Positions 1 through 64,000 of a stretch of DNA of 64,000 bases are shown piece after piece (position 1 is the stretch's first letter; each line of letters opens with the position of its first letter). The translations under genes and the position numbers were made by a program. Source of the DNA: Branchiostoma floridae (Eukaryota; Chordata; Leptocardii; Amphioxiformes; Branchiostomatidae); assembly GCF_000003815.2 (NCBI RefSeq), contig NC_049981.1:25479875-25543874 (forward strand), read 5' to 3'. The notes beneath the pieces were generated by a model. That model saw only the letters and a list, made by a program, of their open reading frames with translations. It had not been told where the DNA came from and ran no database searches.

Positions 1-2895
1 ATCAAACCTGTGTTAAAGGTACTCGGACTGGACGACAGTGTCAAACCAGATTATACCAAGTTATGAACAGTCAAAGATTAAGAAAAGAAAAGAGAATCGA
101 CGACATGTATGGTTAAAATTTCACTTGCACATCATTGTCTGTTAAAGTTTTTTTTTTTTCCACAGTTCCTTTATAAGTTGAAATCCTGTTGCCAACACTT
201 AAATCCTGGAGACTTTCTGGCTCGTAACGAAGTAATCCGGGCATTCGGCCGTTCTTTTGTGACATCAGCTGTTGAGCAAGCAAAAGATTGGTAAGCAAAC
301 ATGGGTCCCTTGTTCCTTGTTGTTCCACAATGCTCTATGGAGCGTGGCAATCTCTACACACAGCTTTATAGTCCTCATCGACTTTATCCTTTCTTTTGTG
401 TGAGCCCTGTCGTCGGTAGTAATCGCCACTGTATTCTTCTTACGTTCGACCAACTCGCCAGGCAGTAGATTCTTAAATGTAAACTTTACACAAACGGCGA
501 CTATGACTTTCTTCTTGTCGCGTAGTTTCCTTAGTCAGCTTGTGGACTGGGCCTTTGTTTGCCTATTACCTTCGCGAAGAATGTTATACTTTTGGCAGCG
601 TTTGTACGCATGTTTGTATGCGGTTTAGCAGCATAACTCACAAAGCTATGGATAAATTGTGATAGAATTTGGTATGCGGTTAGGTCATGCCCTGTAAAGA
701 AAGGATTACATTCCCCTGGTAGCTTTTCATGATACTGCAGCGGAAATTCCGTTTTTTATAACTTGTGTTCTGGACAAGCTAAGTGGTTTGTAGCGCTTGT
801 ACTCGTTATACGTTCTTTTCTGATTGTGTGTCAGTTCCAATTTACTGTACCCAGTTTGTGGTAGTCTGCCTCCGGTAAGCGTAAAAAGAGCAGTGAAATA
901 CAACCTGAAAACATCACTTGATAACAAAAAATGAAAGCCTGCTAAGGAGACTAACGTCGACTCAGAAAATATGGCATACCAAGGTAAACAGTAAGAGGTG
1001 TACGATACAGTAACCTCTGCCAGACTGCTCGGTGGACTAAAAAGTAAAAGGAATTAGCACAAACAGGGGACTTACATGTAGGACTACAGATTTGTTAGCC
1101 TTCCTATGACCAGTAAAGTCCTCTGATGAATATTTCCCTTGTTTTAACGATTTTCTCCTATTTTCCAGTCCACCTCGAGGTCTGTTAGAGACTATAGACA
1201 GGGCGCCAGGGGAAGAAAGAAGCGTCAGTGGGGTAGAAACGCGGCAGACGGAGGAGCAATGAGTCAGTGTCTGGAGTCGGCGAGCTCCCATGGCCTCGCT
1301 ATTCACGCCCGTACAGCTATGCGCGCACATATAATGCGAGACCCCACGTCCCCCGGAAAAGACCAAATTGATCCGTCAGCATTAGAGTTCGCAGAGCAGC
1401 AATTACCCGCACAGAAGGCATGTTGCCATTCATGTCCATGAAAGGGGGAATCCGCGAAATGCTTTGAGCGTGTCATTCGAAATGATAAGTGAAAAAAGGG
1501 AGCTCCGGCATTTTGGGTGAAATGGATGGCGGGGGTGAGCTAGTGTGTGAAGTTTCCGTCCGACGTGTCCGACAGCGCGTTCCCCACAGGCCTGCTATGT
1601 GCGCCGGGACTTCTAGCAGTAGGTACGTTCTTCACTATGCCTTCGTGAAAAAGGCTATGTTTTTAGTAGCGTTTGTTTGTAGCTTAGCAGCATAACTGAA
1701 CAAGCTATGGATGGATTGTTATGAACGTTTGTATGTAGCAGAAATAATTAGATGTTGGGCCCCGGATGGCTTACCTTGGTATTACATAAAAACTTCTAAC
1801 TTTTGCAGCTCGTTTTTGGACGATGTTTTGGTCATCATAATCACCTGAACTGCCGTCTATCAGCGCGTTTGGTAGTTCCAAGCCTTCACTACTGTCCGAG
1901 CAGAGGTTGGACGGGGAGATTCTGATTTACCCCGTTTTCTGGAAGCCGGTGACCAACATCAGGCAGGGGTCATCAGCGGTCAGATCTTGGGGTCTAGTCG
2001 GAAACGGCGCGATTTTGCCCCTGAAGATCCGCTTGGAGACGAAACCTTCACATCTCTTCATCAGTTTCACCTTGTCTGTTCTCAGCGCAGCTGTTCCCTG
2101 AGTCTTCATGACCCGTGCTCTAACCACAGTAGCTGGTGCAAATCCCAAACGTCACCACCGAACGGTCTTTGTATCCCCGTTGTTTACCCGCGTAGCCGTC
2201 AATATCCTAGTCCATCATCTCCCCCTGGAGAAGATTACAAACTAAAGCTGTCTGTACAGGCAGCTGAACAAGTTTGCTATACCCAAGGTTGGGAAGGTTG
2301 CGTGTTATCTCTACTAGCAGAAGTTTGAAAATGTGGCTTATGTAGATTAATTTCCAAGCAGATGTAAAGTGGTCAGACCATCACACAAGTCACCAGGTCA
2401 AATTCGGTTCACATTAGAGTAAATATCTGTTCAAATTAGTGCAAATGTCTCGGTTTTGTGAACTCAAAGGAGCCTCTTATAGATGATACATTACAGAACG
2501 CGAGGGGGAGGGCTGCACAGGTCCCGGATGTCGGGCGGAAATATCTAAGGTCCTGTGGATGACATAGAACAGAAAAGTAGAGGCCTAATTGGACAGATTA
2601 CTCTGATTACTCATATTTCGTTTTGCTTTCCACACAGTCTATGTAAAAGAAAATATATATTGAACGTTATTTGATAGTCGCACTTGATATACTGCACAGT
2701 GTGGCCATGAAATAGTGATATCGGGCGTATTCCGGGGGGGGGGGAGTAAATGTAAGGGCAACAGTTCCAGGTTTACGCACGACTAGTTGAAGAAATGTAG
2801 AAATCGCCCAGGATATAAGTTTGGTTTGTAGGGAGGGTGAGTTGACATTGGTCAGATTCACTCAGAACACAATATGCCTTCACTTGACCGGAGTG

Positions 2896-2926
2896 TTTGT
2901 TTGTTTGTTTGTTTGTTTGTTTGTTT
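2896..2926. repeat. (GTTT)n microsatellite
   Basis: About eight uninterrupted GTTT units. It creates the artificial repetitive TNKQ-type reading frame on the minus strand. Confidence 0.9.
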
Positions 2927-4189
2927 CGCATAACCGGTAAACTGCCTTTAGGTGCGACACAGTTTTGCGCAGCAAGTTCAAGCTACATAAGGCCGTACTG
3001 TAAGATTTGATCCGCTCACACCGGGATGGACAACTACTCATTTCGATATGTTTCGGATATCCCAATGTTTGAAATGCTCGAGGTTTGACTCTCCTCAAAC
3101 ACAGGACCTCCAGCATTACATACCATCCGAGAGAACGTCCCTACCCAAAGCTAGGTAATCATTTTCACCTGAGTAGAATAGGAAGTCACTCAGAGTAAAA
3201 TGCCATGCCCATTGGCACAACATTGGGGCCTGCTAGCTATAGGGATTGGAACCCAGATTTCAAGTCAACAACACAAACCATAAGACCACCTTCCACCAGA
3301 GACCATCTGACAACCAGGTGTTCTCCAAGGCAAACTCAGCCCCTCTACCAACTATCTCTATATGTAGGGCGAAATCTACAACGTTTTCAACTCGACCCAC
3401 AGGTCCGTTATAGACTCCCCTGCAGGACCCAGTCCGACAAAACATTTTCCGCTGCAGTTGTCACCGAGTCTCCTTTCAAACATTTCAATTTGTAAACTAC
3501 ATTTGCCATCATACTGTCATCGGTGAAGTGGCACATTTCACGGACGGTGGTCGCGAATGAGAGAAACACTTTGTTTAGGAACCGGCAGCCCGGTTATGTC
3601 CAATGTCCTTTCACCAGATTATCGGTAATAATTAGCCGTTTAGTAAGAATAACACGTCTTTGTTCTTGGCAAAACAGCTGCGTTTTCTCTTCGTCTGTCT
3701 CGCAGTCCTAGCTACTGTTATGATACAGACTTGTACAGCATTGCAAGGAGATTTGTATGTGGGGGTGGCTTCGTACAACCTTTCTGCCCAGCAGCATCCG
3801 TTCTAAAATCCAGCAGGTGTTGACATGTATGCCAGGTTCAGAACTGAAGCTCGTCAAAATGTAAATGATTTGATGTAAAAAAAAGAACGACATTCCCGAG
3901 ATGGACATCTTTTAGCGAATTCGAAGCTCATATACAAAATCGAATGAGCTATGACTTTACGAACACAAGAAAAGGGCATTCAAAATACATATCTCCAGCA
4001 ATGAAATTCATTTGAACTACTTAGGACATTCTTAATTGGTCATTGAACGGTCGCCGCCCCAATGGAACAGGGATTGTAAGTTGCAGGTGTATGCGCCTTA
4101 GGTAGCGGGATATCACAGCAGTCATCCCAGCATCTCCTCTCCCTCCTCTTATGATCTACTCTACTCGTCTCTAGGACGGAATCTTGTTG

Positions 4190-4845
4190 TCTCCAAGCAG
4201 GTGTTGGGGTGAAATTTCGTGACGTTTTCTGACCGCCAGGCTTCTTTCACAGCATGGATGAAAGATTGTCAGAAAACTTCACGACATCTACTTGAGATTA
4301 GCGTTCTTTGCCCTTGGGTGAATTTTCAGGGAGTATAGAGCCGCTAAATGTAAGTGCTTACATAAACGTACATTGTCAATGTACATTACGTTCCGCTAGA
4401 CTAGAGCACGCCGAACCCGTCAGTGTCGCAGGGTCTGGAAGTGAGCCGTGTGGTGCGTCATCAGCGCCACCTACACCAACCTGCTGAAGAACGAACAACA
4501 TCTGGGCTTGTTTACTTCATCGAAGATTACAAAGTGAAGCAATGTCGGAGCTCCATCTCCTTTATTTTCACAGCGTGATTGAACATTAGCATGGGCAGTG
4601 ATGTGAAGCTTGGTCCATGTGGTTTGTGACGTAGGCACAGCATAAATAGCCTAGGTATTGGGGGAGCGTGGCTACTCTCTAACTTCCAAGTCCAAGTGGA
4701 GGTTTGATGGAAAGACCTTCTGATTCGCCCCTTTTCTGAGTGACAACAGGCCCATCAAAGGCCCATTCTAATTGAGTGGTTGTCAGAGGAGCATGGCGGC
4801 CTGTAAATGTTACGATCTTGTTGCATCCCAACATCTGCTTGGAGA
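4190..4845. mobile_element. possible short DNA transposon with CTCCAAGCAGRTGTTGGG inverted ends
   Basis: The left end TCTCCAAGCAGGTGTTGGG at 4190 and the right end CCCAACATCTGCTTGGAGA at 4827-4845 are near-perfect inverted repeats about 655 bp apart. A second hairpin lies inside at 4220-4288, where CGTGACGTTTTCTGAC pairs with GTCAGAAAACTTCACG. No coding capacity was recognised and no clear target duplication was found. It could also be two independent solo ends of the same dispersed repeat family. Confidence 0.4.
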
Positions 4846-7035
4846 CTAAGCGTGGCGGTGTTTGTAGTTCCAGGCTGTGAGAAATCCCCCTTGACGACTC
4901 ACATTCTTTACACTGCATCCTTCGGTGTCTCTTTACACATACATAAAGTGGCGTAAAGAAGACCATGTGTCGGGGCGGAGCAGTGCGCCCCTGCCGGCGG
5001 AGGCGTGAGCACTCGGCGGGGCGTCCGGCGTGCTGGTCCACCGCCAGATCCTCGGGTTGTCCGCTGGCCTCCCCCCTCAGCTCCAGGGGAACACGCGGTT
5101 CGCGTAATTTCGTCAATCATGGTACATGTTTGCGGCAGATTGTACTGATAAGAGCAAGCTGCCTACGCCCACCGGAGCAAGCCGGTCCCTCACACGTATA
5201 CCACCGGCACCTTACATGGTCCTGTTTACCTCTCAAAACGAAATCAGCATCTTGGAAAAAAAAGGCTGGAGAAATGAAAACGGCAACTGTCACCTGTATG
5301 TACGTATGTACGTAGACCCTAAAACTTTGCCCTACAGAACACGGCGTGCGTGTAACAAGAACACCTTATCCGAACCTCACTCGGTCAGTCGGGTTGCAAG
5401 GTAAGAACGGCACGGCAGAACCCTATCATCGCAGACAATGGACAATAGGAAAGTTTCATTCACACCGAAAATACCCCGCAAACGTGGCCCGAGGCGATCA
5501 TACCATTACATATAAATGGGAAGACATTTATCTTCCCGTGGTGGTGACGCGGCCTGGAATGTTGTCCCTTCACAGCGTCCCTGGGCGCGCGGCAGGTACA
5601 CCACGGGGTCGACTCACCTCCCGAGTCACGACGGAAACGGAACAGAGTGGGAACTATCCACAGGAGCATGCCTGGCATGTTATTCTGGCTCGCGAGGAGA
5701 GCCCAACTGTTTATGTGCTGGCGAGAGGCAGGCGAGGGTGGGCGCGAGGGAAGGACACAGACGACGGGGTGACTAGGAGCTACCCACGGTGGGTTTGCGC
5801 GGAAAAAAAAATCGCGGCTTATCTGATCTGTCGATCTAATCGATGACCCCTGATTGTCTGGTGGTCGCGATGTGTGCAGAGATAAGACTTTGCGTGTGCC
5901 TCGCTCTAATATGTAGAAAAGCCGCAGTGACAAATGGGTCGGACGTAATCATGGTGGGGTCCTAGGCGGTCGGACGACCTGATCGCACCGGTCGCCAACT
6001 GGCCAACGTTCGGCACAAAACACATACAAACAAACCGAACAACACAATCATGACAGCTGACAAGCGTCGTCGGAAGCATGTGCAAGTTTAGATATATATA
6101 GGTATGGTTAGGGCGCGTGTTGTGTGTATGTAACAAACGTGTACGACTAGATATAAACTTGGCGAGGGCGCTGGGTTGGGAGACAGGCACAACAATGCGC
6201 CGCGCAGGTAAATTTGCCCGCCCAAGGGTTATTCGGAGGAGTAAAGTCCATGTCATTGAAGACGCTCGCTGACACGAATTATACAACAGTTTGTCAGGCA
6301 TGCTGGAATTTGTGGCTCCTCTCTGTCACTTCTGGCCCTGCTTAACTCTGCCTAAGGGTGTTCGCTGCACCAGTTCCTTATTTATAAAACTTTAGGAAAC
6401 CTAAACTAAACGCGCTACTTTTGCTGGCACGGCGATGGTTAGCAAACCTCTGGAATGCTTGAAATAACTTGCTCAAATCAACACCAAATGTCAGTCACCC
6501 CAGCCGAGCTTTTCGCGGCGGTGACAGGCGGCTACTATTTAAGAACGTCCCCGCGTTAGCTAGATTAATTTTGACGCTGTAAATTGCGGCCCCGAGTCCG
6601 GCGCGCGAGCGGAATATGCGCAGAAGGGTCTCAGCGAGGGATTTCGGGAGGCTTGTATGTTTAATGTTTGCGCATTCTTGAGGCGGGGCACCCCGGTGTT
6701 GGTAAGTAGAGAAGTGGCGCAGGACGGAGAGGTCACCGCTGTGCCGAGTGACGGCAGTTTTAGGACGGCGCTACAGTTTGTTACCCAGGAAAAAAAGCTG
6801 GCAGGCCCACGGCTAAACCGTGACAGCATCGCGGCGGTACCGATAAAACTGAGCGGGCCAGCGGCGGCCGGGCGGCCGTGTATGGGATGTGTTACCTTCT
6901 ACCATAAACGTTCTGTGCCGTTGTGGTGATCACCAGTAAAGACGACGTTTGTTTTACCACAGGTGAAAAACTGATCGGGGATCAGCAGCTTCTCGTTACA
7001 ACGGACTTTCACGGACTAGAGCTACGCTTCCAACC

Positions 7036-10000
7036 ATGGCCAGGGGACTTTACATCGCCGCCGTGTTGTTTCTACACGCTGCCGTGGCCATTCAGTACTG
7101 GGAAAACCCTACCTTGGACTATGAGAGACACAGCCCGTTTGGGGGCGAGGACACGTCGAGAATGTGGCCCAAGGAAATGCCGCATAATATGCAGGGTTTG
7201 GACCTTTTCTCGGAAATCTACGAGTCGCCGCCTCGCTTCATGTTAGAACTGTACGAGCGGACGACCAATGGGATCTTGGACGACGAGTCCGCCAAGTTCT
7301 ATCTGAAGGGGAACACCGTCCGGAGTATGAACCCCGGCATACGTAAGTACAAAACGTGTTTTCTTCTGTTTCATTCCATAAACCTCGTGGTGTGTGTGCT
7401 TGGGTGTTGCGAAACGTGTTCGAGTCGTAAGACACAGGAATGGCCGCTGTCAGGGCAATCACTGTGGACGAAAGGCAGGCATGGCTTGCACGTAAGCCGA
7501 ATTACAGTAGGGAGAAAAAACAGTCACGAAAAAAAATTTACATCCTATGCTTGGCATGGACACTCGGGAGAGAGAGAATGCTGTTCACACTACCTCGTGA
7601 ACAACTTACGACGCCTTCGCGAGGTCCTCCTTGTTTACCCTAGCCCTTATCCCAAAGTTTGATGTTGTTATTTGCGCCTTATTGCGAAATAGGCTTCACC
7701 ACCGTGTCTACCTAGCGTAAACGTAGGATTGGCTTTGTTTTGCCAGGCTCTTTTGTTTGCAGAGATTTGTAAAAGTGTCTTGCTGAGATGACCCTTGCTG
7801 TGTCTTTTTTTAATACACAGAATACGGGAACACAACACAGAACAGGTCAAAGGGATCTTTTGGAGACTCATCAACTCTAGTTACATTGGGCAGTTGTGCT
7901 TATCAGTCAACCCCTAAACCCACACCGTTGTAAACGATAATTCGTCGTAAATGGAGAGAATGTAAACAAGAGCCGGATACGCCAGTTCTTTTTTTTTCGG
8001 GGGGGGGGGGGTATATAGTAGGGATTTCTCTACACCATGCAGTGCGTCATACATTTCCAAGTAGGGTGGAACGAAAAGGCTTTGACTTCAAAGAGCAGTA
8101 AATAAAAGGCAGGCGTTAGGGTAGAATGGACATTCCACTGGGCAGTTGGGAGGCAAGTGTTTTCGGAACTCTGCGCCGGGGAAGCTTCTGTTTCGTTAGT
8201 GTGTATAAGTAACGACAAATAAGTGAGAAAGGCCCGTTAATAGTCCCTGGCCTCAAGGCTTTTTTCATCATGCATAGTGCAACATAAAGTATTAGATAGG
8301 CTGAACACCCCACATAAAGGCGTGAGCGTACATTGGCAGTAAAAAGAAGAACTGGTATTCGTAATTCGGGCAGGGAATTCAAAGAACAGGAATGCAGTTA
8401 AATCTTTATTAATGGGAAATTATGATTCACTGTTGCCAGTTTTAGAACCTGTATCCCCTCTACCTGAGCGATGTTGATACGTTTTGTAACGTTTTTTTAT
8501 CGACACGTAGAAAAGCTTATAAGCGGATTGCAGAAAACCCGATAAAGATTAATTCTAAGTGGTTTTGGAATGATGAATCTGTGCTGCTCTTGTTTTGAGC
8601 ACTCCTTCAAACAAGAGTGGACTCAAAGGCGTGTCAAAGACATGTATGGGCGTGGGGATAGGCGGTTTTATAATCTGTGTGCGGAGAGGACAAATATATG
8701 GTCTCTGCAAAGCTTTTTGCTTGCCGAAAATATTCAAATTGTCATTTTTTCTTAAATGGTGGAGTGAATGATTTTAGTTTGCAAGTAGACATCATTGTTC
8801 GGGTCCTCCTCAATATTTTACGTCTGTTTTTGCAACATTTAGTACTCTTCACTAGCATTCCACTTTTGAACGGGGTTACTTCTGTTTTAGGGATCAAAAA
8901 AGGACATGAAATATTAATAGCCGGTCATAGAGTTAGCTGTCCATTTCTGGCCAACTTTGCAAAATGTGACTATTCAGGAACAAAGAAATCTGCTAGACAG
9001 ATGAGTGGATTGGTCCACGTGCTATGGTATAGAAATTTCGACTCGTCTGGTCAGACTGGTGTACGTAACGGTACATTCGTGCGTGCTGTATATCTTGTTA
9101 AAAGTGATGTGTTTTTGTTTTGTTTTAACCTCCCGCCATGCACCCGTTGAAATAACAATTTTTAACACACCTCTCGCAACTTGCCAGACATGCAAAACGG
9201 CTCGATATATTACATCTGCTTGGACAGTTGGGATGTAGGTTCTGGGCCATGGGAAGAGGAGAAAAGGGGAGGATGCTGGAACATAGATTCACTCGTACAT
9301 ATGAGGAGAAAAACACTTGTCGCGCTATCAGCCACGTCAAACTGTTAAAATTGGGAAATGAGAAACCGTTCCATCTTGTTTTAGCAACTTACAATTCCAT
9401 CTAATACCTATCCTGTCTGTTAAAACCAATTAAAAGGACACCCCCTCCCCCAGAATACCAAAGAATCAGTAATGACAGTAACTTGTTGCAGTGGAGTAAC
9501 GTAGTGAATGAATATCGTTAGTGCGTGTAACCCGTAAGGGCCATGATGATTTGATTAAGGCTTGTCAACAAGTCATTCATTTCTAACGGCAATTCGCGAT
9601 GTTCCTGGCATTCTAATTCACCTTTAATCGTTCAGTTCTCATTCTTTTATTCATTCGCATATGCATAATTCCATCCATCCATCCGTCTGTTGCTAATTCC
9701 TCAACATTCCCGTTCTGTTCAAACGAGAACCAGTAAGAACGGTCGCGTATACTACGGTACTCACCAGAAAATAGTTAAGTCAGCACTTTTTGTTTACTTC
9801 TTTAAGAAGTCCTTGGCAAGTGAAAATATACGATTCGCAGAGGAAAAACACGTCCCGTCATTGGGAATGCAGCCACAAATCCGCGTATCACTAGAAAGAG
9901 TTTCTGTTTCTTTAATACCCCACCCAAAAGTTTCTTTTCTTGACTGGTCTGTGCGTACATTGTCTTATATATGTTCGAGTTTATCGATATATCATGCATA

Positions 10001-13000
10001 ATGTCTGAAATTGTCTTAAAATCTAACTTCCGCTAGAGGAACACTTTTTTAAAGAAATGTACACAAATTGTTGTGCCTAGTCAATTAAGCGTTTAGTTGT
10101 ATTCGAAGTATATTCTATTTGTATGCGTAGTATACTGCTGTAGATCGACATGCGGTTTATCTGAAATGGAGAAATTCAGTTACCTACGTGTTTTAATATG
10201 ACAATAGATGTAGAAACGAACAAAGTAAAAAAAAGGTCGAGCATCTGTTGTAGTTTAAGAACGATAGCCAAGGACTCTCTTCCCGTCCTTCACATTGAGT
10301 AGTTATTTTATTTCCCCACATGAAACTGCGGGAATCCCCAGTGCTTTCAGGGTCCCACATTGGACCTATTTGACACTGTGTAACTTGGCAATGACTGGCC
10401 CGACATCGGCCCACTCAAACCTTGGTACTGTAGCATCGTGTTGACTGAGCGGACAAATCAACGTCAACATCAATGCACGTAAGGCAACATATGCCAGAAA
10501 AAGCGCGATGAAATGGAAATTATAGACCGTCCGTCAGTTGTGAATATGTAGAGTCGTTGTCAATGTGTTGGTTTATTCACCGGTTACTGTGGAGTAGTTC
10601 TTCCGTTTGTTATGGTGTCAGGGGGCCGCCTGCCCATAATCGCACAATCGCTCTCAACTCTTTGATCCCTACTAAGGAGTGCCCAAACATCTGCAGTAGT
10701 TTTGCTTCTCTGATGAACACCCTTCCTGTAGACAGGTGCCGAGTGGCCTAGGGTCATACAAGCCGCTACTTCCCGAGTTAATCTTGTCACTCTGCTCAAC
10801 CCTGATGATTTCTTCGCCACGGAAACTACGTGAAAAGTCTTCTCAGGTTTCCGTCCCTACTCAGCAGGATCCTTTTGGAAAACCGTCTTCAGTTGTTGTA
10901 GCGCGAGTGCTGACGCCATGGAAGGGATGCTGACTAGCCTGGAAACCAGACTGCTTCCAGGGCCTAGCTTCAGGCTCCAGACCAACAAAAATGAAGCCCC
11001 CAATGAAATGTTAGGCTCAGTCCACTTGAAGAAGACCCTGAATCAATCGCTCAGGGTCTAGCTCCGGCCGGGGGATGTTAGCACATGGCCTATGTAGGCC
11101 TTGGAAACAAGTTGGGATTTACTAATAGGCTAATTTTTACCCTACCCCAGTCGAAAATAGTTACCCATAGCTAGTAAGTTACCCACCTCGCAATGTGGAT
11201 ATGGATATGTTAAAATAAACATGACTTCTAGTGTACCCAAAGATGTCATGTTTGTCGCGAAGCGTCAAATTCTTTTTCTCCGAACATTTGTTCTGTCAAT
11301 ATAACTCGTATTGGTGATACAAAAAGAGGAAGTTTGGATGTTTTCGGTCTCCTGTGCGGTCTGAACCTCAGAACTCTGGCCGACACACGGTCCTGTCATG
11401 ACAAAAATTCCGGCTCGTTTTCTCAGCTTGCGGAAGTCAGTATTGCGGGTTCTTAGAAGAACAAAGACGGCGAGAGATACTTCCCACCTGATTGTTGTTG
11501 ATCCTTAGATTCAAAACAGAAGACGTCGTGTCCTTGGGGCGATGGGCGGTATTCTGGGTAAAGGCACATGTACACGCATCCAGAGCACGAGCCTCTTACA
11601 AGTTTGAAAGTCACACAGATCAATTGATCCTAGCTATAAAGTTTGAAAGGAAACGGACAAACCTGCTAACCAACCTAATGATCTAAATTCTGCAATCTAA
11701 TAAGGCTTTAATTCGTAAGGTCCGACCCATACTGAAAGGGCAAGTGAGTCTATTTTGCCGACGAAAAGGCTGAAGAATTAACCGATACTGACACCTATTT
11801 GGGGCGGCTGGGGATGGAGAATGTCGTGGCACAGACTTGTGGATGGATTATTCATAACCTTCGACTTAAATTTAATTTCCATTGAAAATCTTTGACACTG
11901 TCATCAACCTGTTACTTTTCCATGGTTTCTTTCTTGTACAACGCCGACAATCGGCACAAACACATGTCTGTTCGTGTCTGTATGTGCCCGACGTGTCTTT
12001 CAAATGTTCTCTACCCTTCTTTCTGTATATGTTTGTGTGTGTTCTTTCTATATTTGTCTCTTTCTCTCTCTGTCCGTATATATGTGTCTCTGTGTGTCTG
12101 TGAAGAGGGTGAAGTCTGCAGTCTTTGATTGTCTTGTTTGATATGTTTATATGGTATGACGCAGAGATTCGCACTCTCCTTGGTCCAGAAGCAACAAAAT
12201 GTCTTCCGGCTGCGTGTGAGGGTCAAGGGCACAGATAATGTTGTGTAAACCAGCGGTGTGTCTGAGACAGCTGTGGTTCGCCCATTAACCGTTATCTTCA
12301 TCTTCTTGTTTTGTTTTTTACTACCGTACAGGAAGACTGGGCAATGACGGCCAGATCATGTACCTGTTCAACTCGTCCTCCATCCCGCGGACAGAGACCG
12401 TCATCTCGGCGGAGATCCGGTTCTTCCTCCCGCGGGCCCGGCTGCGGCAGTACGCGCGCACACCAATCGAAGAGCCCGACTACTGGCAGGTGACGCTGTT
12501 GAGCATTCCCCCCGCCGGCGGAGGCGCGTCCGCGACTACCCAGACGAGAAACATCACCATGTTCAGTTACGGGTGGCAGGTGGAGGACGTAGGGCGGGCG
12601 ATAAACTTGTCCCGGGAGCACCAGAGCCTCCTGGGGTTTATCATCACTTACCGGGGAGGCAGCGGCGTCCAGCCAAGACTCAGACGCCCGCGGCACCCGT
12701 CCTACCCCTTCCTGGTCGTCTTCGCCAACGATTCCAACACCGACATCACGGAAGATGACGGCACCAACATCCCCATGTCCAACTCCCGCTCCGACGTCGC
12801 GCGGACGGACAACAGACGGAGAGCGGGAGCAGAGGTCGCTTCCCGAGGTCGTCGACCCCGCGCCATCTTCGATAACGAGATTCCTGAAGACGACGGGGAG
12901 GACACGGAGAGGTACGACAGACGGAGCATGATGAAGGCGCTCAAGCCAAGATCGAAGCAGCGCCGTAAAAAGAACCGCAGGCGCAACAGGGGCAGGAAAC

Positions 13001-16000
13001 GCAAGCTCATCCGCATTCCCGTCGGGAACAGCGGCGACAGGAGTACGGACGAGGAGGACGACACGCAGGAGACACCTGTAGTGTGTTCCCGGCGACCCAT
13101 GCGAGTGGACTTCGCCGACATCGGCTGGAGCGACTGGATCATTTCTCCCAAAGCGTTCGACGCCTACTACTGCGCCGGGACATGTGACTTCCCCATGTCG
13201 AAGGTATGTCGCAGTTTACATTACCGGTGATGTAGTCGGTATGGTGCGGCGGTCCTTATCTCCAAGCAGATGGAACGATGCAGCTCATTCTCAGTGTTTT
13301 GGTAACATCATTGAACATGTAGTGCGTCTATCTATCATTGTATCTAGGACGAAGCGAGTTGTTTTTTAAAGTGTATATAAAAAATGAGTAATAGATGTTG
13401 CAAAAGAGCCGTGAAATACTGAGAATGAGCTGAATCCTTACATCCACTTTACGGCCATTTTTGCTGACGTTTCTGTTTTATTTCCGTACCATACTGTCTC
13501 TTTCTTCTTATTTAACGACACAAAATCTCCGTATAGCATGCAATAGTATTGAAAGGATGAAGACCTTTGGTGCATGTTTGACCGCGTATTGGGCTCATCA
13601 CAAAACACATACATACGTCAGGGGTAGAAAGAAATTGGAATCGCCGATTCTAACGGCAGGATCCTATTCCGCAGAGTTGGCGATCAGGATGCTAGGAGTG
13701 TGTTTAGGATCTAAGAGTGGTCATCCATTTAGAAATACGGTACTAGTTTTCAAGTCAAACCATACTTACTTGAAGTGGCGTGAATGACTAGAAGGTGAAA
13801 TGTTATGACTGTTTTTGATGGAAACATCTTTTACAAACTTTAATCGGGATCTCGACGATATCAGGCTACCCCGACATATAGAAGCTAAACTATGCAACAT
13901 AGAGTGCAAATTCTGCAAATTCCCCCATGGTAGTTCCCGAAAAGGCATCTAGTTAATCTCGATAAGTTATCGAGGTTGAATGTTGAAAATGTGGCTGGCC
14001 AGTTCTTCTCCAATTTCTCCCCGTTGACGGGAGATGACTGGTAGTAATTTGTACAGCCCGAAGGCAGATAGTGGGAGTGAAACATTACACAGTGTAACTT
14101 GTGCTACAGCCGTGTACTCTGTCAGCTGCTCTCGGCTTCTGTCAAGATCAGGTCACACCGATTTAATTTCTCAGTTGTCAGATTCGCCGCTGCACATTTT
14201 TTTCTGATCGAAAAAAGAAAAAAAAAATCACACGCAGTCATGTACCATTCAGGAAATGGAAAAACACCGATAATGTCCAGATTTTGGCACCAACAGTTGA
14301 TTGCGGAGAGTCCTTTTTTTTACTAGTTGTTGTTATTTGTACCTCCTTGAAGGATGTTCACCTCCGATGGAGGTACTGTTTCTGGTTGTGCATATGTGTT
14401 CGCAACACAACACAATATCACTTTGGTAGATGTGTATGGATTCTGGTATGTGGGTAGTCATGGAGGTCCCGAAAAAGCATGTCAGGTTTGCCCTAAATTC
14501 CGGATTTTTATTCTTTATCAATGCATCAAGAGTTGCAAAAGTTTCAAATTGGCAAACAGATATCGGCGTTTGTTTGCTCTATAATAAAGCATAGTAATGC
14601 CATACTAGAAGCGAGTACTATATGTTACAAAAATAGTTAGAGCGCTGTGAATTAGCCTGAGTACCATCCGTATTCTACCGGGGCTCCTTACACTCGCTAC
14701 CCCTAAAAATTTTTTAGGGAAGTGAGTGTAAGGAGCCCCGGTAGAAATAGGATGGTACCCAGGCTACTGTGAATGAGCAGGGTCATTACATCTGCTCGGA
14801 GATCAGCTGGAGTGACACGTGATTGATGTGCGTGCGACCCCGGCATTGCTTACTAGTTTAGACAGGTCAAAGGTTACCATGGTGGACAAACATGTGATTC
14901 TGCCTTTCAACATTTCTGTCACTTCGCCTCAGCATCAGCCAACCGTAACCGTATATCGAAAACGTGAGAAACGTATTCTTCTGGCGGCTTACTAAATATC
15001 TTTGAATCTGACCAATTCTTTGTACCTAATCTTGCACCCAAGAGTAAATGGGTTCATCGCGATATCCTGTTAAAAAAATGTTAAAATCCTACAGTTTGTA
15101 ATATCTCAAATGTTAAAATCAATGTTTTTCAAGAAGTATCGTAGAGTGGAACTCATTGTCTCCGGGTACAGTTGCGTTGCCTTGCGTTAGATGTGCAAAG
15201 GTTAGGTGTGACAGGTCATTCACACCGCATGCCAGCAAAGTTGGTGCTTTACCCTAGTTTACACCAAAGGTCGGTTATACCCACTGCATGCACAATGCAT
15301 GACTGCAGATACAGGAGCTTGCGGATACAGAAGGGCTACAATTTAAAGATATAGGGGGTTCGTTAGGCATGTTCCTTGCTTGGTGATGTAAATATTATAA
15401 GCTCCAAGCAGATATTGTGAGGCTAAATTCGTTACTTTCTCCAAGCCAAGTCGTTTGACAAAGAAAAGGAGAGCTGGATGTCACAAGAGTGTACTGGATG
15501 GCCTATCCCTATACCGAAAGTAGAACTTATGGAGAACAATGTCTACAGCCGCTGTGCATCAGTAACGTTACTGATGATTGATTGGTTGATTGAATATCTG
15601 ACCCTGTAATTTGTATATGACAGAGAGGAAGTTTTGAAAGCCGAGTTTTGGCGCCATGGTAACAGCCACCCGACCACACCGCCGTGTCACATCCCCATCC
15701 CCTGTATGTATAGTGAGACAACAAACCTCTCGCGGTGTTGGAGCTCTTCCATCCTCGGTGCTACACCTGCGTCCACAAGGAACATGTATTTACCTTGGCC
15801 CGTCCGCAGGTCGCCATCCCGAACAGATGTCGCCATTCCTTTCCTTTCAAAACATCACGCAGGATAACGGAAGCCTCAACTCTAAACGTAATCCCGATTG
15901 CGTCAAAAAGGTCACGAAGGGTCAACAACATGGAGGATTAGTAGTATATATATTAACCCTCCACCTGCTAAGTTCTATTGTAACCAATGCGAAATTTACC

Positions 16001-18397
16001 CAAGAATCAACCCGAAGCAGGAGAAGGTTAAACTGAAGTAGCCAGTCGCAATATCGGGGGGTATGCAGATAAAACTGTACCTCAGGCTTAGACGGTTACA
16101 CAGCTGAGAGAGAGTGTATATTTGTGCTGGACATTCCGAACTGTTTTTGGCACGTTGAGTAGTGGTCGTGATGTTCGTCCTATGACTTTTTTTCTGATGA
16201 AACAGTAGTTAGATTTAAAACCGACTATAGATAATAATCTACCACGACGAGGGCACATTCGTCGCAGGCTGTTGAAACATTTCGATTTATAAGCAGGCTG
16301 TGACAGAACAAACCACAGACAGGGATCTAAGACTGTAGCTTTTTCCCAAACAGGAATTCTGTGCGAAAAGAGTATGACTATCCAAGAATGCCATCAGTAT
16401 GATGACGCGCGACGAATGTGTCCGTTTTTTTTACGACGCAACCACGACCACCCCAAGAATGCTCTAACGTTACAGTCGTGAAACTACCGCGTAAGCATGT
16501 TTCCAGTGCGTAAAAGTTGTCCTCAGTAATCTCAAAGCAGGTTATATTATATGGGGTGAAAACTCGCGCTGTTTTCATACAGCCCAATTTCTCTGACAAT
16601 TCCTCACTCAAACAACTTCATACAGGCATCAGATTCAAAGGCTATTAACAACCAAATGTTTCCCAATCAAACTGTGCTTGCCGTCAGAAAATATCACGAT
16701 TTTTAACATCTGCGTGGCGTTTCGTTGGATCAGTCCTCAATTCAGTTCAAGTACTATTTTGTTCAGTACAGTCAGGCAGACAATAGGGAATCGGTACACT
16801 ACTAGTATCCAAGCAGATGTTGTATATGTTCCCTAGCTGCCCGTCTCTGTGACTGTCTCCTTATAGAAACGTAACGATTTCGTTCCCCCCAACATCTGCT
16901 TGGAGATTACCATATGTGCGGGTCTGTGTTCCTTACGTTCTTTATTACCCCCATTCCCCCTTCACACTGCGGCCCACCTTTATATACCCAACAGGTGAAG
17001 GCCAAGCAGACCAAGTCTTAAGCTCCGAACTAATATTTGCATCCCTCTTCAAATCCTGTCCATGCAGTACACGGGCATTGTGAGGCATTTTTCTCTTCGC
17101 GGATAACGCAAATAACATTAAAATGCCTCCCATTTTGGACCAACCTAAGTTGACGGAAGCTGTCTACCTGCTTTAGTGTAATAGATGGGACATGAGTGCA
17201 GCAAGTATCGAGAGGTAGTCGAACAGGCAATCTGTTATATCATTCCACCTCTAGCACCACAAACACAGCCAAGTGTTGTCTCCAAACACCCAGGGTCTGA
17301 GCTAACACATTAGCAGCCGGCCTGCCGCCGCATCTCAGCCTCGCTTCCTGTAGGGATGAGCCGGTTGGAAGGACCCGTCCCCTTGTTTTACGGGGGGCTG
17401 CCATTTTGGTGCCCCCCTAGGCGGGGCCTGAGGGGGGTATGTTCTGCAGGTGCAAGAGGTGTGTGTGTGTGTTCGGAGGGGGGGGGGGGTGTTAGGCCAC
17501 GCAGGTGTAAGCCCTCAGGACAGAGCTGTTTAACCTCTGACAGCAGAGCGGTGTGAATCTTGTGACAGGAGAAACGTTCATCATAGAAAGTGACAAACGT
17601 AAACACGATGGGTACTGGAGCTTGAAGCAAAAGGGTGCACCTGAGAATGCGAGGCTGTATGCGGCCCATTGTGTTCAAACTGGCCATCAACAACTGGCCG
17701 TGGGGTCTGGGACACACACGGCTCAGTCCCGTACTTAGGATCCTCACACGAAAATGACTTGACACTGTTGGCATTTCTTAAAGACCCCCGTGACAAAACG
17801 CGATGAAGTTTAAGTATAATCCTGCCCAATTGATTGCACTCATAAATCAAGGAACCCGTACAGTTGTAAGACAGGCAATTTAGGGATTTTCAGAGACATC
17901 TGAGTCCTTTCGGACAGACATGCGCCAAATGTCGGATTTGTAGATGGTGTAAATCGCGTGGCAAGGGTTACTCGGTGCCGACGTCCTTTTCCTACAGTCT
18001 GCACAGCGTCAAACCGCATTCCACTCCGCACTCTGACTCGATTGTATATCATTCTAGATGTAATAACGTACTGATAACTTGCCATGTGTTTCCAGGTAAG
18101 GTAAAGCTGTGTGTTATTTACGACTTCCTGCATGAGAGGTGTAAATTTCCGATGATTAGAACCGTCCTGACGTGTGCGTGTGTTTTCTGTTGTTGTATTG
18201 TTCAGGTGATGAAACCTTCCAACCACGCCACCATACAGAGCATCATGCGGACCGTGGGCATCACGTCCGGCGTCCCGTCTCCCTGCTGCGTCCCTGACAA
18301 GCTGTCCTCACTCAGTATCCTCTACTTCGACGAGAACAGAAACGTCGTGTTGAAGGTCTACCCCAACATGTCGGTGGAGAGCTGCGCATGTCGTTGA
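7036..18397 (+). CDS. BMP3: BMP3/GDF10-type TGF-beta family ligand
   Basis: Secreted growth factor of the BMP3/GDF10 subgroup, which in vertebrates modulates BMP/activin signalling outside the cell. Coding exons are 7036-7342, 12332-13203 and 18206-18397 (splice phases 1 and 0), giving 456 residues, close to the family's usual 470-480. It starts with a signal peptide ([18 protein letters not shown]), followed by a propeptide. A very basic stretch near residues 305-325 ([10 protein letters not shown]) precedes the mature region, where furin-type cleavage is expected. The cystine-knot domain starts at Cys354 and has seven cysteines, including YYCAGTC, PCC and the terminal [30 protein letters not shown]-like [11 protein letters not shown] and [18 protein letters not shown] are hallmarks of BMP3 and GDF10. 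As in vertebrates, an intron splits the mature domain. BMP3 and GDF10 are vertebrate duplicates, so this is probably their single-copy counterpart; the symbol is used in that sense. Confidence 0.95.
7343..12331 (+). other. intron 1 of the BMP3-like gene
   Basis: About 5 kb of AT-rich sequence from GTAAGT at 7343 to the acceptor CCGTACAG before 12332. Open frames inside (for example at 8677-9150) show no protein similarity. A poly-G/poly-T tract lies at 7988-8011. A copy of the dispersed GGTGAAGTCTGC repeat sits at 12107-12140, about 190 bp before exon 2. Confidence 0.7.
12107..12140 (+). repeat. dispersed repeat with core GGTGAAGTCTGC
   Basis: The core GGTGAAGTCTGC followed by a TTGATTGTCTTG-like stretch recurs at 28340, 32615/32745 and, on the other strand, at 47758 and 48295. 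All copies are intronic. It is probably the conserved end or body of a short interspersed element. Confidence 0.55.
14653..14766. mobile_element. 114-bp foldback element with 8-bp target duplication
   Basis: Almost the whole element is one inverted repeat. The left arm starts TAGCCTGAGTACCATCC and the right arm ends GGATGGTACCCAGGCTA, with the turn around the A/T run near 14709. It is flanked directly by CTGTGAAT at 14645-14652 and CTGTGAAT at 14767-14774, an 8-bp target duplication. Relatives are at 32624-32744 and 20570-20676. It is non-autonomous; the 8-9 bp duplication would fit several cut-and-paste superfamilies, so none is assigned. Confidence 0.85.
16807..16906. mobile_element. 100-bp miniature element with CCAAGCAGATGTTG inverted ends
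   Basis: CCAAGCAGATGTTG at 16809-16822 is inverted as CAACATCTGCTTGG at 16890-16903. The interior is unique AT-rich sequence with no coding frame. The ends match the repeat ends at 2352, 4190, 4827, 13259 and 15401, so this looks like the shortest complete copy of that family in the window. Confidence 0.6.
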
Positions 18398-18434
18398 AAA
18401 AAAAAACACTGTTAAATGTCTTTGATATAGAATG

Positions 18435-18440
18435 AATAAA
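18435..18440 (+). promoter_or_regulatory. AATAAA poly(A) signal of the BMP3-like gene
   Basis: AATAAA lies only 37 nt after the stop codon. If used, it gives a very short 3' UTR. Other A/T-rich sites further on could act instead. Confidence 0.5.
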
Positions 18441-20414
18441 ACAAAAGTTGTAGCTACTTGTGGAGAAAGAAACCTCCAAACCGCGAGGACCTGTGCCGTG
18501 TGGACAGCATTCTATCGCCCATATTGTAAATTAGAAGTACGTGTAAATGTATATGATGGTTGGATTGGGATATGATAGTTACCATTAGTATATTCGCGCA
18601 ACAACGTGCGCTAGCACTAGCATGTGTTTTCATGGACGAGTCTTTGGTGTTGACTGGATAAGAGGATACTTTTTAACTAAAGTTTAAAAGTGTAAATAAT
18701 ACCTTTCCCCGAGAACCCTCACATGATTTAAGTTGTTTGATTGTTTTTTTAGTGTTATAAAGTCTGTGTAGAGCACACAGAATATCGAGCGAATGTATGC
18801 ACTTACGTATATGTGAGGGAAGATTATATTTGCACTATTTATTTTTGTCACATATGTATCTAGTCGATATATCAAGGTTGCTGGAGAACGATTTATTGAC
18901 ATTAGGAAGTAGTAGACCAACTTTTTTCACAAAAATACCAGTCTGTTAAGTGAGTAGTTTGGGAAGTACCCAAACAAACTTCCGGAGACTTCTAACTTAG
19001 AAAAAACTTTGAAACTTACTCATTTCTATGGATATTTCTTGGCCATTCCTATACATTGTGGCCACAAAATATCCAGTTCTGTTCGCAGCTCCAGTAGCTA
19101 TCAATAGTCAAAAGTTGTTTCTTTATATGTTCGAACATTATCAAGTTGTATGGTGATTATTACAGTTCCCAGGAGCTATGGCACAAGCCAGCAGACTAGC
19201 CAGTTGATTTATCCCCATCTTGCATGGTAGTAACAATTGCAAATCACTTCACACGTTGAAAACAGTCTGTTTTGGATTATTCTATTGGCGGCATGTTACC
19301 TTATCTCACAGAACTTTACTGAGCCAGCGCACCCGATAAGACCCACCCTCTCTGCACTGAGGCGGCGAGCAACTAAAAATTTCTTTATTGGTTTGACGAA
19401 TTTCATTAACATCTGTGTAGTTTTGTTATCTTCCAAATCATACCTTTACATGAAGGATCATATTCAATGTGTAAATTTCGGACTCCAGCCAGTGGAAAGA
19501 GGAGGGGTGAGGGCTTACACTGGTGACGTTTCATTCATCAAAAGGTCTATTTATATACACACCTGTCTGTGGGAACGGGTGGTTCTTATTCTGCATCTTC
19601 TTCCTTTTCTGAGGTACTACTTGAAGAAATGTGCTTGTGTTCTGCTGATATCTGGTACATATATATGATATATATATATATTTATTGCTAACAGCTGTGA
19701 CGTTTACGTGTGTGATAGGTGTGGTTTATCTATCCGTGGACACGCTCCGTACGTAAACCGACACGAAGATGTCTCCCCCGGCGATAGCGGTGTTCTTACT
19801 CCTCAATAAGACTTAGATTTGTATGTTGCTACTGCCGTGGGTGATAGTAGGTAACTGTAGATGTGATTTGGCAGAGCTCCAGCCATGTGGTTTTCAAGTT
19901 GAGTACGTGTAAGTGAATTGCCCAATTGCTAACTCTCCTGCATGATGGATGACTCTTGTATAAACTAGAGGCAAAAACAAGACTGTCTTGTATCACGTCG
20001 TGTCAGCCGTGTCGTTATTAGCTAAGAGGCCAGCTGGCTTCAATCCTTACGCCACTTTACTATAATTAGAAGACTTCGCAGACTTCGGGGTTCGCCAGCC
20101 GAGAACGTCAATGTGGTCAGGATCCCACGACGACAGGAAACAACTAGAGGGGTCGTCTGAAGTAGAATCGGACGACAACTTGACATGGGGAGGGTAGAAC
20201 GTAATAGAAGAACGAACGTCTAGTGTAACACGTTTAATACATGCCGTCTGTCCGCTCGCTTTCTCCCGATGCGTCCCGCTAGGCTCCCCGTCTTCCTCTA
20301 ATCTCTTTGCGATGGACCGAGTCGCTCAAAGTCAGAAGTCGACGAAGCGCAGGCCTCCTCGTGACAGGTGTTGCGGGGAAAACAACGGATATACTTAATC
20401 CCGCGATTCGACCT
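18441..20414. other. intergenic region between the ligand and the coiled-coil gene
   Basis: AT-rich sequence with a (TA)n tract at 19661-19682. The 143-residue open frame at 19237-19668 shows no recognisable domain and no splice-supported context. I see no gene here. Confidence 0.5.
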
Positions 20415-20428
20415 GTTACCATAGCAAC
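20415..20428. promoter_or_regulatory. RFX X-box motif
   Basis: GTTACCATAGCAAC fits the RFX consensus GTNRCC-N2-RGYAAC at every position. RFX factors drive ciliary genes in animals. The next gene downstream on this side encodes a long coiled-coil protein, which fits a ciliary role, but the motif is 1.3-2.3 kb from its first candidate exons, so the link is inferred. Confidence 0.45.
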
Positions 20429-20569
20429 GATGTGACTGGCATTCTCCATCTTCATCTTGGTTTCGAATCCACAACCTAGTCAAGAATTATCTTTCGTTTT
20501 CCTGATAAAAGATGCAGTCAAAACCGAATTCGAAAAGACTATTAGGGAAAAGTTTTGTTGAATTGTCGT

Positions 20570-20676
20570 AGCCTGGGTGCCATCCTGTCTACATTTGTAC
20601 TACTGGGGGCTCCTATACATACTCTCTAAAATATCGAGGGAGCAAGCATGGGAGCCCTTGTAGCAAATTGGATGGT
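20570..20676. mobile_element. degenerate copy of the TAGCCTGGGTGCCATCC foldback family
   Basis: TAGCCTGGGTGCCATCC at 20570 faces an imperfect complementary arm ending AATTGGATGG near 20675. GGGGGCTCC pairs with GGGAGCCC inside. The terminal part of the right arm is missing and no target duplication is visible, so this is an old or truncated relative of the 14653 element. Confidence 0.55.
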
Positions 20677-21764
20677 TTATTTATTGGTTTGGTTTATTAA
20701 GTTAAACTCCTTTACTTGTCACATATAAAAGTGACACCTACTCTTCCAGGAGTAACAATACCACACAGAAAACATGGATAGCACAACATACATAGCATAC
20801 AAAATTTCATAATTACAAGTAATAATAATCATCAATAATAATCAGCGACATTATTAGTGGCACCTCGTATTACGAGGACGAACTGAACTTAACTGAACAA
20901 TCATTAAACCGCGTGGCACCCGGATGGATGTCTCGGGTATAAATTGAACGTTTGTGTTTCATGGGGACACCGGGAGTTGACAAACGTTATGTGCAAACTG
21001 CATAAGATAGGGTATCGGTAGTTCTATCATGATCAAAGCAAGCCGCCAGGGGGGCATTAACCGAACTTGTCCATTTTGCCGACAACTTCCGACACATCAA
21101 ATATGATACAGATCCATCATTCGATTAATGCTGTTCAAAAACAAACAAAACAAACAAACCCACTCCCAATCGGCAAAGAAAACACAACTTTTTTTGGTGA
21201 AACACAATAAAATCCTCATAAGCAAGTTCTTCCTGGCCTCCTTGTACATTTCATTCTTGCCAAGACCCAAGGAGTCTTCCAATATGTTTTCCCATACCGT
21301 GTTTAGTCCTTGCTCAGAAGAATAGAGATAGAAGTTACAACGCAACTTACAAGGTACTAGTAAATGCCCAAAGATTAAAGGCGCCTCGTAGCGGTTAAAA
21401 GAGAACCTGCAAGATACACTTTTAGCTCTCAACGCTCTGTGACCATGGCTACAACCTGACAGTCCGTGTGTCCTTCCGCTCGGAGAAAAGGGCCCGGTCA
21501 TTAACAATGAAGAAAACCTATCTGTGTATTGCATATCTATTAATTTTTTTGTTAATATATCAGGAATCCGATAAAACATTTTACGAGAGACAAATTGATA
21601 TCAAACACGAGCCAAACTTATAAACTCGCCTTACCCGGAAGAGCGCATTGATCCACTAAACAAAAGGACGTAAACCGCCGTCCGGGCATCGGTGCGCGTC
21701 CTTCCGTCACCTAGGCGACCGGCAGGTGGGCTGATCAGGTGTGCCGGTACACAGCGATAGCTAA
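20677..21764. other. intergenic region, no gene seen
   Basis: AT-rich sequence. The 160-residue minus-strand frame at 21097-21579 runs through an (AAAC)-rich tract and has no recognisable domain, so it was left out as a chance frame. Confidence 0.45.
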
Positions 21765-21927
21765 GTACGGGCCGCAATCTTTCCCACGCCGCTATTATCC
21801 TGCGGTTTTACCGAGTACTTGGTTGATAAACATCCATTTAAGGCTGATTCAAGTGCTGATGTAAACAACAACAAGGCAGGCGTTGGGAGAAACGCATCTA
21901 CAGCTGGTAGACCGACCACCGTGCAAG
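21765..21927 (+). other. possible 5' exon of the coiled-coil gene
   Basis: An open frame from 21765 ends at a good donor (CAAG/GTAATA, exon end 21927) in phase 1. This matches the candidate acceptor TGCCTCAG/TT before 22776, and joining them keeps the coiled-coil frame. The frame has no ATG, so it would be either 5' UTR or part of a longer exon with its start further upstream. It is equally possible that translation starts at the ATG at 22760 and this is not an exon. Confidence 0.3.
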
Positions 21928-22676
21928 GTAATATTAAGCGACCCGTGTTAGTGTTTGTTTGCATTATCGCTGTTTTCCCTGGTTTCACACAGCTTGATTA
22001 TAATGTCGCGACATTTGTATTGATCATTACCTTTGCTAAGAACGCTATATGTTTTATTTATAAAGCAGATGGTCATCTTATCAAACACCAGTACCTTATT
22101 AGTAAAAGGTGGTATACACTAACAACTCTAACGTTACGTAACATGGGTAATACATTGTTTCCATGGTTAAAACTATTATATGGATATATCTTCTACTATT
22201 GTTCATATACAAACTATATAATTTCTTCAAGTGGCACTTCAGGGGTGCCCTTGATCATGAAATATTTTGGGTGCAGAGGGGCTTTGAAAACCTTTCACAA
22301 TGCTGCTGTGCCCCTTCAGCAAAATGTACAAAAGGTCAAGTTGACACCAACTATGTAAAACTAAGTCAACACAAAGCCCTGACTGAGATAAAACAGTGTG
22401 AATGTGTAATCCAATCCAACTCGCAAGCAACTATTGTGTTGTTGTTTTTGTTTTTCTTCGTCCTGTGTAATTTTAGTACATTCCACTGGTACCTGTTGTG
22501 TGCTACATGTATATTGCACATGTAACGTTATATGGACTAGGAGCAGGACATGACGTTAAGCAGTCACTATTAACTGTCACTATGATAGTATCAACAATAC
22601 TCCTGGCGAATAATTTACAAGGGGTCATACACATGCATCATTTCTTCTACATGTTATAATGTCACCAATTCTACGC

Positions 22677-22757
22677 TGGCCTTGTGGTTAGGATGGTTGA
22701 CTGAGAATCTAGAAGTCTAGATGTTTTGCCCATGGATCTTCCCCCTCACTCGGTGAT
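22677..22757 (+). repeat. tRNA-like SINE fragment
   Basis: GGCCTTGTGGTTAGGATGGT resembles a Pol III A-box region (cf. TRGYNNARNNGG), followed by an ACTGAGAATCTAGAAGTC stretch as in tRNA-derived SINE heads. The B box is degenerate. It lies directly before the putative start exon of the coiled-coil gene. Confidence 0.4.
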
Positions 22758-22759
22758 AA

Positions 22760-25700
22760 ATGAGCCTTGCCTCAGTTGAACCAATAAATACAGATGATAT
22801 CGATAATGATACAGTATATCAATATTTTTCCTCCGACATCACCTCTATATCCAGGATGGTTCTTCCGTTTGAACACACCAACCTCCTGCACAGTCGGTAT
22901 GATGTCATCGCCCGACCAGGAAGCGCGTTTGAGCTGCGACGTCCCCCCAAGATTGACTTGGAACTTCCGACCAACAAGAGCGCAGCGGAATATGCCAGCT
23001 TTCTGAAGTACGTTTTGAATCTTTTCAAGATTTCTTTACTTTGGATTCTCAGAACCATAGAAAATGAAAAATTTACACTAACTGTTAACACAATATTACA
23101 TATGTAGAGAGACTCTAGGAAATATGTCTAAAGTAGGAATTCTAGTACTAGCTGACTCAAGCACACATTGAACAAGGATCAAGGAGGTTAAAGGATGAAT
23201 AAACTATTGTCATAGTCTTTTCATGGAAAGGCCAATGATTTTTCCTTGGTTTAATCCACTTTAAAGAAAATGTTTGGGCAAGAGGACATAATACCACAGC
23301 TTAACAAAACTTGCATCTAACTACATTCACTCCCCAAAATCGTGTGCCGACTATCTGTACATTTTTTCCTGAGTATTTTGTAGTATGATATTAGTTTTCT
23401 TTACAGTTTATGTGTCACAATCTGTACAGACTGGCTGACAGTAGTAGTAATTGGTACAGCCTCTACCCTCAGAATCACTTTTCTCTGTTCAGCATCACCT
23501 CTCAAGTCTGAAAACCAAGAAATGGAATTGGTGAGGCCTTGTGGCTTCATGAGCAACAATGGAGATAATCAGTCATAACTTGAGTACATTGTTCAACAGA
23601 AAAAGACTCATTTGGTGATTGCCAATAAATTCCCACAGGCAAAACCACCATTTAAATACTAATGCAATCTAAATGACCGTATTGCTAAGTTGTTGTCTTA
23701 CAAAAGCACAGACACATAGTATATACTTCCAAGAAATGATAACCAAAGAAGAGAGAGATGTTTGAAAGCATTTTTTGGGGTTGTCTGTTTATGCGTCTGT
23801 CTGTCTGTCTGTCTGTTTGTCTTTATACTTTCTATTCCCACGTATACTGACCAGCCAGGCACTGGAAATGTAATCTTAACACGAGTTAGAGGTTTTTGAG
23901 AGAACGCATTGATTGATTATTACATTTGAAAGCTTTCTTGAACAATGAGCACTTAGAGAATTTATTACAATTATGACTTAAAAATATCTCCAATGTGTGT
24001 TGAAATTGCTACCTGTTTTATGTATTTTGTTGACACCAACAAGTTGCTGTGAATAGATACGCGATTCTGTCTTTAGCTGCCATGTACAATTTCCTCAACA
24101 AATCCTTTCTTCCTTCCTACAGAGAGAAAGAACGTAAGGTTGGACCTGAGGGTTTCCTGGACTCGCACCGTTACACCCACACCTTCGAGGTGAAGGAACT
24201 GTCTCCGCGCTTCAAGACGTCCTCTCCCCGCCGTGCCTCCTCCGTGGAGACTGTGGTCGACCTTCAGGCCAAGATCAAGAAGGATCAGAAGGACTATGAC
24301 AAGAGGATGAAGGTTGTGGAGGTAAGGGCTGACATAACTTATTTGTAGTCATGAGCTGGAAATGCACCATCAAGGTTCAATTTATTAAAAAGTCCTGATT
24401 TTGTGTACTAGGGAAAGTCATTAAACAGCAATTTCCTCACTTGACTTGGTAAAAACAATTTTCTCTGCTGAGCACCTTTGACAAAAAGTATAGGAGTTGA
24501 ACACTCTCCACTACCAGTGCACTAGCCCCTACCTTAGTGGCCTAAGGGCTGTAGAAATAGAGATGGACACCGCCTTATACAGCAGAAGATGTTTGAATGT
24601 TTCTAATTTTGTTGATATTGTATGTTTGAAGGACCACATGTGGCAACACAAGCAGGCTGAGAGGGAGCTGAAGCGTGTGGAGGGAGACGTACTCAAGAAG
24701 CAGCGCCATGTCAAACGGATGATCAGGGACCTCGAAAACTGTACGTACCACAGTCAGGGTCTTATGTTACAGCCCCGTATTCATTCTGCTCTAGCTCCAG
24801 TTTGATTGCTTTCCTGCAGAATAGTCTGGCACCAGATAATACATCTGCGATTTTATCTTGCCTATCAAAAATATATGCAACAGTTCTGATTTGGTTGGAG
24901 TCACATGGTCCTTATGACACCATGAGTTCAAAGATGCATTCAGTTATATGACCTCCTTGATTTGGCTTTTAAGTTTGATTGAAGAAAAACCCTTGTTGCA
25001 AATCTATATAATGATATAACAGCTTACATGTAACAATTACATGTTAACAACTATGTGCAACAATCACAGGAAGATGAAGGCTTCCTTCAACTGTTGGTAA
25101 TGTTAAGACTTGCTCCTTTGCAGCCATCCAGAAGAAAACCCTGGAGGAAGACAAGAAGCTGAACAAAACCCTGCAGACTCAGGAGCAGCTGCAGAGAGAC
25201 TATGTGCACCAGACAGAAGAGGTCAGATTAAACCTCCTTGATCAAACATACTGTAAATGCATTTAAGTTTGCAGAGATTTACTTTCGCGGTAGCAGGAAA
25301 ATAGAAATTTCATAGCGGTTTTAAGTTCGCGGTAGTGCCATAGTCTGTAGTCTCATACTATAATGGAAAAGTGTTGTGGTGGTTTTAAGTTCGCATAAAA
25401 CGACTGCAAACATTTCTGTCCTCAAGGTTTTGAAATATCTTTTATTTCAATAGTTTTTATAGTTTTATTTTTACAACTTTTACAGTAACCTCTCATTGTA
25501 AGAGCATTGGTATGCACAAGTGAGGTGACTTGGAACTTAAAGACCACATAGTAAACATAACTTTCATACTGAGTACATAATCCTTGCCCCACACAGTAGA
25601 GCAACACTTAAAATTAACCTTGTCTTTACTGAGGTAGCCATTTGGCATCAACTCACAGTGTTTTAGTTATGGGGTTAGGGAACAATGTTTGTTTCCTCAT

Positions 25701-28700
25701 ACAAAAGGCAATCATCTGTTTTACAGAAAACAAAAGAGCGGATCAACGAGTCAGCAGAGTACATGCAGCAGTTTAAGGACAAGACGAGGAAGGCTCTCCT
25801 TCATGAGTAAGTCCTGCTTCCTTCATGTCATTTCTGAACAGTCATGCAGACTTCTCTTTGTCAGAGCAGTTCTGTGTTCATTGTAACAAGAGAGTAATTC
25901 CAATACTAGTGTTGGCTAATGATATGTAAACACTCTTTGACAATCTTTTAAAAAGAGTAGCAATTGTTGCAAAAATCTGGCATAAAGCACAGAGAATAAG
26001 CTAATTTGATAACCAGTATCAGCCAGTGCAAGGAGACAACCATTGAGGGACAAAAGATAGATTATTACATATGTAATGCAAGAAAAAAGAAGCAACTGGA
26101 TGTACTTCATACTATGTTCTCTTAATTAAAATTCAGACATTTCACATAGCATGGACCATATTTAATCAGAGACAGATGTAGCCTGTATATAAAATGTCTG
26201 ACAGCTCTTCGAAGAATTTGTTTAGTTGCTTGATTTATTTTGTATTGCTTAATGAATGTCTAACCTTCATTCATGTCTGTGTTTCAGGAGTGAGGCAGAG
26301 CGACAGTATAAAGCAAAGCAGGCGGCTATGGAGCTCTGTCGGACAGAACTGGACCGGATGAACTTAGAGTTCACACAAAAAATGCAACAGAAAGAGGTAA
26401 GAGGTAGACGAGTAAGATGACAAATGCAACACATCTATTTCCTTTGACCTTCTTATACATTGACCCTTTGAGATAAAATGATACATGCAGAAAGTTGAAA
26501 AACCTTGCTGTGTTTGTTGTACTAGGAAGAACAATTCAAGCTGAAAAAGGAGCTGGCCGACCTTGCCATCAAACTGAACATGGATGCACAGAAGAAACGG
26601 CAGATGCAGTTTGAGCAGGGCAGGTAAGTGTTCCAAACTCCTGCATAATTCATAATATCTGTGCCATAAAAACTGCTAACATTTTGAACAGAGTTCCTGT
26701 CTCGCATTATGTATTTTTAAGAGAGAACCAATGCAACAGTGCAAAAGGGTCTAAGGTAAGGTAAGAGAGCACAAGTTAAATCCGATTTGATGAAATATTT
26801 CTTGTCGCAGGATTGGGAGTGAGACGACGAGGAAGAGGATTCTGGCCAACAGGGAGGCAGACACCACACTGGAGACCAGTCTTGGGTAAGCAAAGTCACT
26901 TTTGGGGCACTGGAAAGGTTGCAAGCAGTAATATAAGGGAAGGGGGTGAAATCTGCTTTCCATACAAGTATATATAAATGTTGTAACATCGCTACATCGA
27001 TATTGTTATGTAATGCTAAAGGTTGATGACTTTAGAAATGGAATTTACTTTCTGTATTGATTTTCTGTATGTACCTTCAAGACCCTCTGCCAAACAGCCA
27101 TGTTATCTAAACCAGCAGCCACTTATCTTTAGTCCTCAGGGAGTATTTCTTGTATTAACTGTTTCTCCCTGTCATGTTGTATACAGGAAAGCAGAAGGCG
27201 GCACTCGTAGGTTTGAGACTGGGAAGAGGCTGCTGAGTGCAGAGCTGAACACCACACGGTCACATCTACAAGAGAGGGCACGGGACGGTAAGGTTTACTT
27301 TAATTTTGTAACGTTACTATCAGCTTAGCAGCTAGGGACAGTGGTTATCAAAGTTGTTTTTTTATACATGTTACACAACAAGAAAGCCTATGTTTTGATT
27401 TCAATGACCATCTATCACCTTCCTCATGGCAATACAAGAATTGCATTCCTCACACTACAACAGTGACATCCAGCAATTTGAAAGCAGAACCAGCGTTGCC
27501 CTGATAATGAGGATGGTTAGTTACCAAAATGTTAGCCAGGAGTACATACATGTACTTGGTAGTACTTTGCAACCACCATATGCTTGTTTGGACAGTGAAA
27601 ACAACCTTGTTAAAGTTGACATGATGACCTATTTCTTGTTTGTTTTGTCCTGTTTGCAATCAACCTTAAGGGATGAATTCACAATACATGTTTCATTAGT
27701 ATGACAATAACCAACCACATTTTAAAATCTAACACACTTCAGAGGCGCGACGTCTTCGGGACTCGCTGAACCTCCTGGACAAGAACGCAGACGTCCAGAG
27801 GAAACTGCAGGAGGAGGCCCAGCAGGCAGACCTGGACCTGCGCAGCAAGCAGATCGACCAGAAGCTGCAGGTGAGAAGACTTCATAATGCAACAGGAGTT
27901 AGAGCCTCTAGACCAAGAGGCCAGGAGTTTGAATCTCGACATGTTAAATGTGAAAATGGAAGTTAAGCTATGGTTCACTTTTCACTGTGCTTGTTGACAA
28001 GGGTCAGGTTTTGATACATACACAAATTTAAGTACCAACTGGTGGTTAGAGAGCCTACCTCTGGATCAGCTGTTGTCACACACCTGACATACACACTTAG
28101 TCAGTTAGTCTACTATCAATCTGAACTGGTCATGACTGTACATCACATATAACCAACGTGGCCTTTTGTGTAATATACCAGATTCACAGAATGCCTTGTT
28201 ATGTCTTTAGACTTAACTATTCATTTTTAAACATTTAACATATTGTTTTTGGGGTGTTTGTCTGCCCGTACTTAAGCGATTTGCAATATACACAATGCAG
28301 CTTGGCCACATATCCTGAGTATATAAGTCTGAAAGGTATGGGTAAGGGGGTGAAGTCTGCCATCTCTGATTACCTCGTTGTTCAGGAAGGGTTTACAATG
28401 ACTGACTCTGCTATACATCCCTCTCTTTAGGCACACAACCTGAGGAAGCAGCAGCGCCTGAACGCTCTGGTGCGGACCAAAGCTACCGAGAGGCACGAGA
28501 AGCTGAACGAGTGGGAGGAGCGCTACCTGATGCGAGTAGACGACGACAGGAGGAGGAAACACGAGGACAAGATGAAGCATTTCAAGGTAAAGTTAACAAC
28601 AAAATTTCAAACCCACAGATTACAGAAAAAGAAGCTTTTTTGTCTTCATCTGCTTAAAAAAAAACTGTGTTAACATATCAGTAGCCAACACTAGAACATC

Positions 28701-29706
28701 GTATTTGAATGAGTCTCTTGTTACAATGATGTCAATATCTGTCTTTTTCACGTGTCTTTACCAGATTTATGTTTCCCATGTCCTAGCAAACATCATTCCA
28801 GCAAATTATTGCAAGCATTGTTTAAAACTCTCGTATGAGGTTGCCCCTACTGTACTTGGGGGTATCAAGTTCCACTCTATGATTATGAGTTCCAAGGAAA
28901 AAAAGGAATTTGAGGAAACTTTCCTGGATGTAATATTCTTGTTCCTACATCTCCTCCACAGAGAGTCGTCGGAAAGTCTCAGCAACAGGAACACAGCATG
29001 TACGAAAAGGTGCGCCAGTCCGAGTACTCCCGGACCAAGCAGGAACAGGCCGTCAAGAAGATGCACGAGCAGCTCCAACGGTTACGCAAGAAAAACAGCA
29101 GCGCCATTCGAGAACAGATGGCAGATAGTCTGCAGAAGGAAAAGGAGATGGAGTACAAGCTTCAGCGTGAAAAGGCGCAACTTATGAAGGTTAGTGCCGG
29201 CTTTCAGTCAAAGCTGTATCAGAGAGCAACTCTGAACAAGGATCAACTGGCCAATTTTTGGTGGTCCCTTAAATCATTTTTTCTGTTGACTGAAGCATTT
29301 ATTCTATTGAACAAAGCATGACCTATTCAATTTTCAATGTTCATATTTCTATAATGCTGTTATGGTTTTAAACTGTTGTTTCTAATCTATCTCTACACAG
29401 ACCACTGTAGAGCGGGAGACCATGTATGAAAATATAGTGAAACTTCGCGAGAGGCTACGCGAGGACAAACACATCATGGGGGAGGAAGAGAGGGTAGGTG
29501 GCATGTTTGTTTGTTTGTTTGCATTCTGTTTGTATTGCTTAATCAATATACCATCTTATTCAGCCACTAATACAGTTGTGTAGGAGTGTTTAACTCGGAT
29601 GCTGTTGTTCCTCTCTTGATGACAGGAGCACATGAGACTACAGAGGATCGGAATGAGGACTGACGGTTATCTCGACCAGGGACACACTCTGACATCATTT
29701 GGATAA
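22760..29706 (+). CDS. long coiled-coil protein, possibly ciliary
   Basis: Fourteen coding exons join in one frame: 22760-23007, 24123-24321, 24632-24740, 25124-25221, 25727-25806, 26288-26396, 26526-26623, 26811-26885, 27187-27287, 27743-27870, 28431-28586, 28962-29189, 29401-29493 and 29626-29706. Every junction is GT..AG and phases agree, giving 600 residues. The first 80 residues are globular or flexible (PFEHTNLLHSRYDVIARPGS). From about residue 130 to 570 the protein is almost continuous Lys/Glu/Gln/Arg-rich helix typical of coiled coil (KQAERELKRVEGDVLKKQRH). It ends RTDGYLDQGHTLTSFG. I do not recognise the family. The composition resembles axonemal or basal-body coiled-coil proteins, and an RFX X-box lies upstream. 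The start is uncertain: ATG at 22760, an upstream exon, or Met at 22856 (MVLPFEH). Confidence 0.85.
23792..23822. repeat. (TCTG)n microsatellite
   Basis: Short run of TCTG units in intron 1 of the coiled-coil gene. Confidence 0.8.
24490..24590 (+). repeat. dispersed repeat related to 50700-51180
   Basis: TAGTGGCCTAAGGGCTGTAG followed by AAATAGAGATGGACACCGCC matches the sequence at 50753-51168 that is interrupted there by a hAT-like element. It lies just before exon 3 of the coiled-coil gene. Confidence 0.5.
25248..25420. repeat. MITE-like repeat containing TTTAAGTTCGCGG units
   Basis: Begins TACTGTAAATGCATTTAAG and contains TTTAAGTTCGCGGTAG and TTTAAGTTCGCATAAA, with a TTTCGCGGTAGCAG segment between. 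This string is, to my memory, a widespread short element in marine invertebrate genomes. Terminal repeats are not clean here. Confidence 0.4.
27890..27945 (+). repeat. tRNA-like SINE remnant
   Basis: GAGTTAGAGCCTCTAGACC followed by GAGTTTGAATCTCG resembles a tRNA-derived A box and B box (cf. GGTTCGAATCC) with normal spacing. It sits 20 bp inside the intron after exon 10 of the coiled-coil gene. It is not a functional tRNA, because no acceptor stem closes. Confidence 0.35.
28340..28386 (+). repeat. dispersed repeat with core GGTGAAGTCTGC
   Basis: GGGTAAGGGGGTGAAGTCTG then CCATCTCTGATTACCTCG. It is closest to the minus-strand copies at 47758-47801 and 48295-48322. Located about 45 bp before exon 11 of the coiled-coil gene. 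Confidence 0.6.
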
Positions 29707-30164
29707 AAAGCCACCAAACGGCACAAGTATCCTACCAAGGATCTCTCCATCATTTAAATTTTGCTGCTTGCGACAGAAACATGTTTCAACCATTCTGTCT
29801 CCTTTGGAGAACAAGTGGAAATTTTGTGCTGGAGAGATTCCTGCATCCAACACTGCACTGAATGCTGCTTTCTCAAGAGCAGGGTACATCGTTACATTTT
29901 TACACATTGTCAAGATTATTGTGATTTTTGAATACTGATAATTGTTTTTTGTACAATTGAACCAGTGATTTAAGGTACTAGTAAACCTGAGCAGGAATTA
30001 TTTGTATAAAGAGTTGTATGATTACTTTTTGTGACATGTTTGAGTCTTTTCAACAGACAAGGGATATCCAGTAGCCTACTTAGCAGGCTCTATGACTGCA
30101 TCAGAATTTTTTTGGCTTGTAACATTTTAAAGAGTTTTTCTTTTCTGATGGCATGCATTTGCAG

Positions 30165-30263
30165 TTCCAATTGAACTATATGAAGGAGGCCAACAATTAC
30201 AACAAGGAACTGGGTACTATTAGAACCGATATGCCATCAGGAAAAAGCCCCCCAAAAGCCTGA
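30165..30263 (+). CDS. possible alternative last exon of the coiled-coil gene
   Basis: After a strong acceptor (GCATTTGCAG ending at 30164), an open frame of 32 codons ends in TGA. It begins FQLNYMKEANNYNKELGTIR and ends SGKSPPKA. Exon 13 ends in phase 0 (29493), so splicing 29493 to 30165 would replace the tail EHMRLQRIGMRTDGYLDQGH... with this helical, Lys-rich tail. Exon 14 has its own in-frame stop and no obvious donor before it, so the two would be mutually exclusive ends. It could also be a decayed exon. Confidence 0.45.
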   Translation, partial: FQLNYMKEANNYNKELGTIRTDMPSGKSPPKA

Positions 30264-31022
30264 CACATAGGGCCTGCCAAGAAGGCTTGTTTACAGAGTA
30301 TACATACTTGCACAGCTGCTATGGTTTTCTGGATGTGTTACACACCTCAGTCTTTTATTACTATTTTTCAAAGAAACTGATGTATAAAGATATATATATC
30401 TGAATTAAAATTGAGATTGACTAATTTGATACTGTAATGCGTTGGCAAACGCCTAAAAGCAATAATGATTGCCATGCCATTGAATGCAAACAAGGTAGAT
30501 TTTGTACATGGAAGTAAACCTTTCCAAGGTTATGGCCATACCAGCACTACTTTATTTGTAAATCTGCCACAAATGGGTTTCATTGTGCTACCTGTCCATT
30601 TTCTTACTAGGTGAACAACTATTCTGATGGACAGCCAGGACCAGTCTGTTAACATTAGGTAATGTGACATTGAACAAACTGTCTGTAATTGTAATGGCTG
30701 CTGTGTAGTCTTGTTTACATGTGTGTTATGTGTGAGCACTGGGAACAAACATTGCTGTTGTTGAATGATTGAAAAATTCTCCAAAAATATGTAAAAATGC
30801 AGAATTGTGGAAATGGGATGACTGAATACAATTGATAGCTTTGCTAGCGATATACCTTGATTGTATCAAATAAAACGAACTAGATCTACTGACACTTTCT
30901 ATACAACACATGACATGTAGAATACTAGACAAGTATAATGTGTGCATGTGTGAGTGAATCCAGCATGAATTCTTCTACGCACCTTACAACGTTGAATTCT
31001 GGTTGCCTCGACAAAAATCACA

Positions 31023-31028
31023 CAATAA
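31023..31028 (+). promoter_or_regulatory. AATAAA poly(A) signal, coiled-coil gene
   Basis: AATAAA followed by a GT-rich stretch (AAGTGTCTGGATTTGT) at 31046-31061. Another AATAAA-like site is at 30870 (AAATAAAAC). Either would serve both alternative last exons. Confidence 0.45.
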
Positions 31029-31061
31029 ACTTTATTCTATTATAAGTGTCTGGATTTGTTT

Positions 31062-32398
31062 CCTCTTGCTGACTAGTAAAGGTGGTTTAAGCTGTTCTAC
31101 AGCAGCCAAGTGTTAAGATCACTTTTCTTCTTCTTCTTAAAAATTCTACGGTAAAGTGAAGCATGATGCTTCTGTTTTAAGCCGATAACACCAGGTCACC
31201 CCTACTCTTCTGGATTAGTGAGTTGGATTCTTTTAAATGCAGGGGTTTAATGCCAGAAGCTCCCTCATATACAGGGCTGCCGGCTTTATGTCACCATCCA
31301 AAATGACGAATGCAATCCCTCACAACACCTCCAAGCTGCAGTCAACCTTGGGATCAAATCACCACCCATGAATTCGTGGAATTTGATCCATAAAGCAAAT
31401 TAGTTGGGATCACAAACCACTTACAGCAAGAAGACATGCATTCATTTGTTACTAATAGCTGACACTGAGTCTTTCAAATGTTACATAAATGTTGGATGAA
31501 TGACAACATGAGAAATGTTTATATATATGACTTTTTAATGGCTTTATCAGACATTTGGTTAAACTTACCATGTACCATTTTGACTAAAATCAAAAACACA
31601 GATTTTGTTTTTTTCAATGATGCTGTGTTGTAACTCTAATAAGATAATGGAACATTGGTCCCAACGTAAGGATCATAAATATTGTTTCATACTTTTCTTT
31701 CACATTTATTTTCAGGCAGCATTAAGTCTATTACACAATTTAAAACTTGTCTTTCTACCTTTGATTGGGATCTACCGGTATTTGCATTGAGCAAGCTGTA
31801 ATGTTATATTTTTTACTTTGTTGTTTTCTCACTTCAAAGGTGGTGGTACGGAGGACCATATTATCATTCAGATAACATGGCCTTATAGCCATTCTGTAAT
31901 AAATCATTTTCCCCCATACATACTTTGTTAGTCTGTGTGTGTAGCACAACTTTGTAAGTCTGGGTAACACTCCCTGTCCAGGATTCTACAGAACCCCCAC
32001 CCTCCCCCGGAGAAAAGTTTCTGGCCATTCAAATCTGAGCCTGGAGACAGATTATTTTAAAAAAATGTGAGACAAATAATAATAGGAGCACAGGGTTCCT
32101 TGTCATCATGGAAACTAGTCCGATTGGATTTCAGGATTTTCTGTCACTATGGAAACTGGTTGCAGCATTCTCCAACACCATGGTTACTAAGTCTCACATC
32201 ATCCATGCATATACTGGTACTAAAATGTATGTAACAAACAACAGGATTATGATGTGCCTAATTCTCCTGACTTTATAATAGAAATGTTAACCATTAACTG
32301 ATAAGTTTATATGTGTTTAGGGGCCTGTCCAGTGGGAGGGGTGTTAGGTATATAATAGTGGGATTTAGTCAGGCTACATACTATGAGGGCTGTGTTCC
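31062..32398. other. space between two convergent genes
   Basis: The convergent 3' ends of the coiled-coil gene and FARSA meet here. On the minus strand AATAAA occurs at about 31710-31705, a candidate end for FARSA. At 32110-32190 three X-box-like strings occur in a row (GTCATCATGGAAAC, GTCACTATGGAAAC, CACCATGGTTACT), each imperfect. No gene was seen. Confidence 0.45.
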
Positions 32399-35300
32399 TC
32401 AGGAGGTCAACTGGCAAATGGGGTTGTCATAAACCATTTGTAGGTTGATCTTGTGCCCAACTAACTCCCGGATGTTATCAATGCCGTACTTGATCATAGT
32501 GGGTCTGAGGGAGAGACAAATAACACAACAGGTTAGAAGGAAATATGAATAGTTGTTTTGCATATTGCTACAGTGCAGTTTTTTTGCATTCTGCCAGAGG
32601 ATGCTTATGAAGGGGTGAAGTCTTACCCTGAGTGCCATCCTCCGCAGTGACCGCTGGATCAATACTTTTGCTCGCTAACCACCATGCATATAGTAAGCAA
32701 AAGAATTGAGCTAGTGGTAACTATGGAGGATGGTACTCAGGGTAGTGAAGTCTGCCACCAATGATTGACTTGTTCTGGTAGCATTGGAAGGGTTGACATT
32801 AAAATCTGTTGACATTTATTCAACTTTGAAGCATAATCCTTTAGATATAGCATAATTCTTTTTCTGTAGCTGAAAGTGTAATACAGCTCTGTTGCAGCTC
32901 GCATATTTATCGGGTCTTCCTACACTTCTCGGTCATAAACCACATTAACACAGTCCTGTCTGATTTTACATAGTTGAGCAACTCAAGACCAACCCTCTTG
33001 TCTGAAAAACACCCCTGAATCACCAACCATTTTCCCTCAGTCCCATGATTGGTTGTTGAGACCAGGTTTGACTGTACAAGCTTAGTAACCTGACGTACCT
33101 CTCCAGAGACAACCCCCAGGCGATAACAGAGATGTCCTCAGGTAACCCCATGGGCAGCAGCATCTCAGGTCGGAACACTCCGGAGTTGCCGATCTCCACC
33201 CACTTCTGCAGACCTGTAACATGTGGTCATACACAACATATCATTAAAATGTCAGGGCTAACCCTAACCCTAATCCTAACCATAACCCTTACCCTAACCC
33301 CTACCCTTACCCTTACCCTAACCCCAACCTTTACCCACTTCTGCAGACCTGTTAAGACCTGTGGTCATAGACATTATGTCATTAAATGTCAGCTGAGGGC
33401 CAAACCTATCTTTAACCCTAACCCTAACCCTAACCCTAACCCTAACCCTAACCCTAACCCTAACCCTAACCCTAACCCTAACCTTTTCCCACTGACCCAA
33501 TCATTAAGAAACATAGCGAACACTGGTCTATGGTGACCATTTCCTCAGAGAGTGGCAACTACAGAAACACTTGGTTGAACGGGAGAAAACTGTACAATCA
33601 TAACTAGTAAGAGAAGAATAAATGGCTGTCATGATAAGACAATGGTGGAATAACTGACCTTCATGATAGCTGAACACCTCCATGCTGGGTTCTGTGTAGG
33701 GATTGTAGGCAGGCTTGAAACGCAGCTTCTCAATTCCTGTAGAAGAAATGACACAGTGGATTCACATGATGCTGTATCTTCAAAATATTTTGCAAAGGAC
33801 AATCAGTGAACAAGTAAAGAGCGCAAATCCACATGATATTGGCGTTTCATGCTGAAAAGCAGTTAACTTATATCTGTTGACAAATCAGATGTGGGTCCAG
33901 TGTGATGACTCTACTGTACTATCATTTGTCGGTACAAATAAGTTAGAATATCTGGATTTGCGGGAGCTCCAGATTCTTGTCATTTCTTCTTCGGCCTTCC
34001 CCGAGGTACCGAGACTTCACACTCTGTTGTTGTTGACAGTTCCTGTTGACAGATGCTGCTGATCGGGATCTCTCACAACAGAATGACTGATTCTACCAGA
34101 TCTAACATATATATATATGATTCATACATAATGAGCTAATGAATTAAAACAATATGCACATCTACAGCTTTGGCCCCATGTTGCAGGACTAATTTATCTT
34201 TATACCACAGACTTAAAATCCTTTTTGAGCATTTACACACTATACTGTAAATACGTTCATGGGGATTAAGGACTTAATCAACCAACACAATATTACACTT
34301 TCTTTAAGGACCTACCTAATTTCTTAAAGAAGGCATGTAGCACTCCCATCAGGTCGCCCAAGGTGAGGTTGTAATCTGCCACGACCCCCTCGATCTGGTT
34401 AAACTCTGCCAGGTGGGTGGCGTCCAGGGTCTCGTTACGGAACACGCGATCGATGGAGAACAGTTTCACAGGTTTGAACCCGTCCTGTACAGGAGAACAA
34501 CATATGTAACCAGACGTTTTGCTGCAGTACCATGGAAAGCTAGTACAAGGCCCATAATCGACACCTGTTCCGCCATACCCTCCATTTGTCATTGTATATA
34601 TGGAGAATCCTAATAAATAAATAGATAAATCGAACTTGCCTTTTGTTTTGCCGACACACACACACGCATAATAAATGTCATACAGATCCATCCACAACTT
34701 CTCGAGTTATGATGTCCACAAGTATAAACAGGATGGCTTAACAAACTGTGAAGTACACGGGTTAAAAGTAGGTATGGACTGGGATGTTGAGGTTACCTTC
34801 TGTTGCTGGGCGAGCTGGTAGAGCATACGAGCGCTGACGGCCGTCGTGTGCGTCCGCAGGACATTTTTCTGTGCCTCCTCACGTTTCCACTCGTATTGGT
34901 ACCTTTAACAGATCGAAACACATCCAAACAAGATTCAACACCTGCAAGTTCTGCTTCATACCAATGAAAGCTGCCAGGAGGGTCACAAATGCCTGTCTTG
35001 GGGCTTGAAAAGCCTACGCACTCATACCAAACTTTGCCACATTATCCTGCATACAACACACCTTTGTCTGCATACAACCAGGCAGAACCAGTTGGCAGAC
35101 CTCAACCCCTCTCTCCTTTTATGGTCTTACATGTTTCTCTCATGAGAACTAATCCACAAATGTCCCAGTTTTAGAGTTCCAACTTGAACTTTTCCTAAAG
35201 AAATTTAAACTTATATACTTACCCTTGAGATCCAAATCCTCCTTTTGAGTGAACTGTCTTCACCTTTTCCATGTACTCTTCTGGGAATCCCTGAGCATAC

Positions 35301-38300
35301 ATGGGGTCTACAACAGACAGAAACACATACATGACTTCTAAGTTTTCAGATTTGTATGCTTCATTTCTAGTATTTTTCCTCAACATTACAAGGCTAACAT
35401 AATAATTACAATGTAACAGATCCTGATGGATTCTAAAGTGTTCACAATATTACGTAAACATCTACCTTTGATGAAGAAGGTATCATGTTCATCTCTAGCT
35501 GGATGTTGCTGTGGTACAAATAGAGTATCAAAGTTCCAGAATGAACTCTCGATGTAGTTATTGGTCTTCATTTCTGTAAATCTGGAGTACAAGAAAAAAC
35601 AGAGATAATCGTCAAAACTTGCAATAGCCTGGTGTCAGTACTCCACAATCCAAATCTGAGCAAAACAAACGAACTACTCATTCTTTGAAGTCTTCCGAGA
35701 ACTAATTGTCACTAAGTACAGGCACACAGTAAGGATATCCTTAAAACAACCTTTGATGTAACATACATGTAACTAACATTAAATATTTCATAGCAGGGTT
35801 TTATCTCCATGTCAACGTAGTTTGCAGCAACGTAGTTTGTCTGTGTGCGTGTGTTTGTGTTTGTCTATGTGTGTGCATGTGCGTACTCATTGACTGATTT
35901 GTTATGTGCATCATCATACTGTACATACTGTTGTTTGAATAAAGATCATTATAAAAAAGAAACATGTCAGGGCAGAGATATTGCATTACTGACACTCTGA
36001 TCAAAATCTCTATTCGTAAATCACCGATTGTACTAGAAAGATTGCTGATTGTACTAGCAGGATTGCTGACTGTACTAGAAGCATCGCCAAAAATTGTACT
36101 GGCAGAGACCTTGATACTAGTAGTGATCTCTGTTGACAGACTATGATTGCTATCTCAACCGGTAGAATCACCAAATCTGTCAGATCACAGTCTCTACCCA
36201 GACACCTACTCACCCCATTTCTAGGAAGATCTGTCGGAACTGTGCCCGGACTTTCAGCAGGGGGTGGAGATGGCCGCTGGTCGGAGGCACGCCCAGCGCG
36301 TCAAAGTTGTACGGCTTGAACTTCTTCTCCTTCCACAGACCACTGAAAAAAGGTAGAGTGGAAAATCAATCTCAATCCAGTTTAGCTTACTGAGGAGATA
36401 AACTGCTATTGTTGTTGACAGATTCAACAGACCATTTGTATGCCATTTACAGGTTCTTTCTCCTAGTTCTTTTTGACAAGTACACAAGTGGACCACGGCT
36501 CTACCACTGCCATACAAACCACAACCACAGGATGTCACTTAGCTACTATCTACTGGGATGGAAATACTGGGTGTAAGTGCACTTTTGTGCATCCAATGTT
36601 GGAGCTGTGCATCTGATTTTTGACTGGATGCACCACTCAACATTTTTTTAAATATTAAAATACATAGATATTTGAGTAAGGTTGCAAATATAATAGCACC
36701 ATATTTATATACTAGTAGTAGTGTACAATATGTTCTTGACATTTACCAGGTAAGCATCAGAAAAAGCTGAAGAAAGGCACCAAGGATATGAAATATCTAT
36801 CAGCTTTCTGTCCATCTGTCTATATGTAATACAGCAGCTCTCTCCTACCTATTAATCATCTCTGGTGTAAGGTCGGTGTCCAACTTGGTAACTGATGTGC
36901 TGAAACCACTGCCCTTCTTCAGAACAAAACTGTTCATGGTTCTAAAGACAGAGAAAACACCACATCAAAGAACAATCAAGGGGTTTTGAAATTCTCAAGT
37001 TCCAGTCTTTTAAAAAGCACTCTTCTATGAAAAGACAGAACAGCTCATTGTGTCTTGGAGGGAGAAAATAAGTGGGGAACCTTATCTATAACTTTTATCA
37101 CAAGACTTACACTTCTTGGATGAGTTTGCGTTTCTTCATCTCTTGCTTGACCTTGTTGTCGACACCTTCCCCTTGGTTGGCTGCTATGTCTTGAACAGTT
37201 TTCTGCACATCGTCTTCAATAGCACTAACCTGGAAACAGGAACATACTCTATTTCTTTAGGCCACACTGGTTTATAATATCTTGAAGGAAATGAATGGAT
37301 CAGACCAGTGAAATAAGGCCAGAAGTTGGCAGAACAATCTAATTTGTTCGTTCTGTGATTTTGAAAAAAAAAATGGCACTAAATTAATAGAAAAATCAAC
37401 ATGAAAATCCAGTCTGAAGAAGTCCGTAACTTGGTGTACACACTTTCAAGGATTGAGTCAGATGCAGGTTTTAACTCTTGTCATTTTGTCTTTTTACAAA
37501 GATTTCATATATATCTAATAACGTCAGAGAACTGGCACATTAAACTGGTGTAACTTGAAAATAAAAAGAGAACTGAAACTATAGGTGACAAAATACGAGC
37601 ATTTTGGGGCGGATTCTTGTATTTCTATTCAAGTCTTAATATTACCTACCGCTTGTTTAAGCACAGGTCCGTTTGCTCCTGTCTTGTCCATCTGGATCCA
37701 TTTCTTCTTCATGGCATTACTGAAGCCGACCTTGGCGTTGGGAATGCTCTCCTGAAAGCAGTTATTGGACAAAACAATAACGGTTATATTGATGATATAG
37801 TTCTTTGTTACACTTTACCAGAAGGACTCTACCTGCCAACATTTTGATAGTCTTTTTGCTACCTTGCTCAGAACAATAATGACAACACATGTCACCTAAT
37901 GTAAGTTAAAAAGATGTGATACAAACAGTAAGTTACATGTAATACAAATGATTCATTCCTTGACAGAGTTAAGATGTGAAAATTTATGTAATGTTAAGCC
38001 AATATTCCATTGAAAGTTTAGAATCTACTTCATATTACTAGGGATGACTTTTACCAACACAGAAGATGAACCCTCAATGTCCTGATCTCCCATGCCTTCT
38101 GGGAGAATAGTGTGCTGCAAACAACATCATTCCCATGACAACATAGTCACAAATGTGTTGTCATGGTAATAATGTTGTTTGCTGGAGCATACCCCCGGAT
38201 CCCACTACTAGTAGGATTGTCTCGTCGTAGGTAAGCAATAATTTGCTACCGTCTCTTTTCACAATTTAGCGTAAAGCTTTGCAAGCTTTTCTGAATTTAG

Positions 38301-39246
38301 CGTAAATCGTTGTCAGCCTTCCCGACTCTAGCTTAAAGCATTGCCAGGACCCCCCATGCAGACCCTCAATGAAGTTACAGCATACCATCAGCTGTTTTTG
38401 AAGGACGCCCTCTGGTGGAATGGCCCGGTACAGCACTGCCTCGTGGCTCCCATTTTCTGCCACCTGCCGTCCCTCTCCTGTCAGCTCCCACCACTTCGAC
38501 ACGCGCTGTTCCGCCGTGATGACCTGAAGTGGGAGGTTCAAAAGAAAACCAAAATTCTGTGGATCCAGCAGGTGGAGGTTTGAACCCAGCATGGACACGC
38601 TTTATGACGGGTTGTAGCAGCGAACAGACTGATCGCCATTCAAAGGGATTCTTAAGCCTTCAGTACCATGTATGGGAGGGCCTTAGGTATCATACCTCTA
38701 CATGTAAATTGACCCAACCATAGCCGGGGCGACTAGAAACGAAAAACTTATTAACTTGTAATATAATATACAGGATGTTTTTGTTTCTAGTCGGGGGGGA
38801 GCATATTTGGCTAGAGCCTTTGTGCTTGCTTGCCATATGTAAATTATCTAGAAGTACAAGGCTTATCACATGATCAAGTCAATGACCGAAATAACATACA
38901 GACTGAACTGAAGCATGAAGCTTTTTCGATAAGTTAATAGAATTGAAGTTTCGTCAAATGATAGACACCGTGAAATCCCTGACAAAGTTTGTGATTTCTG
39001 TCTGTGTATGCCTTGGTGTTGGGATGTCCACATCACTATAATTTATCATCGCCCCCCTCCCCACTAGCACTAACATATGCGAAACGCACGAAATATTCGT
39101 ACATCACCCAGAGACTGGAGACTCTTGACAGCGCCAACGATCAGCTGGTGGTCTTTGCCCAGTTGCCGGGCGATATCCTTGGTATCCAGCCCATCATTGT
39201 CCTGTAGTAGCTGGAGAATGGTCGCATCCACGCCTTCTGCTGCCAT
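32399..39246 (-). CDS. FARSA: phenylalanine--tRNA ligase alpha subunit, cytosolic
   Basis: Catalytic subunit of the cytosolic (alpha-beta)2 enzyme that charges tRNA-Phe. Exons in transcript order: 39246-39103, 38523-38386, 38114-38055, 37751-37650, 37229-37111, 36941-36849, 36342-36214, 35581-35466, 35307-35223, 34902-34797, 34484-34316, 33736-33659, 33213-33099 and 32504-32399. All are GT..AG and in phase, giving 519 residues (human about 508). The N-terminal winged-helix region (residues 1-95) contains [19 protein letters not shown]. The class II core has [20 protein letters not shown] and ARDEHDTFF (about 275-298), motif 2 [19 protein letters not shown] (about 376-395) and motif 3 [20 protein letters not shown] (about 478-497). 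The end is [19 protein letters not shown], as in animals. The 60-nt third exon ([20 protein letters not shown]) has no counterpart in human FARSA. Confidence 0.97.
32615..32775 (+). repeat. GGTGAAGTCTGC repeat interrupted by a foldback element
   Basis: The dispersed repeat core reads GGGGTGAAGTCT at 32612-32623 and resumes GTGAAGTCTGCCACCAATGA at 32745. The 121-bp foldback element lies between the two halves. It sits in the 3' flank-proximal intron of FARSA. Confidence 0.6.
32624..32744. mobile_element. 121-bp foldback element with 9-bp target duplication
   Basis: Left end TACCCTGAGTGCCATCC, right end GGATGGTACTCAGGGTA. The interior arms also pair (ACTTTTGCTCGCTAA against AGTAAGCAAAAG). The flanks are GTGAAGTCT at 32615-32623 and GTGAAGTCT at 32745-32753, a perfect 9-bp duplication. 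Same family as 14653-14766. It lies in the last intron of FARSA and has no coding capacity. Confidence 0.88.
33198..33392. repeat. tandem duplication of the FARSA exon 13 acceptor region
   Basis: Copy A (33198-33255) is the genuine exon 13 edge: ACCCACTTCTGCAGACCTGT then intron ending GTCAG. Copy B (33333-33392) repeats the same string, including GTGGTCATA, ATGTCATTAAA and GTCAG, at an offset of 135 bp. On the FARSA strand copy B therefore presents a second acceptor, CTTAACAG/GTCTGCAGAAG, upstream of the real one. A degenerate telomeric array lies between the copies and a perfect one follows copy B. Confidence 0.85.
33258..33331. repeat. degenerate interstitial telomeric repeat (CCCTAA)n
   Basis: About twelve units of CCCTAA with variants (CCTTAC, CATAAC, CCCCTA). 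Situated in the FARSA intron between the two copies of the exon edge. On the transcript strand the sequence is TTAGGG-type. Confidence 0.9.
33413..33484. repeat. perfect interstitial telomeric repeat (CCCTAA)n
   Basis: Twelve uninterrupted units of the animal telomere repeat, TTAGGG on the FARSA strand. It produces the artificial Asn-Pro and Arg-Val open frames. It follows copy B of the duplicated acceptor within 20 bp. Confidence 0.96.
36015..36105. repeat. minisatellite, about 21-bp unit
   Basis: Units like GATTGCTGATTGTACTAG recur four to five times with small changes (CACCGATTGTACTAGAAA, GATTGCTGACTGTACTAGAA). Located in an intron of FARSA. Confidence 0.75.
38117..38182. repeat. 66-nt hairpin abutting the acceptor of FARSA exon 3
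   Basis: GCAAACAACATCATTCCCAT plus GACAACA at 38117-38143 pairs with the complementary arm at 38156-38182 (25 of 27 positions), with a 12-nt loop. On the FARSA strand the hairpin ends exactly at TTTGC and the next two bases are the AG of the splice acceptor for the 60-nt exon. Confidence 0.85.
38724..38799. repeat. 76-bp foldback in FARSA intron 1
   Basis: GACTAGAAACGAAAAAC at 38731-38747 pairs with GTTTTTGTTTCTAGTC at 38777-38792, with G-rich flanks on both arms. The loop is AT-rich. It is probably a miniature inverted-repeat element; no target duplication was read. Confidence 0.6.
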
Positions 39247-39575
39247 GATGAAACACCACGAAAGCTACTCTCGTTCTCAGGGCTCCTCAAACACAGTACT
39301 CTGGGTACGTCGAATAGCGCCCCCTCGCGAGTCGGTGCAAATGTGCACTGTACATAGCACTGTCCTTGGTACTACTAAATCAATGGAAATACAGAGAAAA
39401 TCATTCATCTAAAGTTGGGGTGAAGCAAGGAAGCTGTCAAGAAAATGAAAGAAAACATCAAAGTATATAAACTGAACTCACTAATGGAGATAGAACGTAC
39501 AAATGCTACGAATACCCTACTCATATAACTGATACATAATGCTACATTTGGCCTGGCCTTAACAGTAATGTCAGT
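39247..39575. other. promoter side of FARSA
   Basis: Region upstream of the FARSA start codon (minus strand), ending at the LINE insertion 330 bp away. No TATA box was seen. The transcription start is presumably within the first 100-200 bp (GC-rich segment 39290-39345). Confidence 0.4.
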
Positions 39576-41842
39576 CATCATCATCATCGTTCGGCTGCAG
39601 CGCAGGCGACTGCGAGCCTTCTAAAGTTCCGCCTATCAGCAGCGAGCTGGCGAAGCTGCCTGGGGGTGATCTGGCCATGATAGTCTCCCATTAGTCGCTG
39701 GACGTACTGTAGATAAGTAGTAGGTTGGCGTCCCCGTCTACGTCTGCCATGAGGAGGGACGTAAAGTGCATACAGACTGACATGCTCATCCTCAGGCATA
39801 CGCAGAACGTGTCCGAGAAAGTTCAGCTGTCTCAGGCGCACTAGTTGTATCAGCGGCTTTGTTTTGGTCATATCATAGACTGTGCTGTTAGGTACTCTAT
39901 CGATCCTTTTGATGCTCAACATGATACGATAGCATGAGGTGGCGAAGGAGTTGATCTTGTTCTCCATGTCCTATCCTGTGAGATCACCCACGACTCACAC
40001 CCATAGGTAAGCACAGTTACACATGAAGTCATAAAGAGCTTTACTTTGGTTGCTATTGGAAGGAGATCGCTCCTCCAAAGGTGTTCCAGAAGACGGCCCA
40101 AGCTAGAGCTCTGCGTTTCTTGAGGTCTGCGCTACTGGAAGCCATCATAGAGCCAAGATACTTAAAGTCTTGAACCTGTGAGATGGTTTCTCCATACACT
40201 TGCAGTGGCTGACCCGGGTCTGCATTGTAGCACATGTACTCAGTCTTACGCACACTTACAACAAGATCGAAGTCCGCAGCAGCTTTGGCAGTTTCTGTCA
40301 GTTGTGCCTGCGCTCTTGCTCTCGTGGACTCTAAGAGAGCAATGTCGTCCGCGAGATCTAAGTCGTTTATCTGTTTTGCTAAGTTACGACTAGATACCCT
40401 AGGGTGAGTCACTATCCCTGAGTTGCTGTCTGAAGTAGCCCTCCTCAGGAGGTAATCAATAAGGATGATGAATAGAAATGGCGTCAAGACATCGCCCTGC
40501 AGGACCCCAGTAGACACATTGAAGCTCTGCGACACATGACCGTCAACATAGACAACACTTTTTGAGTTTTTGTACAAGACGCTTATGGCATTGACTACAT
40601 CCTCCGGGATGCCGTAGTGGCGTAACACGGCAAACATCATTTCCCTGTCAATTGAATCAAATGCCTTTTGGAAGTCTATATACGTCACCCATAGCGGAAG
40701 TTGTTGGTTTTTAAAGCCTTCAATAATCCGTCTAAGTATGTGGATTTGTTGTGCGCAGCTGCGACCTTCCCTGAAACCAGCCTGGTTCCTCCTCAGGATG
40801 GGGTCTATGTGGCTGCGTATCCTGTTCAGGAGGATTTTGTTGTAAACCTTTGCAGCAATAGACATAAGTGAGATTCCTCTGTAGTTTGTCATTTGAGTTA
40901 AGTCACCTTTCTTTGGCAATGGGATAATGATGTTGGTAGTCCACTGTTCAGGAGGTACAAGGGTAGAGTATACTTCAACGCAGAAGTTGTGCAAGACTTT
41001 TGTTATTGTGGAACCGCCACCCTGGAGAGCTTCCACTGTGATCCCATCATCCATGCCGGCTGCCTTGTTTCGTTTGAGTTGTTTTATGGCTAGCTGCGTT
41101 TCCTCGAAGGAGGGTGGATCTGTGAGAATGGGGAGGTCTTCTTCAGCAGGTAGAGGCAGGTTCTTTGCAGAGCTGATGGTGTTGTTAAGTAGGGAGCAGA
41201 AGTATTCCCTCCATTCAGAGAGAAGCTCTGTATCACTGGAAGGAGGGGTACCATCCCTTTTCTTCACCTTGGCTCTCACCCTCTGGTGCTTTCCTGAAAG
41301 GTCATGGATGATCTTCCAGGTGGTGGAGTACTCTCTTTTCTCATCAGCTGTCACCAACTCTTCAATCTGACTGTTGAGAGCTCTGGTTTTATCACTTTTG
41401 TATGACTCATTTAGTGCACTGTTAAGTTCCCTCCATGTTGCTTTTGACCTTCTTGTGTGGTTCACAAGGAATCTTCTTTTAGCTTCATCCCTGTCTGCTT
41501 TCAGCTTAATGGTTTCTGCTGACACCCAGTTTGGCATGCCACACGGTTTCTTTTTCCCCACCACTTTTGTTGCTGCTTCCTTGACTGACGATTCAAATAC
41601 TTTATACCTGTTCGTAATGGATTCGCCACTGTCGGGAGGCTGAATGGCGCTGAACCTGTTTGACAGTTCAATCTCGAATTGCTCCCTGGTGGATGGGTTC
41701 TGAAGTGCACCCCAATTGAATTTCATTCGTTTGCAGCGTTTTCCCCTAGATGTTCTCAGGCTTATTGACAGTGCAATGCTTAGAATCCTATGGTCTGAAT
41801 CGAGTTCGACAGTGTTGTACGCACGATCGACAGTTTTGAAGC
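39576..41842 (-). mobile_element. 5'-truncated, frameshifted LINE retrotransposon
   Basis: Non-LTR retrotransposon copy on the minus strand. It begins inside the endonuclease domain: the frame before 41726 reads YNTVELDSDHRIL, the SDH motif. The reverse transcriptase follows, with LPKKGDLTQMTNYRGISLMS, AGFREGRSCAQQIHILRRII, YIDFQKAFDSIDR, STGVLQGDVLTPFLF and the catalytic LADD (residues DLDLADDIALL). The usual residue before ADD is Phe or Tyr, so Leu is unusual. Frameshifts near 40085 and 39967 break the 3' part (SCVTVLTYGCESWVISQD, then RQLNFLGHVLRMPEDEHV). The element ends in a short GAT repeat. It is flanked by AATGTCAGT at 39567-39575 and 41843-41851, a 9-bp target duplication. The copy is dead; the clade is not assigned. 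Confidence 0.9.
40053..41726 (-). pseudogene. reverse transcriptase fragment of the LINE
   Basis: The longest surviving frame of the LINE, 557 codons. It covers the linker after the endonuclease and the reverse transcriptase palm and fingers, through the QVQDFKYLGSMM motif. It stops at a frameshift rather than at the natural end. The upstream codons 41727-41846 remain open, so the ATG at 41726 is not a real start. Confidence 0.9.
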
Positions 41843-41851
41843 AATGTCAGT

Positions 41852-42978
41852 AATGATTAAATATGAGGCATTTTTCTGCGCGTAACAGCGTAACAATCAA
41901 CTACATGCATGAATAGGACTAAATCTTATGGACTAGATGTTATTTTGAAAGTTCATCTGTGTTCAGTAGGCTGACTAGTACTGGCTTTAGGGCGGAATGA
42001 CATCACTGCCGCGTGACGCAATGCCCTGCCTCCGGTGGGACCGGTTCTCTCGCCGTGAGAGTTTACGGGTCAGCAAGCATCGTTTTACCTGCCGGCAGAC
42101 ATGATGATGTGATTTCGCCATTGTTTAGCTAACTGTATGTTATCTACGTTATGATCTACGCATATTGTTCTTTACTGATAGCTAGGCCTTGAAGCATCCA
42201 TAAAAAAACTCGAAGGCTTTGTGGGTGATACCAAGTGTCACGTGTTTCGACTACTGGCTTACCTGTAATTCTAATATTTACTATCTATTCCAGGCGTGGC
42301 CAATTTGAACAACAATGGCTGCTGCCGCGGTTTTTGTGTGCCGCCGTTGGCGACTAGTACCTCGCTGAGCTATACAGGGCCGCCGCGAAAGCAGTACGTG
42401 TGAGCCGGGGGTGAATCAATGAACGAATTGATGAGTGAAGACCTTTCTGTACATTTTTGCCCAAACGAGCTGAGTACAGGTCACAACAAAGACAAAACAG
42501 AACGTTACACATGTTGGTAAAGTCTTCTTAAAAATGTAGGATTCTATAGGATTAGCTATAACAGTCCGTCAAACGCACGAAGAACATATTTTTTCAGGGC
42601 TAACAAAAATGAAGGAATCCACCTTCTATACAATTAAATAAGATACGTCGATAGACATCCAGGTACGTCAAATAGCAACTACTCGGAGTGTCACTGACAA
42701 AATGAGTGGAACGTCTGACCGTTTTCAGAATCATATCCAGGTGCTTGAGTAATTGCTCTTTGGTGTAACTTAGTATGATGTTACTATCATTGACATGCTA
42801 CAACGAGTGTACTTCAGTGTCCACCATGTTTGAGAAAAAATGACATTTTTTGTGCGGCAAAATCATGACGACTTCTGCGCTTGGGCGCAACATCTGACCA
42901 CTTGTTTTTTTGTGTATGCGGTGTTTCGTAGTTGATTTTTCGAAACTTTTCAGATAATTCCTTGCGTAAGCCAATAAG
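41852..42978. other. intergenic region upstream of the sialyltransferase gene
   Basis: No gene seen. It probably holds the sialyltransferase promoter. GC-rich stretches at 42000-42080 and 42310-42420 are the likeliest core regions. Confidence 0.4.
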
Positions 42979-43008
42979 ATGAGATTTATGCAAGGATGGA
43001 TCGTCTGA
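42979..43008 (+). promoter_or_regulatory. upstream ORF overlapping the sialyltransferase start
   Basis: ATG at 42979 opens a nine-codon frame (MRFMQGWIV) ending in TGA at 43006-43008, out of frame and overlapping the main ATG at 42996. If the mRNA start is upstream, this would reduce translation of the main frame. Confidence 0.45.
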
Positions 43009-45262
43009 GCTCGATGAGAAGAATCAAAATACGCCTTTTGGCCGTGTTCGTTCTGGTCACCACGACTGCCTTCCTATGGACGATAGGTGGGAACATACCA
43101 CAAGAAAGGTAACGTCAAACAAAACAGCTCTTATACTGATGCAAACAACGTTAAGGCCATATGTAGTGTATTATAATCTGAAAACTAGCACCCATGGCTA
43201 CAGATTTTACTCAAGGTTCTAAAATGAATTCATTATCTTGCTCTGTCGGTGTAACGGTATGCATAGTAATGCTAGCCTACTTTGCCCTGTATCATACAAA
43301 ATCCCAAGTGCTGCTATGGAAACCGATAAGGCCTGCGAATTTAACATTAAAGATTATCAGTACATATGTATGTATGCCATAATTTCATTGAAAATTACAA
43401 AAAATCATTGTCCTTCAGATTTTCTCCGAAGAACGTCTCCAGAACTACCAATTCCTTACAAACAATCTTAAGTCGTGATGTTGTTCACCTTGCCATGGCT
43501 TCCACAAATCTGCCATTGGATGGGCGTTTCAACACAAGCAGAGGTGAACAGAACATAGGCATACCACCAACACAGATCGCACCCAGGCCAACGGAATTTG
43601 GTATCCTGACGCTAGAGAAAGTAAGGTCAGTGTGTCGGGAGTTTTCCATTAACTTAATATTGTCAAGCTATCGATGAGGTGAAGATCGAAAGCCTCAGTA
43701 TATCTACTATGTACAGATACATATCTTTTTACCTAGTTAGTTGTGTGTTAAGCTTTCGTCTTTCCATTACATTGATTAATCATAATGTTATATCCACATA
43801 TAAATGATAATAGATATAACTTAAGACGTGCCCTAGATTAGGACGAAGCCCTTACTGATCTTACCGTTAAGTAGTTTCCTGTCACGGTAGATAATCTCTT
43901 TAATAGTGTCTCTGTTTGTTTGTTTTTATCCCATATGCTGTACCCTGTACTGTTATGCAATAAAATTCATAAAGGGAACAAAATGCACTCCAACAAAGGC
44001 CCATGGTGACAACTTTCATCGCCTATATGTAACGTTAAACCATTTCGTCTGCCGTTTCGTCACGTTTAACATGTGGGTACATGCTCTTACAATACGTACC
44101 CTGTGTCCACAGAAAAGCGGCCATGAGGCACATTGATTTACGGAAGCACGTTGCTATCTTCTCCAATTACGAAGATGATATTGCGAGATGCGGGGCAAGT
44201 ACAAACCAACATAAAACCTCCACACATCCATCCGAATGCTACGGAACGCCGGCTATCACACGTAACTACAGCACATGCGCACTGGTTGGGAACGGAGGGA
44301 TATTACTGAACAGTAGCTGCGGTGAAGCGGTCGACTCACACGACTTCGTGATCCGGTTAAACCTTCCGCCTGTCCAGTCATTTGAAAGGGACGTTGGAAG
44401 TAGAACTGATCTTGTTTCCATAAACAATAAGGTCTTGATAGACATTGGGTCGCTGCTCATTTCGTCCACTGGCAGGACAGAAGTCTTGAAAATGTTGAAT
44501 CAGGTACAAAACAGTATCTTACTATACGCCAAGGGTTTTGAAAAACATGGAAAAGGTGCATACAATATTACAACCTTGGAAGCCATTCAATCTGTGGATA
44601 ACTTCATCGAAAGCAATGGATTGCAAATAAGGACGGCCTATGGGCTTTCCGATGACGTGCAGGCAGCTTCGAAAAGGTAAAGATGAAAAACACATTGACA
44701 CATTAGAAACGTAATCAGCATTTAAACTTTCTGCGTGTTGTTAAATTGACTTGAAATAACTACTTTAGTTGAAATAACTACTCGAGCCATCAAATAAAAA
44801 AAGTCTTGCATGTAAGTGATGTAACCATAGGTAAGGAAAGAAAGCCTTCCTGTATGTCTCAGGTAATGACATATCATCTTTTACAAATGCCCGTGCTGAG
44901 AATACTTTGGATTCATGTCTTCAGTAGTGTTATCACTAACGTTTTTCAGGTCACGTATACGAGTGTCACTCACTTATTTCGTACATTTTATCATTGATAA
45001 CAGGGTCATCTCCCGTCTACGAGAAACCGTACGGCATCCCACCACCGGCTTTCTCAATTACTTCCTCTCCCTCGCCTTCTGTGACCACGTGACTGTGTAC
45101 GGATTCTGGCCTTTCGCCATGACTCCTGACCACCGGCCCCTCCCCTACCATTACTTTGACAACGAGACATTTCCGATTAATCACAATATCATTGACGAGC
45201 AGGTGTTCTTAAGGGACTTGAACGAGACAGGTTGTTTGACACTTGTGAGAGATTGTTTGTGA
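42996..45262 (+). CDS. alpha-2,8-sialyltransferase (ST8Sia-like)
   Basis: Golgi enzyme transferring sialic acid from CMP-sialic acid to sialylated glycans. Exons 42996-43108, 43419-43625, 44113-44676 and 45004-45262 give 380 residues. Exon 2 must use the donor GTAAG/GTCAGT at 43626; the GTAAGG donor six bases earlier would shift the frame. Type II topology: a short basic tail, then a membrane segment (about 12-30, LLAVFVLVTTTAFLW), a stem region and a catalytic domain. Sialylmotif L starts at Cys162 (CALVGNGGILLNSSCGEAVD, then HDFVIRLNLPPV and DVGSRTDLVSIN). Motif S is at 306-332 (HPTTGFLNYFLSLAFCDHVT, YGFWPF). Motif III is YHYFDN (343) and motif VS is HNIIDE (His355, Glu360). YGFWPF and the spacing fit GT29 ST8Sia enzymes. 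The exact paralogue cannot be named from sequence alone. Confidence 0.93.
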
Positions 45263-45416
45263 GGGTGTTATTCCTCCTTCTCCGTTGAACTAGGAGTTTT
45301 GAAACAAAGCATAACGTTCACGCTTTTTTTATTACCTAACACTGCAATTAGGCTTTGCTACAGTTCACTTTTATAGCATTTTGAATCTGAAGCAGCTTTG
45401 TATTGATACTTTGTGC

Positions 45417-45422
45417 AATAAA
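45417..45422 (+). promoter_or_regulatory. AATAAA poly(A) signal of the sialyltransferase gene
   Basis: AATAAA 155 nt after the stop codon, preceded by TTTGTGC. It is the first canonical signal downstream. Confidence 0.55.
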
Positions 45423-45734
45423 GGCCATACCTAGGTCAGGTTCGCGGATACGCCTACATTATTTTTATTGGTTTAAAAAATACCATTCAGGATACGAATC
45501 AATCCCACATACCTCCCATTTTGCAGATTACTGCTTCACCCCCTTACACATACTGCTTTATACTCCTTTAAATTTGAATCCTACAGACAAAAATACTAGC
45601 TCTAGGGATGTATTGTGTGGCAACGTGTATGGCTGACTTAACATGTAGATTTACACCCAAAGGTCTTTGGTGTGGGGACAACATTTCACCACTTCAAAAC
45701 ACCAGAAATCTCAGAGTTTACAATACCATAAACT

Positions 45735-46344
45735 TTTATTTCATCCCTGTGACATTTGCCTGGTACCTGGTACAAGCACCCAAAGTCAACAACAGAACAT
45801 CTCTGTAGAAGTAATACAGAACCCAGCTACCTCTATAAATACACAATTACTTCATCATAGAACCAGCAGCATATACTTAAATATTTTAACTATGCTAGCA
45901 TCTGGTGCTAACATATCTGATTCTTGAACATTGAATCAGTTTAAATCCAGTTAAGGTTTTACAAAATAGTTCCACTTAGTTCAAGGGCTCATTCAAACTT
46001 TAAACAGACAAAACCACACTGACGTACATTTATCACACTTGTCAGGTAGACACCAACATACAGTAACAGACAGGGACCTACTAGTATCCCAAATCTATAT
46101 CATCTTGTTCCCATTATATTTGAGAAAGCAGCATATAAAACTCTTTCTATAGACGTAATGGACAGTTACATTGTATCTGTCATGTTTAACCTCTTAACCA
46201 AACAAAGAATAGCAGCTTGACAGTTCATCACATGAACCTTCTTACCAATCTTGGCAGACTCCATTTAAACACTTTGAGTTTTCACTGTAAGAGACTAGGA
46301 GGTACAGACTTTAGTTAGTTTATCATTTCAGCAGCAATTGTGCC
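45735..46344 (-). other. presumed 3' UTR of FBXW10
   Basis: No coding frame seen between the FBXW10 stop and the minus-strand AATAAA at 45740-45735. This gives a 3' UTR of about 600 nt. The gene is convergent with the sialyltransferase, whose own signal lies 310 bp away. Confidence 0.45.
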
Positions 46345-49300
46345 TCACTCTCCTATTTCGTAGGCAGTTTTCTTCACAGTTTTTGTCATGTCGTTGTGAT
46401 GGGAGAGTCCCTTTGCTACCGCCAACCATCTTCTTCTTTGTCCCCGTTTCTCCACCTCTTCTTTGTTGCTTGTGTGTGAGGTCTGGGACTTAACGATGTT
46501 ACTTTCAAACTGTTTCTGTGCCTTGATTGTCTTCAGTTTGAATGCAACATTTGTCCTCAGGGGGTCAACTGGATTTCTTGTCACCGTGTGAAAGTTTGAT
46601 GCAAAATTGGGAGAACGCTGTTGGGCCTGAAGTGACTTTGTTACAATCATTGGGACGTGTTCCGCGGCCTTCCCTGACGTTGTGAAGAGATTTGTTCCCC
46701 TCGAGGGGCCTGCTGTGTTTGGCCTGTCAGAAAGTTTTTGAAAAGTTTCTGGGTCCCTAGAAATGCCCAGACTTGTCTGCGGACGGAGCAGACTCGGTTG
46801 TGGGACGGTTGCAACGACGTGTGTGTCATGCATGCCGGTATGGGGCGTGGTGTCCACTGGCACTGACTGGAACTGAGTCGTGATCACTGATGTTGACGGC
46901 ACAGCAGACAGATGAGAATGTCTTGTACTAGACATCCTGCTGGCTGTACGCTGGCCTGCTGTTTCTGCTCGTTTGGAGGTGGCAAGTTTAGCTGGGGATG
47001 ACTGCGGTCTGCCTATTTTAGGGTTAATTTCACACGAGTTAATGACCATGTTCCTGTTGGCCTCCCCATCTTTGATGGAGCTGTGAATAGTCCCCACGCA
47101 CATGAAGACTTCGTCACGTGAGGGATGGTGGCTTTTCTGTACCCTCTGTCGGGACCTCAGCTGCGATTTCATCTCCGAGAGTGACAAGTCGGAAGATTCG
47201 AAAAACACATTCCGATGACTCCCTGCCGGAGCGCTGGCGCCCCTTGCCGTGGAAAGTCGAAACCCTGTAGGCGAGGACAGGGTCGGAGTTTGTGTTGAAC
47301 GCAGACACAAATTCTGGTTACTTGTAACATCAGGACTTCTAGCCTGACGCCTGGTTGGAGGCTGAGGCGAGCCAGCCCGACGGGGATCTTCCTCCATGTC
47401 GATCAACGTTGGTGTCGGTTGCGACGTTGTGCGCATTTTGGCACTGTGGATTCTCTTGGCACTGGACAGGCTCTGCTGGCTGAAGCTCCGGGCGCTGTGG
47501 GGCAGCTGGCGCACAGGACTGTAGGCCGGCTCGCTGCGGTGGTACACTTTCTCGCTGGAAGCCCCCACCTGTCTCATGCGCTGTCCTCTCACAAAGACGT
47601 AGGGGTGCTGCTTGAAGGGAGCGTCGCTGTAGTTGTTCAGGTGCTTCAGGACCTCCACCTTGTCTGAGTCGAGGCTGTAGTCCCACTCAATCTCCTCAAA
47701 CGTGAACACCAGCAGGTTGTTGATGGTGTTGATCAGCAGTCTGTCAACAGACAACAAACAAAACAAGGCAATTAGAGACGGCAAACTTCACTCCCTTACC
47801 CATACTACTTTACAACCTTTCGATAAAAGAAATGCAGTAAAACCTGGCTACATATTTAAAACTGACAGCCCTGTCCAATTTTACATAGGTAAGACCCTCT
47901 ACCAAACCTGGAGCAACCACCTAGAGTCACAAACTATTCTTCTTCAATCCCTTGAGCATTTGTTGACAACAGGTTTGACTGTAGGAGCATTGATGATGGA
48001 TGACAACACTGCACTGAGCTTGCCAGGAAATGTAGAAACACACACACACACACACAAAGATTGGCGAGACAGAACTATTCCTAACGATCATGTGAACTCA
48101 GCAGGATTCTTACCGGTTCTCACAAACAATGATGTCATCTATTGCATCAGAGTGACTGTTCCCTCTCAGCACCCTTAGACAGTCGCCACTCAAAAGGTTG
48201 AAGATCCGCATCTTGCCGTCACTACAGCCGGTGATGACTCTTAAGAACAGGAACTGAAGACACATGATTTGGCTCCCTCTGGTAACATCAAAAACAAGCA
48301 ATTAGAGATGGCAAACTTCACTTCACTGTCAGTAATAGTGCTTTGTGCCTCCTTCTAGTCCCACTGATAGAAATAGCAGCACTAAGTATGCATGATAATA
48401 CTACTTCCTGTATATTAGGAATCACAGAAACACACACACATAAGGAAAGACAATCTTTCATTCCATTGGGGGTGAAACAAATATATACCATACACAATTA
48501 ATAATGATCCTAGAATTCAATAATAAAAACTTACAACCATTTGCATGTATTTTTGCCTCATCTGTGTGTGTGTGTGTGTGTGCATGCATGTGTGTGCATG
48601 CATGCTTGAATGATTATCTACCTGTACATACCAACATTTCCACCTGGAACAACATACAGCCCAGAAACAACCTACCTCGGATGTCTGAACGCAGTAAGAC
48701 AGCGACTGTGTGTTCCCATCATGCTCCAGGCAAACGCGTATCCATCCTTCCCGCCGGTGACGAGGTGCCATTGGTCGAACTTCAGACAGGTTACAGGGCC
48801 CTGGTGACTGGACAGTTTCTGTTCCATATAAAAAAGGAGAAGACATTTACAATCATTACACCCTTTAGGATGCACAAATTTTCTTGGTCCTCAGATATCT
48901 TAAGGAGCAACTATAGCAAGCAGGTATCCAAAAGTAGAGGGCAGGGAGGAAGACTTGAACATGACTGTATTCACTGCATAAAGTTGAGTGAACAAAAACA
49001 TAGACCTGTAACTAGCCTTGCTTTGGTACATGTATCTTTTTCCAGTATAAGCATACCTTTCTTAAATCTGAGATCCCTGAATGAAGCAGATTTGTTTGTT
49101 GACTTATGTAAACAAGAAGAAGAAAGAACACTATGTTACTTGACTATATATGATAGTAGCAATACTGATTGATAATAATCAAACTTAAGTATTGCCTAAC
49201 TGTCTAACTTGCATATTCTTGTTCTTGTTTATACTTTGTACAATAGAGGCTTTCATAGTTATTATCATACAAACCTTTACAAGAGTGGCAGCTGAGATAC

Positions 49301-52300
49301 TCCACACCTTGACCTGTCCTCCATCACATCCACTCACCACTCGATCAGCCAGAATCTGCAAAGAGAAAACATCTGATATGAGTACATGCAACATGGAAAC
49401 ATAGAAATAAACAATGGAATGCAAATTGCTCAAGTTGTAACATCTACGTAGTGAACATACTTCCAACAGGTCACAATTATCCTCCTGCCCTAAAAAATGT
49501 GTAAAAAGATTCCAACGAGCAACGTCTCCCAAGATAATGCACTACTGCATTATCTAATCTTAAAACTGTACTACAATAATATTAGTCGAACTTACCCCCA
49601 CAGCTAAAATAGGTTTCTTGTGCTTGAAGGTCCGTTGGCATTTTCCTGTTTCAAAGTTCCACACTGAAAAACATGTTCATCTGTGAGTAATGCAATCAAC
49701 AAAAAAACAAAACAAGAGCATGTCCATATATTGAGATAGAAACACCACGGACAGTTAAAAATAATTCATTTTCATACATATCCTTCATACAACTTTCAAC
49801 TTACAACATTCAATTCAACAAGTTATATAGTCCTGACCTTTAACTTGGCTGTCCTTGGACCCCGAAACCAATCTGTTTTCGAACAGATCAATGCATGTGA
49901 TTGTACCGCGATGGCCACGGAAGATGCGAAGACAGTTGCCTGCCTGGAGCGACCAACATCTGCAAATGAATAAGATAGGTTAAAGAGTCATCAGAATTTG
50001 TATTGTCCGATCCACACATGGTGACTGAAAAATGGCACATCTGACAGGCTAACAAGAAATTAAACAGGTTTGACCCTAAACTTCAAAAGTCAAATAAATG
50101 GTAACAGCAAAGTGATAACTAAATGTTCTGAACTGTTATATACATAATGTAAGATTCTGATTATGATACTAATGTCACAAACCCATGAAAAAAAGGAAGG
50201 TTTGGTGTAGCACTATAGCCATGAGGAGGCCCACAATCAAAACTGTTTCAAGTACCAAATAAATACTAAGGATCCATTCACAACCCACCCACTGACAAAT
50301 AACATAACCATCTTGGCAAACTAGGTAAAAACATGCTGAACGTTTCTCACCTCACAGTAGTGTCATAGCTCCCACTGAGCACAAAGCCGCGCTCCTCGCT
50401 GATGTAAACACACTTGATGGACCCTGCGTGGCCTGTGATTGGTGTGCGATGTTCACGGCCGGACATCACGTCCAGGATACGGACCTTGCGATCCACAGAG
50501 CCCAGCGCAACAAGCTTCTTACCATCATGATGAACACGACGATGTGGGTCATCCCTGGAAAACGGTTCAGTTAGTTTGTTAATCTTATATTCTTATCTTA
50601 CATTTGTACATGCAATGGCCTATAGCCAAGTTGTTTGTTGTACGTTTGCATCATACCAAAGACTGCTTTCCCTGTTCAGTACTTATGAGAAAGAGTATGA
50701 GACTTGAACATACCCCATTACCAGAGGACTAGATCAAAGCCCTACTGTAGTGGCCTGTGTGGCCCAAGCAGGGCTCTAGCCAGCTCGATTTTTTTCCGTC
50801 AGCCAATTCCAATCGTTGTGAGAACCGTGAAAATTCATTTCTCCTATGACACTACATAGTAGTAAATGTTGCAATTGAGACCTTGAAAAACGGGTTTTAA
50901 TGAGATTATCGTTTGCGAAAGGGCGCCGACACACATTGTCAACAATCATAACAATAGCAAAACAAACAGTGTGTGGCTTTTTCGGCCGTGGATGGCGTCC
51001 CCAAGCCGCCTGTAGCTTCCACCAAGGAATTTTTGTCCGTCATGGTTGACGGATTGGTTTTAAAATTTTTCCGTCAGAGGCAGCAAATTTTCGTCAATTG
51101 ACGGAAAAACGGACGCTGGCTAGAGCCCTGGGCCCAAGAGCTATAGAAATGGAGATGGGTACCACTGAGTTTTACACAAAATGGTGTGGGAAGGACTTCA
51201 ACCAACTTTTCTCATCTGACCAAGACTACAAGTAATATCCACAGGCCAGTGACCTTTTTGTTAGGTAAAGTTTAACTGTTAAAAGGACTATATCACTTGG
51301 AGCCAATCAATTAAGCTCTCCCCTATATTTTAGGTAAATATTCAAGTGCCAATCGTTCCTGTATAAACTTTGCCAGACTTTCTGTGAAGTGGTCAGAAGA
51401 CTAAAATTGATTTAGAATAGAATGGACAACAAGCTACTCAAACATTTCAGATTTACATGATCCTGAAAACTTTATCTCCACACCAAACAGCCAGTGGCCA
51501 AAAATAAGAACATGATGTTCTTCACACTTACTGGTCAGCTAGCACCATGACATTGTAGGCTCCACAGTAGACGTTCCTCTCCTCCATGGTTACAGGGCGC
51601 GTAACCATGCCGCTGTACGCAGTCAGGAAACTCACGTCATCCTTGTGGGTGACCACCTCCATGGGCTGACCACTGTTGGACAGAGGGTCTAATGTGCCCT
51701 CGCGGAGAATTGGTACTGCCACGTCAATCTGCTTGGCATAGACAGGGTTACACCCCCGCGCTGAAGAACCCTGAAAATACAGTAGGGGTCATACATTACA
51801 AAAGAGTGTAGCAGACACAAAATACTGTACTTAAATTCACATACAGAAGGAGCTGCCAAAATATCAGCCAATTTCTTCCAGGTTGCGTAAGAAGGATGTT
51901 ATGTTCCAAACCATACTGAGTCTCATGTTCTCAAAATTTTAAGAATTTTATGAATACACCTCACCTGCATACTAGTATGCAAACATGGCAAGGTAGTCAA
52001 TGCATGTACTTTGTCAAGCATTGGGATTACACTACAATTATCATTTGTATACTTCACTCCCTCTGGGTGACCCCGTCACACATACGGTAACAACATCACG
52101 GACTACCTTACCTGGTAGAACAGAACCTCCTCCCAGAGCTGGATCTGAATCTCCTCCTCCTGCTGCACCTGTTCAGCCAGGACCCTCCACGTCTTCCCCA
52201 CGGCCAGACAGTTGTACAGGCTGATCCTGTCCAGGAAGCCCAGGATGTACTTAGACAGGTGGACGGGCAACCCGCTGATGAAGTCACGGTACTTCGCAAC

Positions 52301-55300
52301 ACCTGCCGTCGCGGTGACCGATGTCGGCAGGACCATACATGTGGGGTCGATCGAGGAGAACTCGGAACTATCGTCGCTGAGGTAAACGTCTTCATCGTAG
52401 TTTATGACAATGGGATCAAATTCGTCCCCTGTGATCGGATGGACGGTCGGAGTGGCATACTCCAGGTTGGCTTGTGTAAGGAGGTATAGGTCTGGGTGTT
52501 CTTCGGTGTTGTATGTGTAGTTACTGGATGCCAAGGACTCGTCATCTGTAAAAATAATGAATTTCTTTTAGACAAAATTCAGACATAAAGTAAATTTAGA
52601 GGTGTTTGTGGTTGTTTTAAATCCACAGTTTTGGTCAAGACCTCTTCCCTGGAAAATCAAGTGAATGTACCAGGTTGAGAGGTGGATATGATAGGCATTT
52701 TACTGATGTAATAATGATTCCATCAGATGCCATAATACCGGGGTACTGCCATCTGAGAAAAATAGATGATAAAAATTTAAAAAGATCTAAGGAAATGTAC
52801 CAATGTCAGTTATCCATCATCAGTACAATAACAAATTGAATGTTTTTGATGTTGCAGTATTATGGCACCAGGTAGTATCACGAGAGTTGATGTTATTCTG
52901 GAAAAATAAACATCAGTGCTGACGAAATTATCCAATTCAGAAGCAGTGCTGATGTTAACTTTGCTCTTATTGAGTCTTAATGGTGCCATTTTCTATATAT
53001 ATGCTTGCTAAATGCGAGCAAGATAAAGTAGCATGAAAGCATACTGGGGAGCACAAAGCATCAATATCTTTAATATCCACACAGTTATTTGATGCATTGA
53101 CTAAGTTAAGGGGTTAATCGTTAACCTTTATGGGCACTATCAGTCAAGCACTAGGCACATAGATTAGCTGATTAATCAGCCAGTTGGTTAATATTTCATT
53201 GGTTAATTACAGTATTAATCTTACACAAATAACAACCCATAATCTTACACAAATAACAACCTAGGTATGCATTTTCCTTCTGAAAATAGTTAACTTAAAC
53301 CAGACTGAGTGTATTTGTACCAGTGACTACCTCTATACACATAGACCATCTGGCTACCATCACCACCTTTTGGTGGTCCTTTGGATTGACCAATTTTTTT
53401 TTTTGCATGGTTTTTCCAGCTTTCTATCTATGTCTATACTCTATAGTGATCACCTGTCTACCCTGATGACATTCTAAAGTCTCTTATTATATATATAGTC
53501 TTAAGAAAGTTGAGTGTTCTGAAATTTTGGCCACCACATCATTTCTAACTTTCTAAGTAGTTCGTAAGAACACTAAGTTTCCTTTAATTTTAATAATGCC
53601 ATAGTCACTTTTCCAGACCTGTGCATGGCTCGCAGGCTTTAAGCTAGGACCTGTCCAAAGGTATCCTGAGGGGCAAATTACTGTAATTCGTGGTCAATCA
53701 GAATTTCATGCTTGTCAGAGGATCTGCTCCCCAGTGTGAGGGCCTCTTCTGACACCCAGACTCATTCCTGGCTAAAAGGCTGATGGCTGGGCAGTTTATA
53801 GGAAGGAAGAGAAAGATACAGAAGACAAAAAGACATACAAAATTAGTCATAAGTATTTTTTTTAATATACAATTCTATATTTTGTTTCTGCAACAGCCTA
53901 GTTTGGAACTAATGTTATAACCCTTGCGTAACACCCGTGGGTTCAATTTCATATAGAAATGTATGGTCATTCAACCTGACACAAAAGCTTTCTTTAGAGA
54001 ACTTAAAAGAGTTTGTAGACTGTTGTGGGAAAGTTAGTTTGCTTTCACACAGAGCTGTATTGATGTCAGGGTGAAATTACTGTAGCTTTTGCTCTCTTAG
54101 AAAAAAGCCTATTGTTGACCGTCATGAAATATTTCACTTGTGTGAAAAGTGCATTATAGCACCATTATGCGGCCATATACTAGAATATAAACAGAGTTTC
54201 AAGTGACGTTTTGTTCCCAAAGAAAAACAAAACCTCGGTCTACAGACTGCCACGCAATATTTCACCTGTAAAAGTCAGGTCATAAAAGAGTTTTACTCTA
54301 GGTGGCTTATTTTGTCTATGGACCGTCATGCAATATTTCATCTGTAAACGCCAGCAAGTTTCAGGTGACTTTTAGTAGTAAAACTAACTAGTTAAAGCCA
54401 GTCTATCTAGATAATGAAATTGTCTTTCATACAATATTTCACCTGTAAAAGCCAAGTCATGAGAAAGTTTTAGGCTAGGTGGCTATTTTTGGGGTAAAAA
54501 TATAGTATAGAGACCACCTGTAACACAATATTCACCTGCTAAAGTAAGGTCATAAAAACAGTTTTGTTGAATTTTTTTTGTCCCAAAAGAAAAACAGCTA
54601 CTCAGTCAGAGTAAATGTGTGCACATCTGGACCATTGACAAGCACCTTAAGCCCCAGTTAAGGGGAGGAAGTCAACACACACACCATTGTATGTCTGGCC
54701 ACCAGGTATTCATGGCCTCATGCATGTGAACTGCATGTCAAAGGGGGCATTTATAACATGCCATTACATGCCCGTAGCCAGGATTTTGGTTGGGGGGGTT
54801 CTTTTTAGCACTTGTGGGACCATCGAGCGGCGCAGGCGCGAGACTCACGCCGAAGGCGTGAGCTGCCTAGGGGGGTCCGGGGGCATGCTCCCCCGGGAAA
54901 ATTTGAAATCTAGACCCTCTGAAACGCTATTTCCTGCATTTTGGCGGGCAAAATTTGTTGGACAAGTATAATGGAATTACTATTGAAATACACAAGGCTT
55001 TCGGCGTAAGTCTTCATATTTTCACCATGCCCTACACCAAAGGCGCGAGGCGTCGCAATGGAGGTCCGAAATCTGGACCCTTCGAAAAGCTATTTCCCGC
55101 ATTTTGAGGGACAAATTTTGTTGCCAGACTAAGCTAAATTCAATGACATTTCTCTAAGAGAAAAATTCTTTTGAGGTCGACGGCCCCCCTCCCAACATAT
55201 TTTCACCATGCCTAGCACCGGAGGCATTTGCTGTCGCAAGGGAAACCCGGGAAATCTTTAATCTGGACCCTCTGAAACGCCATTTCTTGTATTTTCAGGA

Positions 55301-58300
55301 GCAAATGTAGCAAATTCAGCTAAGCTCAGTGAATCTTTCTATTAACCAGAAAGGTTTTTGAGGGCGACGCACCCACCACATCACGGGGCCTGTTCACTAT
55401 GTCCGGTCCGCAAGCCGTCGCAAGGGAGGTCCGGGAAATTTTGAAATCTGGACCCTCGCAAACGCCATCTCCTGCACTTTCTGGGGCAAATTTTGCTGAT
55501 ATACTTACTAAGATTGAATAAAATGTCTATCAGTGAAAAATGCAAATCAGTCATGCCTTTGAAAAAAAAATTGTGGACATGAAAAAGTGGACCTTCATGC
55601 GTGAAAAAGTGGACCTTTTGAGCTTGTGGGGGGGTTCTTCCGAACCCCCCGAACCCCCCCTGGCTACGGGCATGCATTACACATACAATGTACGTCACAA
55701 GTTGGCCCCAACTGTTGACATACTGTCGCTAACACACAGTGGGAAGTAAATGGGCGTGACTCAACACACACACAGAGGACTAGGGCAAGTGGTCTACAGT
55801 TGTATTTAACCCAATTAGGAATGATTTGACTAAACATAAGTGATTTTTAGGGTTCTGTTTTGTAAATACTGTTATGTTGCAGTATAGCAACTCGGCCAAC
55901 TATAAATTACACTTTGGAAAAATCTGGTGAATAACAAAATACCCTACCGTTGTTCCTGCCCGTACCTACTATGTTTAATACACTGTACAAGTTTTAGTAG
56001 CTTTGGGTTAGTTTTAATTGCCAGAAGAATGCCGAATTTCACCTGCCATTTGTCTACAACGACTTGTTGATCTGGCTACAAAGGTATAATAGGAACTAAA
56101 AATTTACCTGTAATGCAAGTTTTCTGAGGGACAAGTCCCAGACAACAGACTTCCAAAACAGATTCAGAAACCAAAATATACCTTACTATGAAGCCTTGAA
56201 GGTTTGTTGTTGTTGCTGTCATTACTCAATGTATACTTTTCAAACTGAACTTTTGGTTTTAATATATTTAATGCAGTACTCCAGGTTTATTACATAGAAT
56301 TGTACACACAATAAATGTCTACAACTATATTGGGCACTGATTCTGAATCTGAGCAAGTTACTATAGGTCCAAGCCACCCAAGAAGACCAACTCAACTACT
56401 GAAGAATTTCTAACAAACACCTTGCTGTCTCATCAAACGTGTTCTCTGAAAGGAGGGCGATGGCGAAACACTCTCTCCATCCATCAAACTCAAAGTCTAC
56501 GTGTACAACAAAGCCAATCACAACCAATGAAATGAATGTCAACCTGCTACCAACTTTCAGTCAAAGATGTCTGACAAAGACTGTCCAGAGCTGTGAATTT
56601 TTTTCTCAATTATTCAAGGGTGTCTACATACTACATTTGTACCTTTGAGAGTCTAAACATCAAGATAAACAGGTGCATTAGTTGGGTACCAAATGACACC
56701 CTTGTGGTAAATGTGTCAAATGACAAGGTAAAGTGTACTAATAGTAATACTATGTTTAATATAGTGGTGCTCCAGTGCCAGTGGAGTAATTAGAGGCTAA
56801 TAAAGAAGAAGAAGATGTTGAAAACTGAAAAGTCTCTCTCATGAAAAAAAAGGTGGTATATGCTCTGTAAGGGACTGTACGATATTTATCAGGGGGGGAG
56901 GGCTGGTGCGTTAGGGGGGGAGGGCCATGTTAATTTTTTTTGAGGTGGGGGGAGGGCCATGTTAATTTTTTTTAGATAGGGGGGAGGGCCATGTTAATTT
57001 TTTTGAAAGAATTGTTTATACTCTTTTTGTTTTGATATCTTCAACATGGCCCTAAAACTGATAAAATAAGCCTTCTGAATAGCCTAAAATGCAAGAGCTT
57101 CCGGGGGGCTTTGCCCCCCTAGGCCCCCCAAAGTGGCGCTGCCCTGGACCAGTGTTCCCGCCAGGCATACGTCATTCCGTCTACAGACTTATTTTTTTCT
57201 GGAAAGACGCACTCGGCTCGGCTGAGTTTCCCAAAATATTTAAGTTACAAAAGCGGTGCACGGTAAATACGTGAAGAATCCAAAACTACACACTTTATTT
57301 TTTATTTAAAACATTTCTTTTGTTTCAAAAAGACAAAATTTGCGGCAGAAAAAGGGGCCGCAATATTGTTGTCAAGTGTCGATCGAGTCGGCTGTGCACT
57401 GGCATTGGCGTCCGTAGCACATGCCGCGGCACGCCCCCCTCCCCAGACGGACTGTCGATCGCAGCGCCCAGCACGTCTTTTCTGGCTACTCCTTCAAGAC
57501 TACACCGGCACTGATCACTGCCAAAGATGCAGCAGATCGCCCTCCTTCGTATAATGTATAACGTTCTTGGTCTACTCAAATCTGTGTAAAAAGAAATCCA
57601 GCGGTGAGCCAAAGATTTCACGCCGAAAACGGGGTTACCTGAGGTCGCACGAAACAAACGCACGCTCGTGGAAAATGACGTCGCGGCCTTGTAAAACCCG
57701 ACCGATTCGATAAATTTGAATAAAATCATCGGGCAAAATAGAAAAGAAAACCACAAGGTGTGCTGGCGCCGTTTATTCTATCCTCTGGAAAAACTACTAG
57801 CATTTGATGCGGGAGGGCGTAACATCGATCGCACGAGGTTAGGCATTCTTTTAATATTCAATGCCGGAAAAAATTTAAATTGGCAGGATTTTTCCATGGG
57901 CTGACGAACTCACTGGCTAAAGCCCTGTTTGGAAGCATCAAAAACCCAAAATTTTCATATAGACATGACTGGACAAATAATACCCGGGCCAGATCACGGA
58001 CTGCTGATTCCCCGAGCTTATAGTTATAACGTATTTTTGGGGAGAGGGCGGACGTCGATTACTGAAAAACGGCAGTAAAAAAGGCAACCGGCATCCAATC
58101 TCAAGGGCATAATTTTCCTCTCAAGTTGCAGGAAATTCTGTTTTAGAGGGTTTGAAAATCCAAATTTTCCCGGGGGAGCATGCCCCCAGACCCCTGCCCC
58201 GACGCTGTGAAAAAATCCTGGCCAGAACACTGGCCGGCGCCCTTGTGCCCTGACGTCTATACATGTTATATTAAGATTATTTTATCGATTGTTTTTCTAC

Positions 58301-59327
58301 CTGTTTAATGATGCCTGTCGGGGGGAGGGTCATGTTGATTTTTTTTAGGTGGAGGGGGAGGGTCACGTTAAATTTTTTTGAGATGGGGGGGAGGGCCATC
58401 AAAAAATTTTTTGATCCGACTTCCAATGCACCAGCCCTCCCCCCCCGATAAATATCGTACGGTCCCTAAGTGATGTTAGTTGCGTTATTGTCATAAGAAA
58501 TGAAACAGTATAATGTCCAATAAATAAATTTTTGCCGCCACATCCAAATCACAAGTTGGCGAGTCATCACTAACAAGTCGTAACATTTGCCAGATGTATT
58601 TTTTTAACGTCTGATAAAATGGTTCTCTCATGGTAACAGGTTGCATGGTTGGTTAGGGTTGCGCTTGTCCTTTCAGTTGGGTATGTAAGCTGGCTGCCCT
58701 ATGAATGGAAATGAAGCTTCTATGAGCATTATTGTCAAACCTCTCTGTTTAAAAGAAACCAACAGGTGGTTCTCTCAGCTTACCTTCCCAATCCGTTGTC
58801 CCTTTGGGCTCCATGTTTTTCTGTGCCTGAAGCATAGTCCTAGCCTGAGTACCCAGGGAGTACAGCATCTGTGGTTCACAGAACTGCATCACACCCAGCA
58901 TGTAGTTAGCCTTGCTCCAGTAGCTGGCCTCTGCAAACCATGCCCAGGTATCGGCAATGTGTTGCCTGAGTTCTCTCCTGTTTAGAGCCCTGTCTCCACT
59001 CAGTGTGGAGGAGTCTCCGGGAAGACTTGGGTTTGTCCGGCACCTGGCATAGGTGTAGTCCTTGTACAGTAGCGGGCTGAGAAGGGAGACCACATACTCC
59101 ATGAGCTCCGCGCTGTGGAAGCGCCGCGGGAGTCCGAGTAGAAACCTCCGCTTGGAGTGATCTCCAGCCCGCAGGAACCATTCCCGGGTGAAGCTGATGG
59201 TGGCTCCCAGACGGCAGGCTTCGCAGTGGCCACATGTCGTGGCTGGCTGCCCAGAGGTACACCGAAGAGTCGGAGCTCGTCCCAAGTTGAACTCGACCAC
59301 TTCTGTAGTGTCTGGCGGGTGTTTCAT
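46345..59327 (-). CDS. FBXW10: F-box/WD40 repeat protein FBXW10
   Basis: Predicted substrate receptor of an SCF (SKP1-CUL1-F-box) ubiquitin ligase. Exons in transcript order: 59327-58784, 52545-52112, 51770-51532, 50554-50351, 49959-49838, 49663-49596, 49355-49275, 48818-48676, 48278-48114 and 47740-46345. All are GT..AG and in phase, giving 1131 residues (human 1052). The N-terminal region has CGHCEACRLG and FTREWFLRAGDHSKRRFLLG, diagnostic for FBXW10. The F-box is at about 269-307 (KYRDFISGLPVHLSKYILGF). Then come EERNVYCGAYNVMVL and at least six WD40 blades (about 420-690), such as GHRGTITCIDLFENRLVSGS and VTCLKFDQWHLVTGGKDG. The last exon adds about 440 residues of Ser/Thr/Arg-rich, probably disordered tail ending KTVKKTAYEIGE. 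Intron 1 (6.2 kb) is loaded with transposons. Confidence 0.95.
47758..47801 (-). repeat. dispersed repeat with core GTGAAGTTTGCC
   Basis: On the minus strand it reads GGGTAAGGGAGTGAAGTTTG then CCGTCTCTAATTGCC, matching 28340-28386. It begins 18 bp upstream of FBXW10 exon 10, so it provides part of the intron end. Confidence 0.6.
48037..48056. repeat. (CA)n microsatellite
   Basis: About nine CA units in an intron of FBXW10. A matching (TG)n/(TGCA) tract lies at 48563-48604. Confidence 0.85.
48295..48322 (-). repeat. dispersed repeat with core GTGAAGTTTGCC
   Basis: Minus strand GTGAAGTTTGCCATCTCTAA then TTGC, the same family as 47758 and 28340. It lies 17 bp upstream of FBXW10 exon 9. Confidence 0.55.
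48563..48604. repeat. (TG)n and TGCA-rich tract
   Basis: TGTG repeats passing into GCATGCATG units, intronic in FBXW10. Confidence 0.85.
50700..51180 (+). repeat. dispersed repeat split by a hAT-like element
   Basis: The outer sequence (CCCTACTGTAGTGGCCTGTG ... AGCTATAGAAATGGAGATGG) is related to 24490-24590. The 362-bp element at 50769-51130 interrupts it, so this repeat was there first. Confidence 0.55.
50769..51130. mobile_element. 362-bp hAT-type MITE with 8-bp target duplication
   Basis: Terminal inverted repeats are CAGGGCTCTAGCCAGC and GCTGGCTAGAGCCCTG, perfect over 16 bp. They are flanked by GGCCCAAG at 50761-50768 and GGCCCAAG at 51131-51138. A CAGGG end with an 8-bp duplication is the signature of hAT elements. 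Inside are further inverted motifs (TTTCCGTCAG, GTCAATTGAC). There is no transposase, so it is non-autonomous. Located in intron 3 of FBXW10. Confidence 0.92.
54115..54570. repeat. degenerate tandem repeat with CAATATTTCACCTGTAAAAG core
   Basis: Five diverged units begin near 54122, 54249, 54326, 54429 and 54517, each with ATATTTCACCTGTAAAAG-like sequence followed by AGTCATAAAAGAGTTTT. Unit length varies from about 80 to 130 bp. Confidence 0.65.
54767..55674. mobile_element. 0.9-kb inverted-repeat transposon with internal tandem units
   Basis: Ends are CATGCCCGTAGCCAGG (54767) and CCTGGCTACGGGCATG (to 55674), a perfect 16-bp inverted repeat, followed by G-rich GGGGGGTTC on both sides. CATTA occurs directly outside both ends (54762-54766 and 55675-55679), a likely 5-bp target duplication. 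Inside are four diverged direct repeats of about 170-185 bp with the core AAATCTGGACCCTCTGAAAC, near 54905, 55070, 55258 and 55445. No transposase frame was seen. Confidence 0.85.
56871..58466. mobile_element. 1.6-kb non-autonomous transposon with TAA target duplication
   Basis: Terminal inverted repeats are GGGACTGTACGATATTTATC (56871) and GATAAATATCGTACGGTCCC (to 58466), continuing into a GGGGGGAGGGCTGGTGC arm on each side. TAA flanks both ends (56868-56870, 58467-58469), as in PIF/Harbinger-like elements (TWA targets). Next to each end are three to four direct copies of GGGGGGAGGGCCATGTTAAT followed by a T-run. A second inverted pair inside (CAGTGTTCCCGCCAGG at 57150, CCTGGCCAGAACACTG at 58217-58232) suggests another element nested within. 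No transposase was found. Confidence 0.87.
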
Positions 59328-60334
59328 GGCGCCTATCTGATCTCTTCCTTATCTACGAGAAGCCGCAAATTAAAGGTAATAACTCGGAAGGCATGTTGAC
59401 AACGTCCTCTGGAACCACTTATAAGTCTATTGTTTGGCTAAATATCAGCGTGACAATCATGAATTTGCAAAGCACCGGGATCTGTTGACCAAAACATGTA
59501 CTACAAACACCAGACAGCAAGAAAGCATGACAACCTCGAGCGGGACTCTCAGGGTTGACAAGTCACGGCGGCGCGGCGTCGGCACAGAATAATCCGATAT
59601 TGTTGCTTCCTTGCTGGAGAAATAAGCTGGGATCAAAACGTTGCTACATTACTTCTGAACTTGTCTGTGAGGGAAGACAAGGAGGGACTTGATCAAACAC
59701 GCCCCATAGAAACCGGTAGTTTGGGACATCGGAAGTCACGGCAAACACAACTGTTTTGGGTAGTCATTGGCGATGTTTGGGAGATTAGTTTAACATTCCG
59801 ACCAATCACAGCGTAAACTTTACGACCAATCAGAGCGCGGTATCTGTAATTCCACCAATCACAGCGCGGCCGAAAGCAACGAAAGACAGAAGCTAGTTAT
59901 CAATTCGTGAACAGCATTACTCAATCTTTCTCTATATATTTATATTTAGGTCCAGGGTATGTTTTTAGTCATTGTTTTGACTATGTATAAAATAGTCTTT
60001 TTAGGTCATATTTGGATCTTGAATGTCAGAACAGAGTGTTCAAGATCCTAGAAATCTGAAATATTTAAGCCAGTATAGACCATTTTTGACGTAGGGTAGC
60101 AATGTTATGCCATAGGGTTATATATTTATCAATAAAATGATTTTTTCAAGATATATTTTATTCTTTTGATAGTTTTGTTACTTAAATTCGTGCGTCTGAT
60201 TGTAATTATTCATTAATGTATTCTATAATTTATTTATATTTATCGGCCAAACTTCTCATACACCCCTAAGATTTAGTGGTTCAGTCGTAGATGCTATCCT
60301 GGGAACGAGAACTGTAGTACTCAAGAAGAAGAAA
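59328..60334. promoter_or_regulatory. bidirectional promoter between FBXW10 and ANAPC16
   Basis: The two start codons face away from each other over 1007 bp. The middle holds at least three CCAAT boxes in a row (CCGACCAATCACAGCG at 59798, ACGACCAATCAGAGCGCGG at 59822, CCACCAATCACAGCGCGG at 59852). A further ATTGG at 59766 is the same box on the other strand. CCAAT (NF-Y) clusters without a TATA box are typical of shared housekeeping promoters. Confidence 0.65.
59798..59870. promoter_or_regulatory. cluster of three CCAAT (NF-Y) boxes
   Basis: The three boxes share the extended form ACCAATCASAGCG and are spaced about 25-30 bp apart, close to the spacing at which NF-Y binds cooperatively. Each sits in near-identical sequence, so they may have arisen by local duplication. 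Confidence 0.7.
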
Positions 60335-61142
60335 ATGGCGTCGGTCCGAAATAATCCGAGTAACGTCGAAGACGTATTCGTGGCCATGGCCGCCATGGCG
60401 CCGAGAAAAGCTCTCTTTCAATCACCAAAGGAGGATGAAATGGTTGAAGGTACGTTTGGTGTACAACAATGCCCCTTCAGTGCGGTGTAAACCCGACTCC
60501 ACATTTCTCTAGATTTGGGAAGGAAACAAGTCAACAACTTTGCCGGGGTCCGCGGGACTAACACTTTTCAGTTACAGTAATAAATTTATACAAGGGAGGA
60601 GGTTGAACTCATTGAATACACGATGTTCCTGCTTACCGAAGAATGTGCCGTATTCTTTTGAATGTTTATCTGTTTTTGTTTCCCCGCAGATGGCAGTCAG
60701 TCCCTTGTGAATAAACTCATGATGGATTTTGATGTGGCCTCTGTCAGGAGATCTACCAATGCAGGTAAATAACACCTCACATCACTTAAATTTTATGACA
60801 TATAATTTGTGTTCATAAGAATGCCATCACATTGACACACAGGTTTGCATTCAAAATACAGTTTTTGGTCAATACTAGTATATGTATATGTCATTTACGG
60901 CACTGAGTCTGCATTAGAATTTTGTTTACATTTTTCCTGTAATCACAAAAATGTTAGTGCAAATTTTAGGTTAGGGACTTATTGATATATGTTTATGAAG
61001 ATTTGTTCCTGTAATGAATATAGCCTGGTTTCCATCCCCAGAGTTGCACCAGCAGCGGCTGAACGTGTTGAGACTTCGGCTGGAAGAAACGGCAGCAGAC
61101 AACTGGAGATATAAACCTGTGGACAAGCTGATGGGACTATAA
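60335..61142 (+). CDS. ANAPC16: anaphase-promoting complex subunit 16
   Basis: Small subunit of the APC/C, the ubiquitin ligase that triggers anaphase and mitotic exit. In vertebrates it sits with the TPR subunits of the complex. Exons 60335-60449, 60690-60764 and 61042-61142 (phases 1 and 1) give 96 residues (human 110). Conserved features in order are APRKALFQSPKEDEMVEDGS (human PRKALFTYPK...EDGS), FDVAS and the C-terminal helix RLRLEETAADNWRYKPVDKL, ending MGL (human EADEWRFKPIEQLLGF). The N-terminus is shorter and lacks the Ser-rich stretch of the human protein. The start has a good context (GAAAATGG). Divergent from FBXW10 and probably co-regulated with it. Confidence 0.93.
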
Positions 61143-61748
61143 CAGCTCACACTTACTCATACAGTTTACCTCCATTCAAGGACATTATTGCTCCATTGTT
61201 CAGCATCTTGTTAATGTTGTGAGGATATGACATACATGTACTTGCAAGAAATTAATGGCTGATAGTCAGCTATTTCTATTGGCACTTTGACTACATGTAC
61301 TGTCCAAGTAAACCACCTTTTTGTGGTCCACATGTTAGTCATCTTGGACAGGTGTAACTGTGAACTTGTAGATGTCTTCATGTTGTAATAATCATCCTAT
61401 CACTATGATTATGTGAGTTTAATTGGTCTAAATTTTTATAACTAATCAAAATACATGATCTAAACATTGATATTGACATGGCAATGACTGTGTGAATACA
61501 CATGTATTGTATTTCTACCCTGAATAGTGTGTGCCAAGAACTGAAGTCGCTGAAAATTAGCTGGAAGTTATAATAATGACAAGCTTGATTGGAATCCTTG
61601 TAAGAGCTGAAGTTAACTTATTTCTGTTAGATATTCGCTCACTTATTGTAAAGTAAAAGAAAACAACTGAAGCTTACGCTTTGCATCATGGACACTTCCG
61701 TGGTTTTAAAAAAAGTACTTATTTACCAGATTCTGGGCTCAGGATTGA

Positions 61749-61754
61749 AATAAA
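61749..61754 (+). promoter_or_regulatory. AATAAA poly(A) signal of ANAPC16
   Basis: First canonical signal after the ANAPC16 stop, giving a 3' UTR of about 600 nt that otherwise shows no coding frame. Confidence 0.45.
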
Positions 61755-63643
61755 GTTATACATTTTAATGAATCTGCAAGACTTAGTGTCTTTACTTGGA
61801 GCATGGATTCTGTCAGTGCATATTGTGTGTTGGGTTGTTTTGAGTGTTTTTTGTATTACGGGAGTATTAAATTCACATACTGTTCTTAAGAAGGTCCTAG
61901 AATTTTTAATTGTATTCATACGTACATGTGCATGTATTTCGATTTCTTAGCCACCTTTCCCCGTGACACACAAAGTCACCTGTTTCTTAAACCCCATTAA
62001 TAATAAGAAAGGGGTAGTATATATGCTAACCAAGTAGTAAAGGCACAAGTTGAGATTAAATCTTGTTTTTATTTGCTTTCTCCTGTATATGGGTGATTCA
62101 GTCTAGGAGGAAAGTATGCTAGAAATGCTAAGAAGGGCTATAGTGCACATAGTATGCCGAGTTAGCAGCATGGCAACTTTGCTTAAGGCTGGCAAAGATA
62201 CTGAACGAGTGGAATACGTGGCTGAATGTTTATAGGGTTAAAAGAGAGACAATGTGTAGTTGTTGTTTTTTTGTCACTTGTTCGGTATTGACTACTTTTA
62301 ACTAGTAACTTATTTCATGTGGAGTTGATTCTATCTTTAGCTTGTAGAGACAAAATCACTTTGTTGCAGCCAGCTTTTTTTCTCAATTATATATGGTGCC
62401 ATGACAATCTGGAAATATATGTCATACACTTTGTATTGCTTGTTGCTATACAAAAATGTTGTACTAGCTTTCCCTGGACCTATCACAAGCACTGCCCCTG
62501 GTTTACACCATTCACACAGAATCTCAAAAGTCAACTTCCATCAAATTGATATTTTACCATTTCTTCTACATTGTCGTAGCATCTTATTAAAGCTGAGCTG
62601 TAATAAACTAAGACAGAATAACAGTACATTTAATTTATCTGGTACACTTCATTTACAATGTAGATTCAAAGATTGGCGACTGATGTTAAAAGTACCGGAT
62701 ACATCAAATTTTTAAGGCACAATGGATTCAAATGTAAGACAAACATATCATGAAGCAGAATTTAAACAGATGATTGGTGGCCCAAATTACAGACTTTTCA
62801 AAACTTCATGATTGTGGCCTTGTTTCTGACTGTGAAATATACATATTGCAAGACTCAACCAAATGAAAAGTACAAAAGTTGATCAAGAGGCAAGAGTTAA
62901 AATCTGGTAGTTGTGTAGTACCAGTACTATGCTCTCTAATACATGTGTCAATGGAGTATTTTGTATGGAAATATTTATCCCTAAATGATACCAAGGTGAA
63001 ATGTTTAAAAAAATCTGCAGAACATTCAAGCTCTTTACACAAGAATATGGAAGAAATCATCACCCTTAAACTGGCATCACTCAAAAGAAAATAAGTGTTA
63101 AACTAAAAGTTAAGATCACCTCAAAGTAAAAGTAAATTTAAAGGAAAGCAAAATAAAAACCTAGTGTTATAATTTGGAGACATTGTGTGTCACAGTCTTA
63201 TAATTGACTACCAGCAATTGTAGCAGTCATTGTTCAGTTGTACAAATCTGACTCTGGATCAATAGGATGTTTAACAGGAAAAGAAAATGCTGTTTATGTA
63301 CTCAACAATGTGTTGTAGAATTTAAGACTAGTAGTGCCACAGCACGATTTGGAATGTTTGTATTGATGACAATCTGAATGTTGAAAAAGCGTTTTCTTAA
63401 CAACTTAAAGACAACAAAATCTATTAGTGCAAGACAGACATTGAAGTGTAGTGCTGATTCTAAGATACTGATGTTAGCTTAAAGTTTTATGAAAATATGA
63501 CTAAAATAATGTGACCATTTATAAATTTCCATCAGGATAATCTAGAACACTTGGACAAGGAAACAAGTAATAAAACGACCTATATCACTTTATCAGTGAT
63601 AAGTACAACTGCATATATGACTGGCTCCAGAGCTGGTGGTGTT
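61755..63643. other. space between convergent ANAPC16 and PAPSS
   Basis: AT-rich sequence with no gene seen. Much of it may be the PAPSS 3' UTR on the minus strand. Short frames such as 62319-62549 have no recognisable domain. Confidence 0.45.
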
Positions 63644-63759
63644 TTAGACGTTCTTGTTGAGAGACTGGTAGTAGTCAGACAGGACTGTCCATGCCTTGGG
63701 AGCCATGAATCCACTTGGCGGTTCCTCCCCCTCTCGAGCAAACTTACGCATCTTGGTCC
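63644..63759 (-). CDS. PAPSS: PAP synthase (PAPSS), last coding exon
   Basis: Bifunctional 3'-phosphoadenosine 5'-phosphosulfate synthase (ATP sulfurylase plus APS kinase), which makes the sulfate donor PAPS. Only the last exon is in the window: after the acceptor CTCTCCAG it reads [20 protein letters not shown] then [18 protein letters not shown] and TAA. This is the C-terminal end of the sulfurylase domain (human GTRMRKLAREG...[16 protein letters not shown]). It starts in phase 1, and the preceding exons lie to the right beyond 64000. Vertebrates have PAPSS1 and PAPSS2; the paralogue cannot be told here. Confidence 0.93.
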
Positions 63760-64000
63760 CTGGAGAGACACAGAAAATAACAACACATAAGGCATGCATG
63801 TATGTTGAGCAAAACTTACATGTACCAATACTCAGACCACATTAATCTTGTAGGCATCTGAGTACATTCCACAAAACTGCACTGCATGTACCAAGGTACA
63901 AACTTTCCTTCAGACTTTTCAATTTAACATTACACTAAATCTATCTGAAAATGAAAGAACCAACAACATAACTTGGTGTGACCTAACATTTTGAAGTAAG

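Follow-up and report, generated by a model that had tools for sequence, protein, structure and literature searches.

Tandem duplications that span exon/intron boundaries, known as mirages, have been described in the amphioxus genes Adh3, BflGb6 and BflGb9 (both globins), TnC and PGBD5 (PMC3087553; PMC3902484). According to the passages of these two papers compared here, the repeat units of Adh3 measure 10-72 bp, those of the globins 150-160 and 157 bp, and those of PGBD5 60 and 108 bp; splice signals are kept in many of the copies, the BflGb6 copies are 81-100% alike, and splicing is reportedly left undisturbed. Mirages were discovered gene by gene, and their cause or mechanism is termed unclear in the passages compared (PMC3087553). 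The string "telomer" occurs once only in that paper, where it concerns gene order, and mirages joined to telomeric repeats were found in none of the titles and abstract beginnings of the amphioxus and intron-gain literature covered, a coverage from which subscription journals are largely absent.

A second kind of system is formed by the short interstitial telomeric sequences of mammals. Direct duplications accompanying telomeric insertions have been reported at 3 of 66 loci in the horse, with a deletion plus an addition at 2 more (PMC7215372); the corresponding figures are 6 of 130 in rodents and 4 of 25 in primates, and 31% of the human short interstitial telomeric sequences are reported to be intronic.

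Results

The FARSA gene and its surroundings

The window, that is, the whole stretch of 64,000 nucleotides analysed (C3:25479875-25543874), belongs to a Branchiostoma floridae assembly of 513 Mb in 431 contigs, which was also the assembly searched. Its minus strand carries a complete FARSA gene, the 13 coding exons of which lie between window positions 39246 and 32399. The translated pieces covered residues 8-500 of the 508 of human PheRS alpha, some of the short pieces being individually weak. The exon numbered 13 in the initial annotation is counted here as coding exon 12 of 13, and the telomeric arrays thus lie in intron 11 (Table 1).

Several other features were observed in the window. A long open frame encoding a reverse transcriptase domain (RVT_1, 4e-32; LINE-1 ORF2-like in PDB) lies directly upstream of FARSA exon 1 (40053-41846, minus strand), and FARSA intron 12 holds a hairpin (32624-32744) with arms of 54 nt, 81% complementary and spaced by 13 nt, which looks like a small inverted-repeat element. 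The plus strand carries a TGF-beta family ligand gene (12289-13227) and a glycosyltransferase 29 (sialyltransferase) gene (44039-44677). Two related short minisatellites with G-rich units of 32-33 bp are present at 56915-57004 and 58320-58414, their starts being about 1.4 kb apart.

Table 1. Positions of the FARSA intron 11 features within the window
Feature	Position	Strand	Remarks
FARSA coding exon 12 of 13	33099..33213	-	true acceptor CATGTTACAG/GTCTGCAG
FARSA coding exon 11	33659..33736	-	donor ATGAAG/GTCAGT
FARSA intron 11	33214..33658	-	penultimate coding intron; houses both CCCTAA arrays
Tandem unit 1	33199..33333	-	135 bp: exon 12 first 15 nt, intron 11 last 42 nt up to TGTCAG, degenerate array
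Tandem unit 2	33334..33487	-	154 bp: copies of the exon edge and of the intron end, then the perfect array; third CCCACT beyond, at 33488-33493
CCCTAA array 1, degenerate	33258..33329		12 copies, 83% matches; UUAGGG on transcript
CCCTAA array 2, perfect	33413..33483		11.8 copies, 100% matches; UUAGGG on transcript
14-nt pseudo-exon GTCTGCAGAAGTGG	33335..33348	-	between decoy acceptor and GTAAAG

The telomeric arrays lie inside a duplicated exon/intron boundary

Both telomeric arrays described in the initial annotation were recovered, array 2 as a perfect one and array 1 as a degenerate one with 8 mismatches in 72 bp against a perfect CCCTAA array. Array 2, with 71 perfect bp, lies some 25.5 Mb into a contig of 34.2 Mb and is thereby internal, as short interstitial telomeric sequences are. 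The duplication of the exon edge at an offset of 135 bp, also claimed there, proved real: positions 33189-33217 recur at 33324-33352, the offset becoming 138 past a 3-nt indel, and the flank match scored 67, compared with maxima of 26 among 2000 shuffles and 28 among 8470 other comparisons within the window. The copy reads CTTAACAG/GTCTGCAGAAGTGG/GTAAAG on the minus strand, an acceptor-like sequence followed at once by GTAAAG, just as had been noted.

In window order, unit 1 consists of CCCACT (33199), the exon edge, the intron end, TGTCAGGGC, array 1 and AACCTTTA, and unit 2 of CCCACT (33334), the exon edge, the intron end, TGTCAGCTGAGGGC, a degenerate start, array 2 and AACCTTTT; beyond unit 2 stand CCCACT (33488) and then unrelated intron. 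CCCACT is therefore found at every breakpoint, and no further site occurs within 33151-33520. This microhomology has one neighbouring mismatch, the A preceding the middle CCCACT agreeing with the exon side and not with the far side. Both arrays begin after TGTCAG, following the matched exon edge and intron end, and both end in AACCTTT-N-CCCACT. Since CCCTAA runs align by register alone, only 9 of the 10 non-telomeric bases are informative at the array ends.

The locus is a tandem repeat across an exon/intron boundary, in two units of 135 and 154 bp that each contain the edge of exon 12 and the end of the intron. We read it as a two-unit mirage in which an interstitial telomeric array is part of the repeat unit, with a probability of about 0.7. 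As the array sits within the duplicated unit, it probably precedes the duplication, and this position together with the CCCACT common to the breakpoints makes an intron with one array, followed by tandem duplication at CCCACT, the simplest history. For the same reason, the single repair event envisaged in the initial annotation, in which telomere capture and duplication coincided, is unsupported, and single-event capture with target duplication is not the preferred origin. One-step repair of this kind would have begun with a staggered break of both strands at the exon edge, whose filling-in copied some 60 bp, and would have placed captured telomeric repeats between the copies. The direct duplications published for the horse, rodent and primate insertions speak for it, as does another locus of this genome, L019, with its flank-array-flank architecture; in FARSA, however, arrays come after both copies, both starting past TGTCAG and ending in CCTTT-N-CCCACT, for which a single capture is insufficient, and we consider one-step repair improbable here.

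Between the flanks of the two units, 5 of 55 aligned sites are substituted (K2P 0.097) and indels occur as well, indicating that the duplication is not fresh. The same differences, the size of the entire structure (<300 bp) and the similar structures at further loci make an assembly artefact scarcely credible, even though the BflGb6 globin mirage has been termed, in the published passage, aberrantly assembled in an older draft. Array 2 is perfect, yet 6 of 14 bases mismatch at the degenerate edge adjoining it, which suggests that this array grew or was homogenised later. A DNA search of the genome, which skipped simple repeats and gave 113 matches, with 40 of 149 first-look candidates scored, showed no other match extending more than 15 bases past the two FARSA arrays and their spacer. 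A dispersed element bearing both flank and array was rejected as a source for FARSA within that scope, no second flank match having been found.

The two-unit mirage could have arisen as follows. A CCCTAA array would already have been present in the FARSA intron, and the segment from the CCCACT of exon 12 to the CCCACT past the array would have been duplicated through template switching or end joining at the 6-bp homology, possibly triggered by stalling of replication at the G-rich TTAGGG tract. Array 2 may afterwards have been lengthened or kept pure through slippage while array 1 decayed. Splicing would bypass the decoy acceptor, whose context may have been spoiled by the 3-nt difference and by a CACAG 10 nt upstream.

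The decoy acceptor and the pseudo-exon donor score weakly

Acceptors were scored with a small matrix built from the 11 other acceptors of FARSA. The result showed that the true acceptor of intron 11 scores 9.23 and ranks top of the 41 AGs in the intron, whereas the duplicated acceptor scores -4.62 and the CACAG 10 nt before it 5.65; with so small a matrix, in which the gene's own acceptors range from -1.6 to 13.3, these scores are a hint only. The decoy 3' splice site of the initial annotation thus exists as a duplicated acceptor but is a weak one. Likewise, the 14-nt pseudo-exon proposed there is present in the sequence, but its donor is weak, scoring 2.98 against 2.5 to 10.4 for the FARSA donors. 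If the decoy were used with retention, the frame would stay open to reading in phase for 135 nt but meet a TGA at 33229, and inclusion of the pseudo-exon would shift the frame. Because the decoy is weak and the published mirages reportedly leave splicing undisturbed, ordinary splicing of FARSA is expected, and the duplication probably does not disturb it.

Flank duplications recur at other telomere-like arrays

Four CCCTAA units matched at 1343 places in the genome and five at 950, giving 393 perfect runs of four units or more. The sample comprised 36 array loci, of which 16 (on C1, and on C2 as far as 18.0 Mb) lie behind the first 100 places listed and 20 behind 47 places matching a pattern that selects arrays ending in CCCTAA plus a non-C base; another 13 loci behind these 47 places, from C12 at 11.58 Mb to C344, were left out. 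Four loci from a search biased towards array-spacer-array arrangements (L033-L036) stand outside the 36; L035 was positive for flank duplication and L033, L034 and L036 were negative.

Non-telomeric direct repeats across the array were found at 18 of the 36 sampled loci. Ten of the 36 (L018, L027, L029, L041, L044, L047, L048, L049, L050 and L052, the last assigned by a 53-bp piece only) belong to one shared dispersed satellite of about 160-181 bp with short CCCTAA tracts, and for these ten a dispersed element bearing flank and array was accepted as the source; in L029, CCCTAA and TTAGGG tracts stand head to head within most satellite units. In 100 control windows, any direct repeat was present in 15 and a repeat across the centre in 5. 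Of the 26 non-satellite loci, 9 showed flank duplication across the array, compared with those 5 control windows in 100 (Fisher p 1.9e-4). In one of the nine, L055, the 33-bp copy stems from a dispersed repeat also present in the L019 flank; when this locus is set aside, the comparison is 8/26 with 5/100 (p 7.7e-4). Stricter thresholds gave 7/26 against 5/100 and 4/100 (p 0.0029 and 0.0014). L053, with a weaker duplication below threshold, was left out of the count, and the sample includes two related pairs, L022/L023 and L025/L051. Non-telomeric microsatellites had flank copies in 3 of 8 cases, all three within one L020 minisatellite, a control too small to tell whether the effect is peculiar to telomeric arrays.

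The arrays could also be ordinary hexanucleotide microsatellites, born and enlarged by slippage within an intronic minisatellite independently of telomeres or telomerase, a view compatible with the mirage reading. The 393 perfect runs across the genome are in its favour, as are the (TTGGGG)n and (GGGCTA)n variant arrays that adjoin TTAGGG arrays at L019, L037, L045 and L032. It is also favoured by L025 and L051, which have flanks 93% similar over 757 columns and arrays of 51 and 94 bp; this pair is a natural gauge of array-length change and indicates that such arrays do change length. Against it, the repeat unit is identical to the common animal telomere repeat, CCCTAA/TTAGGG, and the mammalian cases in print are insertions. 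We regard a microsatellite origin as a real possibility, but would not bet on it.

Exon edges are copied at six further loci

Inspection by eye of frames and splice signals showed that an exon edge is duplicated in 6 of the 9 positives. Donor edges are copied at L017, L020, L037 and L054 (best identities 43/51, 91/97, 78/82 and 80/98, respectively) and acceptor edges at L019 and L021 (59/76 and 92/93). The family of L021 is firm (Rh/ammonium transporter, PF00909, 2e-10); L054 is SDR-like (2.8e-5) and L020 ELYS-like (2.3e-4; PDB 0.004), both under the curated cut-off, L037 is weakly fibrinogen-like (0.034), and the family search gave no convincing family for L017 and L019. The pieces duplicated at L024, which holds 759 N in 1600, and at L031 carry no exon assignment. 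In L035, which we take to be a C-type-lectin gene, the copy ends some 12 nt before the donor is reached.

The copies at L017, L020, L037 and L054 extend across the junction of exon, donor and array, which makes the array look older than the duplication at these four loci too. L021 has three upstream copies in alternation with arrays, and the AG has been lost from one of them. L019 has one array between two flank copies and no outer array, a structure that fits capture between two copies. The local duplication pointed out in the initial annotation is borne out, and further genes in this genome show the same architecture.

UUAGGG-repeat RNA is reported to be recognised by hnRNP A1 (PMC7192615), and the sense strand is the one bearing TTAGGG both in FARSA and in 6 of the 7 other cases, L035 among them. 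The arrays might accordingly be imagined as splicing regulators that mask the decoy through hnRNP A1 binding or RNA quadruplexes. The decoy, however, is weak already, and 7 of 8 in the same orientation is not significant (p 0.07, or p 0.18 for 7/9 with the uncounted L053). Such a role appears highly unlikely, and selection as the cause of the sense-strand bias was rejected, 7/8 being too few.

Discussion

The FARSA structure is one instance of a recurring local duplication beside telomere-like repeats in this genome. By itself the single FARSA locus is a modest finding; the interest lies in the association across loci, which was seen in a small sample in which some exon calls were made by eye and the control does not separate telomeric from other repeats. 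The link to telomere-like arrays offers a candidate trigger for mirages and bears on the question, raised in the horse study, whether intronic telomeric repeats affect splicing (PMC7215372). Tentatively, and with more doubt than confidence, we suggest that interstitial telomeric arrays might be a main seed of exon-boundary mirages in this genome: intronic TTAGGG beside splice sites would cause slippage during replication or repair, so that the array is copied along with the adjacent exon edge and the splice signals of that edge. If this were true, telomere-like repeats would be a driver of splice-site turnover in a chordate and might even promote the gain of introns.

As far as the passages compared go, three known systems resemble FARSA in part. 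Intron gain by tandem duplication (potato RdRp, PMC4974935; the Rogers model cited in PMC3087553) likewise involves AG/GT signals duplicated within a gene; unlike in potato RdRp (PMC4974935), no new intron is evident in FARSA, the surrounding coding exons reading as human PheRS alpha. The mammalian short interstitial telomeric sequences share with FARSA the short internal TTAGGG arrays and, sometimes, a flank duplication, but they are one-step insertions recognised against empty orthologous sites, whereas the FARSA array belongs to a tandemly duplicated unit and is known from one assembly. Amphioxus mirages have in common with FARSA an exon/intron boundary in tandem duplication and similar unit sizes. 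They differ in that telomeric repeats are not mentioned in the passages compared, whereas the FARSA unit includes a CCCTAA array and is present in just two copies. The FARSA finding thus looks like a telomere-carrying variant of an apparently known amphioxus feature, the telomeric part having no counterpart in the literature covered.
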